NCBI GenBank assembly: GCA_913063155.1
Contig: CAJXYU010000001.1
Span: forward strand, 124,001 to 188,000
Direction of reading: 5' to 3'
Length of the DNA: 64,000 nucleotides
Source: an uncultured Desulfovibrio sp.
Lineage (GTDB): Bacteria; Desulfobacterota; Desulfovibrionia; Desulfovibrionales; Desulfovibrionaceae
Shown: positions 1 to 64,000 of the stretch, piece after piece
Position numbering within the stretch: the first letter of the stretch is position 1
How the letters are laid out: the number at the start of each line of letters is the position of its first letter
Program-made: the position numbers and the translations under genes
The notes under the pieces: model-generated
The model's input: only the letters and a program-made list of their open reading frames with translations
What the model was told of the DNA's origin: nothing
Database searches by the model: none

Positions 1-105
1 GGGAACCTCAAGCTTCCGTCCTGCCGTTGACAAAGAAGTAAAACCGCCGGACCAAGCTCCTCTCCAAGAAACTCCGGGCAGGAACATGGATTGAAAGCAA
101 AGGCG

Positions 106-1371
106 CTACGCCTCGGCCATGCAGCACGTTTCATCCTGAATGTCGCTGATGTCCGCGCAGAGAATCATGTCCTTGTTCAACTTCCGGTGATGAAAGACGT
201 GAGCGATAGTGATACACCGATTGCCCGATGCCAGGGAGATGTAGGGGGCGGTGGTGAACTTTTCCAACCCGGCCCGCAACGGCAGATAGTATTCCTTGAG
301 GGAGTGATCGGTCCCCTGGTTGGCGGGTTCGTAAAGCAGGCGCTTGCTGCGCTTGAGTTTGTCCGGGTTGCAGACGGTGCTGGAAACCTGAACGCCGCGC
401 ATATCCAGGACGTAGAGGCATTCGATCATCGGGTGGGCGTCCACGAAACGAGCCAATTCCCGGTCCATATTTTTGCCTGTGTCCGCATCCACCGCGGCGA
501 TCTCCATGCCCAGAGTAAGCATGAGGGCATCGTACTGATTCAGGCGGTACTTGTTCTCGCTGACGCGGCGGGTGACCAAAGTCTCGTAGGATGAAGCCAG
601 GGAATCCACGGCCTCGCGCAGGCCGGAATAGCCGGATGTCGGGTTGCCGGGCCTGGCGAAATGAAAACCCTGAAACACATCCACGCCGTTTTCCAGCAGA
701 CAGAGCGCTTCTTCCTGACACTCCACACCTTCGGCCACCACCAATGCCCCGATACGCCCGGCCATCTGCACGAAGCTCTTGACCACCTCCACCTTATGGA
801 ACTGCTCATGAATACCGGAAATAAGCGACCGGTCCATCTTGAGCACGTCCGGCTTGATGAGCGGAATGCGGTCCAGGTTGGAATATCCCGCGCCCACATC
901 GTCCAGGGCAATAAGAAAATCCCTGCTGCGGTAGAACTCCACGAAGTCCAGCAATACGTCAGTGTTGTCGGCTCTGGATTCAATTATCTCTATGATGATG
1001 TTGCTGGGAGAGACGCCGTATTTGCGGACCGCCTTGAGCAGGTTTCGTGTTCCCCTGGCGCTCACCCCGAGACAGGAGACATCCATGTTTACGGAGAGCA
1101 TGAGACTGCGGTCGGCCCATTGCAGGTGGGAAAAGGACTCCAGAGCCTTTTCCCGGCAGGCCCGGTCCAGTGCCAGGCGGGTCCGCCGCTCCGTGGCCAG
1201 GGCAAAGAGAAAGGAGGGGGGAATGGTTTCGCCCGTTGCCGGGTCGATGCCGCGAGTCAAAGCTTCCAAGGCAAAGACCGATTTACGCTTCAAGGAAACC
1301 AGGGGTTGAAAAACCGTCTTGAGATGCCCCTGTTCGATGATTTCGAGAACGGTCCTGTCCGGATGTTGCAT
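106..1371 (-). CDS. EAL-domain cyclic-di-GMP phosphodiesterase-like protein with C-terminal sensory-like region
   Basis: ORF 421 aa; EALTRG near N-terminus, IEIIES, LDDVGAGYSN, LKMDRSLI, VVAEGVE motifs typical of EAL domains. Confidence 0.9.
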   Translation of the reverse strand: MQHPDRTVLEIIEQGHLKTVFQPLVSLKRKSVFALEALTRGIDPATGETIPPSFLFALATERRTRLALDRACREKALESFSHLQWADRSLMLSVNMDVSCLGVSARGTRNLLKAVRKYGVSPSNIIIEIIESRADNTDVLLDFVEFYRSRDFLIALDDVGAGYSNLDRIPLIKPDVLKMDRSLISGIHEQFHKVEVVKSFVQMAGRIGALVVAEGVECQEEALCLLENGVDVFQGFHFARPGNPTSGYSGLREAVDSLASSYETLVTRRVSENKYRLNQYDALMLTLGMEIAAVDADTGKNMDRELARFVDAHPMIECLYVLDMRGVQVSSTVCNPDKLKRSKRLLYEPANQGTDHSLKEYYLPLRAGLEKFTTAPYISLASGNRCITIAHVFHHRKLNKDMILCADISDIQDETCCMAEA

Positions 1372-1461
1372 GGAGGCTCCGCTGGGTGGCTTTGTTCGCG
1401 CGTCCGCCGGGGAGGCCGATCCTCCCCGGCGTGTCGGGTGGAGTGTATGTGATCGCGTTCC

Positions 1462-1794
1462 TTAGAGGATTCCGTCTTCACCTGTTCTGATGCGCATGGC
1501 CTTGGCCAGATCCATCACGAAGATGACGCCGTCACCTTCGTTGCCGGTCTTGGCTGCGGATTCAACGGCTTTGATGGTCGGCTCCAGGAAATTGTCGTTG
1601 ACGCCGATCTCCAGGCGGACCTTCTTGAGCAGGTTCACTTCGATTTCCACGCCGCGATAGGTTTCGGTGAACCCTTTCTGACGGCCGGAACCGAGTACGT
1701 TGGTCACGGACAGGGAGTAGACCTCCTTGGCGTACAATGCCTGCTTAACATCGTTGAGTTTTTCGGGTCTGATGTATGCTATGACGAGCTTCAT
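1462..1794 (-). CDS. glnK: Nitrogen regulatory protein PII (GlnB/GlnK family)
   Basis: 110 aa [20 protein letters not shown]...[12 protein letters not shown]...GDGVIFV; PII signature, directly downstream of amt. Confidence 0.93.
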
Positions 1795-1827
1795 GGCTTT
1801 TCTCCTTATATAATGATTATGGATGCC

Positions 1828-3192
1828 CTATTCCGTGGTGAAGAGCTGGAAGCCATTGTAGGACTCGGAACCATGCTCGGCCACGTCCAGACCTTTGAGT
1901 TCCTCTTCCTTGGTGACGCGAAGTCCCAGAAGAGCCTTGATGACGGCAAACATGATGTATCCACCGCCGAACGCCCACAGGAAGAAAGCACCCACACCCA
2001 GGAGCTGCACGCCAAGCAGGGAGGCGCCGCCGCCCATAAACAGGCCGTCGCCCACGTTGAACAGGCCGCAGGAGATGGTTCCCCAAGCACCGCACACGCC
2101 GTGCACGGAAACCGCACCCACGGGGTCGTCCACTTTCAGAACCTTGTCGATAAACTCGATGGACAGGACCACCAGCACACCGGCGACAAGACCGATAATG
2201 ATGGACGGACCGGGAGTGACCGTGGCGCAGGGAGCAGTGATACCCACCAAGCCGGCCAGCGCTCCGTTCATGGTCATGGAGATATCAGGCTTGCCGAAAC
2301 GGACCCAGGAAATGACCATTGCACCGAGCACGCCTGCAGCGGCTGCCAGGGAGGTGTTCATGGCGATCAGGCCGATGGTGTTGTCTGCGGTGGTGGTGGA
2401 GCCGGGGTTGAACCCGAACCAGCCGAACCAGAGAATGAATACGCCCAATCCAGCCAAGGGGATGTTGTGTCCCGGGATGGCCTTTGCCTTGCCGTCCTCG
2501 GTGTATTTGCCGATGCGGGGGCCGAGCACCATGGCGCCTGCCAAGGCCAGCCAACCGCCTACGGAGTGGACCACGCTGGAACCGGCGAAGTCGTTGAAGC
2601 CCATACCCTCAAGCCAACCTGCACCGGAATCGCCCAGCCACAGGCTGCCCCAAGCCCAGTGACCGGAGATGGGATAGATCAGGCCGGTGACGATGATGGA
2701 AACCAGCACGTAGTTGGAAAATTTGGTGCGTTCCGCCATGCCACCCGACACGATGGTTGCGGAAGTGGCGGCGAACACGCTCTGGAAGAACCAGAAGGTA
2801 TAGGTCCAGGGGAGGTCCGCATCGGCCACCCCGCTCAGGGAGAAGCCGGAACTGCCTATGAAACCGCCCACATCCGTGCCGAACATGAGGGCGAATCCAA
2901 ACAGGAAGAAGATGACCGAACCGGCGGCAAAGTCCAGGAAGTTCTTCATCATGATGTTCCCGGCGCTCTTCGCGCGGGTGAATCCGGCCTCAACGCAGCC
3001 GAATCCGGCCTGCATGAACATGACCAGAATGGCGGCGATCAGGGTCCAGAGGATGTTGGCATTATCCTGCGTCAGATACTCGCCCCCCTCTCCCGCAAAG
3101 GCGATAGCGGGCGTAAGGGCAATAGTGGCCACCACAAGGTGCGCCAGGAGCCTTTTGAACCAGTTTTTCCGGGCATACAGTCCGAACAGCAT
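1828..3192 (-). CDS. amtB: Ammonium transporter (Amt family)
   Basis: ORF 1828..3267; the likely start is ATG at 3192 with an AGGAGG SD, because the upstream part of the ORF overlaps a sigma54 promoter; GGMAERTKFSNYV, FNDFAGSSVVHSVGG, ITAPCATVTP motifs. Confidence 0.93.
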   Translation of the reverse strand: MLFGLYARKNWFKRLLAHLVVATIALTPAIAFAGEGGEYLTQDNANILWTLIAAILVMFMQAGFGCVEAGFTRAKSAGNIMMKNFLDFAAGSVIFFLFGFALMFGTDVGGFIGSSGFSLSGVADADLPWTYTFWFFQSVFAATSATIVSGGMAERTKFSNYVLVSIIVTGLIYPISGHWAWGSLWLGDSGAGWLEGMGFNDFAGSSVVHSVGGWLALAGAMVLGPRIGKYTEDGKAKAIPGHNIPLAGLGVFILWFGWFGFNPGSTTTADNTIGLIAMNTSLAAAAGVLGAMVISWVRFGKPDISMTMNGALAGLVGITAPCATVTPGPSIIIGLVAGVLVVLSIEFIDKVLKVDDPVGAVSVHGVCGAWGTISCGLFNVGDGLFMGGGASLLGVQLLGVGAFFLWAFGGGYIMFAVIKALLGLRVTKEEELKGLDVAEHGSESYNGFQLFTTE

Positions 3193-3239
3193 CTTTGTTT
3201 CCTCCTTATGGAATGCGTTTTGCGACTCCCACTCATTAG

Positions 3240-3254
3240 GCAACCAACGTGCCA
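3240..3254 (-). promoter_or_regulatory. Sigma54 (-24/-12) promoter for amtB-glnK
   Basis: Minus-strand TGGCACG-TTGG-TTGC matches consensus TGGCACG-N4-TTGC, about 48 bp upstream of the proposed amt start. Confidence 0.85.
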
Positions 3255-3482
3255 AAAAACTCAACACACTGAATTAACTCAATAAAATTATTTTCAAACT
3301 CAACGCGCTTAAATTGAAATTTACATTTTGGTCACATTGTTTTGTTGCTGACTTTTGTTATTTTCAAAATTGTAATATTAAAACTTTTGTTTAAAGATAC
3401 AAAAATGTATTTTATACAAAATCGTGTATTAAATGTATTTAAAAAGACTTCTTGACAAGCGGGGCGGCTCTCCATTAGCCAT

Positions 3483-3581
3483 ATGGACATGGATAAATTC
3501 TTCAGCAGCAACACCTTTTCCTACCTGTATTTTTGGTACTGGTTTATTCGCGCCCGCGGGCACGGAAGGGTTGTGCTGTAG
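3483..3581 (+). CDS. Aromatic-rich leader peptide (candidate attenuator peptide) [32 protein letters not shown]
   Basis: Manual translation from ATG 3483 (alternative ATG 3489) to TAG 3579-3581; contains YLYFWYWF; precedes the terminator at 3611-3645 and the aromatic operon. No strong Shine-Dalgarno seen. Confidence 0.8.
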
Positions 3582-3624
3582 CCGAAAAAAGGTACAGAAA
3601 AAGAACTTCCAAGGGCCGCGGGCG
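3551..3624 (+). promoter_or_regulatory. Candidate antiterminator helix of the aromatic-operon attenuator
   Basis: CGCCCGCGG (3551-3559) is perfectly complementary to CCGCGGGCG (3616-3624), which overlaps the terminator 5' arm. Confidence 0.65.
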
Positions 3625-3645
3625 AAAAAGCCGGCGGCCCTTTTT
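3611..3645 (+). terminator. Leader intrinsic terminator (attenuator) upstream of the aromatic supraoperon
   Basis: AAGGGCCGC (3611-3619) / GCGGCCCTT (3634-3642), inner GGC/GCC, then TTTTT; no plus-strand full-length gene lies upstream. Confidence 0.85.
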
Positions 3646-3703
3646 CTATAGCTGGGCCGACCCGGCCATCGCTCCGGCTCGAGGGCCACAAAGGAGAGAC
3701 GTA

Positions 3704-4501
3704 ATGCATATCGGCAAAGCCATCAGGTTGGAGCGCATCTTCGACCGCAACACGGGAAGAACCATCATCGTTCCCATGGACCACGGCGTCACTGTCGGGC
3801 CCATCGACGGCCTCGTGGACATGAAGGAAGCCGTGGGCCGAGTGGTCGAGGGCGGCGCAAACGCCGTTGTCGAACACAAGGGCCTGGTTCGTTGCGGTCA
3901 TCGCGCCGAAGGCAAGGACATCGGCCTCATTGTTCACCTGTCAGCCTCCACCTCTCTGTCACCGTTCCCCAACGCAAAATGTCTGGTCGCATCCGTGGAG
4001 GACGCCATCCGCCTGGGCGCTGACGCCATCAGCATTCACTGCAACCTGGGGGCCGAAACCGAAGCCGACATGCTTCGCGATTTCGGCAAGGTCGCCACGA
4101 ACGCCGCCAACTGGGGCATACCGCTGATGGCCATGGTTTACGCGCGCGGCCCCAAAATCAAGAATGAATACGACCCGGCCGTAGTGGCGCATTGCGCCCG
4201 AGTGGGCACCGAGCTGGGTGCGGACGTGGTCAAGGTCTGCTACACCGGCGACCCGGAAACCTTCAGCCGCGTCACCGACGCCTGCTGCATACCTGTGGTC
4301 ATCGCGGGCGGCCCCAAACTTGACAGCACCGAAGACTTCCTGCGAATGGTGCATGATTCCATCGAAGCTGGCGGCGCAGGCCTTTCCGTCGGCCGCAACG
4401 TCTTCCAGCACAAGGACCCCACCCGTCTCGTGGAGGCGCTGAACATGGTCGTCCACCAGGACGCGGAAGTGAAGGACGCACTCGCCCACGTCGGCGAATA
4501 A
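3704..4501 (+). CDS. 2-amino-3,7-dideoxy-D-threo-hept-6-ulosonate synthase (class I aldolase family, archaeal-type aromatic pathway)
   Basis: [34 protein letters not shown]...; ATG 3704 with GGAG SD; followed by DHQ synthase II. Confidence 0.88.
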
Positions 4502-4519
4502 CCCAACGGAAAGATCGAC

Positions 4520-5503
4520 ATGAAACGTATCGTCTTCAAGGCCATCCCCTACGACAAACACCTCGTCACCCTTGCGCTCGAATCCGGTGTGGACGCGGTC
4601 ATGGTGGAGCCCGACCAGGTGGAGGGCGTCAAATCCCTGAGCCAGATCGAAGTCATCACCCCCGACGTCATGCCCAGTGTGGAGCTCTCCCAAAAGGCCG
4701 ACGAGGAAACCGCGGTCAAGCGCATACAGGCTGGGGAAAACGTGGTCCTGGCCAAGGGCTGGGAAATCATCCCCGTGGAAAACATCCTGGCCCAGGTTCA
4801 GACTCTGGCGCTGGAAGCGGAAAGCCTGGACCGCGCAGTACTGGCCGCAGGAGTACTGGAACGCGGGGCCGACACCATCGTGGTCCTGCCCGAGGGCGCA
4901 TCCGACCTCAAGCAAATAGTCAAGGAACTCAAACTCTCCCAGGGAACCATGCAGCTCTCCGAAGCAACCGTCACGGAAGTCCGTCCCGCGGGACTCGGCC
5001 ATAGAGTCTGCGTGGACACCACGAGCGTGCTCAAGAAAGGCCAGGGAATGCTGATCGGCAACTCCTCGGCCTTTACTTTTTTGGTACACGCGGAAACCGA
5101 ATCCAACCCATACGTGGCCGCCCGCCCGTTCCGGGTCAATGCAGGAGCGGTGCACGCCTATTGCTCCATGCCCGGCGACAGGACCAGCTACCTCGAGGAA
5201 CTGGCCTCGGGTGACGATGTGCTCATCGTGGGCGCGGACGGCGAAACCTCCCTGGCCACCGTGGGCCGCTGCAAGGTGGAGATCCGCCCCATGCTGCTCA
5301 TCAAGGCCGAGGTGAAAACCAAGGAAGGCGTCGCCCAAGGCCAGGTATTCCTGCAGAACGCGGAAACCATCCGCGTGGTCTCGGCCAAAGGCGAACCGGT
5401 CAGCGTGGTCACCCTCAAGGTGGGCGACAAGATCCTGGTGAAGACCGATCAGGCAGGCCGCCATTTCGGCATGCGCATCACCGAAGACATCAAAGAAGGC
5501 TAA
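4520..5503 (+). CDS. 3-dehydroquinate synthase II (archaeal AroB' type)
   Basis: Family-typical protein with LGHRVCVDTTSVLKKGQGMLIGNSS, PFRVNAGAVHAY and GEPVSVVTLKVGDKIL; operon context. Confidence 0.88.
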   Translation: MKRIVFKAIPYDKHLVTLALESGVDAVMVEPDQVEGVKSLSQIEVITPDVMPSVELSQKADEETAVKRIQAGENVVLAKGWEIIPVENILAQVQTLALEAESLDRAVLAAGVLERGADTIVVLPEGASDLKQIVKELKLSQGTMQLSEATVTEVRPAGLGHRVCVDTTSVLKKGQGMLIGNSSAFTFLVHAETESNPYVAARPFRVNAGAVHAYCSMPGDRTSYLEELASGDDVLIVGADGETSLATVGRCKVEIRPMLLIKAEVKTKEGVAQGQVFLQNAETIRVVSAKGEPVSVVTLKVGDKILVKTDQAGRHFGMRITEDIKEG

Positions 5504-5507
5504 GGCC

Positions 5508-6608
5508 ATGGCAGAGAAGAACGACTCCCCGCTCAAGGACATGCGCGTCCGCATCGACCAACTGGACAAAAAGATCGTCGCATTGCTCAACCAACGCGCC
5601 GACGTCAGTCTCGAAGTGGGACGCTACAAGGCCAAACGCGACGAGCCCATCTACATGCCGTTCCGAGAGCGCGAGGTCATGAACAAGATCGCCGAGCGCA
5701 ACCCCGGCCCCATGCCGGAAAAGCACCTGCGCGCCATCTACAAGGAGATAATGTCCTCCTCGCGCAGGCTGCAACGCCCGGAACGCACCGTCTATCTCGG
5801 TCCGGAAGGCACCTTCTCCTACTTCGCGGCAGTGGAACACATGGGGCATTCCCAGCATCTGACTCCCAAGGCCAACTTCGAGGAAATCTTTCGTGCGGTG
5901 GCCATCGAGGGCGCGGAACTGGGCGTCATTCCCCTGGAAAACTCCCTGGAGGGCACCGTAGGACAGGTGGTCGACCTGTTCATGGCCTACCCGGTCTACA
6001 TCCAAGGCGAAATATACAACCGCATCAGCCACTGCCTCATGAGCAAGGTGGACAGCATCGACAAGGTGGAAGCCGTCTACTCCCACCCCCAACCCCTGGA
6101 ACAGTGCCGGGAATGGCTGCACGCCAAGCTGCGCGATTGCCCGCGACTGCCCACCGCTTCCACGGCCACCGCCGCCAAGGTGGCCCAGGAACAGCCCGGC
6201 GCCGCGGTTGTGGGCAACGCCAGGCTGGCAGACATGTACGACCTGAACATCCTGGCCCGGAACATCGAGGATTCCCCGGACAACTGGACCCGGTTCCTGG
6301 TCATCGCCCCTTCGCCCTGCCGCGAGGACGAGCGCGACAAGACCACCATCCTGTTCACCACCCCGGACAGCCCGGGTGCGCTGGCGGGAGTGCTGAACAC
6401 CCTGGCGGGCAAGGGCATCAACATGACCAAGCTGGAGTCCCGGCCGATGCGCAACGAAAAATGGAAGTACGTCTTTTTCACGGACCTGGAATGCGACCTT
6501 TCCAAGGCCGAATACGAATCAATGCTGAACAGGCTGCGCAAGCAGTGCCATACCCTGCGCGTTCTCGGGAGCTACCCTTCCGGACGGCAGGAGAATGGAG
6601 AGAGATAG
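5508..6608 (+). CDS. pheA: Bifunctional chorismate mutase/prephenate dehydratase
   Basis: N-terminal chorismate mutase (RVRIDQLDKKIVALLNQRA), then VYLGPEGTFSYFAA, NSLEGTVGQVVDL and C-terminal ACT (ESRPMRNEKWKYVFFTDLE). Confidence 0.95.
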   Translation: MAEKNDSPLKDMRVRIDQLDKKIVALLNQRADVSLEVGRYKAKRDEPIYMPFREREVMNKIAERNPGPMPEKHLRAIYKEIMSSSRRLQRPERTVYLGPEGTFSYFAAVEHMGHSQHLTPKANFEEIFRAVAIEGAELGVIPLENSLEGTVGQVVDLFMAYPVYIQGEIYNRISHCLMSKVDSIDKVEAVYSHPQPLEQCREWLHAKLRDCPRLPTASTATAAKVAQEQPGAAVVGNARLADMYDLNILARNIEDSPDNWTRFLVIAPSPCREDERDKTTILFTTPDSPGALAGVLNTLAGKGINMTKLESRPMRNEKWKYVFFTDLECDLSKAEYESMLNRLRKQCHTLRVLGSYPSGRQENGER

Positions 6609-6612
6609 GACA

Positions 6613-7974
6613 ATGAGCAACGACCCGAACGGAATCATCACGGTGCAGGCCCCGGCCTCCAAATCCATGTCGCACCGCACCCTCATCGCGGCTTCCCTGG
6701 CCAATGGAGAATCCGTCGTCTCCGGCCTGCTGGATTCGGACGATATCACCCGTACCCGAGGCTGCCTGGCCGCCTGCGGTGCAAAATTCGAGGAAACCGA
6801 CGACGGCGCGCTGCGCGTCACCGGCGCCGAGAACGGCCCGCGCGGAGCCAACCCGGACGGCAGGGACCGCGACGCCGAACCGCATGAAATGTATATGCAC
6901 GAGTCCGGCACCACCTGCCGCCTCATGACCGCCGTGGCCGCAGCGGGCAAGGGCAGCTTCCGCATCCATGGCGCACCGCGCATGCACGAACGCCCCATGA
7001 AGGAGCTGTGCGACGCACTCTCCCGCCTGGGCGTACACTTCACCTTCGAAGGCAAGGAAGGCTTCCTGCCGTTTGTCATGGAGACCAAGGGATTCCGGAA
7101 AAAGACCGTGGACATCACCCTGGAGGAATCCAGCCAGTATCTATCCGGCCTGCTCCTGGGCGCGCCCCTGTCGGAAAAGCCCACTCTGGTCACCGTGTCC
7201 GGCAAAAAAGCCGTATCCTGGCCGTACGTGGCCCTGACCCTCCAGGTCATGGAGGACTTCAAGGCCGGCTTCAATGTGGAGATCCTCAAGGAAGGCCGCT
7301 GGACCGAGGTTCCCTGGAGATCCATCCGCCGGGTGGAACCCGGTGAACTGCGCTTCCACGTGGAGCCCGGCAGCTACGAGCCCACCAACTACCGTGTGGA
7401 AGGCGACTGGAGCAACTCCTCCTATTTCCTGGCTGCCGGCGCCGTAGGCAAGAAGCCGGTAAGGGTCATGGGTATTCGCCCGGATTCCCTGCAGGGAGAC
7501 CGTGCCATCATCGACATCCTGGCCGAGATGGGAGCGGGCCTGAACGTGACCCCGGACAAGGGCATCACCATTTACCCCCGAAAACTGCGGGGCGTGAACG
7601 TGGACATGGGCAAATGTCCGGACTTGGTGCCGACCGTGGCCGTGGTGGCCGCCCACGCGGTAAGCCCCACCACCATCCGCAATGTCGCGCACCTGCGGAT
7701 CAAGGAATGCGACCGGCTCCAGGCCTGCGCCGAGCAGATAACCAAGACCGGCTGCAAGGTGGAGCAGTTCGACGACGGCATCAAAATCACTCCGGCTCCG
7801 CTGCCTTCGGGCACGAGCATCGATTTCGAAACCTACGGCGACCACCGCGTCCCCATGAGCATGTCCATCTTCCAGCTCGCGGGCATCACTCCGGTGTTCG
7901 ACAACCCCAAATGCGTCGGAAAATCCTTCCCCGAATTCTTCGACGAATGGAACAAGGTAGTGAAAGGCCAGTAA
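6613..7974 (+). CDS. aroA: 3-phosphoshikimate 1-carboxyvinyltransferase
   Basis: APASKSMSHRTLIAASLANGES, ESGTTCRLMTA, GDHRVPMSMSIFQL; start ATG 6613. Confidence 0.93.
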   Translation: MSNDPNGIITVQAPASKSMSHRTLIAASLANGESVVSGLLDSDDITRTRGCLAACGAKFEETDDGALRVTGAENGPRGANPDGRDRDAEPHEMYMHESGTTCRLMTAVAAAGKGSFRIHGAPRMHERPMKELCDALSRLGVHFTFEGKEGFLPFVMETKGFRKKTVDITLEESSQYLSGLLLGAPLSEKPTLVTVSGKKAVSWPYVALTLQVMEDFKAGFNVEILKEGRWTEVPWRSIRRVEPGELRFHVEPGSYEPTNYRVEGDWSNSSYFLAAGAVGKKPVRVMGIRPDSLQGDRAIIDILAEMGAGLNVTPDKGITIYPRKLRGVNVDMGKCPDLVPTVAVVAAHAVSPTTIRNVAHLRIKECDRLQACAEQITKTGCKVEQFDDGIKITPAPLPSGTSIDFETYGDHRVPMSMSIFQLAGITPVFDNPKCVGKSFPEFFDEWNKVVKGQ

Positions 7975-7975
7975 G

Positions 7976-8764
7976 ATGAGCGACCCCGAGTTTAAGAGCA
8001 TAGCCATCGTGGGCGCACGCGGCCAGATGGGCGGCATGTTCGCAGAGCGTTTCGGCGAACTGGGCTGCGACATCCATCCGCTGGACCGCCCGTTCGATGA
8101 ACAGGCGGCGCACAGGGCGGTTTCGTCCTGCGACCTCCTGCTGCTCTGCGTACCGGTCACGGCCATGGATCAGGTGCTCGGCCAGACCACCCCGCACATG
8201 CCCGAAGGCGCTGTCCTTGCCGACGTAGGGTCGGTGAAGGAACTGCCCCTGCGGGCCATGCTCAGGGCCTACGACGGCCCGGTGGTGGGCACGCACCCCC
8301 TGTTCGGGCCGGTCATTCCCGAGGGGTTCATCCCACGTGTAGCCGTAGTTCCGGGCCGCGAATCCGACACCGGGGCCGCGAACCGGGTGGCGCGAATTTT
8401 CGACGCTGCCGGGTTCACGTCGTTCCTGGCCTCCGCCGAAGAGCACGACAAGGCCATGGCCTTCATCCAGGGTCTCAATTTCACAACCACCGCGGCTTTC
8501 CTGGCCGCAGCCGGGCGCATGCCGGGCATCGAAAATTACGTCACCCCCTCCTTCAACCGCAGGCTGGAAGCGGCCAGAAAGATGCTGACCCAGGACAGCG
8601 AGCTGTTCGGCACCATCGCCGACGCCAACCCCTACCTGCAGGAAACCGCACGCCAGTTCATGACCCTGTTCAGCCTCGCCGCAGGCGGCGAGTTGGACCT
8701 TCTGGCATCTCTGGCACAGTGGTGGTGGCGCAACGACGAACAACAGGAGGGGTGCGTCCGATAG
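7976..8764 (+). CDS. tyrA: Prephenate dehydrogenase
   Basis: IAIVGARGQMGGMFAERF, LADVGSVKELPL, VVGTHPLFGP motifs; ends ...AQWWWRNDEQQEGCVR*. Confidence 0.92.
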   Translation: MSDPEFKSIAIVGARGQMGGMFAERFGELGCDIHPLDRPFDEQAAHRAVSSCDLLLLCVPVTAMDQVLGQTTPHMPEGAVLADVGSVKELPLRAMLRAYDGPVVGTHPLFGPVIPEGFIPRVAVVPGRESDTGAANRVARIFDAAGFTSFLASAEEHDKAMAFIQGLNFTTTAAFLAAAGRMPGIENYVTPSFNRRLEAARKMLTQDSELFGTIADANPYLQETARQFMTLFSLAAGGELDLLASLAQWWWRNDEQQEGCVR

Positions 8765-8801
8765 CCACGAAAACAGGAAAAGGACACCAAGGCCGCACCC
8801 C
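8720..8801 (+). promoter_or_regulatory. Candidate internal trp attenuator: Trp-Trp-Trp codons in the tyrA 3' end plus antiterminator
   Basis: TGGTGGTGG codons 8720-8728; GGGGTGCGTCC (8749-8759) pairs 10/11 with GGCCGCACCCC (8791-8801), the terminator 5' arm; GGCGCA (8727-8732) can pair with TGCGTC (8753-8758). Confidence 0.75.
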
Positions 8802-8821
8802 CCAAGGGATGCGGCCTTTTT
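8789..8821 (+). terminator. Intrinsic terminator between tyrA and trpE (attenuator)
   Basis: AAGGCCGCA (8789-8797) / TGCGGCCTT (8810-8818) perfect 9-bp stem with T-tract at 8817-8821. Confidence 0.88.
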
Positions 8822-8847
8822 ATTTCATAACATGCCAACGGAGAAAA

Positions 8848-10290
8848 ATGATGGAACCAATCAAGATCACACAGTACGGGAAATGGCTGCCCGCGGACGT
8901 ACAGACGCCCATCAGCCTGTACCTGGGCCTGGTGGGCGATCGGCCCGGCATCCTGCTGGAATCCGCCGAGGTGGATGGGCGGCTCGGCCGATACAGCCTC
9001 ATTGCCTGGGACTTCAGACTCACGCTCTACCCCGACAAGGGCAAACTGGTCGTAGACGTGAAGGACAAACGTTTCGAGCCGCTCAAGGAACTGGCGGGCA
9101 TGGATTATCTGGAAGGCCTGCGCCGGGCCAACCGACTCATCCACATTGAGCAGCAGGCGGACGGCGGGCACGACGGCCTGCCTGGTCTGACCCGGGGCAT
9201 GTACGGCTATTTCGGCTACGGCACGGGCGGCATGTTCGAACCCAAGCTGATGGACGCCCTGCCCCCGGAAAAGGCCGAAGCATGCATGGCTCTGCCCGGC
9301 CAGCTGGTGCTCTTCGACCACCTGCGGCACTCCTGCTGCTACCTGAGCCTGGACGAAGGAGCCACGCCGCGCCCGGCAGCAACCGAGTGGGGCATGGATC
9401 TGGCCGCTCCCGAAGCGGGCGAACCCACTATCCATCCGGGCAAGGAAGAATACATGGCCTCCGTGGAAAAGGCCAAGGAGCTCATCGCTGACGGCGAGTG
9501 CATCCAGGTGGTTCTTTCCACCCGTTTCTCGGTGCCCGTACCGGACGACCCGTTCCGCATCTATCGCAGACTACGGCAGGCCAATCCATCGCCGTTCATG
9601 TTCTTCATGCGCTTCCCCAAGTGTGTGCAGTCCGGCATGGTTCTGCTGGGTTCCTCGCCCGAGATGATGGTCCGCTGCGACAAGGGTGCGTTGGAAGTCC
9701 GGCCCATCGCCGGGACCCGGCCACGCGGCGAATCCGAAAAGCAGGACCTGGAGCTGGCCCAGGAACTGCTGGCCGATCCCAAGGAGCGGGCCGAGCACGT
9801 CATGCTCGTGGACCTGGGACGCAACGATCTGGGACGTATCGCCACCCCGGGCAGCGTGGAGGTGGGCAAGTTCATGAACGTGGAACGCTTCTCCCATGTC
9901 ATGCACTTGACCTCCTACGTGGAAGGCGTCTTGCGGGACAACATGGACGCCATAGACGTGCTCCAATCCACTTTCCCGGCGGGCACGCTTTCGGGCGCGC
10001 CCAAGGTACGGGCCATGGAGATCATCGCCGAGTTGGAACCGCAGGATCGCGGTCCCTACGGCGGATGCATCGGCTGGATGGGAACCGGTAACGAATCCGT
10101 GAGTCTGGATACGGGCATCACCATACGCAGCATGTGGATACGCAACGGCCTGTGCAACTGGCAGGCAGGGGCCGGAATCGTCTACGACTCCGACCCGGAA
10201 AAGGAATGGCAGGAATGCAACAACAAGGCCCGGGTGCTGCTCGAGGTCATAACCGGCAAGGGAGCTGGCGATGTTTTTACTCATAGATAA
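8848..10290 (+). CDS. trpE: Anthranilate synthase component I
   Basis: MMEPIKITQYGKWLPADVQTPISLYLGLVGDRPGILLESAE...; GSSPEMMVR, PIAGTRPRG, LSGAPKVRAMEII; start 8848 with GGAG SD. Confidence 0.95.
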   Translation: MMEPIKITQYGKWLPADVQTPISLYLGLVGDRPGILLESAEVDGRLGRYSLIAWDFRLTLYPDKGKLVVDVKDKRFEPLKELAGMDYLEGLRRANRLIHIEQQADGGHDGLPGLTRGMYGYFGYGTGGMFEPKLMDALPPEKAEACMALPGQLVLFDHLRHSCCYLSLDEGATPRPAATEWGMDLAAPEAGEPTIHPGKEEYMASVEKAKELIADGECIQVVLSTRFSVPVPDDPFRIYRRLRQANPSPFMFFMRFPKCVQSGMVLLGSSPEMMVRCDKGALEVRPIAGTRPRGESEKQDLELAQELLADPKERAEHVMLVDLGRNDLGRIATPGSVEVGKFMNVERFSHVMHLTSYVEGVLRDNMDAIDVLQSTFPAGTLSGAPKVRAMEIIAELEPQDRGPYGGCIGWMGTGNESVSLDTGITIRSMWIRNGLCNWQAGAGIVYDSDPEKEWQECNNKARVLLEVITGKGAGDVFTHR

Positions 10291-10843
10291 TTACGATTCC
10301 TTCACCTTCAATCTGGTGCAGGCCTTTCAACAGCTCGGGGCCGACCCCGTGGTCATCCGCAACGATCGCGAAGAGCTGCTGGAAATGGCGGGCAATGGCA
10401 AGCTGGAGCGGGTCTGCATCTCTCCCGGCCCCAGTCGTCCGGAAAACGCGGGTTTCTGCCTGGAGTTCCTGAAGCGGCTGCCCAAGGTGGTGCCCGTGCT
10501 GGGCGTCTGCCTCGGCCATCAGTGCCTGGGGCATCACGCCGGAGCCGAGGTCGTGCGCAACCGTCGCATCATGCACGGCAAGACCTCCAAGGTATTCCAC
10601 GACAACTCGGGCGTGTTCAAGGGACTGCCCGACGGATTTGAGGTCTGCCGCTACCACTCTCTGGTGGTGCTGGCCAAGCAGGCGCTGGACAAGCTGACCA
10701 TCACTGCCACGGCGGACCGCGACGAAGTCATGGGCATCACCTACAAGGACCGGCCGTGGTACGGGGTCCAGTTCCACCCGGAATCCATACTGACCCCCAA
10801 GGGACCGCAACTGCTGCAAAACTTCCTGGAAATGGAAGCATAG
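10271..10843 (+). CDS. trpG: Anthranilate synthase component II (glutamine amidotransferase)
   Basis: LLIDNYDSFTFNLVQ, ISPGPSRPENAG, VLGVCLGHQ, VQFHPES; overlaps trpE end by 20 nt. Confidence 0.95.
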   Translation: MFLLIDNYDSFTFNLVQAFQQLGADPVVIRNDREELLEMAGNGKLERVCISPGPSRPENAGFCLEFLKRLPKVVPVLGVCLGHQCLGHHAGAEVVRNRRIMHGKTSKVFHDNSGVFKGLPDGFEVCRYHSLVVLAKQALDKLTITATADRDEVMGITYKDRPWYGVQFHPESILTPKGPQLLQNFLEMEA

Positions 10844-10853
10844 GAGACATGTC

Positions 10854-11867
10854 ATGACCACCGTACCTGAAGTATTGGAACTGCTGGCCCAGGGACAACC
10901 TCTGGACGACGTGCAGGCGGACATGATGTTCGGCCTGCTCATGGATGGAAAACTGGAACCGGCCAGCGCCGGAGCCTTTCTCATGGGACTGCGGGCCAAG
11001 GGCGAGGATTCCACGGACCTGGCCGCCGGAGTGCGCGCCGGGCTGCAACACGCCAAGGCCATCCCCGGCTACACGGACGGCAGCGTGGACCTGCCGGTCA
11101 TCGACACCTGCGGAACGGGCGGCGACGGCTCGCTCAGCTTCAACTGCTCCACGGCCGTGGCTCTGTTCCTGGCCGACATGGGCTACAAGGTGGCCAAGCA
11201 CGGCAACCGCTCTGTATCTTCGTCCTGCGGCAGCGCCGATGTGCTCGAGGCCCTGGGCGTGCCTCTCATGCAGGCCCCCGAGGATGCGGCCGACTCCCTT
11301 TCCAGGACCAACTTCGCCTTCCTGTTCGCGCCCAACTACCACCCGGCCTTCAAGCACATCATGCCCGTGCGCCAGGCCTTGGGCATCCGTACCCTGTTCA
11401 ACTTCATGGGGCCGCTGCTGAACCCGGCCCGCCCCACCCACCAGTTGCTGGGAGTGGGCGATCCGTCCAAGCTCCAGATCATGGGCGAAACCCTGCTGCT
11501 CACCGGCATCGAGCGGGCCATGGTTATCTCCGGTGCGGGGGGCTTCGACGAGGTGACCACCTTCGGTCCGGCCCGGGGCTATCTGGTTCATGACGGGATC
11601 ATGGAAAAGACCACCGTCAATCCCGACCGGCTCGGCTTCAAGACCCACAGCGCGGAAGACGTGCGGGTTTCCGGCAAGGACGAAGCCGTGGCGGTCATGA
11701 GGGACATCCTGGCCGGCAAGGGGCCGGAGGCCATGATGGACATGGTGGCCGTGAACCTTGCGGTCTGCATCCACCTTGTGGAACAAGAGTCCATGCGCGA
11801 CTGCGCGGACAAGGCGAAAAACGCCGTCAAACAAGGACTCACAAAGGGGTTACCCAATGCTGGATAA
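10854..11867 (+). CDS. trpD: Anthranilate phosphoribosyltransferase
   Basis: DTCGTGGDGSLSFNCSTAVA, KHGNRSVSSSCGSADVLEALG, GPLLNPARPTHQLLGV. Confidence 0.95.
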   Translation: MTTVPEVLELLAQGQPLDDVQADMMFGLLMDGKLEPASAGAFLMGLRAKGEDSTDLAAGVRAGLQHAKAIPGYTDGSVDLPVIDTCGTGGDGSLSFNCSTAVALFLADMGYKVAKHGNRSVSSSCGSADVLEALGVPLMQAPEDAADSLSRTNFAFLFAPNYHPAFKHIMPVRQALGIRTLFNFMGPLLNPARPTHQLLGVGDPSKLQIMGETLLLTGIERAMVISGAGGFDEVTTFGPARGYLVHDGIMEKTTVNPDRLGFKTHSAEDVRVSGKDEAVAVMRDILAGKGPEAMMDMVAVNLAVCIHLVEQESMRDCADKAKNAVKQGLTKGLPNAG

Positions 11868-12627
11868 GTTCAGGAAGGCCAAGCAGCCCGAAATAGAAGC
11901 GCTGCGCGAGGAATTCATGGCCGGACAAATTCCCGCGAAATACGAGGGCGAGCGGCCCTCCTTTACCGGGGCCATCCGAGCCAAGGGACCAGGGGCGGTC
12001 ATCGCGGAATTCAAACCCGCCTCTCCCTCCAAGGGAATTCTGCGCGAACACGCCAATCCCCTGGACTATGCCCAGGCCTATGCGGAAAACGGAGCCGCGG
12101 CCATGAGTGTGCTCACGGAAAGCCAATACTTCCAAGGGCACCCCAACTACCTGTTCATGTGCGCCCAGTACGGCCTGCCCCTGCTGCGCAAGGACTTCAT
12201 CCTGGACCCGCTGCAGGTGGCCATGACCGCTTCCAGCCCTGCCTCGGCCATGCTGCTCATCGCCCGCATGTTCGGTTCCACCCACGAACTTCGCCAGCTT
12301 ATCCAACTGGCCGAAATGGCCGGACTGGAGCCGGTGGTGGAGATATTCGACGAGCAGGACCTGGAGTCCGCGCGCGAGGCCGGAGCCACCATCATCCAGG
12401 TCAACAACCGGGACCTGAACACGCTGACCACCACCCTGGACGTGTCGCGCAGGCTCATGGACAAGCAGAACGACGAACTGTGGATCAGCGCCAGCGGGGT
12501 GGAATGCAGGGAACAGGTCCTGGAGATGGCCGACCTCGCCTTCGACGCAGTACTCGTGGGCACCAGCCTTATGCTGGCCGACGATCCGGGAGCGATGCTG
12601 GCCGAACTGACGGGAGCGGGACAATGA
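11857..12627 (+). CDS. trpC: Indole-3-glycerol phosphate synthase
   Basis: VIAEFKPASPSKGILRE, LLRKDFILDPLQV, VNNRDLNT; start ATG 11857 overlaps the trpD end. Confidence 0.95.
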   Translation: MLDKFRKAKQPEIEALREEFMAGQIPAKYEGERPSFTGAIRAKGPGAVIAEFKPASPSKGILREHANPLDYAQAYAENGAAAMSVLTESQYFQGHPNYLFMCAQYGLPLLRKDFILDPLQVAMTASSPASAMLLIARMFGSTHELRQLIQLAEMAGLEPVVEIFDEQDLESAREAGATIIQVNNRDLNTLTTTLDVSRRLMDKQNDELWISASGVECREQVLEMADLAFDAVLVGTSLMLADDPGAMLAELTGAGQ

Positions 12628-13247
12628 AACGGCCAAAGGTCAAGGTCTGCGGCATGACCCGCCAGGAAGACGTCAGTCTGTGCAGCGGCCTCGGCGCTCA
12701 CTTCCTGGGGTTCATCTTCCATGAAGGCAGCCCGCGCAACGTACGGCGCGACTTCGCGGCCGGGGCCGATGCAGGCTCCGCTGCCAAGGTGGGCGTGTTC
12801 GTACGCCAGACCGCGGACGAGGTCAAAGAGATCATCCGCGAGTGCGGCCTGGACTATGCTCAACTGCACGGCGGCCAGGACGAGGAGTTCTGCGACGCCG
12901 TGGGGCCGGACCGGGTCATCAAGGTGCTCTGGCCGGAAAAGTACGACTCCCCGGAAGCGCTGCAGGCCGACATCGTCCGCTTCGCCCCTCACTGCTCCCA
13001 TCTGCTCTTTGATACGGGCAAAAGCGGCGGCGGACATGGCCGGGCCATGAACCTGGATATATTCCAGTCCATTGCAATACCCAAACCCTGGTTTCTTGCC
13101 GGAGGATTGTGCGCCGAGAACACCCATGCGGCGTTGCAGGTTGAACCGGATGTGCTGGACCTCAACTCCGGCGTGGAAGCGGCCCCTGGCATCAAGGATG
13201 AAAACAAACTACGGGCAGTGATGCAAAAGCTGTCCGAAGCATCATAG
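12624..13247 (+). CDS. trpF: Phosphoribosylanthranilate isomerase
   Basis: KVKVCGMTRQEDVSLCSGLGAHFLGFIF..., FLAGGLCAENTHAAL, DLNSGVEAAPGIKDENKL; ATG 12624 overlaps the trpC stop. Confidence 0.93.
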   Translation: MKRPKVKVCGMTRQEDVSLCSGLGAHFLGFIFHEGSPRNVRRDFAAGADAGSAAKVGVFVRQTADEVKEIIRECGLDYAQLHGGQDEEFCDAVGPDRVIKVLWPEKYDSPEALQADIVRFAPHCSHLLFDTGKSGGGHGRAMNLDIFQSIAIPKPWFLAGGLCAENTHAALQVEPDVLDLNSGVEAAPGIKDENKLRAVMQKLSEAS

Positions 13248-13257
13248 GAATCAAGTT

Positions 13258-14421
13258 ATGAAAAAAGGTTACTTCGGCGACTTCGGCGGCCAGTTCGTTC
13301 CGGAACTGCTCATGCCGCCGCTTCTGGAGCTGGAAGAGGCCATGAACACCATCATGACCACCAGGGAATTCCAGCGGGAATTCGCGGACCTGCTCCGCGA
13401 CTGCGTGGGCAGGCCCTCGGCCCTGACCCATTGTCCCAACCTCTCCAAGGACACGGGCGTGGACCTCTGGCTCAAACGCGAGGACCTGAACCACACGGGG
13501 GCGCACAAGATCAACAACACTCTGGGGCAAGCCCTGCTGACCAAGAGGATGGGCAAAAAGGTTCTGCTCACAGAGACCGGTGCGGGCATGAACGGCGTGG
13601 CCACGGCCACGGCCGCGGCCATGATGGACCTGGAGTGCGTCGTGTACATGGGGGCGGTGGACGTGGAGCGCCAAGCCCTCAACGTACGGCGCATGGAACT
13701 TCTCGGAGCGCGCGTTATCCCCGTGGAATCCGGCACCAAGACCCTGAAGGACGCCATTAACGCGGCGCTGCGCTTCTGGATCGCCGAACAGGGAAACACG
13801 CACTATTGCTTCGGCACGGCAGCAGGACCGCACCCCTTCCCGCTGCTGGTACGCGAGTTCCAGGCCATCGTGGGCCGGGAGGCCCGCCAGCAGTTTCAGG
13901 ACAAGACCGGAAAACTTCCGGACGTGGTCTGCGCCTGCGTGGGCGGCGGTTCCAATGCAATAGGCGCGTTCCACGCTTTTGTGCCGGATGAATCCGTCCG
14001 GCTGGTGGGTGTCGAGGCCGGAGGAACCGGCGAACCCGGCTGCTACAACTCCGCCCCGCTGAATCTGGGCTCCGAGGGAGTGCTGCACGGCATGAAATCC
14101 ATGCTGCTCCAAACCGAAGAAGGACAGATTCTCCCTTCACATTCGGTTTCCGCCGGTCTCGACTACCCCGGTGTAGGCCCGGAACATTCAGCCTTGCATG
14201 CCAGTGGCCGGGCCGAATACGACGTCATCAACGATACCGAGGCCTTGAATGCCTTTCAGGTCCTGTCTCGGCGTGAAGGCATCATCCCGGCCCTGGAAAG
14301 CTCCCACGCCGTGGCCTGGGTGCTGGAGAACAAGGACAAGCTGCAGGGCAAGAGCGTTCTCGTGAACCTGTCGGGACGCGGAGACAAGGATATGGACATC
14401 GTCGAACGAGTCCTCGGGTAA
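13258..14421 (+). CDS. trpB: Tryptophan synthase beta chain
   Basis: GDFGGQFVPELLMP, LKREDLNHTGAHKINNTLGQ, ETGAGMNGVATATAA, CVGGGSNAIGAF. Confidence 0.96.
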   Translation: MKKGYFGDFGGQFVPELLMPPLLELEEAMNTIMTTREFQREFADLLRDCVGRPSALTHCPNLSKDTGVDLWLKREDLNHTGAHKINNTLGQALLTKRMGKKVLLTETGAGMNGVATATAAAMMDLECVVYMGAVDVERQALNVRRMELLGARVIPVESGTKTLKDAINAALRFWIAEQGNTHYCFGTAAGPHPFPLLVREFQAIVGREARQQFQDKTGKLPDVVCACVGGGSNAIGAFHAFVPDESVRLVGVEAGGTGEPGCYNSAPLNLGSEGVLHGMKSMLLQTEEGQILPSHSVSAGLDYPGVGPEHSALHASGRAEYDVINDTEALNAFQVLSRREGIIPALESSHAVAWVLENKDKLQGKSVLVNLSGRGDKDMDIVERVLG

Positions 14422-14431
14422 GGAGCGAACA

Positions 14432-15196
14432 ATGACATCTCCCATGAAAGAAAAGATACAAGCGGCAAAGGCACAGGGGAAAACCGCGGTGATCCCCTAC
14501 CTCCCGGCAGGCTATCCGACCCGTGAACAGTTCTGGAAGGAGCTGGAAATGCTTGATGCGGCAGGCGCTGCAATCATCGAGATCGGCATGCCCTTTTCCG
14601 ATCCCGTGGCGGACGGCCCGGTGGTGGAGGCGGCCTGCCTCCAGGTGTTGGAGGACGGCATCAATCTGAAATGGATATTCGACGGGCTCAAGGAACGCAA
14701 AGGACAGCTCGATGCGGGCCTGCTGCTCATGGGCTACCTCAACCCCATTCTGCAGTACGGTGTGGACAAATTCGCCGAGGACTGCGAGGCAGCCGGAGTC
14801 TCGGGCCTGATCATCGCGGACATGCCCATTGACGAGGCCGATTTCGTCATCAAGGCCATGAAGCCGCGCGGCGTGGAGTTCATCCCCCTGGTGGGCCTGA
14901 ACACCTCCAAGGAACGCATGGCCCTGTACGCCAGGGAGGCCGAAGGATTCGTGTACGTGGTTTCGGTACTCGGCACCACGGGCCAGCGCGACAGCCTGCC
15001 CACCGAAGTCAAGGCCAAGCTCGCCGAGGTCCGGGAAGTCTTCGACATTCCGGCGGCCCTCGGCTTCGGCCTCAAAACCCCGAGTCAACTTGAGCCCTTC
15101 GGCGACCTGGTGGATGCCGCGGTCATCGGCTCGTCCCTCATCAGCCACATAAAGAACGGCGGGACATCAGAGTCCTACATGAAGGCCTGGACCTAG
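14432..15196 (+). CDS. trpA: Tryptophan synthase alpha chain
   Basis: VIPYLPAGYPT, IEIGMPFSDPVADGPVV, ALGFGLKTPSQL. Confidence 0.94.
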   Translation: MTSPMKEKIQAAKAQGKTAVIPYLPAGYPTREQFWKELEMLDAAGAAIIEIGMPFSDPVADGPVVEAACLQVLEDGINLKWIFDGLKERKGQLDAGLLLMGYLNPILQYGVDKFAEDCEAAGVSGLIIADMPIDEADFVIKAMKPRGVEFIPLVGLNTSKERMALYAREAEGFVYVVSVLGTTGQRDSLPTEVKAKLAEVREVFDIPAALGFGLKTPSQLEPFGDLVDAAVIGSSLISHIKNGGTSESYMKAWT

Positions 15197-15201
15197 GAAA
15201 C

Positions 15202-15234
15202 AAAAGGCTCACTCCACAACGGGGTGAGCCTTTT
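15202..15234 (+). terminator. Terminator of the aromatic/trp supraoperon
   Basis: AAAAGGCTCAC (15202-15212) / GTGAGCCTTTT (15224-15234) perfect stem with T-run, just after the trpA stop. Confidence 0.9.
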
Positions 15235-15375
15235 CATTCCGCAACGTAGTGAAAACCTGTTCATACACGTACGGGAACGAGACACACGAAGAAATCAAGC
15301 CCGGCGCATGGAAACGATACGCGAGTTTCTGATTTCTTTGCGGCAACGCCGTAGCCAAATGTTCCGGGGTACCCC

Positions 15376-16119
15376 TTAGACGGCTTCGGCCCTGCGGTAT
15401 TCGAACCCTTCATACATGCGCTTCTCGGCCTGCTCGTAGATACGGTCCATGGCACTGAAGATGGAGTCGACCTTTTCCTCGTCCTCCCGGCTCAGGGACC
15501 AGCTGTCCAGCTTCCCGTTAAGGGATTCGAGCTGCTTTTCCAGGGCGTCCAGCTGTTTTTCCTCTTCTTCGCTCAGGACGACCTCATCCTCGCTGCCCCA
15601 GAGACCTCCCAGTTCCTGCATGATCTCGTCCACGCGCTCCTGCTCCTCGGTGGAAAGCACCTTGCCGGGATCATCGCCCTGGATCTCATCCAACTCGTTT
15701 TCCAACTCGTAAACGCGCTTCAGATCGTCAATGCGCGGCCGCTGCTCTTCAGGCATGTTGTGGATGTCCGAAATTTCTCCGAAAATACCTTCCACGCGTT
15801 CCCACTGGGTTTCAGTCAACTTGCGGAACCCTCCCGCGCCGCCGACTATTTCGTCCAGTTCGCCTGTGAGCTCCTGCATGCGTTTCCGATCTTCCTCGGA
15901 AAGCTGCTCCATGCCGGGAGGAATGGCCTCGCCGTTTTCCTGCATGGCCAACGCCTCGTTGGAGATAGACAGACGCACGGAAGGCTCATCGCGCCCCTTG
16001 GCCAGGGCTTTTCCGTTCCCTTGGGCGTGGCCGAATTCGGAACGCCCGGTCTCTTCCATGTTCTTCAGCAGATTGTTGCCGTACAGGCCAATGCCTGGCC
16101 TATTGATGGTCAATCCCAT
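15376..16119 (-). CDS. Hypothetical acidic, repeat-like helical protein
   Basis: 247 aa; recurring LSxEExxxxDxIxxELxxL-type segments; no recognised family. Confidence 0.6.
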   Translation of the reverse strand: MGLTINRPGIGLYGNNLLKNMEETGRSEFGHAQGNGKALAKGRDEPSVRLSISNEALAMQENGEAIPPGMEQLSEEDRKRMQELTGELDEIVGGAGGFRKLTETQWERVEGIFGEISDIHNMPEEQRPRIDDLKRVYELENELDEIQGDDPGKVLSTEEQERVDEIMQELGGLWGSEDEVVLSEEEEKQLDALEKQLESLNGKLDSWSLSREDEEKVDSIFSAMDRIYEQAEKRMYEGFEYRRAEAV

Positions 16120-16204
16120 AACCCACTCCTATTTACCCATAATAAGAGAAAACCCTTCCTGGCCCCCTTTTGTGCAAAAAACGCTCCGGAAAAAATTACC
16201 GCGC

Positions 16205-16236
16205 AAAAAAGGCCGCCGGATCGCTCCGACGGCCTC
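16205..16236 (-). terminator. Terminator downstream of the receiver/TPR gene
   Basis: Minus strand GGCCGTCGGAGCGATCCGGCGGCCTTTTTT. Confidence 0.7.
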
Positions 16237-16255
16237 GGTCTTCCAATGAAAAAAA

Positions 16256-17791
16256 CTATTTCACCTTCTTCCTGAGGACGTCCAGTATCTTGGCGGCGTT
16301 CTTGAAGCCCGGCTCCCGGCCGCAGATGAAGTCGAACATGTTCAGCGCCAATTCCTCATACCCGGCCTTCTTGAAAATCATGCCCATATTGTAGGCGACC
16401 TGGAGATCTTCGGCATGAAAGCCAGGGTCGACTTCGGTGACCTTCTTCATGACCTGGGCGGCCTTGGCGAACTCCTTCCCCTCGCAGTAGGCCATGCCCG
16501 TGTTGAAGTACAAGCCCGGGTCCTCCTTGTTGTAGCGGACGCCGTCCATGTAGGCGGAGACAGCCTCCTTCCACTGCCCCAGTCTGCGCAGGCAACGGCC
16601 CAGGCGGTTGTAGTAGGTGCTGTCCAACTCCAGCTTCGCCTGCTTGCGCAGCCGAATGCAGTCCTTGTACATGAAGGCCGCATACTGCGGATTGTGGTCG
16701 GCCACGCTGTCGGCATACTCCTCGGCCATGTAAGGCGCGTCCTCGTACTTCTGGCTCCCGGCCAGGCTGACGGCACCGGCCAAAAACTGCCCGGCCATTT
16801 TGTATTCTCCGCGCCGCAGCAGGGTTTCACCGATCTCCTTCTTGCGCTCGAAAAGCAGTGGCGAACTCTCGTCCAACTGGATGAGATATTCAAGAACCTT
16901 GTCCTCGTTCTCGTCCTCCCGGTAGAACTGGACCAATTTTTTGAGGGGGACCAGATAGGACGGCGCATTCTCGGCCGCGGCCTCATAGCACTCCAGAGCG
17001 TCCTTGCGCCGGTCCAACCCCTTGAGGGCGTCGCCCATGATCATAAGGGCCGCTGGGCTGCCGGGCTTGGTTTTCAAAATGCCCCGAGCCACACCGTAGG
17101 CCAGGGCGAACTCCACTTTCTTGAGGTGCGCCTTGGCCCTGCGGATCTCCTGCTCCAATTCGTCCTGGGGAGAAAGGATGAAGGCGATCTTCTCGATGAT
17201 GACGTTCACGGACGCGGGCTTGATGATGAAATTGTCCGCCCCGGCCTCCATGAACCTGGCCAGAATGCCCTTGTCTGCCTCCGTGGACATGACAATGACG
17301 TAGACATCCGGAAAATCGGTCTTGAATTTTTCCAGGAACGGCAGGGTAGACACCCCACCCACATCGCTGTCCATGAACAGAAACGGCCTCTTCTGGTAAT
17401 CCAGATAAACGCCGACCTCATCCCTGACCCGATCAGGGGAATTCACCAATCGGACTCGCTCCATCTCGATTTCCAGCTCCTTGTAAAAGGAGTTGCGGAA
17501 ATTGATGTAAAAGGTCCTGTCGTCGCTGAGAACTATAAACAGACCGTCCGCATCCACGAAGTCCCAGACCGTGTCACTATATTTGTGGACGGCCTGGTCC
17601 TCCTCCTTGAGCAGGTAGACGTTCCTGGTTTCGGCTTCCTTGCGTCGTTTGATGTCTTCAAGGTCCTCGGCCGAGGTCTTTACGACATAGACGTTTTTCG
17701 ATCTTCCCTTTTTCCGCATGGCTTGATCCGGCTGTGTGTTCGCACAGTTCTCCTTTTCCGCTACATGATCGACTTGTATCATTTTTCCCAC
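16256..17791 (-). CDS. Response-regulator-like receiver domain with TPR repeats
   Basis: RPFLFMDSDVGGVSTLPFLEKFKTDFPDVYVIVMSTEADKGILARFMEAGADNFIIKPAS resembles a receiver; TPR-like LYFNTGMAYCEGKEFAKAAQVMKKVTEVDP. Confidence 0.75.
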   Translation of the reverse strand: MGKMIQVDHVAEKENCANTQPDQAMRKKGRSKNVYVVKTSAEDLEDIKRRKEAETRNVYLLKEEDQAVHKYSDTVWDFVDADGLFIVLSDDRTFYINFRNSFYKELEIEMERVRLVNSPDRVRDEVGVYLDYQKRPFLFMDSDVGGVSTLPFLEKFKTDFPDVYVIVMSTEADKGILARFMEAGADNFIIKPASVNVIIEKIAFILSPQDELEQEIRRAKAHLKKVEFALAYGVARGILKTKPGSPAALMIMGDALKGLDRRKDALECYEAAAENAPSYLVPLKKLVQFYREDENEDKVLEYLIQLDESSPLLFERKKEIGETLLRRGEYKMAGQFLAGAVSLAGSQKYEDAPYMAEEYADSVADHNPQYAAFMYKDCIRLRKQAKLELDSTYYNRLGRCLRRLGQWKEAVSAYMDGVRYNKEDPGLYFNTGMAYCEGKEFAKAAQVMKKVTEVDPGFHAEDLQVAYNMGMIFKKAGYEELALNMFDFICGREPGFKNAAKILDVLRKKVK

Positions 17792-17822
17792 GGCGCACGA
17801 TAGTATTTTTGCACAAGCGCAA

Positions 17823-17852
17823 AAAGGCCGCCGGATTTCTCCGGCGGCCTTT
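17823..17852. terminator. Symmetric hairpin (terminator of the tmc operon)
   Basis: AAAGGCCGCCGGA / TCCGGCGGCCTTT, 13-bp perfect stem. Confidence 0.75.
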
Positions 17853-17875
17853 CCATTTTTCCGTATCGGACGACG

Positions 17876-18247
17876 CTATTTCACATGGCATTCGCCGCAG
17901 GCCACCGGGCCTTTGGCGGCATCCTCGTGGCACTGGATGCACTGCTGGTGGTAGGCGGTCTTCAAGTCCGTGGAGTCGTCAGTGGGAGCCACTTCGTGGC
18001 AGTCCGCGCATTTGGCGGGATCACCCTCGACGAACTCGCCGTTTTCCATGCCCTCGTGGTGACAGGGCAGGCAGCCGTCCAGACCGGCCTTTTCATTGTG
18101 CTCATCGTGCATGAATGGAACGGCCGGGCGCTTGAGCGTCTGGAAGGCCGGGTCCTTGATTTCCGTGATATCCTCCTGGCAAAAGGCCGGAAGGATGAAG
18201 ACGACGACAGCGGCAAGCGCCAGCATGAGTGTGATGCATTTCTTCAT
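17876..18247 (-). CDS. tmcA: Tetraheme acidic cytochrome c3 (TmcA-type)
   Basis: Signal peptide plus CLPCHH, CADCH, CIQCH, CGECH motifs (four CXXCH); next to TmcB/C/D-like genes. Confidence 0.85.
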   Translation of the reverse strand: MKKCITLMLALAAVVVFILPAFCQEDITEIKDPAFQTLKRPAVPFMHDEHNEKAGLDGCLPCHHEGMENGEFVEGDPAKCADCHEVAPTDDSTDLKTAYHQQCIQCHEDAAKGPVACGECHVK

Positions 18248-18258
18248 GGTCTTGCCTC

Positions 18259-19596
18259 CTATTCTTCCACGGCCTTGGTCTTCACCATATTGGCGTAGAT
18301 GATGTCGCCCAGGAACTTGATTTCCATGTCAATGCCGTAGTGGTGGATGATGTCTTCCAGACCGCCATGGCAGTTGTGACACGGCGCCAGGATCGTACGG
18401 GCGCCCTTGTCGTAGGCGGCCTTGAGTTGATCGGCCTTGGCCTTGTTGCCCGACATGCGCACGTTCTTGAACGGAGGTCCGCAGTTGATGATCCCGCCGC
18501 CGGCGGCACAGCAGTAGTTGTGCTCGCCGTTGGGGGCCATTTCCACTATCTCCTCGCAGACCTCGTGGGCCAAGAAGCGCAGGTGATCATACAGGCCACG
18601 GCCGCGAATGATGTTGCACGGGTCCTGAATGGTGGCGATGCCCGGATGCTTGGCCTTCATCTTGATCTTGCCGGCCTTGAACAGCTCGGTGAAGAATTCC
18701 ACGGAGTGGACGACTTCCACCGGGTAGTCCTTCCAGCCCAGCCAGCGGTTGCCCTGGTCGTAAATGGACCGGAAGGCATGGCCGCACTCGCCCATGACGA
18801 TGCGCTTGACGTGCAGCTTCTGCGCACACTCGAAGTGAGCGCGCTTGAGGCGGCCCATCATCTCGAAGTCGCCGGAGAACATGGCCATGTCGGAGTTGTC
18901 CCAACCGGGCTCGCTCGGCATGGTCCAGTTGGCGCCGGCCTCGTGGAAGATGGCGGCGGCCTGGTAGATCAGATGAGTGCGGAACTTGGGTTCCGGTCCG
19001 ATGACCGAGTACAGGAAATCCACGCCGTCCACGTCCAGCGGGATGCGCATGTCCGGAAACTCGTCGCGGGCTTCCTCTTCCTGCCAGAGCAGGGAGTCGA
19101 CCCATTCGTCATCCTTGACCCACATCTGGTTCATGGTCGCGGAATGGGAATGGGCGGTGTCCTGGATATACTGCGGGGTGACGCCGAGCTTATGGCAAAT
19201 GCGGCGCATGGTGGACATCATGTATGCGGTGTCGATGCCCAGCGGGCAGTAATGCACGCAACGGCGGCACAGGTTGCACTCGGTGTAGGCGATCTGGGCG
19301 CACTGGTAAATGAAGTCCGGCCCCACCTTGCCGTCTTTCTCGATGAGCACTCCGATGCTCTGGTGGATTTTGGCCACCGGGGAGTAGCTCGGTTCCAGAT
19401 GGGACTGGTAGAAGTGACAGGCCTTGGCACACATGCCGCAGCGAACGCAGGTGTCGTGGTAGACCTTGAGCTTGGCCCCGGTCTCTCCTTCGAGAACCTG
19501 CTTGACGGTTTTTTCTATTTTCTCGGGAGTCAGGCGGTCAATACCGGTTTGCAGCCCGACGTCCTCGATCTTCCTGTCGAATATTTCGTTGTACAC
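18259..19596 (-). CDS. tmcB: Fe-S/CCG-domain (HdrD-like) protein TmcB
   Basis: CVRCGMCAKACHFY, CNLCRRCVHYCPLG ferredoxin motifs; C-terminal NYCCAAGGG and ILAPCHNCHGG. Confidence 0.85.
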   Translation of the reverse strand: MYNEIFDRKIEDVGLQTGIDRLTPEKIEKTVKQVLEGETGAKLKVYHDTCVRCGMCAKACHFYQSHLEPSYSPVAKIHQSIGVLIEKDGKVGPDFIYQCAQIAYTECNLCRRCVHYCPLGIDTAYMMSTMRRICHKLGVTPQYIQDTAHSHSATMNQMWVKDDEWVDSLLWQEEEARDEFPDMRIPLDVDGVDFLYSVIGPEPKFRTHLIYQAAAIFHEAGANWTMPSEPGWDNSDMAMFSGDFEMMGRLKRAHFECAQKLHVKRIVMGECGHAFRSIYDQGNRWLGWKDYPVEVVHSVEFFTELFKAGKIKMKAKHPGIATIQDPCNIIRGRGLYDHLRFLAHEVCEEIVEMAPNGEHNYCCAAGGGIINCGPPFKNVRMSGNKAKADQLKAAYDKGARTILAPCHNCHGGLEDIIHHYGIDMEIKFLGDIIYANMVKTKAVEE

Positions 19597-19620
19597 GACT
19601 TGATCCTCCTTGTGATCGGG

Positions 19621-20283
19621 CTACCAGTCCTTGGCGTGCCGCACACCCTGGAATTCGGATGCGATGTAGACACGGGAATACCAACCGAGAATGGCGTGGC
19701 TGAGTCTTCCGAAAGGAATGAACAACAACCAGGCGATGCCGGTGATGACATGCAGGACGATCATGAACTGATAATTGAAGATCTGGTGATATGCCAGGAA
19801 CCCGGTAATGAACGGGCCCATGGTCACGCACAGGGCGAACCAGTCTTTCCAGGTGGTTACAAAGGCCACAGTCTTGTCGACGACGCGCCGGTAGGCGAAG
19901 AAACACCCGGCGGCGATGACCAGCACGGTCATGATGTCCGCCACATGGTCGGGCAGTGCGGGCCAGGAAACGCCGAAGTTGAGATCCCACAGGTCGATAT
20001 GGGCACCCAGGAATATCGGGGTGGCCAGCAGACAGATGTGGAAGACGAAGGTGACCACGGTTATGACCGGATTCTCCTTCCAGCCCAAGGTTCCGAACGG
20101 CGTAATCCAGTGCAGGATGGACCGGATGCCGTATTTGGCCTTGTTGTAGGCGATGGAGCTGGCGTCCTTCTTCTTGGCCAGGGAGTACAGGGAAACCATC
20201 CTGAACAGGCCGCCGAGCACCAGCACGCCGAAGCCGAGCCAGGTCAGGGGGCCGGTTACGAGGTCGTAAATGCTATGATACAT
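19621..20283 (-). CDS. tmcC: Membrane cytochrome b-like subunit TmcC
   Basis: Multi-TM protein downstream of tmcD and upstream of tmcB; NarI-like hydrophobic pattern. Confidence 0.8.
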   Translation of the reverse strand: MYHSIYDLVTGPLTWLGFGVLVLGGLFRMVSLYSLAKKKDASSIAYNKAKYGIRSILHWITPFGTLGWKENPVITVVTFVFHICLLATPIFLGAHIDLWDLNFGVSWPALPDHVADIMTVLVIAAGCFFAYRRVVDKTVAFVTTWKDWFALCVTMGPFITGFLAYHQIFNYQFMIVLHVITGIAWLLFIPFGRLSHAILGWYSRVYIASEFQGVRHAKDW

Positions 20284-20293
20284 TGCGCTCCCC

Positions 20294-21544
20294 CTATTTG
20301 AATTCGCTCACGTCGGCGACGATGCGGATGTATTCATCCCCATTGAGCGCCTTGATGAGCACCTTGCTGCTGTCCGGGCTGAAAGCCGGGTCGAAACACT
20401 GGTCGAAGTCTTCGCCGTAGGCCTTGCCGTCGACAATGACGGTCTGACGTCCGTTCCTGTCCACGCGAACAGCCGTATGGGAGCTGTCGGCGCTGAAGAC
20501 CGGCTGCCACACCATGTCGTACTTGCCGTTCCAGGCTCCGGTGTCGGTAAGCACCGAGAACATCCTGTCTTCGCCACGGGCCATGGCGGCGGCGCGTTTG
20601 CCGTCCGGGCTCACGGCCAGATCATAGACAACCGCGGCGGTTTGGCTGAAGGGCTTGTCGTTCTTGACAAGGGCGAATTTGCCGAACTCGGGGGCGCAGA
20701 TGGCCCAGATGTCGCCTTCGGCGGTGAACTGGTGATGCCAGAGCTGGGCGTACTTCGGGGCCCAAATGATTTTCCCGTCTTCGGCCATGCCCCATTTGCC
20801 GCCCTGACGAACCGGAGCGACCACGCCGCCGGTCTTGGGATTGAAGCGAGGCTCCCACACGGTCTGGAATTTGGCGTCCCAGGCCTTGCCGTTCACGGCG
20901 ATGGAATAGTCATAGAGGGTTTCGCGGACCTGTGCGGCCACCTTGGAGCCGTCGGCGTTGAAGGACGGAGTCCAGACGTTCATGAACACGTCGCCCAGGG
21001 CTTCGCCGTCAACGGCGACCTGGAAGACGCCTTCCTGGAAGGTATAAATATCTGCCTGGCCCAGGGACTTGACCTGGACGACCGCGGCGGATTTCTTTCC
21101 GTCAGGGCTGAGGGTGAAGTTGTTGCCGTTCTCGAACAGGTTGTCCCAGATCTTGCCGCCGACAATCATGCCGTACTGCATGTCCTGCTGCACTGCCGCG
21201 GCGACGGTGCCGTCCGCCCACATGGAATCCCAAAGAAAGCCGTAACCTTCTTCACCGACTTCATTGTCCACGGACAGAAACCACTCCATGTCCTGGGACA
21301 CGAAAGCGACCAATTTACCGTCCGGGGTGAACTTGGGACAGATGATTTTCTCGTACACGTTTTCCGAAAGCTTTCCGTTGACGCACAGCGCGAATTCAGC
21401 GGGAGCCGTACAGGCCACACGGGCCACGGTCTCGCCATCCGGGCTGACGCACCACTCTTCCAGCCATTCGGAATTCTGAGCACAGTCCGCATAGGTCTCA
21501 ACCTTGCGGCCCGGCTCCCAATTCCAGCCGTTGGTGTTCTGCAT
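20294..21544 (-). CDS. tmcD: TmcD-like WD40/beta-propeller-like protein
   Basis: Repeated SPDGKK/SADSSH/FNADGSKVAAQV beta-propeller-like repeats; start MQNTNGWNWEPG at 21544 with an SD. Confidence 0.78.
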   Translation of the reverse strand: MQNTNGWNWEPGRKVETYADCAQNSEWLEEWCVSPDGETVARVACTAPAEFALCVNGKLSENVYEKIICPKFTPDGKLVAFVSQDMEWFLSVDNEVGEEGYGFLWDSMWADGTVAAAVQQDMQYGMIVGGKIWDNLFENGNNFTLSPDGKKSAAVVQVKSLGQADIYTFQEGVFQVAVDGEALGDVFMNVWTPSFNADGSKVAAQVRETLYDYSIAVNGKAWDAKFQTVWEPRFNPKTGGVVAPVRQGGKWGMAEDGKIIWAPKYAQLWHHQFTAEGDIWAICAPEFGKFALVKNDKPFSQTAAVVYDLAVSPDGKRAAAMARGEDRMFSVLTDTGAWNGKYDMVWQPVFSADSSHTAVRVDRNGRQTVIVDGKAYGEDFDQCFDPAFSPDSSKVLIKALNGDEYIRIVADVSEFK

Positions 21545-22032
21545 CTTATTCCTCCCAACCGGCCAATAATAGCCGATTATCTTCACCGTTTCATCGATGC
21601 GGTCTGAGCACCGTTGCTCTTTCATTCAACGCCCCGCCGAATGAAATATCCTTGGCCACCAACGAGAACGATGGATCGCTCACCTCGCCTCGCACTTGAT
21701 CTCGCACGAAAAAAGACCTCCGCAGCACGAAAAAATGTGCACCATGCCTTCTCACCAGTTGCTCCGTGAAAACCAGGCTTGTGCGCATTCCCCCCTCTGA
21801 AGAAGTCGTTTCTTTTCGTAATTCCAGTCGTAACAACCTTACACTACGTCATTTTCCTGGGCCGACCATAGTTCATATCCGCAAATGGATCAATCGGATT
21901 CGCCGACGAACCTCGGCCAAAGACGAAATTACGGAGTTCTTCCCTCCTTGCGGTCAAGGAAAAGGCACCGCTCTCCTGCCGAAGCCTTCCGAAAGGCCGA
22001 CACGAGTATCGCCGTTTTTTACAGGGTATTAA

Positions 22033-22056
22033 AAAAGGCGGACTAAACCGCCTTTT
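22033..22056. terminator. Intrinsic hairpin terminator
   Basis: AAAAGGCGG / CCGCCTTTT perfect stem, 6-nt loop; downstream of the minus-strand CMD gene. Confidence 0.7.
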
Positions 22057-22172
22057 GAATTTCGTCAAGTACTAACCTGCATTATGAGGCGGTGCTCCTC
22101 CGAATTAATCCGGTCCGTCCACATACTGTTGACAGATGAAGACAGCCTGCCCGAAACCCAGGTTCGACCATA

Positions 22173-22517
22173 CTAAAGAAGTTGCCGTTCCTCCAGATAG
22201 CGCATGACACGAGTGGCTTCGGCTGCCCCCATGGTCCCTCCCAGAGACACGGCGACCGCAAGGACTTCCAATATATCCTCAACAGTCGCTCCGAGGCTCA
22301 GGGCATTGTCCGTCTGATAGAGGATGCAGGCGCGGCAGCCCTTGACCAATGCCGCACACAGGGCCATGAGCCGTTTGTCCTTGGCCTTGACTGCCCCATC
22401 GGCGTAGGCTTCACTTGACAGCCCGTCGTACATCTCGGCGAACTCGGGCATCAGCCTCCGATATTTATCCCAGTCCTTACCGATCTTTTCTTTCAGCTCC
22501 ATCTGATTTTCAACCAT
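22173..22517 (-). CDS. Carboxymuconolactone decarboxylase (AhpD-like) family protein
   Basis: LMALCAALVKGCRACILYQTDNALSLGATVEDILEVLAVAVSLGG, CMD family core with CxxC. Confidence 0.9.
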   Translation of the reverse strand: MVENQMELKEKIGKDWDKYRRLMPEFAEMYDGLSSEAYADGAVKAKDKRLMALCAALVKGCRACILYQTDNALSLGATVEDILEVLAVAVSLGGTMGAAEATRVMRYLEERQLL

Positions 22518-22609
22518 GATCTTCTCCTTGGATTTTGTTTGGTGTTTTCATGGATATGCAGCGGGCACTGAAATTAGACAAACAAATTGATTTGATGTTA
22601 ATCATAAGC

Positions 22610-23524
22610 ATGCTTGATAGCAAAGCCGTCCAAAACCTTCCCATCGACATTCTGCGCACTTTCACGGCTGCGGCGGATGCGGGCAACTTTACCCGCGCCG
22701 CCGAGCGTGTGCACCGGACCCAGGCCGCGGTGAGCATGCAGATCAGCCGACTCGAAAGTGATGTGGGGGTGCGGCTCTTCCAAAGGACCGGACGGGGTGT
22801 CTCCCTGACTTTCGAAGGAAAGGTAATGCTCGACTACGCCCGACGCATCCTTGAACTTCACGACGAGGCCCTTTCCGCCGTGACCATGCCGGACATGGAA
22901 GGTCGAGTGCGGCTGGGCGCTCCCGAAGATTACGCCACATGGTTCCTGCCCGGCATTCTGGCCGCGTTCCACGCCGCCTATCCGAGGGTGCTGGTAGAAG
23001 TCTTCTGCGGCGCCACCCGATCCCTGGCCGAGCAGTACGCCCGGGGCGAATTCGACCTGACCATCCTGACCCATACCGAAGAACCGGTGGACGACGCCCG
23101 GGTAATACGCCGCGAGCCCGTCGTCTGGGTCACCAGCGCCACACACGTCGCGCACGAACAACGCCCCCTGCCCCTGGCCGTTTTTCACGAAGGATGCGCC
23201 TACCGCCGCTGGACTCTGGAGGCCTGCCGAAAGCACGGCATAGAACATCGCGTCTGTTTCGTAAGCCCCAGCCTGACGGGTGTGCTGTCAGCGGTGCGGG
23301 CGGGGCTGGCCGTGGCCCCGGTGGGCAGAAGCACCGTGGACAAGGGGTTGCGTATTCTTGAGGAACGGGATGGTTTTCCTCCCCTTCCCAGCTCCATTGT
23401 CTGCCTGCATCAGCGCCCGGACGAGGATCGGCTCATGGTCCGGAAGCTTGGCCAATTCATCATGCGAAAATTCGGGGAATCACCAACCGTATTTCCAGAA
23501 CAACACAAAAAAGCATCCTCATGA
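22610..23524 (+). CDS. LysR-family transcriptional regulator
   Basis: LPIDILRTFTAAADAGNFTRAAERVHRTQAAVSMQISRLESDVGVRLFQRTGRGV; start ATG 22610 preferred. Confidence 0.92.
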   Translation: MLDSKAVQNLPIDILRTFTAAADAGNFTRAAERVHRTQAAVSMQISRLESDVGVRLFQRTGRGVSLTFEGKVMLDYARRILELHDEALSAVTMPDMEGRVRLGAPEDYATWFLPGILAAFHAAYPRVLVEVFCGATRSLAEQYARGEFDLTILTHTEEPVDDARVIRREPVVWVTSATHVAHEQRPLPLAVFHEGCAYRRWTLEACRKHGIEHRVCFVSPSLTGVLSAVRAGLAVAPVGRSTVDKGLRILEERDGFPPLPSSIVCLHQRPDEDRLMVRKLGQFIMRKFGESPTVFPEQHKKASS

Positions 23525-23536
23525 AAACGGGGATGC
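23513..23536 (-). terminator. Terminator of the exported peroxiredoxin gene
   Basis: Minus strand GCATCCCCGTTTTCATGAGGATGCTTTTTT; overlaps the LysR 3' end. Confidence 0.65.
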
Positions 23537-23567
23537 CGTATGATTTCTCGCCGCATCGAACCATGCG

Positions 23568-24152
23568 TCACTTGCCGGGAAGCTTTCCCATCTCCCTGAC
23601 GATGTCCGCCAGGTCCGGTCTCAGATTGATGTCGTAAACATCGATAAAACGGATCACGCCCTGCTTATCGATGAGGAACAGGGCCCGCTCGGCAGTCCCG
23701 TCCAGACGCAGCACGCCGTAGCGCTCGGCCACTGCGCCGTGAGGCCAGAAATCCGAGAGCACCGGAAATCCGACACCGCCCATGTGCTCGGTCCAGGCGG
23801 AGAGAGCAGGCAGGTTGTCAACGGTGATGCCGATGAGCTGGGTGTCGTATCGCTCAAAAAGTCCCAGAGCCGGCTTGTAGCCCGCCCACTGGTCCGAACA
23901 GACCGGGGCCCAGGCTGCGGGCACAAAGGAAAGCATCACGTTCTTTTTGCCGCGATAGCCGGAAAGGGTCACCAGATGACCATCGATGGACGGCAAGGAA
24001 AAGTCTGGGGCGACCTCCCCCACCGAAACCCTGAGCACACTGTCGCGCGGCTTGAGGCTTTCCGCCTGGAATACGCCCGCCGACTGCCGGGCAAAAACGG
24101 ATACGGCCAGAAGTACGGCAATTCCGGCCACGATGCTGAATATTTTTTTCAC
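23568..24152 (-). CDS. Exported AhpC/TSA-family redoxin
   Basis: N-terminal signal sequence; VGEVAPDFSLPSIDGHLVTLSGYRGKKNVMLSFVPAAWAPVCSDQ. Confidence 0.88.
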   Translation of the reverse strand: MKKIFSIVAGIAVLLAVSVFARQSAGVFQAESLKPRDSVLRVSVGEVAPDFSLPSIDGHLVTLSGYRGKKNVMLSFVPAAWAPVCSDQWAGYKPALGLFERYDTQLIGITVDNLPALSAWTEHMGGVGFPVLSDFWPHGAVAERYGVLRLDGTAERALFLIDKQGVIRFIDVYDINLRPDLADIVREMGKLPGK

Positions 24153-24172
24153 GGCACGAGTTTCCTGCTCTG

Positions 24173-24718
24173 TCAGCCGTTGTAACCGGCCGCCACCAGA
24201 ACGGCTTTTATGAACCGGTCCTTGTCCTTGATGTGCCCTGCCTTGCTGAACACGGACTCCAGGCGGCCGTCCTCATGCTTCCTGACCAAAAAAAAGTAGG
24301 GGGTTCCCATCCCGCCCACGGCCCTGTAAGCCACGTAGTTCTGGTCCGTAAATATGGGCATGGGCACAGAATATTTGTTGCGGAAGAAATCCACTTCGAA
24401 CTGGGAGTTGCCCGCCGCGATGACGACCATCTTGACGCGGCTGGAATAACCCCGGTTGTCCAGGTACTGGTAGACCTCGTTCACTGTGGGCGCATCTAGC
24501 TGACAGTGGGAGCAATACATGTTCATGATTTCGATGAGGATATATCCGGTGCGGATGTCGGACAACGACGGGGGATCGTCGTCCACGCCCAGATATTCCC
24601 TCTGGAAGGCCGGCAGCCAGCCTTCCAGGACAAGGTCGGGAAACGGCTCTCCGGCCCGGGCCTCGGCCACGGAAAGTACGATCAGCAACAGGACGATGAC
24701 AGGCGCAATTCGATGCAT
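24173..24718 (-). CDS. Exported thioredoxin-like (TlpA-type) protein
   Basis: Signal peptide; YILIEIMNMYCSHCQLDAPTVNEVYQYL (CxxC), GTPYFFLVR. Confidence 0.85.
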   Translation of the reverse strand: MHRIAPVIVLLLIVLSVAEARAGEPFPDLVLEGWLPAFQREYLGVDDDPPSLSDIRTGYILIEIMNMYCSHCQLDAPTVNEVYQYLDNRGYSSRVKMVVIAAGNSQFEVDFFRNKYSVPMPIFTDQNYVAYRAVGGMGTPYFFLVRKHEDGRLESVFSKAGHIKDKDRFIKAVLVAAGYNG

Positions 24719-24796
24719 GAGACTCTCCCCTTCCTGAAACCTTACTCCAAAATGACCGCCGGGAGCAAGAATTCCCGGTCCGCGTCCAAAGGGGTC

Positions 24797-25684
24797 TCAA
24801 CAGTACTCCTGCACAAGGCCGCAGAGGCGCTGGGCCAGAAGAGGAAACAGGTCCTGTTCGCGATTGTTGAACCTGAATTCCAGTTCCTTGAGATACAGGG
24901 GAAAACGCCGGCGGGGAATACCGCGGAAACGCTTGAGACGGTTGCGGGCGAACGCCCAGAATTGCGAGTCCATGGCATCGATGCGCGCAGGGGCGGAATA
25001 GTACCGGATGCAGTCGTAGGGCAAAGTGTCATTGCCGCAGAAGAGCATGGCGTCGTATTCCCTGTACCGATCCGTGTAGACCAGATTGCCGGAACGCACC
25101 AGCTTGAGGTGGAAGTTGAGATGGAAATGAAAAACCGTCTCGGCTTGAAGTCCGGGAACCAGATCGATGAACACCCAGCCGTTCTTCTCCAGAATGCCGT
25201 ATACCGGGATGGTGTCCATGGACATATCCTTGGGACCGCCCGTGAGCCGGTTGCCCTTGAGATAGGAGTTCAGCCCGGTCCGGGGCCCCAGAAATTGCGG
25301 AGCGTCCAAAGCGTGGGCCAGGATGGAGAAACGCACAGCCGTGAGCGCCTTGTACACGGTATTGTGGGAAAGCCCGAGCAGCTCGGTCATCCGGCGCACG
25401 GACTTCTCTTCCGCAAAGAGTTTGATCAGGGCCACCCACTCGGAACAGGCCAGCCCTCCGTTGTTCAGCCAACGGCCGCTGAATTCCCGAAAGGTATATT
25501 TGCAGGAGGCGCAACGCATCCGCCTGCCTGAAAGTGAATAAATCTTGCGGTGGCTGCAGCGCGGACACAGGGCTTCACCGTGGGGCCAGCACAGGGAAAG
25601 CAGATAGTCCCGCGACTCGGCTTCAGAGGTCGGCAGCGTCCCCGAAGCAGGGCTGCCGGACCTGACGGGAATTTTCTGCGGCAT
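24797..25684 (-). CDS. IS1595-family transposase-like protein, probably immobile or degenerate
   Basis: Zinc ribbon CPRCSHRKIYSLSGRRMRCASCKYTFREFSG; VYTDRYREYDAM; FRGIPRRRFPLYLKELEFRFNNR; start ATG 25684 with SD GGAG. Confidence 0.75.
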   Translation of the reverse strand: MPQKIPVRSGSPASGTLPTSEAESRDYLLSLCWPHGEALCPRCSHRKIYSLSGRRMRCASCKYTFREFSGRWLNNGGLACSEWVALIKLFAEEKSVRRMTELLGLSHNTVYKALTAVRFSILAHALDAPQFLGPRTGLNSYLKGNRLTGGPKDMSMDTIPVYGILEKNGWVFIDLVPGLQAETVFHFHLNFHLKLVRSGNLVYTDRYREYDAMLFCGNDTLPYDCIRYYSAPARIDAMDSQFWAFARNRLKRFRGIPRRRFPLYLKELEFRFNNREQDLFPLLAQRLCGLVQEYC

Positions 25685-25880
25685 GACAGGTCTCCAAAGT
25701 ACGGTTGCTTTGAACCATCCCGTTACTGGACGCAAGAACAGGCCGATGGGGACCCGTTTGCGGCCCTGCTTGCCGGCCACAAGGTCCGGTACCTGGGAGG
25801 CCCGTCCACCATGCCGAGGATTGGGTGCTCCCGCAAGGCTGGGAACCCGATTTTATTGACTGGGAACTCTTATCATCCGA

Positions 25881-27098
25881 TCACACAGGACGAAGAGCCC
25901 TCAAAAGGAGCACCCCCACCTCGTCGCCTTTGTTGAACTGAATACCAGGCGCAGTGACGATGAACCCGTCGGTTTCGAGCATGGCCTGCATGGAGGGCAT
26001 GTCCCTGCCGATAAGAGGGGTGGCCGTAAGGCGCGTGCCCCGCAGGGCCAGTTTGCAGTGTACCAGCCAGATGAGCCCGGGCTTGACCCCGAAGCCCTCG
26101 GTAAGCTGGGCCGAGACGGCTCCCTCGGATTCCCTCATGCCCCGCATGAACTGCAGTGCGGGCAGCACCAGGACCCGGAAGCAGGTCAGCACGGCAGGCG
26201 GCGGACCGGGCAGCCCGAAAAAGAGACGGTCGTCCTTTCCGGCCAGAAAGGCGTGGTGGCCGGGGCGCATATCCACTCCGTCGAAGAGCATGGTGTACCC
26301 GGCTTCCCTGGCCGCAATGCGGGCCAGGTCCTTTTCGCTGTCGCCAGTGCCTCCGGTGGTGATGGTGAGCCGGGCATCGCTGTGTTCGATTTCGTGCATG
26401 ATCTCCAGCATGGTGTCCGGCACCACGTGGTAAAGCGTATCCCCAGCCCCGTGTTCGCGCAGCAGATCGCGCAGCAGCACCGGATTGTCCGCCGGAAAAC
26501 CGTCGTCCATGAGCACCACGTCCTCGGGGTCGCGCAATTCGTTACCCAGGGCCAGCACCATGCACTCGGGCGGTTTATGGACCTGCACCTCGGGCACGCG
26601 CGAGCGCACGGCCGCGGCGCACATCTCCGGGGTCAGGCTGACGCCTTCGTCGGCAATGAGCGTGTCGGCGGGCAGATCCACGCCGGGGCGGCGCATGAAG
26701 TCCCCGGGCTTGGGGCTGATACCTATGAGCACGCAGCCATCCTTGACCTTGGCGTCCTCGGCCTGGACAACGCAATCCGCGCCCTTGGGAATGGGGCCGC
26801 CGGTCAGGATACGGGCTGCATGGCCTTTTTGCAGCGGAGGCGGATTTTCCGTGTCCGCGTAGAGGGTTTGGACAATGGGCAGGGAGACGGGCTTGAAATA
26901 ACTGGCCCGAGCCGCCACCGAAGCATGAAAGGTGAAGCCGTCACGGGCCGAGCGGGGGAATTCCGGGACATCGAAATCCGCGTGCACCGGGGCCGCGGTA
27001 ACCAATCCGGCAGTGATGGCCGGAGGCAGGGAATGAACCTCGCCCGGCCGGGTGTGCTCACGTATGATTTCCAGGGCCCGGTCCAGGGAAACGCTCAT
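25881..27098 (-). CDS. moeA: Molybdopterin molybdenumtransferase
   Basis: PEFPRSARDGFTFHA, ILTGGPIPKGADCVVQAED, TTGGTGDSEKDL, GLPGPPPAVLTCF; start at 27098 with SD GGAGG. Confidence 0.9.
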   Translation of the reverse strand: MSVSLDRALEIIREHTRPGEVHSLPPAITAGLVTAAPVHADFDVPEFPRSARDGFTFHASVAARASYFKPVSLPIVQTLYADTENPPPLQKGHAARILTGGPIPKGADCVVQAEDAKVKDGCVLIGISPKPGDFMRRPGVDLPADTLIADEGVSLTPEMCAAAVRSRVPEVQVHKPPECMVLALGNELRDPEDVVLMDDGFPADNPVLLRDLLREHGAGDTLYHVVPDTMLEIMHEIEHSDARLTITTGGTGDSEKDLARIAAREAGYTMLFDGVDMRPGHHAFLAGKDDRLFFGLPGPPPAVLTCFRVLVLPALQFMRGMRESEGAVSAQLTEGFGVKPGLIWLVHCKLALRGTRLTATPLIGRDMPSMQAMLETDGFIVTAPGIQFNKGDEVGVLLLRALRPV

Positions 27099-27357
27099 GT
27101 ATCCTCCGTCCACTGCCGACGATCCGGCCGGGGCGTTGTAAATCCGAAATCAGCCATTTTTCGGGGTGTCCTTCCCCGAGGGCATTGACCAGCATGCCCA
27201 CCAGTACCATTTTGGCCGAAATTCCGAAAGCATCTCTCTGTTCCTTTTCCGGATACGTCCGACATGGTATGCATGGCTTCACCGCATCATGCCTTGTGCT
27301 TTCGGCATGATATCACAACCTTTCCACGACCCTAAGCCCGTCGCCACAGGAGGAACC

Positions 27358-27867
27358 ATGACAACGCCGCCCATTGTCTGCATTGTGGGAAAAAAACAAT
27401 CCGGAAAAACCACGTTTCTGGAAAAACTGCTCCCCGCGCTCAAAAAACAGGGCGTGCGCGTGGGAACCATCAAGCACGACATGCACGGCTTCAGCATGGA
27501 CCACGAAGGCAAGGACACCTGGCGGCACCGTCAGGCCGGGGCGGATACGGTCTGCATTTCCTCGCCCAATCAGGTGGCCCTGATCAAGACCGTGGACCGG
27601 GAACTGAGTCTGCCCGAACTGGCTGAGATATTCTTCCAGGATCAGGACCTGATGCTCACCGAGGGATACTACAACTCGGATCAGCCGAAAATCGAAATAT
27701 TCCGTCCCGAAGCCCATGCCCAGCCCCTGTGCGAAGCGGACAAGGCCTGGACAAAAAAACTGCTGGCCGTGGTCACGGACGCGGACATCGACCTGGGAGT
27801 ACCGAAATTCGGACTGGATGACGGAGAAGAAGTCGCCAAGCAGCTCAAGGAATGGTTCGGCTTATAG
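27358..27867 (+). CDS. mobB: Molybdopterin-guanine dinucleotide biosynthesis protein B
   Basis: IVCIVGKKQSGKTTFLEKLLPALKKQGVRVGTIKHDMHGFSMDHEGKDTWRHRQAGAD; SD AGGAGG. Confidence 0.93.
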   Translation: MTTPPIVCIVGKKQSGKTTFLEKLLPALKKQGVRVGTIKHDMHGFSMDHEGKDTWRHRQAGADTVCISSPNQVALIKTVDRELSLPELAEIFFQDQDLMLTEGYYNSDQPKIEIFRPEAHAQPLCEADKAWTKKLLAVVTDADIDLGVPKFGLDDGEEVAKQLKEWFGL

Positions 27868-28452
27868 ACGGCGCCGGGCCGCTTCCAGCTCTTCCGGCGT
27901 GTTCACGTTCAGGAAGGATAATAAATCCGGGTCGCCCTTTCTGAGCTTTTCCCCAGGCACCCGCTTGACCCGCACCTTGTCGAAAAAATTGATGACCTTG
28001 TAGTCCCTTGCCCTGAGCTGGGCCTCGATGTGGGGCAGACAGCGCTTGGAATAAATGGCGCAGAGCGGTTCCATGTAGCCGTCGGCCTTGATCGGAACGA
28101 TCACGTCCACGTCCGGGTCGGCTTCCTGCAAAAGAATCTCCACCAGCCCGCCCTGCAGGAAGGGGGCGTCGCAGGCCGTGACAAAGGTATGCGCCGCCTC
28201 GCATGCGATCAGCCCGGCCTGAATGCCCGTGAGCGAGCTGCGGGCGTCGAAATTGTCCGGTGCGAGCTTCACGCCGTCAAACTCGAACCCTTCCCGCTCG
28301 CGGCATGAGATGATGACTTCGTCGAACAGCGGACGGCAGACCGAAAGCAGGCGGTCGATGATGCGTTGCCCGTCCACTTCCAGAAAGGCCTTGCGGGCCC
28401 GCCCCATACGGGTGCCGAGCCCCCCGGCCAAAATGGTGCATGCGATGTCCAA
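27862..28452 (-). CDS. mobA: Molybdenum cofactor guanylyltransferase
   Basis: CTILAGGLGTRMGRARKAFLEVDGQRIIDRLL, FVTACDAPFL; TTG start at 28452 with GGAG SD is plausible (ORF extends to 28506). Confidence 0.88.
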   Translation of the reverse strand: MDIACTILAGGLGTRMGRARKAFLEVDGQRIIDRLLSVCRPLFDEVIISCREREGFEFDGVKLAPDNFDARSSLTGIQAGLIACEAAHTFVTACDAPFLQGGLVEILLQEADPDVDVIVPIKADGYMEPLCAIYSKRCLPHIEAQLRARDYKVINFFDKVRVKRVPGEKLRKGDPDLLSFLNVNTPEELEAARRRL

Positions 28453-28573
28453 GAAGTATTCTCCGGTTGAATTTCCTATGGAATGGTTGCTACCATCTAC
28501 GTCCATGTTTCATAGAAAGAGTCAAAAAACAAGACAGGCTCTCCGGCCTGTTTCAGCATCATAAGGAGATCCG

Positions 28574-29248
28574 ATGCAAGCAGTTGCCATTGTCGGCGGC
28601 AATGTGGAAACCCGGGCCGCCCTGTGCGCCCAGGTGGCGGAACGGTTGCAGGAGGACGGACTGCGCTGCGCCCTGGTAAGCGGCGGCGGTGTGGATACCG
28701 GAGGCGGCCCGTTCAACTCCCGGGCCGAGATCAGCGCCTTGGGCGTCAGCGTTTCCTGGCCCGGAGGCAAGAGCCTGGACGACCTGATGCCGCATCTGGA
28801 AGCGGACTTCATTTTCTTTGACGGCGGCGGCGAACCGCGCATGCCCCGCGTTCTGCTGGAAGGATATGCAGAGGACGACCTGACCCTGGGTGCGGCTTCC
28901 TACGGATGCAACGCACCGAACGTGCCGCGCATGGGCGATGTGGATTCCCTGGCCGAACATATCAAGGAACGCGCCTTTTTCCTTCCCGGCCTCAACTGCG
29001 GGGAATGCGGTTTCGACAGCTGCGCTTCTTTGGCTGCCGAAATCGTGGCCGGCAACAGAGGGCAGGACGACTGTACATCCATGCAACCGTCCCTCACAGT
29101 GCGTTCCAACGGCAGCACCATGGCCATGAACGCTTATGTGGAGCGTACGTTCCGGGCGGTGGTCACGGCCATGCTGGAACAGCTCAAGGGCTACAGTCCG
29201 GGCGAAATCGAAATAACCATGGACACCGAGCAGGAAACAGGGGCATGA
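28574..29248 (+). CDS. MobB-like/P-loop-related protein with C-terminal 4Fe-4S (Fe4-type) motif
   Basis: LPGLNCGECGFDSCASLAAEIVAGNRGQDDC: C-x2-C-x4-C-x16-C; follows mobAB. Confidence 0.65.
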   Translation: MQAVAIVGGNVETRAALCAQVAERLQEDGLRCALVSGGGVDTGGGPFNSRAEISALGVSVSWPGGKSLDDLMPHLEADFIFFDGGGEPRMPRVLLEGYAEDDLTLGAASYGCNAPNVPRMGDVDSLAEHIKERAFFLPGLNCGECGFDSCASLAAEIVAGNRGQDDCTSMQPSLTVRSNGSTMAMNAYVERTFRAVVTAMLEQLKGYSPGEIEITMDTEQETGA

Positions 29249-29408
29249 ATTCCAGCGCCCCGCTCTTCGGTTCCGCCGGGCAATCCGGAAGCCGTCCTTT
29301 GCAGACGAGCCCGGCCGATTCGATGATTTCGAGAAGCCTTGTTTGCTGTCCCGCTTCGGTGTAGGTTACAAAACCCGTTAACGCTGTATGGTTTTATTGG
29401 AGTTTTGA

Positions 29409-31526
29409 GTGGCCGGCATTGAACACCCGCATTCCTTTTTCTACCCCGACACTGTGGCTGTGATCGGCGCGTCCGGAACCCCCGGCAAGGTGGGACACAC
29501 CATCGTCTCCAACATGGTTGCCGCTGGCTTCAAAGGCCGTCTGATTCCCGTGAATCCCAAAGGCGGTGAAATCCTCGGCCTGCCCGTGATTTCAGAAGTG
29601 ACCGCCCTGCCCCGCAACCTTGACTTGGCCGTCGTTTCGGTACGCCGCGACCTGGTGCTCCCCACCCTGGAGGCACTGGGCGAACTGCGCTGCAAGTCCT
29701 GCATCGTCATCACCGCCGGGTTCAAGGAAGTCGGCCTGGACGGCTACCATCTGGAAGAACAAATCACCGCGATCTGCGACCGGGCCGGAATGGCCCTGCT
29801 CGGTCCCAACTGCCTGGGCATGATCAACACCCAGGCCGGGGTCAATGCCTCCTTTGCGGCCAGCCGGCCCGGACCGGGCAATATAGCCTTCTTTTCCCAA
29901 TCCGGAGCTCTGTGCGTGGCCATCCTGGACTGGGCTCTGGGCGCGGGAATCGGATTTTCCAAATTCATCAGCCTGGGCAACAAGGCGGTCCTCGACGAAG
30001 CGGACATGCTTCACTACCTGAACAGCGACGAGGACACCAGGGTCATCCTCGGATACCTCGAGAACGTGGAGCACGGAGAAAAATTTCTGCAGCAGGCACG
30101 AATAGTGAGCCGCAACAAACCGGTGATCATGATCAAATCCGGAACCACGGCGGCCGGGGCCAAGGCCGCCTCGTCCCATACCGGAGCGATCGCCGGTTCA
30201 GACCAGGCCTACAGCGCGGCTTTCCACCAGACCGGCGTCATCCGTGTGGGCGACGTGGAGTCGCTCTTCAACCTGGCTCAGGCCTTTTCCGAGCAGCCGC
30301 TGCCCAAGGGGCCGGGGCTGACCATTGTCACCAACTCGGGCGGGCCGGGCATCATCGCCGCGGACACCACCGAGCGCTCCAGACTGAACATGGCCCAGCT
30401 CACCCCGGAAACCGTGCAAAAGCTTCAGGAACTGCTGCCCAGCTACGCGGCTTTCTACAACCCGGTGGACATCACGGCCGACGCCGATCCCATCCGCTAC
30501 CGCAAGGCTTTGGGCATCGTGGCCGAAGACCCCATGGTGCACTCCATCATGGTTCTGCTTACGCCCGCGGGCGCCGCGGACATCGAGGGCACGGCCCAGG
30601 CGGTCATCGATACGGCCCGCAAGTACGGCAAACCCATGTTCGCGGTATTCATGGGTAAAAGGCGTGTGGCCACGGCCCGGAAGATGTTCCGGGATGCGGG
30701 CGTTCCCTGCTACGCCTTTCCCGAACCGGCCGTAAAAAGCATCGAGGCCATGTACGAATACGCCCTGTGGCGCAGGCGTCCCGAGCTGGAATATCCCGAA
30801 CTGGAGCGGGATGTGGAACGCGCCGGGGAGGTCATCGAAACCGCCATCCGGCGCGGCGAAAACGAAATCGTGGAGTTCCAGGCCCAGGAAGTGCTCAAGG
30901 CCTACGGCCTGCCCACGCCGCAGACCAGTCTGGCCCGTTCCAGCAAGGAAGCCGTGGAAATTGCCGAAGACATCGGCTATCCAGTGGCGCTCAAGATCGC
31001 CTCACCCCAGATTTCCCACAAGACCGACGTGAAAGGCGTCAAGGTCAACCTCAGGAATGCCGATGAGGTGGCCCGGAACTTCAAGGACATCACGGCCCGC
31101 GCCCAGCGCATGCGGCCCGACGCCTACATCGCCGGGTGCCTTGTCCAGGAGATGGCTCCTGCGGACTCACGCGAGGTCATCATCGGCTTCAAGCGCGACG
31201 ACCAGTTCGGACCGCTGCTCATGTTCGGACTGGGCGGCATCTACGTGGAGATACTCAAGGACATAGCCTTCCGGCTGGCCCCGCTCTCCAGGGCCGACGC
31301 CAGGGGCATCATCAGTGAAATAAAATCCTACATGCTCCTGAAAGGATTGCAGGGCGACAAGCCCGTGTGTTTCGAAACCTTGGAGCAGATCATCCTGGCC
31401 ATGTCCCGGTTCGCCCAGGACTTCCCCAATGTCCTGGAGGCCGAGTTCAATCCGGTGCTGGTGAATAATGACCGCGCCGTGGTGGCCGATGTGCGGATGA
31501 CGCTGGACCCCAAAACGATGGGGTAA
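29409..31526 (+). CDS. ADP-forming acetyl/acyl-CoA synthetase (fused alpha-beta)
   Basis: GTG start; TVAVIGASGTPGKVGHTIVSNM, GPNCLGMINT, FSQSGALCVAILDW, SSHTGAIAGSDQAY; ATP-grasp SPQISHKTDVKGVKVNL. Confidence 0.92.
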   Translation: MAGIEHPHSFFYPDTVAVIGASGTPGKVGHTIVSNMVAAGFKGRLIPVNPKGGEILGLPVISEVTALPRNLDLAVVSVRRDLVLPTLEALGELRCKSCIVITAGFKEVGLDGYHLEEQITAICDRAGMALLGPNCLGMINTQAGVNASFAASRPGPGNIAFFSQSGALCVAILDWALGAGIGFSKFISLGNKAVLDEADMLHYLNSDEDTRVILGYLENVEHGEKFLQQARIVSRNKPVIMIKSGTTAAGAKAASSHTGAIAGSDQAYSAAFHQTGVIRVGDVESLFNLAQAFSEQPLPKGPGLTIVTNSGGPGIIAADTTERSRLNMAQLTPETVQKLQELLPSYAAFYNPVDITADADPIRYRKALGIVAEDPMVHSIMVLLTPAGAADIEGTAQAVIDTARKYGKPMFAVFMGKRRVATARKMFRDAGVPCYAFPEPAVKSIEAMYEYALWRRRPELEYPELERDVERAGEVIETAIRRGENEIVEFQAQEVLKAYGLPTPQTSLARSSKEAVEIAEDIGYPVALKIASPQISHKTDVKGVKVNLRNADEVARNFKDITARAQRMRPDAYIAGCLVQEMAPADSREVIIGFKRDDQFGPLLMFGLGGIYVEILKDIAFRLAPLSRADARGIISEIKSYMLLKGLQGDKPVCFETLEQIILAMSRFAQDFPNVLEAEFNPVLVNNDRAVVADVRMTLDPKTMG

Positions 31527-31717
31527 AGCCTTTCACGCACGTTGCCCTTCCTTGGAGCAAGCCAGGCGACACGCATGACCGCCCTCCCGAACATCATTGC
31601 CAATAATACGGAAATTACGTAGAGAATTCACACTGTCGCAGTCTGCTCCCCTTCCGGGACAAGACGACGATTTCATATATACTGTGCCCCTTTACCAACA
31701 TGGAGGACATTTCTCCC

Positions 31718-32494
31718 ATGCCCAAGTTCCTTTACGCTTTGATGGCCTGCGCCATGGTTCTTTTCTCCGTTTCCAACAGCCAGGCCCGCAGTTTCGATGA
31801 CATCGTCGCCAGCGGAACGCTGCGCGTCGGCACGACCGGGGACTACAAACCTTTCTCCTTCAACAACGACGGCACGTATGAAGGCTTCGACATCGCCGTG
31901 GCCGAAAGCTTCGCCAACCGCCTGGGACTCAAGCTGGAATTGGTGAAAACCACCTGGCGGACGCTGATGGCTGACCTGCAGGCCGGCAAATACGACATCG
32001 GCATGAGCGGGATTACCCGGACCATCGCCCGCCAGAAGCAGGCCCGCTTCTCTCAGGGCTACGTCATGTTCGGCAAGACCGTCCTGGTGAACAAGGACAA
32101 TGCGTCCCGTTTCAAATCCCTGGTCGATGTCGACAAGAAAGGGATTCGTATCGGTGTGAACCCCGGAGGCACCAACGAAAAGTTCGTCAAGGCGAACATC
32201 AGGAACGCCAAGGTGATCATGTTCGAATCCAACCTGGCGATTCCGGTGGCCGTTGCCGACAAAAAGGTGGACGTGATGATCACCGACAGTGTGGAAGCCC
32301 TGTACTATGCGGCCACCAATGAGAAGCTTGCCGCCCCCCTCGCCGACGCTCCGTTCACCCGCGCCGAACTGGGCTACATCATGCCCGCCGGCGCCGAACG
32401 TCTTCAGGATACGATCAATTTCATGATGGACCAGATGATCCTGAAGGGCGATATGGCGACGCTCAAAAAGCAGTACCTGCACATCGGAGAATAA
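31718..32494 (+). CDS. Periplasmic family-3 solute-binding-like protein, similar to cyclohexadienyl dehydratase (PheC)
   Basis: SGTLRVGTTGDYKPFSFNNDGTYEGFDIAVAESFANRLGLKLELVKTTWRTLMADL, VNPGGTNEKFVKANI; signal peptide; SD GGAGG. Confidence 0.8.
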   Translation: MPKFLYALMACAMVLFSVSNSQARSFDDIVASGTLRVGTTGDYKPFSFNNDGTYEGFDIAVAESFANRLGLKLELVKTTWRTLMADLQAGKYDIGMSGITRTIARQKQARFSQGYVMFGKTVLVNKDNASRFKSLVDVDKKGIRIGVNPGGTNEKFVKANIRNAKVIMFESNLAIPVAVADKKVDVMITDSVEALYYAATNEKLAAPLADAPFTRAELGYIMPAGAERLQDTINFMMDQMILKGDMATLKKQYLHIGE

Positions 32495-32531
32495 AGACGC
32501 CGACACGCCGATCTTACGGCCCGGAATGATG

Positions 32532-32559
32532 AAGCCCCCGTATGAAAATGCGGGGGCTT
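32532..32559 (+). terminator. Intrinsic hairpin terminator
   Basis: AAGCCCCCG / CGGGGGCTT perfect stem, 10-nt loop. Confidence 0.65.
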
Positions 32560-32869
32560 TGCAGTTGTTCATCAGAAAAGGAGGAAAATCTTTTCAAGAG
32601 TCTCCCCTCCTCGGCAAATCGATAATCTGCAAACCTTCTCCAGTCATTCCGCAAACATCATCAAAATTTTCAGACTTCATTCCGGTATATTTTCCTGCCG
32701 TCCCTCCAGTTGTCACCACTAATTCAGAAAACGGAGAAATATGTGTTTCAAGAGAAACTTATGCACTTATCCTGCCGTCAGACATATGAACATGCTTACG
32801 GGCATTGCGTATATCCATACGATTCTATATCAAGAGAGCATTAATTCACTACGTCTCTGGAGGGCACCC

Positions 32870-33844
32870 ATGAAACGCATCTTCCTGCTCATACTGGCGG
32901 TCGTTCTCTTTGCCGCCCAAGCCGCCACGGCAGAACAGCCCAAGGTCACCTTCGCCACCGGGGCCGGGGCCATGGCCGGCACTCTCAACATCGCCGACAG
33001 CAAGGGGTTCTTCACCGAAAACCACGTCACGGGAAAGGTCAACACCTACAAAAACGGAAAAGCGACCTTCGACGCCTACCTGGCCGGCAAGGACGACTTC
33101 GCCGTGTGCAGCATCATTCCCATCGTGCTGACCGACTTCGACCAGGCCAAACACCGTATCGTGGGAGTCCTTGCCTATACGGACAACCAAACCAAGGTGC
33201 TGGCCAGAAAAAGCGCCGGAGTGACCAAACCCTCGGACCTTCGCGGCAAGACCATCGCCACGGTCAGGGCGACCACGGCCCACTACTACATCTGCAAATT
33301 CCTGGAGCTCAACGGGGTTTCCTGTGACGACACGACCATCGTCTACCTTTCGAAAAAAGAGCTGCCCCATGCGATCGCCTCGGGCCGGGTGGACGCCATC
33401 TGCCAGCACGGCATGCCCGTGGAGAAAGCCCAAAAAGCCCTGGGCGACGACTGGGTCATGTTCCAGGACGACACCATCATGCGCAAATGCGTCCCCATGG
33501 TCACTTCCACGACAATGGTCACCGAGCATCCCGCAGCACTCAAGGGAGTTCTGCGCGCCACCCTCAAGGCGGACGGTTTCGTCAAAACCAACACGGCGGA
33601 AAGCATCCAGATCCTCGCCAAGGCCAAGCACTACCCCTTTCCCGCCATGAGCACCACGGTCAGGAACGAGATGGATTACGACTTGAGCCTGCGGCAGTCC
33701 CTGTTGCTGATGCTTGAGGATGTCGAAAAATGGGCCATTGAAAACAAACTGGTTGCCCGAACGACACCGCGAAACTATCTCGACATCATCGCCAGCGCCC
33801 CGCTCAAGGAAGTGGCGCCGGCCCAGGTGACGCTGTTCCAGTAA
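32870..33844 (+). CDS. NMT1/TauA-like periplasmic substrate-binding protein
   Basis: Signal peptide MKRIFLLILAVVLFAAQAATA; DLRGKTIATVRATTAHYYICKFLELNGV. Confidence 0.82.
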   Translation: MKRIFLLILAVVLFAAQAATAEQPKVTFATGAGAMAGTLNIADSKGFFTENHVTGKVNTYKNGKATFDAYLAGKDDFAVCSIIPIVLTDFDQAKHRIVGVLAYTDNQTKVLARKSAGVTKPSDLRGKTIATVRATTAHYYICKFLELNGVSCDDTTIVYLSKKELPHAIASGRVDAICQHGMPVEKAQKALGDDWVMFQDDTIMRKCVPMVTSTTMVTEHPAALKGVLRATLKADGFVKTNTAESIQILAKAKHYPFPAMSTTVRNEMDYDLSLRQSLLLMLEDVEKWAIENKLVARTTPRNYLDIIASAPLKEVAPAQVTLFQ

Positions 33845-33846
33845 TC

Positions 33847-35190
33847 ATGAAGGTCAAAACGCACATACTCGTTCTCCTCTGCAGTGTGGTGGCCGTCATC
33901 GGCGCCACGTTGGGAGGGATGCTGTACGCCGACCACAAAATCGAGCAGGCCATCATGACGAGTCAGAAGGCTTACGGAATAGTCAGGGAAGTAGCCTCGC
34001 TCAACCGCCTGGCGACCGAGGTCAACCAAGCCGGGATCCAGCGCGTTCAGCAGCAATGGAAACGAAAAACAACCACCTTGCAGCAAGCCATTGCCGACTA
34101 CCCGGGCGAGGCGGACGCCACCACGGCCATGGCCCACGAGCTGCGACAGCTCGACGAGACCTTCAACAAGATGTTGACCCTGTATCAAAACGCGTTGAAA
34201 TCGGAATTCACCGGCGACTTTACCCAGGCTCGTTTCTATCGCCTCAATCACATCTCCGTGCTCCTGCACACCCTGGCGTCTCTGGCCGACCGCGTCGCCA
34301 ACCGGAATTTTACCCGGGTCCACACCCTGCAACGGTACAGGGACATTTTCCTTGTAAGTCTCGGCGGCATATGGCTCCTGGCCATTTCGGCCTGGTCAGT
34401 CACACTCTGGACGGGAATCATGACTCCGGTCCGCAAGCTGCTGAAAACCATAGGCGCCGTGTCCGAGGGCAGGCTGACCGACAGGGTCAAGGTCACGGGC
34501 GACAACAACGAGTTGAACGCCCTCGTCCTCTCCTTCAACACCATGCTGGATCGTCTTCAGGATCTGACAGTCACCCGAAAGGCTCTGCTGGACGCCACGG
34601 AAAAAGAGCGCATCCGCATAGGACGGGAACTGCACGACGGCGTCTGCCAGACCATTGCGGCGGCCCGCCTTCAATTGGCCGGACTGGAAACCGAATGTCC
34701 CCGACACGACAAGATTCAGCACGTCAAAACCCAATTGGCCCAGGCCCTGGAGGACATCAGGCTCATTGTGAAGGCGCTTCACCCGGTTATGCTCGACGAA
34801 CTGGGACTCGCTTCCACATTGTGCTGGTTTGCCAAGGAAAACCGGAACAACATCGAAACCCGGCTGTATTTCAATGTGGAGGAATCCACCATCCCCCCCC
34901 GGCTCCGAACCCCCATATTCAGGATAGTGCAGGAAGCCGCCAACAACGCCATCCGACACGGCAAGGCCACCACCCTGGATGTCCAACTCAACGCAGCCGA
35001 CGGCATCCTGGACCTGGCCATAGAAGACAATGGGCAGGGCTTTGATCTCAAGGTCCGCCCCACCGGCAACGGCCTGGTCAATATCCGCGAACGCGTGGAG
35101 GCGGAGCAGGGAGAATTCTCTCTCGACGCAACCAAAGGACGCGGCTGTTGCATCATCGCCTCTTTCCCCATGGATAACGTTCCTTCCTGA
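33847..35190 (+). CDS. Sensor histidine kinase (NarX/HisKA_3 type)
   Basis: N-terminal TM segments, HAMP-like region, KERIRIGRELHDGVCQTIAAARLQL, NNAIRHGKA, DNGQGFD. Confidence 0.9.
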   Translation: MKVKTHILVLLCSVVAVIGATLGGMLYADHKIEQAIMTSQKAYGIVREVASLNRLATEVNQAGIQRVQQQWKRKTTTLQQAIADYPGEADATTAMAHELRQLDETFNKMLTLYQNALKSEFTGDFTQARFYRLNHISVLLHTLASLADRVANRNFTRVHTLQRYRDIFLVSLGGIWLLAISAWSVTLWTGIMTPVRKLLKTIGAVSEGRLTDRVKVTGDNNELNALVLSFNTMLDRLQDLTVTRKALLDATEKERIRIGRELHDGVCQTIAAARLQLAGLETECPRHDKIQHVKTQLAQALEDIRLIVKALHPVMLDELGLASTLCWFAKENRNNIETRLYFNVEESTIPPRLRTPIFRIVQEAANNAIRHGKATTLDVQLNAADGILDLAIEDNGQGFDLKVRPTGNGLVNIRERVEAEQGEFSLDATKGRGCCIIASFPMDNVPS

Positions 35191-35348
35191 GAATCCGCAC
35201 TTCAAGAACAGCGAACACCCCGCCCTGGGTCCGGCCTGTCCGAAACCCGGCTCCGGACGGCTGCAATACGTTTTTGCACGCGATTGTTTCAAAATAAAAT
35301 GCCATCGTTACAAACCTTTGCGAAAAACGTAACCGCAAAAGGAGAATA

Positions 35349-35390
35349 ATGGGATATACGGCCCGATCAGAAGACACTTCAGCTCTTTAA
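35349..35390 (+). CDS. Possible micro-ORF MGYTARSEDTSAL upstream of the binding-protein gene
   Basis: GGAG SD 5 nt spaced from ATG 35349; TAA at 35388-35390 abuts the SD (AAAGGAG) of the 35401 gene. Confidence 0.35.
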   Translation: MGYTARSEDTSAL

Positions 35391-35400
35391 AGGAGTTCGC

Positions 35401-36372
35401 ATGAAACGCATCGTGTGCCTTATTTCCCTGTTCGCCTTACTGCTCCCTGCGATGGCAAACGCCGCATCCGGCAAACTTGTTCTCTATACGTCGCAGCTGG
35501 AACAAGACGCCCAGCAAACCGTGGAAGCATTCAGGAAAGCCAATCCCGGCGTGAAAGTGGAATGGACCCGCACCGGAACCACTGCGCTGATGAACAAGCT
35601 TCGCGCCGAATTCGAAGCGGGAGCTCCCAAACCGGATGTGATCCTCATCGCAGACATGATCACCATGGAAGGACTCAAGCGCGAAGGCCGCCTGATGGCC
35701 TACGAAAAAGCCCCGGTAAATGACTATGCCCCCGGCCTGTATGACAAGGACCGCACTTATTTCAGCACAAAGCTGATCTGCACCGGCATCATTTACAACG
35801 ACAAAGCTCCTTTCAAACCCACCTCCATCAAGGACCTGTTCCGTCCCAGGGCCAAGGGCCTGGTGATCATGCCCAGTCCCCTCTACTCGGGGGCGGCCGC
35901 GGTGCACATGCACACCCTGATCCAGAATCCGAAGCTGGGCTGGGCGGCCTATGAAGCCCTGGCCGAAAACGGCGCGGTCAACAGCAAGGGTAACGGCGGC
36001 ACGTTCAAGGCCGTGGCCAGTGGTGAAAAACTCTTCGGCTTCTGCATCGACTTCCTGCCCATTCGCAACAAGCTGAAAGGCTCTCCGGTCTCCTTCATCA
36101 TCCCCAAGGAAGGGGCCAGCGCAGTCACCGAACCCGTGGCCATCCTGAGCACTGCCAGAAATCCCGAAGCCGCAAAACGCTTCGTGGATTTCCTGCTTTC
36201 CAGGCAGGGGCAGGAGCTGGCGGTCAAGCAGGGCTTCATGCCCGCCATGAAGGGCGTGACCCCACCCAAGGGCTTTCCCGCCAACGTCACGCTCATGCCT
36301 CTGAACACCGGGGAAGCGCTCGTCAAGGATAAACAGAACAAGAAGAAGTTCGCCGAAATCTTCGGCGGTTGA
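35401..36372 (+). CDS. Fe(III)/2-aminoethylphosphonate-type ABC transporter substrate-binding protein
   Basis: Signal peptide; KLVLYTSQLEQDAQQTVEAFRKANPGVKVEWTRTGTTALMNKLRAEFEAG. Confidence 0.85.
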   Translation: MKRIVCLISLFALLLPAMANAASGKLVLYTSQLEQDAQQTVEAFRKANPGVKVEWTRTGTTALMNKLRAEFEAGAPKPDVILIADMITMEGLKREGRLMAYEKAPVNDYAPGLYDKDRTYFSTKLICTGIIYNDKAPFKPTSIKDLFRPRAKGLVIMPSPLYSGAAAVHMHTLIQNPKLGWAAYEALAENGAVNSKGNGGTFKAVASGEKLFGFCIDFLPIRNKLKGSPVSFIIPKEGASAVTEPVAILSTARNPEAAKRFVDFLLSRQGQELAVKQGFMPAMKGVTPPKGFPANVTLMPLNTGEALVKDKQNKKKFAEIFGG

Positions 36373-36373
36373 C

Positions 36374-38092
36374 ATGGATTGGATTCACCGTTTCCGGGCC
36401 GGGGCTCTCCCGGCCCGGGGCAGCGGTCTCGGGCTGTTTCTCTTTGTTCTGGCTTCGGTCTGCTGTCTATCGCTCCTGCCCATCGGCCGCCTGCTTCTGG
36501 AAAGCATCGCTCCGCACGGCAACTTCAGCCTCGATACCCTCAGGGACGTACTGAATTCCAAAAGCACCTGGCGCGCTTTGGGGCATTCCCTGGAAACCGG
36601 CGTCCTCGCTACCCTGCTCGCAACAGCCATGGGCGCGTGCATGGGCGTCCTTGTCGCGCTCACGGACATGCGCTTCAAAGGCGCGCTGACTTTCTGCTTC
36701 ATGATGCCCATGATGATCCCGCCACAGATCACCGCCTTGTCATGGCTCCAGCTTTTCGGCCCATCCAGCGTGCTCCTGAACATGCTCGACCTGGCTCCCG
36801 CGCCCGGTTCGCCGCACCCCATGTATTCCCGGCGGGGCATCATCCTCCTGCTCGGCATCCAACAGGCCCCGCTGGTATTCCTTTCGCTCAAGGCCGGGCT
36901 GGCCGCCATGCCGCGTGAGATGGTAGAGGCCGCCAGAACCTGCGGGGCGGGGCACTGGAGGGTTCTGCACACCATTGTCCTGCCGCTCATGACTCCGTCC
37001 CTGACTGCCGGCATGGCCCTCGCCTTCGTCTCCTGCATCGGCAACTTCGGCATTCCGGCCATGCTCGGCATTCCGGCCGGGTACACCGTGCTCACCACCC
37101 TCATCTACCAACGACTGGCCGATTTCGGCCCGGAAATGATCTCCCAGGTCGCCGGACTCTCCATGCTCATCGGCCTCATGGCTCTTGCGGGCGTCCTGCT
37201 GCAATCGTGGGCACTGAACAGCCGCGACTACAGGCTCGTCGGGTCGCCCTCCGCGCCGCTCAACTACCGACTGGGAGCCCTCAGACCGGTAGTGGAAAGC
37301 TGTTGCTGGCTGGTGATCATCCTGATACTGATTGTTCCGGCATGCGCCCTGGTCTGCTCCTCGCTCGTGCCCGCCTTCGGAGTAAAGCTCGGCTGGGAGA
37401 CCGCAACACCGGGCAACTACGCCAACGTCCTGCTGTCCCACGAGGCCACGACGCGGGCGTTTGCGAACAGCTTTTTTCTGGCCGGTTCAGCGGCAGCGAT
37501 CCTGGCCTGCATCGGCATTCCCCTCGGCTATTTCCTGGTCTGGCGAAAAAATCCGCTTTTCAAGCTGCTCAATCCGCTGGCCGAGTTGCCCTATGCCCTG
37601 CCGGGAGTGGTGCTGAGCATCGGGTGCATTCTGCTCTTCCTCAAACCTCTCCCACTTGTGGGCGTCAGCATCTACGGCACGGTCTGGATCATTCTCGCGG
37701 CCTATCTGGCGCGCTTCCTGGCCATGGTTCTACGCCCGGTGGCCAGTGGCTATTCACAGACCGACCAGGCGCTGGAGGAGGCAGGACAGATGTGCGGGGC
37801 GGGCTTTTTCGAACGCATGCGCAGTATCGTCATCCCGCTGATTTTCCCGGCGGCGGCCGCAGGGGCGTTGTTCGTCTTTCTCGCGGCCTTCAACGAACTC
37901 ACCGTTTCCATGCTCCTGTGGTCATCCGGGGCGGAAACAGTGGGCGTGGTCATCTTCAACTTGGACGAGAGTGGCAACGCGGCCCTGGCCTCGGCTGTTT
38001 CCGTGCTCGTCATAGCCGCCGTTCTGCTGCTCATGGGCTTTGTTTCCCTGGTAGGCAGAAAGGCGCCTCAAGGAGTCGTTCCGTGGCAATAA
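36374..38092 (+). CDS. ABC transporter permease with two fused permease domains (FbpB/PhnV-like)
   Basis: Two EAA-like loops: EAARTCGAGHWRVLHTIVLPLMTP and EEAGQMCGAGFFERMRSIVIPLIFP; multi-TM. Confidence 0.88.
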   Translation: MDWIHRFRAGALPARGSGLGLFLFVLASVCCLSLLPIGRLLLESIAPHGNFSLDTLRDVLNSKSTWRALGHSLETGVLATLLATAMGACMGVLVALTDMRFKGALTFCFMMPMMIPPQITALSWLQLFGPSSVLLNMLDLAPAPGSPHPMYSRRGIILLLGIQQAPLVFLSLKAGLAAMPREMVEAARTCGAGHWRVLHTIVLPLMTPSLTAGMALAFVSCIGNFGIPAMLGIPAGYTVLTTLIYQRLADFGPEMISQVAGLSMLIGLMALAGVLLQSWALNSRDYRLVGSPSAPLNYRLGALRPVVESCCWLVIILILIVPACALVCSSLVPAFGVKLGWETATPGNYANVLLSHEATTRAFANSFFLAGSAAAILACIGIPLGYFLVWRKNPLFKLLNPLAELPYALPGVVLSIGCILLFLKPLPLVGVSIYGTVWIILAAYLARFLAMVLRPVASGYSQTDQALEEAGQMCGAGFFERMRSIVIPLIFPAAAAGALFVFLAAFNELTVSMLLWSSGAETVGVVIFNLDESGNAALASAVSVLVIAAVLLLMGFVSLVGRKAPQGVVPWQ

Positions 38093-39060
38093 TGAATAAG
38101 AACAGGCTCAGCGCCTACCTCCGCACCGTATCCGAAGAACTGGGTCCATCGGCCCGGACAATGAGGAGCATGGATGATCTGGAGCCGGAAGAATTGCTGG
38201 CCGACAATCCGACCCGCCTCGAGCACATGAAGGGCGTGGGCCGCCGGGCGGCGAGCCTTGCGCGGCAACTGCAGCTGCCGGACTATGAAGCCGGTCTTCT
38301 CCGCCGCGCCGCATTCATGCACGATATAGGCTATGCTTCGGGACTGAAGCGGACAGGCTTTCATCAACTCGACGGCGCATTGGCCCTCGCCGACGCCGGA
38401 GCGCCGGAAGGAATCACGGCCTCCGCGCTTCTGCACAGCTCGGCGCAACACGGACTCTCCGGACGAATCGGGGAGATATATGCACAGGCGCCGGACACCA
38501 ACGGGTACTCGAGGCTGGTGGATCTTGTTTCCTGGTGCGATATCCGGACCTCCGCAACAGGGCATGGCTGTTCACTCGGCGAGAGAGTTCTCGACATAGC
38601 CAAAAGGTTCGGCCCGGACCATATCGTCACCACCACCAGCTATGCCCTGAAAGGCGGATCGCTGGCGTTGTGCCGACGCATCAGCGCCCAGTCCGAATTG
38701 GCGGCAAGCGCCCGCCCCGTGATGTACGTGGACGACCACCTCGTGTACGGCGAGGCCGGGGTCATGATTTTCGAACACATGGAGCGGCTCCAGGACAACG
38801 GCTTCAGGGTTCGTGTGGTGGACGGTCCCAATGCACTGTCCGACCTGAACGTCAACAGTCTTCTGCTGGCCGGAAACGGGAGCATGCTCCCCGCCGCCGC
38901 GAATGTCGGTCTCTCCGTCGCCATAGAGAACGGAAGCAAACCTCCGGCAGGCTATGACATGACAATGACCTTGAACGAGTTGGCCGCCCTGCTGCATCGC
39001 TTTGAGAAGTTCGACGGCTCCGGAAGCGCCTGGCAACATTGTTTCCCGGACGGAGAATGA
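38092..39060 (+). CDS. HD-domain protein with C-terminal HAD-like segment, embedded in the ABC operon
   Basis: RRAAFMHDIGYASGL; C-terminal VMYVDDHLVY...LLLAGNGSMLPAAANVGLSVAIENGSK resembles a Cof/HAD motif; start overlaps the permease stop. Confidence 0.75.
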   Translation: MNKNRLSAYLRTVSEELGPSARTMRSMDDLEPEELLADNPTRLEHMKGVGRRAASLARQLQLPDYEAGLLRRAAFMHDIGYASGLKRTGFHQLDGALALADAGAPEGITASALLHSSAQHGLSGRIGEIYAQAPDTNGYSRLVDLVSWCDIRTSATGHGCSLGERVLDIAKRFGPDHIVTTTSYALKGGSLALCRRISAQSELAASARPVMYVDDHLVYGEAGVMIFEHMERLQDNGFRVRVVDGPNALSDLNVNSLLLAGNGSMLPAAANVGLSVAIENGSKPPAGYDMTMTLNELAALLHRFEKFDGSGSAWQHCFPDGE

Positions 39061-39064
39061 TCAC

Positions 39065-40125
39065 ATGGCCGAAATTCGACTGGAAAAGGTGACCAGGCGT
39101 TATGAACGGATAAACGCCGTTGCATCGGTCTCGATGACCGTACGCGATGGAGAACTGCTTTCCCTGCTCGGCCCTTCCGGATGCGGCAAGACGACCCTGC
39201 TCAGGCTCATCGCCGGCTTCGAACAGGTGAACGAGGGTCGCATCGTCATAGGCTCCCGCACCGTGTCCAGCCGAGACTCGCATGTGGAGGCGGAAAAACG
39301 CAACGTGGGGGTCGTGTTCCAGACCTACGCCCTGTGGCCGCACATGACGGTGGCCGGAAACGTGGGCTACCCTCTCAAAGTGGCGGGCGTGGACAAGACG
39401 CAACGTCGAAAACGCATTGACGAGGCCCTGGACACGGTGGGGCTGTCCGGAATGGGCAAACGCCGTCCGGCGGACCTTTCCGGCGGGCAGCGCCAGCGAG
39501 TGCCCTGGCCCGGTGTCTGGTCATGAAGCCTGAGGTCGTGCTTCTGGACGAACCCCTAGCCAATCTCGACGTTCATCTACGCGAATCAATGCTGCGGGAA
39601 TTCAAGGAATTTCATGCCCGGACCCGGGCGACCATGATCTTCGTCACCCATGACCAGACAGAAGCCATGGCCGTCTCCGACCGCATCGCGGTCATGAACT
39701 CCGGAAAATTGGCCCAAATCGCCACGCCGCAGGATATCTACGACCGCCCCGAGGACAGGAACGTGGCCCGCTTCGTGGGCAAGGGAAGTATCGTTCCCGT
39801 TCTTGTCACCGATGTCCATGGAGAAACGTGCTCGGTCGATGTATGGGGGCACAAAACGGTCTTCAGATGCCGCAGGGACCAGCCCCCGGGCAAGGCCTAT
39901 GCGAGCCTCAAGCATTCCGACCTCGGCAACGGCGGAGGCGGCCTGCCCTGCACCGTGCTGAACAGCGTCTACCGAGGGGGCTCCACGCTTTTCGAAGTCA
40001 TGCCCCAGGCCAACAGAAACGAAGCCGATCCCCTGCGGCTCATCCTCCCCGGGCATGTGGTACGCAAAACCGGAGAACAGCTTGCCGTCAGCATCAACAC
40101 AGGCTGGGTCCTGCCGGACGCATAG
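39065..40125 (+). pseudogene. ABC transporter ATP-binding protein interrupted by a -1 frameshift (pieces 39065-39526 and 39523-40125)
   Basis: LSGGQRQRV-(WPGVWS*) in frame 1, then MKPEVVLLDEPLANLD in another frame; restoring one G near 39502 (cgagtg[g]ccctggcccgg) gives RVALARCLVMKPEVVLLDEP. Confidence 0.85.
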
Positions 40126-40154
40126 CCCGCGGCGCCGAAAAACAGTTCCCACCA

Positions 40155-40198
40155 AATGGACCAATACCCGGCTACAGCTTGCGAGGTATTGGTTCATT
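40155..40198. repeat. Long inverted repeat between the ABC operon and the HTH gene
   Basis: AATGGACCAATACC (40155-40168) / GGTATTGGTTCATT (40185-40198), 14-nt arms with a single G-T position. Confidence 0.7.
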
Positions 40199-40330
40199 CT
40201 GCATTGTCTTAGCCCACATTCATTTCCATTTCGCGGACACTTCGCCCTCTTCACGCAAAGAGACATAATATTCCCTCTTATTCCCCAAAAAGACTTTACA
40301 TAGGAATAAAAGAGAACATATAAGAATATC

Positions 40331-40750
40331 ATGAAAAGGATGTACACGGTTACCGAGGCGGCGGAGATCATGAGGCTTCACCCGAAAACGGTGCGGAAAA
40401 AAGTCCGGGAAGGCGCGATCAACGCGGTTCGCGTGGGCGGGCAGTACCGAATCAGCCGCCAGGAAATCGACTCGATTTTAGGCAGGGAAGCAGGAGAAGC
40501 CCCCCCGAACGCATCGGGAATGCACGCCACCGTCGCCAGCATCATCGACATGGAAAACGTCTCCCCGGAACAAGGCATGCGCATGACCAACACCATCATG
40601 GCGGCCTTGAACAGCACAGAGACGCGCACCCATGCCAACTGCGTGTATTACGAAGATCTGGCCCGGCTCAAGGTCATGGTGAACTGCGACATGGAATCGG
40701 CCCCGGACATCCTGCTGATGCTCAAGGGACTCTTGAATATGAATAAATGA
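40331..40750 (+). CDS. Excisionase/MerR-like HTH DNA-binding protein
   Basis: MYTVTEAAEIMRLHPKTVRKKVREGAINAVRVGGQYRISRQEIDSIL. Confidence 0.85.
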   Translation: MKRMYTVTEAAEIMRLHPKTVRKKVREGAINAVRVGGQYRISRQEIDSILGREAGEAPPNASGMHATVASIIDMENVSPEQGMRMTNTIMAALNSTETRTHANCVYYEDLARLKVMVNCDMESAPDILLMLKGLLNMNK

Positions 40751-40757
40751 GGACACA

Positions 40758-41612
40758 ATGGCTTCCATCTACAAATCCGAAGCAGGCAGGAAAGAAGTCC
40801 TCGGCAGATACCGGCAGATCCTGTCGGCATGGCCGGTGGAAAACAGGCAATACAGCATACCCACATCATATGGCGAAACATTCGTGATCGAGTCGGGGGA
40901 GAAATCGAATCCTCCGTTGATGCTGCTTCACGGAGGTTCCTCCAACTCGTTCTGCTGGTTTGGGGATGTCGAACCGCTGAGCCGGAAATTCAACGTCCAT
41001 GCGGTCGACATCATCGGCGAACCGGGATTGTCCGCATCGGAACGACCGGACTATAAAAGCGGTGCTTATGCGCAGTGGCTCAAGGAAGTCATCCAGGGGC
41101 TGAGCCTGAAATCGGCCTCCGTGGTCGGACTCTCCCTCGGCGGCTGGATGGGCCTGCAGGTCTCGACCGCTTTTCCCGAACTGGTGGACAAGCTAATCCT
41201 GCTGTGCCCGGGAGGCCTGGCCCCGGTACAGCCCGGTTTCCTGTGGAAGTACCTGCTCTATTCCGTCACCGGGAAATGGGGCAAAAAGAAGATCCAAAAG
41301 CTGATAAACGGAGGCAAGACCCCGGCTTCCATCTCCCCCGGCATGGAACGGGCCATGGAGTTCATGTCCGTGATCACCAGAAATTACGTGCCCAAATGGG
41401 AAAAGTTGCCGATCCTCGGCGGGGAAAAGCTCTCGCGGCTGACCATGCCCGTGCTGTTGATCTACGGCGACAGGGACTACCTGCTCGACGCAACGAAAAG
41501 CGCCCGCCATCTTCAGGATTGGGCCCCGGACGCGACCGTCGAGATATTACCCGACACGGGCCACGTGGTGACGGGCCAGTCAAGCCGGATCATGGATTTC
41601 ATGACCGGATGA
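40758..41612 (+). CDS. Alpha/beta hydrolase
   Basis: MLLHGGSSNSFCW, VVGLSLGGWMGLQ (nucleophile elbow), LIYGDRDYLLD, DTGHVV. Confidence 0.9.
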   Translation: MASIYKSEAGRKEVLGRYRQILSAWPVENRQYSIPTSYGETFVIESGEKSNPPLMLLHGGSSNSFCWFGDVEPLSRKFNVHAVDIIGEPGLSASERPDYKSGAYAQWLKEVIQGLSLKSASVVGLSLGGWMGLQVSTAFPELVDKLILLCPGGLAPVQPGFLWKYLLYSVTGKWGKKKIQKLINGGKTPASISPGMERAMEFMSVITRNYVPKWEKLPILGGEKLSRLTMPVLLIYGDRDYLLDATKSARHLQDWAPDATVEILPDTGHVVTGQSSRIMDFMTG

Positions 41613-41632
41613 GAGACGAATTCAACACCATG

Positions 41633-41664
41633 AAAAAAGCCAGGGAGTGTTTCCAGGCTTTTTT
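41633..41664 (+). terminator. Intrinsic terminator after the alpha/beta hydrolase
   Basis: AAAAAAGCC / GGCTTTTTT stem plus T-tract. Confidence 0.75.
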
Positions 41665-41756
41665 TCTTTTTGCCGCCCCGACGTCGCGGTCAGATGCCAA
41701 CGCCCGATCCGACTCCTGTATACCCCGGGCATACGGAATCGCCCCTTCCCGAAAAA

Positions 41757-41800
41757 AACAACCCCCCGGTCATCCGGATAGTAACCGAATGACCGGGGCT
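41757..41800 (-). terminator. Terminator of the fum-frd-DASS operon
   Basis: Minus strand CCCCGGTCAT...ATGACCGGGG followed by a GTTGTTTTTTT T-tract. Confidence 0.8.
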
Positions 41801-41846
41801 TGAAGATGACACTTTCATGAGAGAGTGTCAGGGAGGCTAAGGGCGA

Positions 41847-43250
41847 TTATACGGTGTACACGGTCACGCCGATCATAACGGCCAGGTAGATGGCGCCGAA
41901 GACGGCTCCCAACGTCCACCAGCGGGCCTGGGAGATGAATCCGGAACCGTACCAGATGGGCGAAGGACCGGTCGCGTAGGGGGTGATGATCCCCATGACG
42001 CCGAGGCTGCCTGCGAGCAGCAGGGCAAGCTTGGGAAGCAGAACCGGGGAAACCAGCGGAGCTGCGGTTGCCAGGAACAAGGGCAGCAGCGCAGTGGTAT
42101 GCGCGGTTGTGCTCGCGAAGAAGTAGTGGAGCGCGAAGAACAACAGGACCAGCAGGATCGCCACGGTCGCTTCCGGCATACCGACCAGATGGGCGGAAAC
42201 CAGATCACCGAGCCATGCGAGCACGCCGACCTTTTTCAGGCCGCCGGCCATGGCGACCAGGGTGGCGAACCAGACGAACACATTCCATGCGCCCTTGTTG
42301 GTCAGCACGTCTTCCCAAGTGATAATCTTGCTGAGCACCATGAGGGTGAGCACCAGCACCGCGGCGACGGTTCCGTTGATTCCCAACTGCTTGCCGAATA
42401 TCCACATCACCAGCGCGAGGACTGCGTAACCGAGCATCATCAGTTCCTTGGCCGTCACGGAACCCATCTTCTTCAGCTCCTGGGTCGCCCAGGCCGGGGC
42501 CTCGGGAGAGTGCTTCTGGGTCGGCGGATAAATGACGTATGCGAGCCACGGAGTGAGAATGAACAGGGGCAGCATGGCCGGAACCATGAGCGAGGCCCAT
42601 TCTCCCCAGCTGACGGTATACCCGATCCCCTTCTCTATGAGGTTCACGGCCAGCAGGTTGGGAGCAAGGGCGGTCAGGAACATGGAACTGGTAACGCAGG
42701 TGGCGGCAATGCCCACCCAGGTCAGATAGCAACCGATCTTGCGGGGATCATTGTCCGGAGTGGAGTTGAACATGGGCGGGATGTTGCTGACCACCGGATA
42801 GATGGTGCCAGCGCTGCGAGCGGTGTTGGAAGGCATGAACGGCGCAAGGATGCCGTCGGCGATGGCCACCGCGTATCCCAGGCCCAGGGTGTTCTTCCCC
42901 AGGTATTTGATGAGCAGCAGGCTGATGCGGCGCCCCAATCCGGTTTTCTGGTATCCGAGCGCGAACATGAAGGCGGAGAAAATCAGCCAGATGACGCCGT
43001 TGGAGAAACCGGAGAGCATCCAGTCGCGACAGACTTTTCCGTTGGGATCAATGAGCCCCAGCGCGGCCACTATGGCAACGCCGAACAGTCCCACAAGTGC
43101 TGCGGGAACGGGTTCGACTATAAGACCCACGACGACCCCCACGAAAATGCTCAGGAAATACCAGCCTTCGGGCGAAAGACCGGCGGGGGTGGGCATCAGT
43201 GCCATGAGAACGGCAACAATGACAGGAGACAGCTTTTTGAGATAATTCAT
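41847..43250 (-). CDS. DASS-family dicarboxylate/anion symporter or antiporter
   Basis: 467 aa multi-TM; IAFMPSNTARSAGTIYP-like motif (LAPFMPSNTARSAGTIYPV), TTAHTTALLPLFLATA. Confidence 0.88.
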   Translation of the reverse strand: MNYLKKLSPVIVAVLMALMPTPAGLSPEGWYFLSIFVGVVVGLIVEPVPAALVGLFGVAIVAALGLIDPNGKVCRDWMLSGFSNGVIWLIFSAFMFALGYQKTGLGRRISLLLIKYLGKNTLGLGYAVAIADGILAPFMPSNTARSAGTIYPVVSNIPPMFNSTPDNDPRKIGCYLTWVGIAATCVTSSMFLTALAPNLLAVNLIEKGIGYTVSWGEWASLMVPAMLPLFILTPWLAYVIYPPTQKHSPEAPAWATQELKKMGSVTAKELMMLGYAVLALVMWIFGKQLGINGTVAAVLVLTLMVLSKIITWEDVLTNKGAWNVFVWFATLVAMAGGLKKVGVLAWLGDLVSAHLVGMPEATVAILLVLLFFALHYFFASTTAHTTALLPLFLATAAPLVSPVLLPKLALLLAGSLGVMGIITPYATGPSPIWYGSGFISQARWWTLGAVFGAIYLAVMIGVTVYTV

Positions 43251-43263
43251 GAACCTTCCCTTG

Positions 43264-44136
43264 TTACGCGCTGCCGGAAGAGGCGAGCAGCGGTTTGGTG
43301 TCTACGATGTGGCGGCCGAGACCGATGGCCTTGGCATCCAGGCCCAGAGCCATTGCCAGCAGTTGGGTCAGGTGCAGCACGGGCACGGGGGTGTCGCCGC
43401 AGGCGGTGGACAGTGCGTCCGGCTGGTACATGTCCAGCTGCATGTGGCAGAGGGGGCACGGGGTGAGCAGGCAGTCCGCCCCGGCTTCCGCCGCGCTGTT
43501 CACGGCCGAGGCCGTCAGGCGGTGGGCCGAGGTCTCGGCCGGAAACACGGCGTGGAAACCGCAACATTTCAGCCGCTCGGGAATGGTCACCGGCGTTGCG
43601 CCGCAGGCCCGGATGACCTTTTCCAGACTCTGCGGATTCAGGTGGCTTTCGTAATCCATGACCTGGGGCGGGCGTACGGTGTGGCAGCCGTAGAACGGAG
43701 CGACGCGCAAATGAGCCTGCGGATGGCTGACCTTGGCGGCCCACTCGTCGCAGCCGTCGGCGAGCTCCCACAACAGGTGGCGCACCTCAACGGTCCCTTC
43801 CAGCTTCAGTCCGGCCTCGGCAAGGCGCTCGTTGGCCCAGTCCAGCCTGCCGTCCAGCAGGGTGGCCTTGGCCTGGCGCAGCATCAGGGCGCAGGTGCTG
43901 CAGGCGGTGACCAGGGTCAGGCCCATGCGTTCGGCCAGGGCCAGGTTGCGGGCGTTGGCAAGCAGCGCGGTTTCCGGATCGATATCCTGCACGTGGCTGG
44001 CGCCGCAGCAAGTCCAGCCCGGAATTTCCTTCAGGTTGATTCCCAGCCGCTTGGCCACGGCAACAGCCGAAGTCTCGGCTTCCTTGGCTGCAGCATGCAG
44101 CACGCAGCCCGGGAAAAAGGCGTATGTCTTTTGCAT
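43264..44136 (-). CDS. CCG-domain (HdrB/SdhE-like) subunit of fumarate reductase/succinate dehydrogenase
   Basis: FFPGCVLH, WTCCGASH, CSTCALML, LKCCGFH, LLTPCPLCHMQLD. Confidence 0.85.
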   Translation of the reverse strand: MQKTYAFFPGCVLHAAAKEAETSAVAVAKRLGINLKEIPGWTCCGASHVQDIDPETALLANARNLALAERMGLTLVTACSTCALMLRQAKATLLDGRLDWANERLAEAGLKLEGTVEVRHLLWELADGCDEWAAKVSHPQAHLRVAPFYGCHTVRPPQVMDYESHLNPQSLEKVIRACGATPVTIPERLKCCGFHAVFPAETSAHRLTASAVNSAAEAGADCLLTPCPLCHMQLDMYQPDALSTACGDTPVPVLHLTQLLAMALGLDAKAIGLGRHIVDTKPLLASSGSA

Positions 44137-44137
44137 G

Positions 44138-45103
44138 TTATTTCCTATTGGCTTTGAGAATGCGTTTCAGACCGTCGTGGTCCTCCACCCGATGGTTGTC
44201 GGCCACAAAGAGCCGAGCGGCCTCCACGGGACCCAGTTTGCCCCGGGCGAACATGCGCAGGGTGAAGGGCAGCCTCTTGGTTGCGGCGCTGACCATGCCT
44301 TCGGTGCGCGGCACCAGCTTGACCTCGTTCAGACGGCCGGTGTTTTCCAGGTCGGTGCGGAAGGCGTCGGCATGGCGCGGCCCCGGGCCGTCGGTGTGTC
44401 CGGCCTTGAAGGCGAGCTCGCGCAGCGAGGCGATGGCCCCGGCCGGGCTGATGCCCTTGGGACACTTGGTGACGCATTCCATGCAGTGCAGACACTTCCA
44501 CATCCCGGACTTTTCCATGTTCTCCATGTGCTCCAGAGGATTCCGACTGCGGGAGTCCTCGGCGTAGCGTGCGGCGTGGGTGTAGGTGAAGGGCTCGAGG
44601 AAGTCCTTGCTGCTGTCCGAAAGCTTGTTGCACTCCGACATGCAGGAGCCGCAAAGGATGCAGTCCCACTGCTTCTGGATGGCCTGCATGTCCTGCGGAG
44701 CCTGACGGCACCCCTCGTGGGCCGAGAATTCCTTCTTGGCGTGCAGGCCGGGATTGGCCAGACGCAGCCGATTGACCTTCTCATCCCACTTCACCACCAG
44801 GTCGCTGATGACTTCCGCGTTGCCCAGCGGGCTTACGGTCAGGGGACCGTCGCCCCATTGCTCGCGCAGGTCGTCCACCATGGTATCGCAGGCCAGCAGG
44901 GCGTTGCCGTTCACCCGCACGGCGCAGGCGCCGCAGATGGCGCTGCGGCAGGAGGCCGTGAAGTTCAGGGTCGGATCCAGGTTTTCCTTGATATGGATGA
45001 GACAGGTCAGGACGGTCATGCCCGGCTTGTGTGGGAACTCGTAGCGCTGCCGCCAGGAGTTCGTGCCGTCGAAACGGTCGATAAGGAAGATGAAGTTCTG
45101 CAT
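44138..45103 (-). CDS. Fumarate reductase/succinate dehydrogenase iron-sulfur subunit
   Basis: CRSAICGACAVRVNG, CILCGSCMSECNKL, CLHCMECVTKCPKG. Confidence 0.92.
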   Translation of the reverse strand: MQNFIFLIDRFDGTNSWRQRYEFPHKPGMTVLTCLIHIKENLDPTLNFTASCRSAICGACAVRVNGNALLACDTMVDDLREQWGDGPLTVSPLGNAEVISDLVVKWDEKVNRLRLANPGLHAKKEFSAHEGCRQAPQDMQAIQKQWDCILCGSCMSECNKLSDSSKDFLEPFTYTHAARYAEDSRSRNPLEHMENMEKSGMWKCLHCMECVTKCPKGISPAGAIASLRELAFKAGHTDGPGPRHADAFRTDLENTGRLNEVKLVPRTEGMVSAATKRLPFTLRMFARGKLGPVEAARLFVADNHRVEDHDGLKRILKANRK

Positions 45104-46812
45104 TAGTACTTACGCTCCTGGGGCTGATAGCGGTTGATGGACACCGGACGGTAATCCAGGTGGTAGTCGCCGTTCACGGTCACCAGGCTGTGTTTCAGGA
45201 AGTTCTCATCATCGCGCTGCGTAAAGTCTTCGCGGGTGTGAGCGCCGCGGGACTCCTTGCGGGCCACGGCCGCGACCAGGGCGCAGCGGGCCAGAGTGAA
45301 TATGTTGCCGACTTCCAGGAAATGGGAATAGGCGGTGTTGCACACAGGGTTGTCGTTGCCCACCACGGCGGTCTCGTATTCCTTTTGCAGGTCCACCACG
45401 GTATCCAGCGCGGCCTGGAGCTTTTCCTCGGTACGGAAGATGCCCATGCCGTCCCACAGGGTGGCGGCCAGCTTTTCCCGTAACTCCGGCGCGGTGGCGC
45501 CGCCCTTGCGGGCAGTGGTCTCGCGGAAATGATCGCGCCATTTGGCGGCCAGCTTTTCCAGGGAGGAATCCCCTTTCAGCCCTGCGCCGCCCACATAGGA
45601 CGCCGCGCCGATGCCGGCCTGCTTGCCGGTGACCATGGCGTCGGCCAGGGAGTTGCCGCCCAGGCGGTTGGCCCCGTGGATGGACACGCAGGAACACTCC
45701 CCTGCCGCGAACAGGCCGGGCACGGGCGTCTTCATGTGCTCGTGGTCGATAACGTCGATGCCTCCCATGGAATAATGGGCCGTGGGCCGGATGGGCACGG
45801 GTTGTTCCACCAGGTCCAGGTTTTCGAACAACAGAGCCACGTGGCGAATCTGCGGCAGGCGCTCCAGGATGCGTTCGCGCCCCAGGTGGCGCAGGTCGAG
45901 CAGCACGTGAGCGCCCAGCCCTTCGCCGTAACCACGGCCTTCGATGATCTCGGTCTCGATGGCGCGGGCCGTGATGTCGCGCGGAGCCAGCTCCATGCGG
46001 TCCGGAGCGTAGTTGGCCATGAAGCGTTCGCCGTCCTTGTTGATCAGGTAGCCGCCTTCGCCGCGTGCGGCTTCGGTGATGAGCACGCCGCCGTTGGCCA
46101 CGCCGGTGGGGTGGAACTGGACCATTTCCGGATCCTTGAAGGCCACTCCGGCGCGCAGGGCCGCGGCCACGCCATCGCCGGTGGCGATGTAGGGCGTACT
46201 GGTGCGGGCCCAGAACATACGGGTGTAGCCGCCGGTGGCCAGCACCACAGACTTGGAACGGATGGCCGTGACCTCACCGGTGTTGGTGTCGCGCACCACC
46301 ACCCCGCAGCACACGCCGTCCTCAACAGCCACGTCCAGCAGGTGGGAGTTGATGCGGAACTGCACGCCGCACTTGAGGGCGTAGTCGAAGTTGGAGTGCA
46401 GGAGAATATGGCCGGTCTTGTCGGCGGAATAGTTGGTACGGGCGTGCTTGTGTCCGCCCATCAGGCGGCAGGCCACCCGACCGTCGTCGCGACGGCTGTA
46501 AGGCGTGCCCCAGAAGTCGGTCTCACGGACCGCCTCGGAGGCCTTTTCCACGAAGAAGTCGATGGCTTCCTGGTCGCCCAGGTAGTCGCTGCCCTTGACC
46601 GTGTCGAAGCTGTGGGCTTCCAGGGTATCTTCCTGGCCAGCGAATTCCAGCACGCCGTTGATGCCGCCTTCGGCCATGCACGTGGCGGAGCGGGTGGGCA
46701 TGGTCTTGGTGACCACCAGGATGCTCAGGTCGGGGTTGGTCTGCAGGGCGCCCACGGCCGCCCGCAGTCCGGCGCCGCCGGAGCCCACTATGACGATGTC
46801 GTATGATTGCAT
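45103..46812 (-). CDS. Fumarate reductase/succinate dehydrogenase flavoprotein subunit
   Basis: [53 protein letters not shown]; start MQSYDIV at 46812. Confidence 0.93.
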
Positions 46813-46822
46813 GATATTCCTT

Positions 46823-47380
46823 TTACAGAGCACGGTAAGGCGCCTGGCCCTGTTCGTAGTAGTTGTTCCCTTCGGCATCGATGACCACGATGGCCGGGAA
46901 GTCTTCCACTTCCATGGCCGCCACGGCTTCGGGGCCGAGCTCTTCATAGGCCAACACGGTGTAGCTGCGGATGCTGCGGGCGATAAGCGCCCCTGCTCCG
47001 CCGACAGCCGCCAGATAGGGGACGCCGTTGGCCTTCATGGACTCCACCACGGCCTCGCTGCGGTACCCCTTGCCGATCATGCCGCGCAGGCCGTGCTCAA
47101 TGAGACGGGGGGTGTATGAATCCATGCGGCCGGAGGTAGTGGGACCGGCAGCTCCGATGACCTGACCGGGTTTGGCGGGGGACGGCCCCACGTAATAGAC
47201 CACCTGGCCTTCCAGGTTCACGGGCAAGTCCTCTCCCCTGTCCAGGGTTTCCACCAGCCGTTTGTGAGCGGCGTCGCGGGCCGCAATGATGGTGCCGCTG
47301 ATCAGGACACGGTCTCCGGCCTTGAGGGAGGCCGCGGTTTCCGGGCTGAAAGGCGCCTGAATGCGTTTTTCGTTGCTCAT
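46823..47380 (-). CDS. fumB: Class I fumarate hydratase, beta subunit/C-terminal domain
   Basis: [47 protein letters not shown]; start MSNEKR at 47380. Confidence 0.9.
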
Positions 47381-47390
47381 GATCGGCCTC

Positions 47391-48236
47391 CTACAGCACG
47401 GCTTCCGCATGCCGGGCGGCATGACAGTTGATATTGACGGCCACGGGCAGCGAGGCGATGTGCGTGGGGTACCACTCCACATGCACCTTGAGGGCCGTGC
47501 AGACCCCGCCCAGGCCCTGCGGGCCAACGCCGGTCTTGTTGACCATTTCCAGCAGTTCCTGTTCAAAGGCCGCATAGCGCGGATCCGAGTTGGAGCTGGC
47601 CAGGTCGCGGGCGGCAGCGCGCTTGGCGCACAGTGCGGCCATTTCCATGGTGCCCCCGATACCGACTCCGATGACCATGGGCGGGCAGGAGTTGGGACCG
47701 GCGGCCTGAACACAGTCCAGCACCACCTTGCGCACGCCTTCGATGCCGTCGGCCGGCACCAGCATTTTCAGCACGCTCTTGTTCTCGGAACCGGCGCCCT
47801 TGGGAGCCAGACGGATGCGCACCTGGTCGCCGGGCACGATGCGGACATGGATGATGGCCGGAGAGTTGTCCTTGGTGTTGGTACGCTCAAACAGCGGCTC
47901 GGCCACCATAGACTTGCGCAGATAGCCGTCCACGTAGCCCTGGCGTACGCCCTGGTGTACGGCGTCCTCAAGGTCGCCACCGTCGATGTGGACATCCTGG
48001 CCCAGCTCGACAAAAACCACAGCCATGCCGGTATCCTGGCAGATGGGCATCTGTTCGGACGATGCGATTTCCGCATTGCGGATGAGTTGATCGAGAATGT
48101 CACGGCCCACGGGGGAGGGCTCGGTTTCCTTGGCTTGCCTGAATCCAGCCATCATGTCCTTGGGCAGGTCGCAACAGGCCTTCACGGCCAGTTCAGCCAC
48201 CGCCCGGGTAATGCTGGATGCTTCTATTGTTTTCAT
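47391..48236 (-). CDS. fumA: Class I fumarate hydratase, alpha subunit
   Basis: QMPICQDTGMAVVFVELGQD, PNSCPPMVIGVGIGGTMEMAA, GVGPQGLGG. Confidence 0.92.
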   Translation of the reverse strand: MKTIEASSITRAVAELAVKACCDLPKDMMAGFRQAKETEPSPVGRDILDQLIRNAEIASSEQMPICQDTGMAVVFVELGQDVHIDGGDLEDAVHQGVRQGYVDGYLRKSMVAEPLFERTNTKDNSPAIIHVRIVPGDQVRIRLAPKGAGSENKSVLKMLVPADGIEGVRKVVLDCVQAAGPNSCPPMVIGVGIGGTMEMAALCAKRAAARDLASSNSDPRYAAFEQELLEMVNKTGVGPQGLGGVCTALKVHVEWYPTHIASLPVAVNINCHAARHAEAVL

Positions 48237-48292
48237 GGTTCCTCCTCATATGATCTTCAGCCGCAATAAACGGCTGCCGGAGGCCCAGGAAA

Positions 48293-48307
48293 GCAAAGCT
48301 TGTGCCA
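48293..48307 (-). promoter_or_regulatory. Sigma54 (-24/-12) promoter for the fum-frd-DASS operon
   Basis: Minus-strand TGGCACA-AGCT-TTGC, one mismatch to TGGCACG-N4-TTGC, about 57 bp upstream of fumA. Confidence 0.8.
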
Positions 48308-48462
48308 CACTTCACAAATTCACAACATATTGTTATATAAGAACTTCAACCTTAGCATAAGGTATATCCGCTTAAGGAATTTTTATTCTTTTCTTACGGG
48401 ACAGGAATTTTTATTGCCATGCAGCAAAAAAATGCGGCTCGGCAAAAAGGAAGAAGGGTCAG

Positions 48463-51258
48463 TCAGACGGACACGGAGTCAGGATCGGGAAGGGAGTCGT
48501 CCAAAAGAGCGCGGATGCCTCGCGCCAGCATGTGAAGGTCCGCCGGTTTGCGGACCACGGAACGGATGCCGGCGGCAAGCAGGGCCGCCTTGTCCGCCGG
48601 AATGTTCCGGCTGTCGAAGCCCGTGACCAAGATGACCGGCAGGTCCGGGGTGACGGTATGCAGTGCGTCCGCCAGCTCCAGGCCGGACATACCGGGCATG
48701 TCGTAGTCCGTGAGCACCAGCGAGAACAGGCCGCCGTCGCCATAGGCTGTCAACGCCTCCGACCCGGATCCGGCCAGGGTCACGGCGTAACCAAGCCGCT
48801 CCAGATTGCGCTTCAGTCCTCGGGCCACGTCGCGATCGTCATCCACCACCAGTAGGTGCTCATCGCCGCCCATGGGCAAGGTTTCATCACCTTCTACCTG
48901 GTCGGACAGCTCGGCGTGGGCCGACGACGGCAGACGGACGTTGAAACAGGTCCCCTGACCGGGGGCGCTTTCCACCGATATGGTTCCGTTGTGGCTGCGG
49001 ATGATACCGTCCACCACGGACAGCCCCAGCCCGGTGCCTTTGCCCTTGGGGCGTGTGGTGAAAAAAGGGTCGAAAATTCGCTCCACAACATCCGCGGGCA
49101 TGCCGCACCCGTCGTCCCGCACCTCCAGCAGCACCCCGTCGCCCGCCGGATCATCGGCAGCATGCACACCCAGGGTTCCCCTGCCCTGCATGGCCTGAAT
49201 GGCGTTGGTCAGCAGGTTCATGATCACCAGGGACAGCTTGTCGGGGTCACCCAGCACCGTCGAAGTCTTGCGGATGTCCGCCTCCACACGGATGTCGGCA
49301 GGCAGCAGCGGACGGATCATGTCCAGGTTTTCCCGGGCCAAGCGGCTGAGGGACATCGGGCGCACGCGGCTGGGTTCGCGGCGGCTGAAATCCAACAAAC
49401 GGCGAATGAGTGTCTTTCCCCGTTGAGACGATTTTAAGGCCTGGCGCACGTCACCGCGCGGGTTGGGCAGGTGGGTCGGAATCTCATCCAAAGCAAGTTC
49501 GCAGCAACTGGCGATGGACGCCAGGATGTTGTTGAAGTCGTGGGCGATGCTGCTGGTCAGGGTACCCAGAGCCTCCAACTTTTGGGAATGCAGCAACTGG
49601 TTTTCCAATTCCTGGCGGCGGGCGTCCTCCAGGCGCTGACGGACCAACCGAAGCAGGTCGTGGCAGAACAGGGATATATCGCGGTGTTCCTCTTCCCCGA
49701 ACGCCTCCTGCCTGTCGGCCACCGCCAACACCAACGATGCGTGCTCATCCAGAACCCGGGACGCCGCAATCTGATTACGGACCGGTTCCTTCAACCCCAT
49801 CCAGAGAGAAGCGGGGGGATCATCGATGGGGGCGACATCCAGCTCCGCCAGGGCGTCCAGTTCCTTCAGGTCGACCAGGGTTCCCGCGTCGGAGTTCCGG
49901 ACATGGCGCAGACTGCCCGCCTCCCACAACAGCACGTGGACCTCGTCGCTTTGCCGCAGGCGCAGGAAAAGCAGGCCGGCTCGGGCCGCCATATGTTCCA
50001 CTATTTTCGGCAGAGCATGTTCCAGAACTTCGGCCAGGGGCACGGCAGCCATATGCGAAAACTCCAGCAACAATTCCAGTTGGGCTTCCTCATGGCGCAG
50101 ACGGGCCTCGGCTCTCTTGCGCCGCCGGTTGCTGATGAGCAGCCAGATGATGAATCCGGACTGGTACAGGATGAACGCACCAACGCCCAGCACCAGTGTC
50201 CTGTTGCGTTCGAAGAGATTCTGGTCCAGGTGCAGGACGATGGAATCTTCCGGCAGCTCTTCCAACCCGATGCCGAAATGCTTGAGCATGGGGTAGTCGA
50301 ACATGTAATAGGTGGGTGCATTTTCCAACACCGGGATATCCTCGACCCTTTCCCCCCGTAGTATGCGCATGGCCAATCGGGCGGCCGTGCGGCCCTGCTC
50401 CTCCGCGCGGAGCATCTTGCCGCCCACCATGCCGTCCTCCAGCAGGTAGGACCAAGCCGAAAACATGGGCAGCCCCGAATTCTGGTAAACGAAATCGATG
50501 CTGTCCTGCACGGTCATTCGGGAGCCGTTGGGCGTAAGATAGTAGGCTAGGTACAGCAGCACGGAATCGCGCGGCGCCTCGCGCAACCTCGCGGCCAATT
50601 CGTCCGGATCGAGGCCGTAGAGATCGATGAAATCGACCCGGTCCCTGAACTGCGGCATCAGGTCCACCACTACCTGGTGGTTCATGCGACTGGAGGTGTC
50701 CACCCCTCCCACCACCACCATGTGTTTGGCCGTGGGCACCAGGCGCAGCGCCAATTCCATGGTTCCCTTGAGGTCGAAATGTTCTCCCACACCCGTTACC
50801 CTGGTGAAATTCTTCAACCAGGATTTCTGAAAATTGTTCACCCCGCAAAAGACGACCGGCGTGCCCGGAAACAATTCGTCACGATAGCGGCGCAGAAAGT
50901 TGAAGGCGTCGTTGTCCGAGGCGATGATGACGTCGAAATGAGCATTGCCGTATTTCTGGCGATACAGGCTGCGCAATTCGCCCACAAAGGCGTCCGACGT
51001 GTAATGCTTGGCGTCCATGAACTCGTAGCGCAACCGAAGCGGAATCTCCGAACGGTTGAGCACGTCATGCAATCCTTCCAGCAGGCCGACGTTCCACAGG
51101 TAGCCCAGATGGTAGGAGTTGAGCAGGAGCACGTGCTTGGGTTCGGTCTTGTCTTGCGGCCACGCCTGCCCGGCGGGCAGAAGCGCGAGCAAAAGAACGG
51201 CGAGTGACAGCACGGTCCTGGGGATTGAAAGGATGCGGCGAACCGGGGTGGCTTTCAT
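48463..51258 (-). CDS. Hybrid sensor histidine kinase with N-terminal ABC-substrate-binding-like sensor and C-terminal receiver
   Basis: Signal/TM N-terminus, HVLLLNSYHLGYLWN..., TSSIAHDFNNILASIASCCELALDEI, DDGCGMPADVVERIFDPFFTT, receiver LVVDDDRDVARGL...VLTDYDMPGMSG. Confidence 0.88.
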   Translation of the reverse strand: MKATPVRRILSIPRTVLSLAVLLLALLPAGQAWPQDKTEPKHVLLLNSYHLGYLWNVGLLEGLHDVLNRSEIPLRLRYEFMDAKHYTSDAFVGELRSLYRQKYGNAHFDVIIASDNDAFNFLRRYRDELFPGTPVVFCGVNNFQKSWLKNFTRVTGVGEHFDLKGTMELALRLVPTAKHMVVVGGVDTSSRMNHQVVVDLMPQFRDRVDFIDLYGLDPDELAARLREAPRDSVLLYLAYYLTPNGSRMTVQDSIDFVYQNSGLPMFSAWSYLLEDGMVGGKMLRAEEQGRTAARLAMRILRGERVEDIPVLENAPTYYMFDYPMLKHFGIGLEELPEDSIVLHLDQNLFERNRTLVLGVGAFILYQSGFIIWLLISNRRRKRAEARLRHEEAQLELLLEFSHMAAVPLAEVLEHALPKIVEHMAARAGLLFLRLRQSDEVHVLLWEAGSLRHVRNSDAGTLVDLKELDALAELDVAPIDDPPASLWMGLKEPVRNQIAASRVLDEHASLVLAVADRQEAFGEEEHRDISLFCHDLLRLVRQRLEDARRQELENQLLHSQKLEALGTLTSSIAHDFNNILASIASCCELALDEIPTHLPNPRGDVRQALKSSQRGKTLIRRLLDFSRREPSRVRPMSLSRLARENLDMIRPLLPADIRVEADIRKTSTVLGDPDKLSLVIMNLLTNAIQAMQGRGTLGVHAADDPAGDGVLLEVRDDGCGMPADVVERIFDPFFTTRPKGKGTGLGLSVVDGIIRSHNGTISVESAPGQGTCFNVRLPSSAHAELSDQVEGDETLPMGGDEHLLVVDDDRDVARGLKRNLERLGYAVTLAGSGSEALTAYGDGGLFSLVLTDYDMPGMSGLELADALHTVTPDLPVILVTGFDSRNIPADKAALLAAGIRSVVRKPADLHMLARGIRALLDDSLPDPDSVSV

Positions 51259-51278
51259 GGAAAAGGAACGCCTCCGCC

Positions 51279-52694
51279 CTATGAGCCGGAGCGCCTCCAG
51301 CCCGGGGTGGGCAGCTTGAATTCCTTCAGCAATGCGTACAGGCGGGACTGGGACAGCCCGGACATGTCGCAGGCCGCCTGCATGTCGTTACCGACCAGGA
51401 GCATCAACTGCTCCAGGTAATGGCGCTCCGCTTTCTGCAGGACCTCCTTGCGGTGGTCGGCCAGGGTGGGCAGCGTGTCGGGCAGTGCGGACGGCTCCTC
51501 GCCCCGGGCCGGACGGACCCGCCCTCCAAGTACGCTGGCCCGCAACTCCCGAGGCAAATGCGCCTGAAAAAGCGTTTGTTCGAAAAATGCTGCGTTCACT
51601 GCATAGTCCACGGCATTGACCAGTTCGCGCACGTTCCCGGGCCAGGAGTACTCGTCGAGCATATCCAGAAAACCATTCGAGGCGACTTTGGTCTCTATGC
51701 CCCGCTTGCGGCAGCATTCCTCAATGTAATGGGCCACGAGAGGCTGGACGTCCTCCATCCGTTCCCGAAGCGGCGGCAGAGCCAGATGCGCCCCCCGCAG
51801 CCGGAAAAGCAGGTCGAAACGAAATTCCCCGTTCCGGGCCATGGCGTCCAGGTCGCGGTTCGTGGCGGCCACCAGGCGAAAGTCGCTGCTCTCCTCGGTG
51901 GACGCGCCCACGGGGCGAAAGGTCTTCTGCTGCAGGACCCGGAGAAAGGTCGCCTGCAAAGACAGAGGAAGTTCCCCCACCTCGTCGAGGAACAGGGTGC
52001 CGCCATGCGCCTCGCGGACCAGACCGATGCTGTCGTACGAGGCTCCGGTGAATGCGCCGCGCACATGCCCAAACAGGATGCTTTCGGCCAGGGAATCGGG
52101 AAGACTCGCGCAGTCGACAATGACGAAGGGGCCGCCCCGCCTGGGACTATTCCGGTGCACGGCCCGGGCAATGGCCTCCTTGCCGGTTCCGGTCTCGCCG
52201 GTGATGATGACGTTGGCCTCACCCGGCGCGATGTCCGACAAGGCCACCAGACAGGCCTTCATACGTGGGCTGTCCCCGACGATGCCGTCCCTTTCAAGGG
52301 TGGAGGATTGCTGCTGCCGTGCCGCGTACCGTTCCTCGCGATACCGCAGCACCTGCTCCAGGGCCTGGGCCATACGCCGCGGCGAGGATTTTTCGATGTA
52401 GTCCCACGCACCGCAATGGATGGCCCGTTCGGCGTCGTCCGAAGCTCCGAGCCCCGTGATGACCACGATCTCGGGATGTCCGGGATGAGCGGCGAAGGCG
52501 TCCATGGCGTCCATGCCGTTGCCGTCGGGCAGATGGACATCCAGCAAAATGACGTCGAAATCGCTTTCCCCGAGTAGCCGTTCCCCCTCGGCAAGCGACC
52601 CGCAGGACACGGCCTCATGGCCCATCCGCTCGGCTGTCCGCGTCAGGACGTGACAGATTCCCTGGTCGTCGTCGATGATGAGAAGTCTTGCCAT
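51279..52694 (-). CDS. Sigma54-dependent response regulator (NtrC family)
   Basis: Receiver LLIDDDQGICHVL...DVILLDVHLPDGNG; GETGTGKE; GAFTGA (HVRGAFTGASYDS); Fis-type C-terminal HTH. Confidence 0.94.
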   Translation of the reverse strand: MARLLIIDDDQGICHVLTRTAERMGHEAVSCGSLAEGERLLGESDFDVILLDVHLPDGNGMDAMDAFAAHPGHPEIVVITGLGASDDAERAIHCGAWDYIEKSSPRRMAQALEQVLRYREERYAARQQQSSTLERDGIVGDSPRMKACLVALSDIAPGEANVIITGETGTGKEAIARAVHRNSPRRGGPFVIVDCASLPDSLAESILFGHVRGAFTGASYDSIGLVREAHGGTLFLDEVGELPLSLQATFLRVLQQKTFRPVGASTEESSDFRLVAATNRDLDAMARNGEFRFDLLFRLRGAHLALPPLRERMEDVQPLVAHYIEECCRKRGIETKVASNGFLDMLDEYSWPGNVRELVNAVDYAVNAAFFEQTLFQAHLPRELRASVLGGRVRPARGEEPSALPDTLPTLADHRKEVLQKAERHYLEQLMLLVGNDMQAACDMSGLSQSRLYALLKEFKLPTPGWRRSGS

Positions 52695-52863
52695 ATCAAT
52701 AATAAAAACGAGAGTGCACCAAGCCGGACAAGACCCGCGGGTCAGGCATTGCCCAGCAGCGTGCGTTCATGGTTTCGGGATGCCGGCAAATCGGAAACTC
52801 CTGCCGGTCGGGGTTATCTACGCCCAGAAAACGCTGTTTGTCAAAGACGCCCGGTACTCCTTC

Positions 52864-53448
52864 TCACTCCACGTCGTCGAATCGCCCTCTTACGTCTTCC
52901 AGTTCCCGGCGGTATGCTTCGGCATCGCCGTATTCAAAAAAGGTCTTGTAGCGACTGTGCACCGATTTCACGGGCCGGGCGTGGCGCACCGGGCACCAGT
53001 ACTGTTCGGTGCGGGCGGCGACCTCCCGCACGTAGCTCATGAGCCCGTTGAAATAACCGCAATACATGCAATTCACTTTCTCAAGCCAGTTGAGATACTG
53101 CAGATGGTGACGGTCGACGACCACATAGTCGCCGCGCTTCACACGGGGAATTCCGTAAATGGGAAAGCAAATGAGCTGGTAGGCGAAGACGAACAGGTCG
53201 AGAAACACGGCGGGGATGAGCGCCACCCAAATGATGGGAACGGTTAGAACGATGAATAGACCGTTGTCGTAGACGTAGTCGGAGAACCTGGTGACCATGT
53301 CCCGGTGATGCCGCCGCACCTCCTCGCTGAAACGCACCTTTTTTTCTTCGATGGTGTAACGCAGCTTTTCATGGCGTTGGGCCAGCTCCCGGCTCAGTTC
53401 CTTTTCCAGGACGCTTATCCGCTCGAGCAGGTCGGTCAGGGTGTTCAT
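52864..53448 (-). CDS. Conserved membrane protein of unknown function
   Basis: TM segment LFIVLTVPIIWVALIPAVFLDLFVFAYQLICFPIYGIPRV; start MNTLTDLL at 53448. Confidence 0.75.
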   Translation of the reverse strand: MNTLTDLLERISVLEKELSRELAQRHEKLRYTIEEKKVRFSEEVRRHHRDMVTRFSDYVYDNGLFIVLTVPIIWVALIPAVFLDLFVFAYQLICFPIYGIPRVKRGDYVVVDRHHLQYLNWLEKVNCMYCGYFNGLMSYVREVAARTEQYWCPVRHARPVKSVHSRYKTFFEYGDAEAYRRELEDVRGRFDDVE

Positions 53449-53541
53449 GGAGGCTCCTCGGGTAAGAGTGTACGGGGTGCATACAGCATGGCATGGACCG
53501 GAAACACGAACCATCCGAGCGCGCAATACGCCGAAAAGAAT

Positions 53542-54516
53542 TCAGTAACAAACCCACAAGGCCGCGCCCTGCAAGGCCTTGAACAGGGTCCGGGCCACCG
53601 ACCCCACAAGCAGCCGATTCCAGAACCCCCGACCGGCTCCGGCGCTGCCTATGGCCACGGCAGCATGCCGACCCTCGGCATATTCCTCCTGAATGAGCCG
53701 GGCCGGGTTGGAGCCGCGACGGACCATCTGCACGATGCGGTTCAGGGGCAGCCCCGCGTCGAGCAGCACCTCCACGGCATGGTTGACGATGGCGTCCGCG
53801 TCCAGTGGGTCCGACTTGGAAGGATCGTGCACGTGAAACACGGTGACCGTATGCCCCGGACTGCGGGCAAGCATGTAGCCCACGTGGTCGGCCATCCGGT
53901 CGGACGGATTCGATCCATCCACGCAGAGCAGAACGTCCCTGCGCCCCGCCTCGGGCAGACGGCACAGCCAGAGGGGAAAACTGATGGCGTGAGTCAGGCT
54001 CTCGACCAGTTCACGGCAGATGGACTGGTCGAAGACGTCTTCCAGCGAGGTCTGGACCCGACGGCCGAGCACCACGGCATCGTAGCGCCCTTCCCTCGCC
54101 TCCCGGATGATGTCCCTGGCCTTGCCCATCTGGTACGGGGCCACCTTGCCCTCGACCCTTTCCGGATCGAAACCGGCGGCGACCAGCCTGCGCCGGGCGT
54201 CGTCCAAGACTCTCCTGCCCCGGGCCTCGGTCATGGCCGACCGGGCCTCCAGGGCGTCAAGGCTCTCGTAATTCCTTTCCTCGACCCAAACTGCCGCCTG
54301 CGACGGAGGGATATGCATGAGGGTAAGCCGGACCGAACCCTTTTCACGGAAGAAATGGGAAAGAAAATCCAGGCCCGCTCCTGCCATGGAGTGCTTGGAC
54401 AAGGGCACAAGCAGATGCGGCTCCAGCGTGTCCGCACCGGATTTCTCCCTTCCCGAGGGAGACAAGCCCTCGGCCATCACGTAGCGGGCAATCTTCTCGG
54501 AAACACGAACCACCAT
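53542..54516 (-). CDS. Universal stress protein (UspA-like), two-domain
   Basis: YDAVVLGRRVQTSLEDV; VLLCVDGSNPSDRMADHV...HVHDPS; VAIGSAGAGRGFWNRLLVGSVARTLFK. Confidence 0.85.
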   Translation of the reverse strand: MVVRVSEKIARYVMAEGLSPSGREKSGADTLEPHLLVPLSKHSMAGAGLDFLSHFFREKGSVRLTLMHIPPSQAAVWVEERNYESLDALEARSAMTEARGRRVLDDARRRLVAAGFDPERVEGKVAPYQMGKARDIIREAREGRYDAVVLGRRVQTSLEDVFDQSICRELVESLTHAISFPLWLCRLPEAGRRDVLLCVDGSNPSDRMADHVGYMLARSPGHTVTVFHVHDPSKSDPLDADAIVNHAVEVLLDAGLPLNRIVQMVRRGSNPARLIQEEYAEGRHAAVAIGSAGAGRGFWNRLLVGSVARTLFKALQGAALWVCY

Positions 54517-54701
54517 GAAAAACCTCCTCGATTACTGGGAGGATAGCATACCGTTGTCCGGTCTCCATGATTTTGTTCCGCCTCCTGTCATATGTCTCCT
54601 TCCGGACGCACACCTAAACTCTTTCGTTGCAATGAGCTCGATTGCGTATTAATGAGTTGTTTTGAGTTCACAAACCTTTTTATTCACGGACAGACGCCAC
54701 C

Positions 54702-55874
54702 ATGAAACTCATCAAAAACGGCACACTCTACGCTCCTCAAATCCTTGGAAAGCGCGACATACTCATTGGCGGGACCAAGATCCTCGCCATCGAGGAATCC
54801 ATCGCGGCAAGCAGCCTGCCCGGCGATGTCGAAGTCATTGACGCGGACGGCATGATCGTCACCCCCGGGTTCATCGACGGCCACCAGCACTTCACCGGAG
54901 GCGGCGGAGAGGGCGGCTTCGAAACCAGAACCCCGGAAATGACCCTTTCCATGAACACCTGCAACGGGGTGACCACGGCCATAGGGCTGTTGGGCACGGA
55001 CTCCCTGACCCGTTCGGTGGAGGCGCTCTTTGCCAAAACCATGGCCCTGCGCAACGAGGGCATGAGTACCTTCATGCTCACGGGATCATATTGGTATCCC
55101 TGCCCCAACATCACGGGCAGCGCCCCGCGGGACATCGTCTACCTGCCGCCCGTGGTGGGCGTGAAGCTGGCCCTGGCCGACATCCGCGGCCCGCACATAA
55201 CCCTGGACCAGCTGGCAACGCTGGCTTCGGACGTGCGCGTGGCCGCCCTGGTGGCCGGAAAGGCCGGGTTCATCACCGTTCATACCGGCGTCAAGGAAGA
55301 ACGACTTGACCTGGTGGTCCAGACCGTGGAAGAACTCGGTATTCGTGCCGACATGTTCGTGCCGACCCACATCAACCGCAATGACGAGAAGCTCGAGGAA
55401 CAGGTCTGGAAGCTTGCCCGTCGCGGCGGCTTCGTGGACGCAACCTGCCACACCAGCCTGCCCCCCAAGGGCTCGCTTTCCTGCGCGGCCTCGGACTTCG
55501 CCGTCCGGGCCGAGAAACAGGAACTGCTCGACAAGCTGCTCTTCAGTTCGGACGCCGGCGGCTCCATGCCCAAATGGAACCGGGACCGCAGCAGAATCGT
55601 CGGCATGGGAGTGGGCAAACCCGACGCTCTGCTCTTCGAGCTGCGCAGATTGGTGAACCACCTGGGCATGCCCCTGGAAAAGGCGCTGCGCCCGCTGACC
55701 GTCAACCCGGCCGCCGCCTACAAGATGACGGGCCGCAAGGGAGCCATCGTCCTTGAGGCCGACGCGGACCTCCTGGTCATGGAACCGGGCACCCTGAAAA
55801 TCCGGGACGTGCTGGCCATGGGCAAGACCATGGTGCGCCATGGCGAGGCAGTGGTCACGGGATACTTCGAATAG
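54702..55874 (+). CDS. iadA: Isoaspartyl dipeptidase (beta-aspartyl peptidase)
   Basis: VIDADGMIVTPGFIDGHQHFTGGGGEGGFETRTPEMTLS; FVPTHINR; FSSDAGGSMPKWN. Confidence 0.9.
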   Translation: MKLIKNGTLYAPQILGKRDILIGGTKILAIEESIAASSLPGDVEVIDADGMIVTPGFIDGHQHFTGGGGEGGFETRTPEMTLSMNTCNGVTTAIGLLGTDSLTRSVEALFAKTMALRNEGMSTFMLTGSYWYPCPNITGSAPRDIVYLPPVVGVKLALADIRGPHITLDQLATLASDVRVAALVAGKAGFITVHTGVKEERLDLVVQTVEELGIRADMFVPTHINRNDEKLEEQVWKLARRGGFVDATCHTSLPPKGSLSCAASDFAVRAEKQELLDKLLFSSDAGGSMPKWNRDRSRIVGMGVGKPDALLFELRRLVNHLGMPLEKALRPLTVNPAAAYKMTGRKGAIVLEADADLLVMEPGTLKIRDVLAMGKTMVRHGEAVVTGYFE

Positions 55875-55900
55875 CCGCCACTCATAAGGAAAAGCAGGCA

Positions 55901-57778
<1,878 letters not shown>

Positions 57779-57840
57779 GGATTTCAGGTCCGGAAAGGCC
57801 TGTCGCAATACCCGTCGAACCTATGAGAGGAGGATTCACA

Positions 57841-59366
57841 TGCTGTTCAAACGATTGTTGCCCCTTCTGCTTCTGGCGCTGCTTGTAAGCAGCCCGGCAT
57901 ACGCCGCAGGAAAAGACATCATCTATGCGAGCGATTCCACGGCCAAGTCCCTTGACCCGCACAACACTTCCGACACCTATTCCGGCTCCATCGAGCGCAC
58001 CATGCTCCAGGGCCTGATGGGCTTCGACACCAACCTCAACATTGTGCCGGTGCTGGCCGAGTCATACAGCTACAACGACACGGCCACCGAGTTCACTTTC
58101 AAACTGCGCAAGGGTATCAAATTCCATGACGGCACCCCGTTCAACGCCGAGGCCGTCCGTGTGAACATAGCCCGCATGATGACCGGCAAATACAAGCGTT
58201 CATCCCTGATGAAACCGGTAAAGGAGTTCAAGGTCATCGACGACCACACCGTGAAGTTCATCCTCAAGGAACCTTTCGGCGCATTCGTCAACGCAGTGGC
58301 CCACCCCGGCGCCCTGATCGTTTCTCCCAAGGCTCTGGAAAAATGGGGCGACAACATTTCCAAACACCCCGTCGGCACCGGTCCCTACGTGTTTGACGAG
58401 TGGGTTTCCGGCAGCCACGTCCGCATCAAGAGAAACCCTGACTACTGGGGTGAAAAGGCCAAGGTCGATTCCATCACCTTCCGCCCGGTCCCCGAAGGCG
58501 GCGCACGCCTAGCCATGCTGCGTGCCGGACAGGCCCAGTACATCGACCCGCTGCCCGCGGAACTGGCCAAGGTCGCAGAACGGGACGGCAAAATCGACAT
58601 CATCCGCCAGCCCTCCATCGTCGCCCGCTACCTGATTCCCAACACCCAGTACAAGCCCCTGGCCGACGTGCGGGTGCGCCAGGCCATCAACTATGCCTTG
58701 AACAAGGAAGCCATCATCAAGATCGCCTGGGGCGGCGCGGCCACGCTCCTGGATTCCGTGATCCCGCAAAACCTCCAGTTCTACTCCAAGCAGGGCGCAT
58801 GGCCCTACGACCTGGAAAAGGCCAAGGCGCTCATGAAGGAAGCCGGGTATGAAAACGGTTTCAAAGTCGTGTTCCTGACCCCCAACGCCTCCAACCGCCT
58901 GCGCGCCACCGAAATGATCAAGCAGCAGCTCGAAAAGATCGGCATCAAGGGCAACATCATGTCCATGGACATCGCCAGCTTCTACAACAAACTGGAATCC
59001 CACCGCGTGAACGATCCGGATCCGATGCCGTTCCTGGCCTTCGGCGGCTGGTCCGCATCCACCGGTGACGCAGACTGGGGCACCCGCCCGCTGTTCTCCA
59101 CCGCCGCATTCCCGCCGGCCATGTCCAACTTCGGCTTCTTCTCGGACAAAGAAGTGGACGACCTGATCCAGGCCGGGCTCTCCTCGGCCGACCCTCAAGT
59201 GCGCCGCGCCGCATACGCCAAGCTGCAGGACGTGATCTGGGAAAAGGCCCCCTGGGGCTACTTGTTCGTGGACACCATCGTCGCAGGCCGGCTGAAGACC
59301 CTCAAGGGCATCGTCCCCATGGCGGACGGCGGCTTCGACGTGCAGAAAGCCGAACTGATCAACTAA
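57841..59366 (+). CDS. Dipeptide/oligopeptide ABC transporter substrate-binding protein (family 5)
   Basis: Signal peptide; SLDPHNTSDTYSG..., LRKGIKFHDGTPFNAEAVRVNIARM, VGTGPYVFDEW; start ATG 57841. Confidence 0.92.
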
Positions 59367-59385
59367 GACAAGGATGTAGTCCGTT

Positions 59386-60309
59386 TTGCTGAAATACTTC
59401 ATCAAACGACTGATCAACATCATCCCGGTGCTGTTGGTCGTCTCCATACTGGCCTTCGCCTTCGTGCATCTGCTGCCGGGCGACCCCGCCCGCATGATGG
59501 CCGGTGAGGACGCCGACCCCGCAACCGTGGAAATGCTTCGCCAGGAGCTGGGTCTCAACGACCCGCTCCCGGTGCAGTATTTCACCTATATGGGCAAGGT
59601 CCTGACCGGAGATCTGGGCAAGAGCCTCCGCACGGACCTGCCCGTGTATGACGAGATCGCGCTGCGCTACGGCCCCACCATGTACCTGGCCATGGCCGGA
59701 CTGTTGTGGTCCGTGCTCATCGGCGTCTTCGCCGGAGCCGTCGCAGCCATCTACAGCGGCAAATGGCAGGACTACACGGCCATGTTCGTGTCGGTTTCGG
59801 GCATTTCCATCCCCCAGTTCTGGCTGGGGCTCCTGCTCATACAGCTTTTCGCCGTCTACCTCGGCTGGCTGCCCGTGGCCGGATATACCGGGAAGCTGTC
59901 GGAACTGGTCCTGCCCTCCATCACTCTGGGAGCGATGGTTGCGGCCATCATGGCCCGCTTCACCCTGTCCGCGTTCCTGGACGTGCTGGACGAGGAATAC
60001 ATCTCCACCGCCCGGGCCAAGGGAGTGCGCGAGTCCATCGTCATGTGGAAACACGCTTTCCGCAACGCGCTCATTCCGGTCATCACCATGATCGGGCTGC
60101 AGTTCGGCTTCCTGCTGGGCGGCTCGGTGGTGGTGGAAACCGTGTTCGCCTGGCCCGGCCTGGGGCGCTACATGATCGAGGCGGTGGCCGTGCGCGATTA
60201 CCCCGTGCTACAGGCGCTGCTGCTCCTGTATTCCTTCCATTTCGTCTTCATCAACCTCGTGGTGGATATGGTCTACGCAGTCATCAACCCGGAAATCCGG
60301 TACGATTAA
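59386..60309 (+). CDS. Dipeptide ABC transporter permease (DppB-like)
   Basis: [63 protein letters not shown]; probable TTG/ATG start near 59386. Confidence 0.92.
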
Positions 60310-60319
60310 GGGAGTTCCC

Positions 60320-61171
60320 ATGGACGAAACCAAAACGACTCCCTTCGGGATCTTCTGGCACAAGTTCAAGAAACGCAAAACCGCCATGGTGGCGGGCGTG
60401 TTCATTCTTCTGTTGGTCTTCACCGCGGTCTTCGCGCCGTGGATAGCGCCCGACGACCCTTACGAGGTGGACTACGCGCTCTCCATGGAGCCGCCCAGCG
60501 CGGCCCACCTCTGCGGCACGGACGTATTCGGCCGCGACATTCTCTCGCGCATCATCTACGGCGCGCGTATATCCCTGGCCGTGGGCCTGACCTCGGTGGT
60601 CATCGGCGCCGTGGTCGGCGTGGCCCTGGGCCTCATCAGCGGCTTTTTCGGAGGCTTTCTCGACGGCCTGATCATGCGGACGTCCGACGTGCTTTTCGCG
60701 TTCCCGGGCATCCTGCTGGCCATCGCCATTGTAGCCGTACTCGGGCCGGGCCTGATCAACGTCGTGGTGGCGGTCTCGGTGTTCAGCATGCCGACCTTCG
60801 CCCGAATCGTGCGCGGCAGCACGCTGACGCTCAAGGAAAGCCTTTACGTCAAGGCGGCCAAAAGCACCGGCGCATCCCGACGCCGCATCATGTTCGTACA
60901 CATCATGCCGGGCACCCTGAGCGGTGCCATCGTCTACTTCACCATGCGCATAGGCACCTCCATCATCACGGCATCCAGCCTGAGCTTCCTGGGCCTCGGC
61001 GCCCAGCCGCCGACCCCCGAGTGGGGCGCCATGCTCGCCGAAAGCCGCGACTATATCGGCGTGGCCGATCACATGACCCTGTTCCCGGGCATCGCCATCT
61101 TCCTGACCGTGCTCTTCTTCAACCTCTTCGGCGACGGCTTGCGCGCCGCCTTGGACCCGAAGGTCAAATAA
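60320..61171 (+). CDS. Dipeptide ABC transporter permease (DppC-like)
   Basis: [67 protein letters not shown]. Confidence 0.92.
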
Positions 61172-61183
61172 CCGGATACCGAG

Positions 61184-61912
61184 ATGAACAAGAAACCGAT
61201 CATCGCCATTGCGCCGAACCTGGAACAAAACAGTTTCGGCATCGACTGCAACATCGTCCCCAGGACCTACAGCAACGCCATCGAGCGTGGCGGTGGCGCT
61301 CCGTTCATCCTCCCCCTCACCCTTGATGAGCATCTCGTCCGCAGCCTGCTGGGCGTGGCGGACGGAATTCTGTTCATCGGCGGCAAGGATGTTAACCCGG
61401 AACGCTACGGCGAAAAGCCCGCCACCGAACTCATGGACTCGCCCCCGCTGCTGGACGACGTGCAATTCCTCATGGCCCGCACGGCCCTGGACATGGGCCT
61501 GCCCATCCTGGGCATCTGCCGGGGCGCGCAGGTGGTCAATGTGGCCCTGGGCGGCACCCTGGTACAGCACGTGCCCGACGCGTTCCCGGAAAGCACGTTG
61601 ATCCACATCCCGGAACCGCTCGCCTCAAGCAGCGGCATAGATCACGAGGTCGACGCCGATCCCGGTTCCATCCTGCACGACATATTCGGCCCGAGCATTC
61701 CGGTGAACTCGATCCACCATCAGGCCATCAAGGAACCGGGCACAGGGCTCAAGATCACCGCACGCGCCACCGACGGCGTCATCGAGGGGACCGAGCACGA
61801 AACCAGGCCCATCATGACCATCCAGTGGCATCCGGAAGTGATGCTCACGAAAAACGACGCCATGCTGCCGCTCTTCGAACATTTTGTCGGCATCTGCGCC
61901 AACAACGAATAA
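61184..61912 (+). CDS. Gamma-glutamyl-GABA hydrolase-like class I amidotransferase (peptidase C26)
   Basis: ILFIGGKDVNPERYGE, PILGICRGAQVVNVALGGTL, TIQWHPE. Confidence 0.9.
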   Translation: MNKKPIIAIAPNLEQNSFGIDCNIVPRTYSNAIERGGGAPFILPLTLDEHLVRSLLGVADGILFIGGKDVNPERYGEKPATELMDSPPLLDDVQFLMARTALDMGLPILGICRGAQVVNVALGGTLVQHVPDAFPESTLIHIPEPLASSSGIDHEVDADPGSILHDIFGPSIPVNSIHHQAIKEPGTGLKITARATDGVIEGTEHETRPIMTIQWHPEVMLTKNDAMLPLFEHFVGICANNE

Positions 61913-61932
61913 CGGAAACCCGGAGCCGCCTC

Positions 61933-63678
61933 GTGCACGCAGCCGAAACAGACGGACCGCGCCGCCTCGTTCTCCTGACCTTTCAGACCAAGTTGGGAAT
62001 GACTTTGACCGACCAACTGCAAGGGATATTCGGGCGGCGGCTGAACATGGACCATGTTCTCTTCGGCCAGCTGGATCAATACGAATTCACCGAAGGCGAC
62101 ATGCTTCTGGCTCTGACCAAAAGCAGCCTGCGCATCGCCGGAAAGTTCCACCCGAATCTTTCGCACACCTTCCTGGGCGCCCGCTGCATCAATCAACTCT
62201 ACCTGACGCACATCCTGGCTCTGCCCGCAGGACAAAACATTCTGGTGGTCAACGACTCCCTGGACAGCACCATGGAAGTGGTCCGCGAACTGGAGGCCTA
62301 CGAACTGCCCCATAACTTCGTGCCCTTTCACCCGGGCAAAACACCCGAAGAACATATCGACTGGGTGGTCACGCCGGACGAGGAAGCGTTGGTGCCCGCG
62401 GAATACAATCAGGTCATCAATCTGGGCACCCGGCTCATCGGATTGGATACCATACTGAACCTGAAGGAACTGTTCTCCTTCGGAAACGGGCTCGACCGCA
62501 AAGAGATCATCGACAGCTACTTCAAAACCCTGGTCTGCATGGTGGACAAACAGCTCGCTCCCACCTCCAACCGCTACATCTCCAACTGGCTGGGCAGCCG
62601 TACCGAAAGCAGAAAGGACGTTTCCTTCGACATGCTGGTGGCCAAGAGCAACGCCATGCAGGAACTCGTCACCCGGGGCAGGATGTTGGCGGTTTCGGCC
62701 ACTCCCGTTCATGTAAGCGGTTCCATAGGAGCGGGAAAACGCCGCATTGCACGGATGATCCACCACGAATCCCCGCGCTGCATGCACCCGTTCAACGCCC
62801 TGCACTGCCCGTCACGACCGATGGACATGCTGGAGCGGGAACTGTTCGGATGGGAGGACGGCAAGGACATCTACCCGGGCCTCCTGGAGAGCAGCCACCT
62901 CGGAACTCTCTGCCTGGAAGGACTGGAGTCCCTGCCGCGCGAACTGCAGAACAGGCTGATCCAGGTCATTCAGGAGCAGAGGCTGGTGCGGCAGGGCGGA
63001 AAGGTCTTCGTGCCCGTGGACGTCTGTCTCATCACCACCAGTCACGCCCCCCTCGGCACACTCTACAACCGAGAACAGATCTCCCGCGAGCTGTTTCTGC
63101 TCCTGCAAAAGGGCGTCTGCCCGCTCCCCGCGCTTTCCGAACGGGCCGAAGATGTGGAAGAGCTGGTTTCCACCTACCTGGAGGAACGGTTTCCCGGCCA
63201 CCCTGTCAGGCTGACCGGCAGCCTCTTGGAGTTCCTGAGGAATCACACCTGGGAAGGCGACATGCAGGAGCTTTTCAACGTGCTTTCCCTTATGGCCGCT
63301 TCGGAAAAGAAAGTGCTGGACGTGGGAGACCTTCCCTACCACATCCTGGCCAACGTCAGCCAGAACGCTCCGGCAGAGAGCGAAACGGACGCACTCGTCT
63401 CCGAGATCGAAAAGCGTGATTTCCTCCCGGAAATCCTGGCCATCCTCAAGGTCTACCAGGAGGGGAAGCAGGCCAACAGCCGCTACGGCAGGCGCACGGT
63501 CATCTCCCTGTTGGCCGAAAAAGGCATTTCACTGACCATCCAGCAACTGAGGCTGCGTCTCGAACGCCTTCAGTCCCTAGGGCTCATCGAGGCCCGCAAA
63601 GGTCGGGCCGGCAGCACCATTTCCCGTTCCGGCGAAGAATTGCTCGTGCATTTCGCCGACGACGGCGATACCCCCTGA
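61933..63678 (+). CDS. Degenerate AAA+ enhancer-binding-protein-like transcriptional regulator
   Basis: GTG start at 61933; HVSGSIGAGKRRIARMIHHES (Walker-A-like), LGTLCLEGLESLPRELQNRLIQVIQEQRLVRQGG; no GAFTGA; C-terminal winged-helix-like region. Confidence 0.8.
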   Translation: MHAAETDGPRRLVLLTFQTKLGMTLTDQLQGIFGRRLNMDHVLFGQLDQYEFTEGDMLLALTKSSLRIAGKFHPNLSHTFLGARCINQLYLTHILALPAGQNILVVNDSLDSTMEVVRELEAYELPHNFVPFHPGKTPEEHIDWVVTPDEEALVPAEYNQVINLGTRLIGLDTILNLKELFSFGNGLDRKEIIDSYFKTLVCMVDKQLAPTSNRYISNWLGSRTESRKDVSFDMLVAKSNAMQELVTRGRMLAVSATPVHVSGSIGAGKRRIARMIHHESPRCMHPFNALHCPSRPMDMLERELFGWEDGKDIYPGLLESSHLGTLCLEGLESLPRELQNRLIQVIQEQRLVRQGGKVFVPVDVCLITTSHAPLGTLYNREQISRELFLLLQKGVCPLPALSERAEDVEELVSTYLEERFPGHPVRLTGSLLEFLRNHTWEGDMQELFNVLSLMAASEKKVLDVGDLPYHILANVSQNAPAESETDALVSEIEKRDFLPEILAILKVYQEGKQANSRYGRRTVISLLAEKGISLTIQQLRLRLERLQSLGLIEARKGRAGSTISRSGEELLVHFADDGDTP

Positions 63679-63696
63679 TACAGACAATGAAAAAAC

Positions 63697-63729
63697 AAGG
63701 GCCGATACGGTGATACCGTATCGGCCCTT
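63697..63729 (-). terminator. Strong terminator for the minus-strand response regulator
   Basis: AAGGGCCGATACGG / CCGTATCGGCCCTT perfect 14-bp stem; T-tract on the minus strand (TTGTTTTTT). Confidence 0.85.
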
Positions 63730-63766
63730 GCCTCTTCCCAAACCCGGGAAATGAATGTCTTGAAAG

Positions 63767-64000
63767 CTACCAGCCCTTGCTGCCGATGATGTCCTTCACC
63801 TTGGCTTCGGTCTCGGTCTCCACCAGCACCATCTTTTTGGCCTGGGCTTTCTTGATCTTCTCGGTCAGCACGTCGATGTCGGCAGGCTTTTCCATGAAAT
63901 CCATGGCTCCGAGCTTGATGGCCTCGACTCCTTTTTCCAAAGTGGCGTGGCCGGTGAGCAGGATCACCTGCATGTTCGGATTCACCTTGCGGATATGACG
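63767..64000 (-). CDS. Response regulator receiver protein (truncated at the window edge)
   Basis: MQVILLTGHATLEKGVEAIKLGAMDFMEKPADIDVLTEKI; receiver beta4-alpha5 region, N-terminus beyond the window. Confidence 0.85.
   Translation of the reverse strand, partial: RHIRKVNPNMQVILLTGHATLEKGVEAIKLGAMDFMEKPADIDVLTEKIKKAQAKKMVLVETETEAKVKDIIGSKGW

What the first reader, a model, noticed from the sequence alone, without database searches (positions are those of the whole stretch)
3483..3645. Unannotated leader peptide YLYFWYWF plus terminator/antiterminator: one attenuator sensing Phe, Tyr and Trp
Seen directly: a 32-codon ORF (ATG 3483 to TAG 3579-3581) encodes [32 protein letters not shown]. It has 5 Phe, 3 Tyr and 2 Trp codons, seven of them in an 8-residue run (3522-3545). 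Next comes CGCCCGCGG (3551-3559), perfectly complementary to CCGCGGGCG (3616-3624), which overlaps the 5' arm of a terminator (3611-3619/3634-3642 plus TTTTT) located 60 bp before the first aromatic gene. The layout matches ribosome-mediated attenuation (established for trp, pheA and his operons). Here a single peptide could read all three aromatic end products before a 12-gene operon covering the common, Phe, Tyr and Trp pathways. Weak points: no clear Shine-Dalgarno precedes the leader ATG (a consensus TTGACA at 3452-3457 raises the possibility of a very short or leaderless 5' end). The region-1/region-2 geometry also needs modelling.
Basis: partly seen in the sequence, partly recalled or inferred. 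Interest (0 to 1): 0.93.

Follow-up and report, generated by a model that had tools for sequence, protein, structure and literature searches.

The report
Leader peptide sensing three aromatic amino acids
A 30-codon leader peptide packed with Phe, Tyr and Trp codons, followed by a switchable RNA terminator, sits before a 12-gene aromatic amino acid operon and probably lets one RNA switch read all three end products; the same device recurs across the sulfate-reducing bacterial family and in more distant relatives.

Summary
An aromatic-run leader ORF, an antiterminator and a U-tailed terminator occur before the aroA'-aroB'-pheA-aroA-tyrA-trpEGDCFBA operon in nearly all Desulfovibrionaceae genomes examined: 110 parsed operon loci, 108 with Phe, Tyr and Trp in the leader. 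Comparable leaders occur in Desulfobacterales and Syntrophales. Antiterminator pairing is backed by covariation: one position is C-G, T-A, T-G or A-T across genomes (0/5000 shuffles as good) and is usually unpaired in the terminator. 1:2 and 2:3 pairing co-evolve; a 1:3 control does not. The aromatic run ends where a stalled ribosome would begin to cover region 2. Corrections: the conserved start is ATG 3489, not 3483; the missing Shine-Dalgarno is explained by a probable leaderless mRNA (TTGACA 35-40 nt before ATG in 108/129 loci); the antiterminator is about 18 nt, not 9. Paralogous aroA' loci carry mostly Phe-only or Tyr-only leaders, and Phe-only leaders precede a PaaK-type ligase and a sodium symporter, so sensor composition follows target. 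Ribosome-mediated attenuation is known; the triple-aromatic leaderless version appears new, though a 2005 paper listed an unspecified putative attenuator at the D. vulgaris operon. No experiment was done.

The parts
3452..3457 (+). -35 element TTGACA
   Evidence: TTGAC lies 35-40 nt before the leader ATG in 108 of 129 loci; background 0.12% per position
3475..3480 (+). weak -10 element (TTAGCC; relatives TAGCTC, TAGNNN, TATNNN) after a 17-nt spacer
   Evidence: alignment of same-genus loci; position is inferred, since the simple scan does not score it
3487..3489 (+). predicted transcription start, at or within 2 nt of the leader AUG (leaderless mRNA)
   Evidence: fixed -35 to ATG distance, pyrimidine at -1 in 106/108 short-distance loci, SD 4-mer in only 2/108; not measured
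3489..3581 (+). leader [33 protein letters not shown] (30 codons + stop)
   Evidence: start codon by alignment with 33 same-genus loci
3500..3518 (+). region 1, pairs with 3565-3581 (protector helix)
   Evidence: fold; native 1:2 better than swapped partners in 92/122, p about 1e-10; 1:3 control p = 0.51
3522..3545 (+). regulatory codon run YLYFWYWF
   Evidence: conserved run in relatives
3551..3581 (+). region 2: pairs with region 3 via 3551-3568 and with region 1 via 3565-3581
3606..3624 (+). region 3: antiterminator 3' arm, overlapping the terminator 5' arm 3611-3622
   Evidence: fold of 3546-3624 -37.7 kcal/mol, z -4.3; covariation
3611..3642 (+). regions 3:4, intrinsic terminator hairpin
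   Evidence: -26.9 kcal/mol; hairpin with U-rich tail located in 129 loci
3641..3647 (+). U-rich tail (TTTTTCT)
3704..4501 (+). aroA', 2-amino-3,7-dideoxy-D-threo-hept-6-ulosonate (ADH) synthase, first operon gene
   Evidence: TIGR01949 393 bits, cut-off 299
4520..15196 (+). rest of the 12-gene operon: dehydroquinate synthase II, pheA, aroA, tyrA, trpE, G, D, C, F, B, A
   Evidence: genes through trpC by NCBIfam; same 12-gene order in 9 operons of other genera (first 7 genes seen in a tenth, truncated locus) by tblastn

Best explanation
This is a ribosome-mediated transcription attenuator of the trp/pheA type whose single leader peptide monitors charged tRNA-Phe, tRNA-Tyr and tRNA-Trp together. 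Transcription probably starts at or next to the leader AUG, so ribosomes load on a leaderless mRNA. When all three aminoacyl-tRNAs are plentiful, the ribosome runs to the stop codon (3579), covers region 2, and the terminator 3611-3642 forms before aroA'. When any of the three is scarce, the ribosome stalls within YLYFWYWF. It then covers region 1 and leaves region 2 free; region 2 captures region 3 as soon as it is transcribed, and RNA polymerase reads through into the operon. Untranslated RNA would fold 1:2 plus 3:4 and terminate. Shown here by sequence comparison: leader, helices, covariation and geometry. Inferred: the transcription start, ribosome stalling, and the response to each amino acid.
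For: Leader plus terminator in 110 operon loci of the family, 108 with F, Y and W. Antiterminator covariation: C-G/T-A/T-G/A-T at the variable position, 53/56 distinct arm pairs canonical, 0/5000 shuffles; 99.0% of cells paired, against 35-50% when slid by 1-3 columns. This base is unpaired in the terminator fold in 87 of 124 loci. 2:3 and 1:2 co-evolve, 1:3 does not. Modelled 2:3 energy averages -36 kcal/mol with a ribosome at the start of the run and -3.8 with a ribosome at the stop codon; the last aromatic codon lies within 0 to 3 codons before the energy drop in 126/129 loci. Refolding barrier from antiterminator to terminator 12.1 kcal/mol in the window. Leader content follows target: Trp in 108/110 operon leaders and 3/19 paralog leaders, p about 1e-15. 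No TrpR homologue in the genome. Mixed-aromatic leaders of unrelated sequence with similar geometry in Desulfobacterales and Syntrophales.
Against: No expression, Term-seq or starvation data. At full-length equilibrium the terminator is almost always favoured, even with a stalled ribosome (10.8 kcal/mol median difference), so antitermination has to rest on the order of transcription. The -10 element is weak. In 15 of 110 operon leaders at least one amino acid, usually Trp, has no codon where the modelled antiterminator beats the terminator. In C. glutamicum AroR, with Phe-Tyr-Phe codons, only Phe limitation has an effect (PMC11802643).
Confidence: 0.88

Rival explanations
1. It is an attenuator, but it responds in practice to only one or two of the amino acids (for example Phe or Trp); the other aromatic codons are passive or modulate speed.
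For: AroR of C. glutamicum has Phe-Tyr-Phe codons but responds only to Phe limitation (PMC11802643). Some genera have a single Trp codon at the very edge of the effective window, e.g. L127-L130.
Against: Trp occurs in 108/110 operon leaders but in only 3/19 paralog leaders. In 95/110 operon leaders every amino acid has a codon in the effective window. Paralog leaders mostly keep only Phe or Tyr, so composition appears to be tuned.
Confidence: 0.15
2. The nascent peptide itself arrests the ribosome (TnaC- or Erm-like) in response to a free aromatic compound.
For: The leader is conserved and aromatic-rich near its centre.
Against: Order and identity of the aromatic residues vary widely ([40 protein letters not shown]), unlike arrest peptides, which keep exact residues (general knowledge).
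Confidence: 0.04
3. A constitutive or protein-controlled terminator, T-box or riboswitch, with the ORF being incidental.
For: A terminator is present in every parsed locus.
Against: No relevant Rfam match at E up to 5, including T-box and trp leader families. The aromatic run keeps its register with the structure across unrelated sequences.
Confidence: 0.03

Closest known systems
E. coli trp (trpL) and pheA (pheL) attenuators
   Same: Leader peptide with cognate codons, three alternative helices, terminator before the first structural gene.
   Different: One amino acid each and a Shine-Dalgarno-led leader; here three amino acids, a probable leaderless mRNA and a 12-gene operon.
E. coli ilvGMEDA attenuator (specificity Ile/Val/Leu from general knowledge)
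   Same: One leader peptide monitors several end products of a branched pathway.
   Different: Branched-chain amino acids rather than aromatic; no homology was tested.
C. glutamicum aroR-aroF attenuator (Neshat et al. 2014, via PMC11802643)
   Same: Aromatic leader codons (Phe-Tyr-Phe) before a DAHP synthase gene.
   Different: No Trp sensing reported, responds only to Phe limitation, actinobacterial, short run.
S. meliloti trpL-trpE(G) attenuator (PMC7298713)
   Same: Transcript begins at the leader ATG (leaderless leader peptide).
   Different: Trp only, alphaproteobacterial, single biosynthetic gene.
Putative attenuator of the D. vulgaris aroA'>aroB'>pheA>aroF>tyrA>[trp] supraoperon (PMC1173090, Table 7, from Merino's database)
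   Same: The same operon type; an attenuator was already predicted there in 2005.
   Different: The passages read give no leader peptide, amino acid specificity, promoter arrangement, covariation or distribution.

Membership tests
Ribosome-mediated transcription attenuator | Short leader ORF enriched in codons for the operon's end products | tested here: met
   108/110 operon leaders with F, Y and W; translation itself not shown
Ribosome-mediated transcription attenuator | Intrinsic terminator between leader and first structural gene | tested here: met
Ribosome-mediated transcription attenuator | Antiterminator (2:3) exclusive with the terminator (3:4) | tested here: met
   covariation
Ribosome-mediated transcription attenuator | Protector helix 1:2 | tested here: met
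   native better than swapped in 92/122, p about 1e-10; fold of the window leader alone z -1.5 only
Ribosome-mediated transcription attenuator | Stall position frees region 2, stop codon position occludes it | tested here: met
   co-transcriptional model; the equilibrium model does not switch
Ribosome-mediated transcription attenuator | Derepression on amino acid limitation | not testable with these tools
   needs expression data
Leaderless mRNA | Fixed promoter-to-ATG distance and no Shine-Dalgarno | tested here: met
   108/129 loci at 35-40 nt, SD 4-mer in 2/108; 19 other loci at 52-76 nt, 11 with SD
Leaderless mRNA | Mapped 5' end at AUG | not testable with these tools
   no TSS data for this genome
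Rfam Trp leader, T-box or other catalogued cis RNA | Match to the covariance model | tested here: not met
   no relevant match up to E = 5
TrpR-repressed operon | TrpR homologue in the genome | tested here: not met
   PF01371 absent from G000; the control genomes rang

The most novel reading that the evidence does not exclude
Desulfobacterota control aromatic amino acid metabolism through a set of leader-peptide attenuators whose codon composition is retuned gene by gene: Phe+Tyr+Trp for the all-pathway operon, Phe-only or Tyr-only for paralogous aroA' genes, a PaaK-type ligase and a sodium symporter. In Desulfovibrionaceae most of these leaders are read from leaderless mRNAs.
Probability: 0.75. 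Interest if true: 0.8.

Novelty: new variant of a known kind. Interest (0 to 1): 0.7.

Why it matters
One RNA switch that integrates three end products before a single operon covering the common pathway and all three branches is an economical form of control. The paralogous loci give natural swaps of sensor specificity on a related RNA scaffold, so how codon identity, order and spacing set attenuator response can be tested directly. A 2013 survey of Rfam-catalogued motifs suggested that amino acid attenuators may have originated in Gammaproteobacteria with few transfers (PMC3766115); leaders in Desulfovibrionaceae, Desulfobacterales and Syntrophales argue for a wider or independent origin. The shift from leaderless to Shine-Dalgarno-led leaders inside one family is a further handle. 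The Phe-only leaders suggest roles for an unassigned sodium symporter and a phenylacetate-CoA ligase in Phe metabolism.

Tried and rejected
A simple sigma-70/terminator scan found neither the promoter nor the terminator here. Rfam gave nothing relevant. My first reading that untranslated RNA would read through was wrong: RNA folded only to the end of region 3 keeps 2:3 in 112/129 loci, but folding the whole element shows a strong 1:2 helix and terminator probability above 0.5 in all 129. A full-length equilibrium model with a masked ribosome does not switch, so the argument was restated as co-transcriptional with a refolding barrier; the barrier values had a unit error and are not used. The TWY6 codon-run search did not retrieve the two leaders then known in this genome and was not a useful screen. 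The fourth CM match in the window's genome (C1:141821) has no aromatic leader and looks like a chance terminator match. Loci that first seemed to lack a leader (L163, L172, L173) are second copies of tandem aroA' genes.

Full report
Observation. The run YLYFWYWF is the only 8-residue window with at least seven aromatic residues in six frames of the 64 kb; 8 of 5000 shuffles of the intergenic region contain one on that strand. The operon that follows is aroA' (ADH synthase), dehydroquinate synthase II, pheA, aroA, tyrA, trpE, trpG, trpD, trpC, then trpF, trpB and trpA. The same 12-gene order was found by tblastn in nine other operons from other genera, and its first seven genes in a tenth, truncated locus.

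Conservation. Upstream regions of aroA' were collected from the family. All 34 same-genus operon loci examined have the leader at the same place, with runs such as YLYFWYWF and FYFWYWY and a tail like RARGLGRGAV. Other genera have QYWYYWF, YFFYFFYFW, FYFWFWF, FFNWFYFWF or FSWYYFAYF. In all, 129 elements were parsed (110 operon, 19 paralog); loci were chosen by aromatic density, not by having all three residues. 108 of 110 operon leaders contain F, Y and W.

Promoter and start. Relatives align with ATG 3489, not ATG 3483. TTGAC lies 35-40 nt before the leader ATG in 108 of 129 loci, while it occurs at 0.12% of background positions. With a 17-nt spacer this puts the transcription start at or next to the A of ATG. 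A Shine-Dalgarno 4-mer is seen in 2 of these 108 leaders, against 120 of 129 aroA' genes, and the base before ATG is C or T in 106 of 108. In 19 loci from other genera TTGAC sits 52-76 nt upstream and 11 of them have a Shine-Dalgarno 4-mer. This pattern fits a leaderless mRNA in most of the sampled family and a led one elsewhere; no 5' end has been mapped.

Helices. Region 2 (3551-3568) pairs with region 3 (3606-3624): -37.7 kcal/mol for 3546-3624, z -4.3. The base before GCGG in region 2, which changes the leader residue between Arg, Cys and Ser, is matched by the base after CCGC in region 3: among 56 distinct arm pairs, C-G 24, T-A 17, T-G 9, A-T 3, other 3, and none of 5000 shuffles does as well (first seen). 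That base is unpaired in the terminator fold in 87 of 124 loci, so the covariation speaks for the antiterminator and not for the terminator. On alignment A1, 99.0% of cells pair, against 35-50% when the partner is slid. Duplex energies of native arms beat swapped arms for 2:3 (113/122) and 1:2 (92/122, p about 1e-10), but not for the 1:3 control (p = 0.51). Shared ancestry inflates such counts, but the variable position changes more than once inside single genera.

Geometry. With a ribosome on the run, the RNA up to the end of region 3 folds into 2:3 at -36 kcal/mol on average; with the ribosome at the stop codon only -3.8 remains. In the window the energy stays at -35.4 through Tyr17, is -32.1 at Trp18 and -24.4 at Phe19, and falls to -1.3 at the stop (codons counted from ATG 3489). 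The last aromatic codon lies 0-3 codons before the drop in 126 of 129 loci. At full-length equilibrium the terminator wins in nearly every state, by a median of 10.8 kcal/mol once region 4 exists; the estimated refolding barrier is 9.8 kcal/mol at the median and 12.1 in the window. The switch therefore depends on region 3 being captured before region 4 is made. In 95 of 110 operon leaders all three amino acids have a codon where the modelled antiterminator beats the terminator hairpin.

Sensor and target. The window's genome has a second aroA' (C4:246860, 69% identical, no aromatic gene beside it) with its own leader MNIKTAFRFFFSFFFFRDTCGLGVRMR, the same layout and a matching antiterminator. 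Other genera have Phe-rich or Tyr-rich (SQYYYSYG, GPYYYYG) leaders before the second aroA'. Trp is in 3 of 19 paralog leaders, outside the run, against 108 of 110 operon leaders. A covariance model found a third element in the window's genome, leader MIKLFFFRFFFFMGLP before a PaaK-like phenylacetate-CoA ligase (TIGR02155, 630 bits, just under its cut-off), and Phe-only leaders before a sodium:solute symporter (PF00474 tested on one of them) in three other genomes.

Wider distribution. Desulfobacterales leaders (MVHNRSGRYYFYYWYFFNTGLPGVR) and Syntrophales leaders (MDQLRNFSSGFYFYWFFYTGICPLPCADH) have different sequences, AAGGA- or AAGGTG-type Shine-Dalgarno sites and, in most, an energy drop at the end of the run; in L022 and L053 the modelled antiterminator is weak.

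Known versus new. Ribosome-mediated attenuation, multi-amino-acid leaders and a leaderless leader peptide all have precedents. PMC1173090 (2005) lists a putative attenuator before the D. vulgaris supraoperon without, in the passages read, a leader peptide. Searches of the held papers found no description of a triple-aromatic leader; subscription journals were not searchable, so priority is not certain. TrpR is absent from the genome; TyrR was not tested.

Noticed in passing
L192:3667-3751 (G000 C4, before paralogous aroA' at L192:3861): Phe-only leader MNIKTAFRFFFSFFFFRDTCGLGVRMR with its own leaderless promoter layout, antiterminator and terminator before a second ADH synthase that stands alone.
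   Followed up: yes
L246:2137-3561 (G000 C5, minus strand): Leader MIKLFFFRFFFFMGLP and attenuator before a PaaK-like phenylacetate-CoA ligase, followed by a further ORF; suggests Phe-controlled arylacetate salvage.
   Followed up: partly
L247, L248, L249: All-Phe leaders (for example AFFFFFFFFFILARG) before a sodium:solute symporter family gene: candidate Phe-controlled transporter.
   Followed up: partly
L150, L157, L178, L252: Tyr-run leaders (SQYYYSYG, GPYYYYG) before the second aroA' in two genera, where other genera have Phe: sensor swapping between isozyme genes.
   Followed up: partly
L163, L172, L173: Tandem duplication of aroA' at the head of the operon in one genus.
   Followed up: no
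L225-L233, L237, L239-L241: In these loci, mostly of one genus, the TTGACA lies about 20 nt further upstream and most leaders show a Shine-Dalgarno-like site.
   Followed up: partly
window 29389-29412 (+), and offset 61192 of the reverse complement: Two further 8-residue stretches with six aromatic residues of all three kinds (WFYWSFEW, WTYTFWFF); probably ordinary coding sequence.
   Followed up: no

Follow-up and report, generated by a model that had tools for sequence, protein, structure and literature searches.

The window analyzed here, a stretch of 64,000 nucleotides (64 kb) from a Pseudodesulfovibrio-like species, contains an aro-tyrA-trp operon whose genes, identified from open reading frames and NCBIfam matches, all run in one direction (Table 1). 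Their order is aroA', 3-dehydroquinate synthase II, pheA, aroA, tyrA and trpEGDCFBA. NCBIfam describes the aroA' product as 2-amino-3,7-dideoxy-D-threo-hept-6-ulosonate synthase, and a second aroA'-like gene, 69% identical, lies elsewhere in the genome (G000:C4:246860-247639). The operon passes from common aromatic genes to Trp-only genes at the tyrA-trpE junction, where the trpE ATG at 8848 stands 83 nt 3' of the tyrA stop. A homologue search of the source genome returned no TrpR, and this repressor was ruled out as the operon's regulator because its gene is absent.

Table 1. Features of the aro-tyrA-trp operon and of its two candidate attenuators (positions within the window)
Feature	Position	Strand	Basis
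Head leader before aroA', rich in Phe, Tyr and Trp	3483..3581	+	Sequence; similar leaders in most relatives
Putative head attenuator: R2 (3551-3559) pairs with R3 (3616-3624); terminator hairpin 3611-3642	3551..3642	+	Sequence pairing
aroA', aroB' (3-dehydroquinate synthase II), pheA, aroA; aromatic block 5' of the internal switch	3704..7974	+	NCBIfam
tyrA, prephenate dehydrogenase; C-terminus is the proposed leader peptide	7976..8764	+	ORF; NCBIfam; fold match to TyrA structures 2pv7 and 3ggg
Three consecutive Trp codons TGGTGGTGG, residues 249-251, proposed sensing codons	8720..8728	+	Sequence; conservation of W249 and W250
R2, putative antiterminator 5' strand GGGGTGCGTCC, in last tyrA codons (predicted disordered protein tail)	8749..8759	+	Begins 20 nt past last Trp codon
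tyrA stop codon TAG; a ribosome sitting here would cover R2	8762..8764	+	Sequence
R3, strand common to antiterminator (with R2) and terminator (with R4)	8789..8801	+	Both helices conserved, with two-sided changes
R4, terminator right arm and T-rich tract	8806..8826	+	Sequence; hairpin energy
trpE, first gene of the putatively controlled trpEGDCFBA block	8848..10290	+	NCBIfam TIGR00564
trpG, trpD, trpC, trpF, trpB, trpA; remainder of that block	10271..15196	+	NCBIfam for trpG, trpD, trpB and trpA; ORF inspection for trpC and trpF

A first-pass annotation of this DNA had proposed that the end of tyrA doubles as the Trp leader peptide of an internal attenuator before trpE, and its coordinates for the Trp codons, the stop, the hairpin arms, R2 and R3 were all correct when the sequence was rechecked. 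TyrA ends in ...QWWWRNDEQQEGCVR before the stop (over a longer stretch, ...AQWWWRNDEQQEGCVR). The gap behind it holds a hairpin whose arms, AAGGCCGCA (8789-8797) and TGCGGCCTT (8810-8818), are extended by three inner CCC/GGG pairs and followed by a T-rich tail at 8817-8826. The alternative pairing of R2, GGGGTGCGTCC (8749-8759), with GGCCGCACCCC (8791-8801) was reproduced at 10 of 11 positions. Computed folding energies are -18.4 kcal/mol for the R2:R3 (2:3) helix alone, -21.2 kcal/mol for the R3:R4 (3:4) terminator hairpin and -21.5 kcal/mol for the best fold of the terminator segment. Since the score of the R2:R3 helix was equalled in two of 100 shufflings of the 64 nt upstream, the match is only moderately unlikely in the window and, taken alone, suggestive; the weight comes from relatives. 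Both strands of the window together carry 36 hairpin-plus-T sites, four of which, the tyrA-trpE site included, match or exceed its R2:R3 pairing. At two other hairpin-plus-T sites, 36411-36436 (+) and 17826-17849 (-), the upstream complement of the left arm beats all 100 shuffles; these may be chance occurrences or further switches. Searches of the window with Rfam families (Trp_leader, T-box and others) gave no match at the gathering score.

We surveyed 166 TyrA loci of the order, with linkage to trpE established from a TrpE query. At 95 of them, in 27 genera and 6 families, a Trp run precedes a GC-rich hairpin ending in a T tract, and a segment ahead of the hairpin is complementary to its left arm. 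This set includes four loci (L005, L013, L066, L084) whose hairpins are missed by the automatic terminator rule and plain by eye, and leaves out L079, whose hairpin had passed by chance. The placement of R2 differs between groups: in the closest relatives of the window it falls within the last tyrA codons, in most of the window's genus it is GGGGTGCGGC, directly at or past the stop, and in other families it is GGGGAGGA-like and lies over C-terminal Gly codons. The element sequences vary widely and extend to AT-rich genomes (L134, for instance, has GGGAGGATG / CACATCCTCCC / AGGATGTG). The mean R2:R3 helix score is 25.4 over 91 loci against 16.6 +- 0.3 in shuffles (shuffle maximum 17.8). The switch is missing at 16 loci where tyrA overlaps or nearly abuts trpE (g4, g7, g10, g20, g33, g34, g35, g39) and at 43 loci where no trpE follows tyrA, such as those of Desulfovibrio g3, several of these having flhB next; a further 12 linked tyrA-trpE loci with a gap have no recognizable switch. 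The R2:R3 helix of g13 is short, at 7-8 pairs, and we counted it against the attenuator reading.

What stays constant across the order is the distance from the Trp codons to R2. Over 91 loci the gap between the last Trp codon and the start of R2 has a median of 17 nt and a range of 11-23 nt, with an sd of 2.5 (1.5 for genus medians), and in 200 trials with shuffled upstream sequence the sd of this distance was never below 18.4. The stop codon varies in position: across switch loci it follows the last Trp codon by 6 to 42 nt, R2 ranges from -29 to +8 relative to it (sd 8.9, 91 loci), and the Trp-to-stop and Trp-to-R2 distances do not correlate on genus medians (r = 0.02). A ribosome's front edge reaches about 12 nt beyond the first base of the codon in its A site. 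Given this and the observed spacing, R2 would start just past the front of a ribosome stalled for Trp, whether it is placed inside tyrA or after its stop, and further movement by a few codons would, judging from the spacing, cover it. This is the geometry expected of an attenuator in which a stalled ribosome frees R2 and an advancing one covers it. At a few loci (e.g. L024, L053), R2 lies partly beyond the footprint of a ribosome at the stop.

Comparing TyrA tails and tyrA-trpE spacers among relatives had been put forward in the first-pass annotation as a check, and the outcome favors its proposal: the Trp run is kept at the 95 loci, and the 2:3 and 3:4 helices covary. In an alignment of 27 sequences from the window's genus and two neighbors (A2), pairing stands at 95.6% for the 2:3 helix and 95.5% for the 3:4 helix, and two-sided changes occur somewhere in the alignment at 5 of 10 and 6 of 12 pairs, respectively; slid controls reach only 36-48% pairing. 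R2, R3 and R4 can change together, as in GGGTGCGGC/GCCGCACCC/GGGTGCGGC, in GGGTACGGC/GCCGTACCC/GGGTACGGC (L007) and in GGGACGCGGC/GCCGCGTCCC/GGGTCGCGGC (g2). The mutually exclusive helices that define an attenuator are both conserved, with covariation. Exchanging R2 for that of another genus weakens the mean R2:R3 duplex from -24.5 to -18.7 kcal/mol. Folds computed with a stalled ribosome form the 2:3 helix in 91 of 91 cases, a result that is partly circular because R2 had been chosen as the strand most complementary to R3.

The first-pass annotation had also described the four regions of a classical E. coli-type attenuator. The 2:3 and 3:4 helices are borne out by covariation, and region 1 is not. 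Its proposed GGCGCA/TGCGTC pairing is possible on paper, with six pairs of which one is G-U, and one pair fails in 24 of the 27 aligned sequences; complementarity of R2 to the 36 nt upstream has a mean z of -0.06 over 91 loci. Across the same 91 loci R2 shows no excess complementarity upstream, nor downstream apart from R3. An alternative R2:R2' hairpin 3' of R2, seen in many same-genus sequences, was rejected, being 70% paired with no covariation and no excess over shuffles. The lack of a conserved 1:2 helix makes this a three-segment switch, without the four-region leader of classical systems, in which the ribosome itself would do the masking of R2. Two hallmarks of a TrpL-type attenuator are missing at these loci: the 1:2 sequestering or pause helix and the short dedicated leader ORF, since the WWW codons lie inside the 262-codon tyrA frame. 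That no sequestering helix or pause hairpin could be demonstrated counts against the attenuator reading, in which the leading ribosome would have to be in step with the polymerase after ~790 nt of gene.

At the protein level, the predicted TyrA model (mean pLDDT 92.5) places the WWW triplet (249-251) at the close of the last folded helix. The tail beyond it that carries R2 (residues 252-262) is modelled with low confidence and is probably disordered, which would leave it free to encode RNA. The three Trp residues behave differently. W250, within the folded helix, is Trp in all 166 TyrA loci. W249 is present at 95 of 95 loci with the switch versus 37 of 71 without (27 of 27 versus 11 of 26 genera; Fisher p about 1e-6, shared ancestry ignored), and its replacement by A, R, G, K, S, T and others is seen solely where no switch was found. 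W251 is kept at 94 of the 95 switch loci; with W249 and W250 in all 95, the run of regulatory codons expected of an attenuator is present. On a TyrA tree (FastTree, tail removed), in which many forks are weak, the state without switch and without W249 takes 12 changes, at least 7 of them forced by well-supported branches, and no loss of W249 falls within a switch-bearing lineage. No WWW tail was found among the TyrA sequences examined from outside the order. Within it, the triplet is kept in Desulfovibrio g3 and others with no trpE behind, and in g10, where tyrA overlaps trpE, so the Trp residues are partly a protein feature. We conclude that one Trp is structural, whereas the full triplet is tied to the switch yet can outlast it.

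These observations bear on the first alternative, in which a plain intergenic terminator does no more than lower trp expression, WWW belongs to the structure of TyrA, and the complementarity of R2 is incidental. The first-pass annotation had named WWW tails in TyrA proteins not followed by trpE as the sign of a purely protein role, and this was partly what we found: the universal W250 and the WWW of Desulfovibrio loci without trpE agree with such a role, and the two shuffles in 100 that equal the R2:R3 helix of the window agree with an incidental complement. None of this explains the RNA geometry. The complementarity and covariation of R2 and R3 over 27 genera, the position of R2, fixed relative to the Trp codons and not to the stop, and the loss of W249 only where the switch is absent make a plain terminator very improbable.

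Together, the fixed spacing from Trp codons to R2, the covarying helices and the restriction of W249 loss to loci without the switch lend strong support, at the level of sequence, to the idea that the end of tyrA acts as a Trp leader. We are confident that a Trp-sensing, ribosome-mediated transcription attenuator lies between the common aromatic and trp blocks, with the C-terminus of full-length TyrA as its leader peptide. In the cell, we infer, it would operate as follows. With charged tRNA-Trp in short supply, the ribosome closest to the polymerase would stall on the WWW codons of tyrA with its front edge just short of R2, leaving R2 to pair with R3 once R3 is made; the R2:R3 helix would then block the R3:R4 terminator and let the polymerase enter trpEGDCFBA. 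When Trp is plentiful, the ribosome would reach the tyrA stop and cover R2, R3:R4 would form, and transcription would stop before trpE, with tyrA and the upstream genes still made.

The same terminator could be governed by general ribosome-polymerase coupling at a gene end, as in E. coli rph-pyrE, with the Trp codons incidental. A full-length gene as leader, as in that system (PMC11148124), and the missing 1:2 helix would suit such a sensor; R2 is set from the Trp codons to within a few nt, W249 is found at every one of the 95 switch loci and the controlled genes make only tryptophan, and on these grounds we give coupling as the sensed signal very little credence. Least probable of all is a Trp-responsive RNA-binding protein or riboswitch acting on the terminator: alternative helices by themselves name no sensor, but the window lacks an Rfam match, the genome lacks a TrpR homologue, and what is constant across the order is a ribosome-sized distance to the Trp codons.

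The Trp attenuator between tyrA and trpE has a companion at the head of the operon (Table 1). Of 29 relatives examined, 24 have aromatic-rich runs ahead of aroA', and 17 or 18 of these runs sit in short leader-like ORFs (e.g. ...SLYFFWYFYFSRACGLRGLL before the stop); the head attenuator (3483-3642) is probably the counterpart of the putative one described in D. vulgaris ahead of aroA' by Song et al. 2005 (PMC1173090). The supraoperon thus appears to be controlled twice: at its head by a general aromatic switch and again, after the common block ends with tyrA and before the Trp-only genes begin, by a switch for Trp alone. As the head leader carries Phe, Tyr and Trp codons, a switch for Trp alone before the genes that serve Trp alone makes regulatory sense.

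A separate element occupies the trp gap in part of the window's genus. Between the attenuator terminator and trpE, loci L007, L009, L010, L012, L014, L015, L017-L023 and L026-L031 hold a conserved ORF of 26 codons, preceded by a good ribosome-binding site and interrupted in frame by a TGA at codon 5. It occurs in 21 same-genus genomes, in every case with the TGA. Its consensus is MxxT-TGA-KxxENRKKxKGWxVIPRP(Y/L)(H/N) followed by a stop; it is absent from the window and from elsewhere in the class sample. Single-base codon differences among all pairs of 19 copies comprise 1250 synonymous and 315 non-synonymous changes, an excess by which the ORF looks coding on both sides of the TGA. It has no SECIS or other Rfam match, and could possibly be a recoded micropeptide (with Sec or another residue) in the trp control region. 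Past the terminator, L005, L008, L013, L016 and L032 hold what appear to be decayed copies, with only the MxxT-TGA-K start left.

If the tyrA-end attenuator works as proposed, the leading ribosome still follows RNA polymerase closely after ~790 nt of tyrA, the C-terminus of the enzyme is dual-coded as protein and sensor, and one operon has two nested switches, responding to all aromatic amino acids at the head and to Trp alone before trpE. It is likely, with somewhat less assurance than for the switch itself, that ribosome-mediated amino-acid attenuation operates throughout the order with the 3' end of a complete enzyme gene in place of a leader ORF, and with neither a 1:2 pause hairpin nor a synchronized start. 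A biosynthetic enzyme would then bear in its own C-terminus the sensing codons that elsewhere belong to a separate tiny leader gene. Across the order the protein tail and the stop have shifted while the RNA switch stayed at a ribosome-sized distance from the Trp codons, and this spacing offers a natural ruler of the ribosome footprint as well as a test of whether transcription-translation coupling lasts until a complete gene has been read. The arrangement further suggests that scans restricted to short upstream ORFs overlook attenuators at gene ends.

Ribosome-mediated attenuation is classical, textbook attenuators use throw-away leader peptides, and attenuation at a gene end is known from rph-pyrE. 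We found no report of a tyrA-end attenuator, or of a Trp attenuator with the C-terminus of an upstream enzyme as leader, in the open-access literature searched. Like E. coli TrpL (Rfam Trp_leader), the tyrA switch has consecutive Trp codons, competing 2:3 and 3:4 helices, a stop near R2, and control over trpE and the later genes. It differs in that its leader is the end of a gene for a 262-residue enzyme inside the operon, whereas TrpL is a short ORF at the operon start, and in having no conserved 1:2 helix, Rfam match or synchronized start of ribosome and polymerase. Elf and Ehrenberg treat attenuation as a race with such a synchronized start (PMC1183508), a premise that cannot hold in the same way at tyrA, which makes the case informative. 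At the E. coli rph-pyrE intercistronic attenuator, a terminator before the next gene is governed by how the last part of a full-length upstream gene is translated (PMC11148124); control through gene-end translation is shared with tyrA, but there it serves pyrimidine control via ribosome-polymerase coupling, with no run of amino-acid codons. In Chlamydia, the WWW motif of YtgCR is likewise a Trp triplet within a full-length protein gene that senses Trp limitation and affects transcription (PMC7755916). Stalling there stops ytgR transcription, and trpBA is derepressed in trans through that repressor (PMC7755916), unlike the antiterminator/terminator pair in cis before the trp genes described here. 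A related arrangement occurs in another lineage of the phylum: L221 (genome G459, reverse strand) has a leader, MMIFVSGRNSWWWRGLREGFVRRR ending in a stop, and a terminator hairpin between tyrA and trpE. The WWW tail of TyrA may stem from substitutions around the old Trp, or from a separate leader ORF of this kind that became fused to tyrA. In L221 a small ORF of its own encodes the WWW leader and TyrA lacks the tail, the ordinary form of the arrangement that the order carries inside its enzyme gene.
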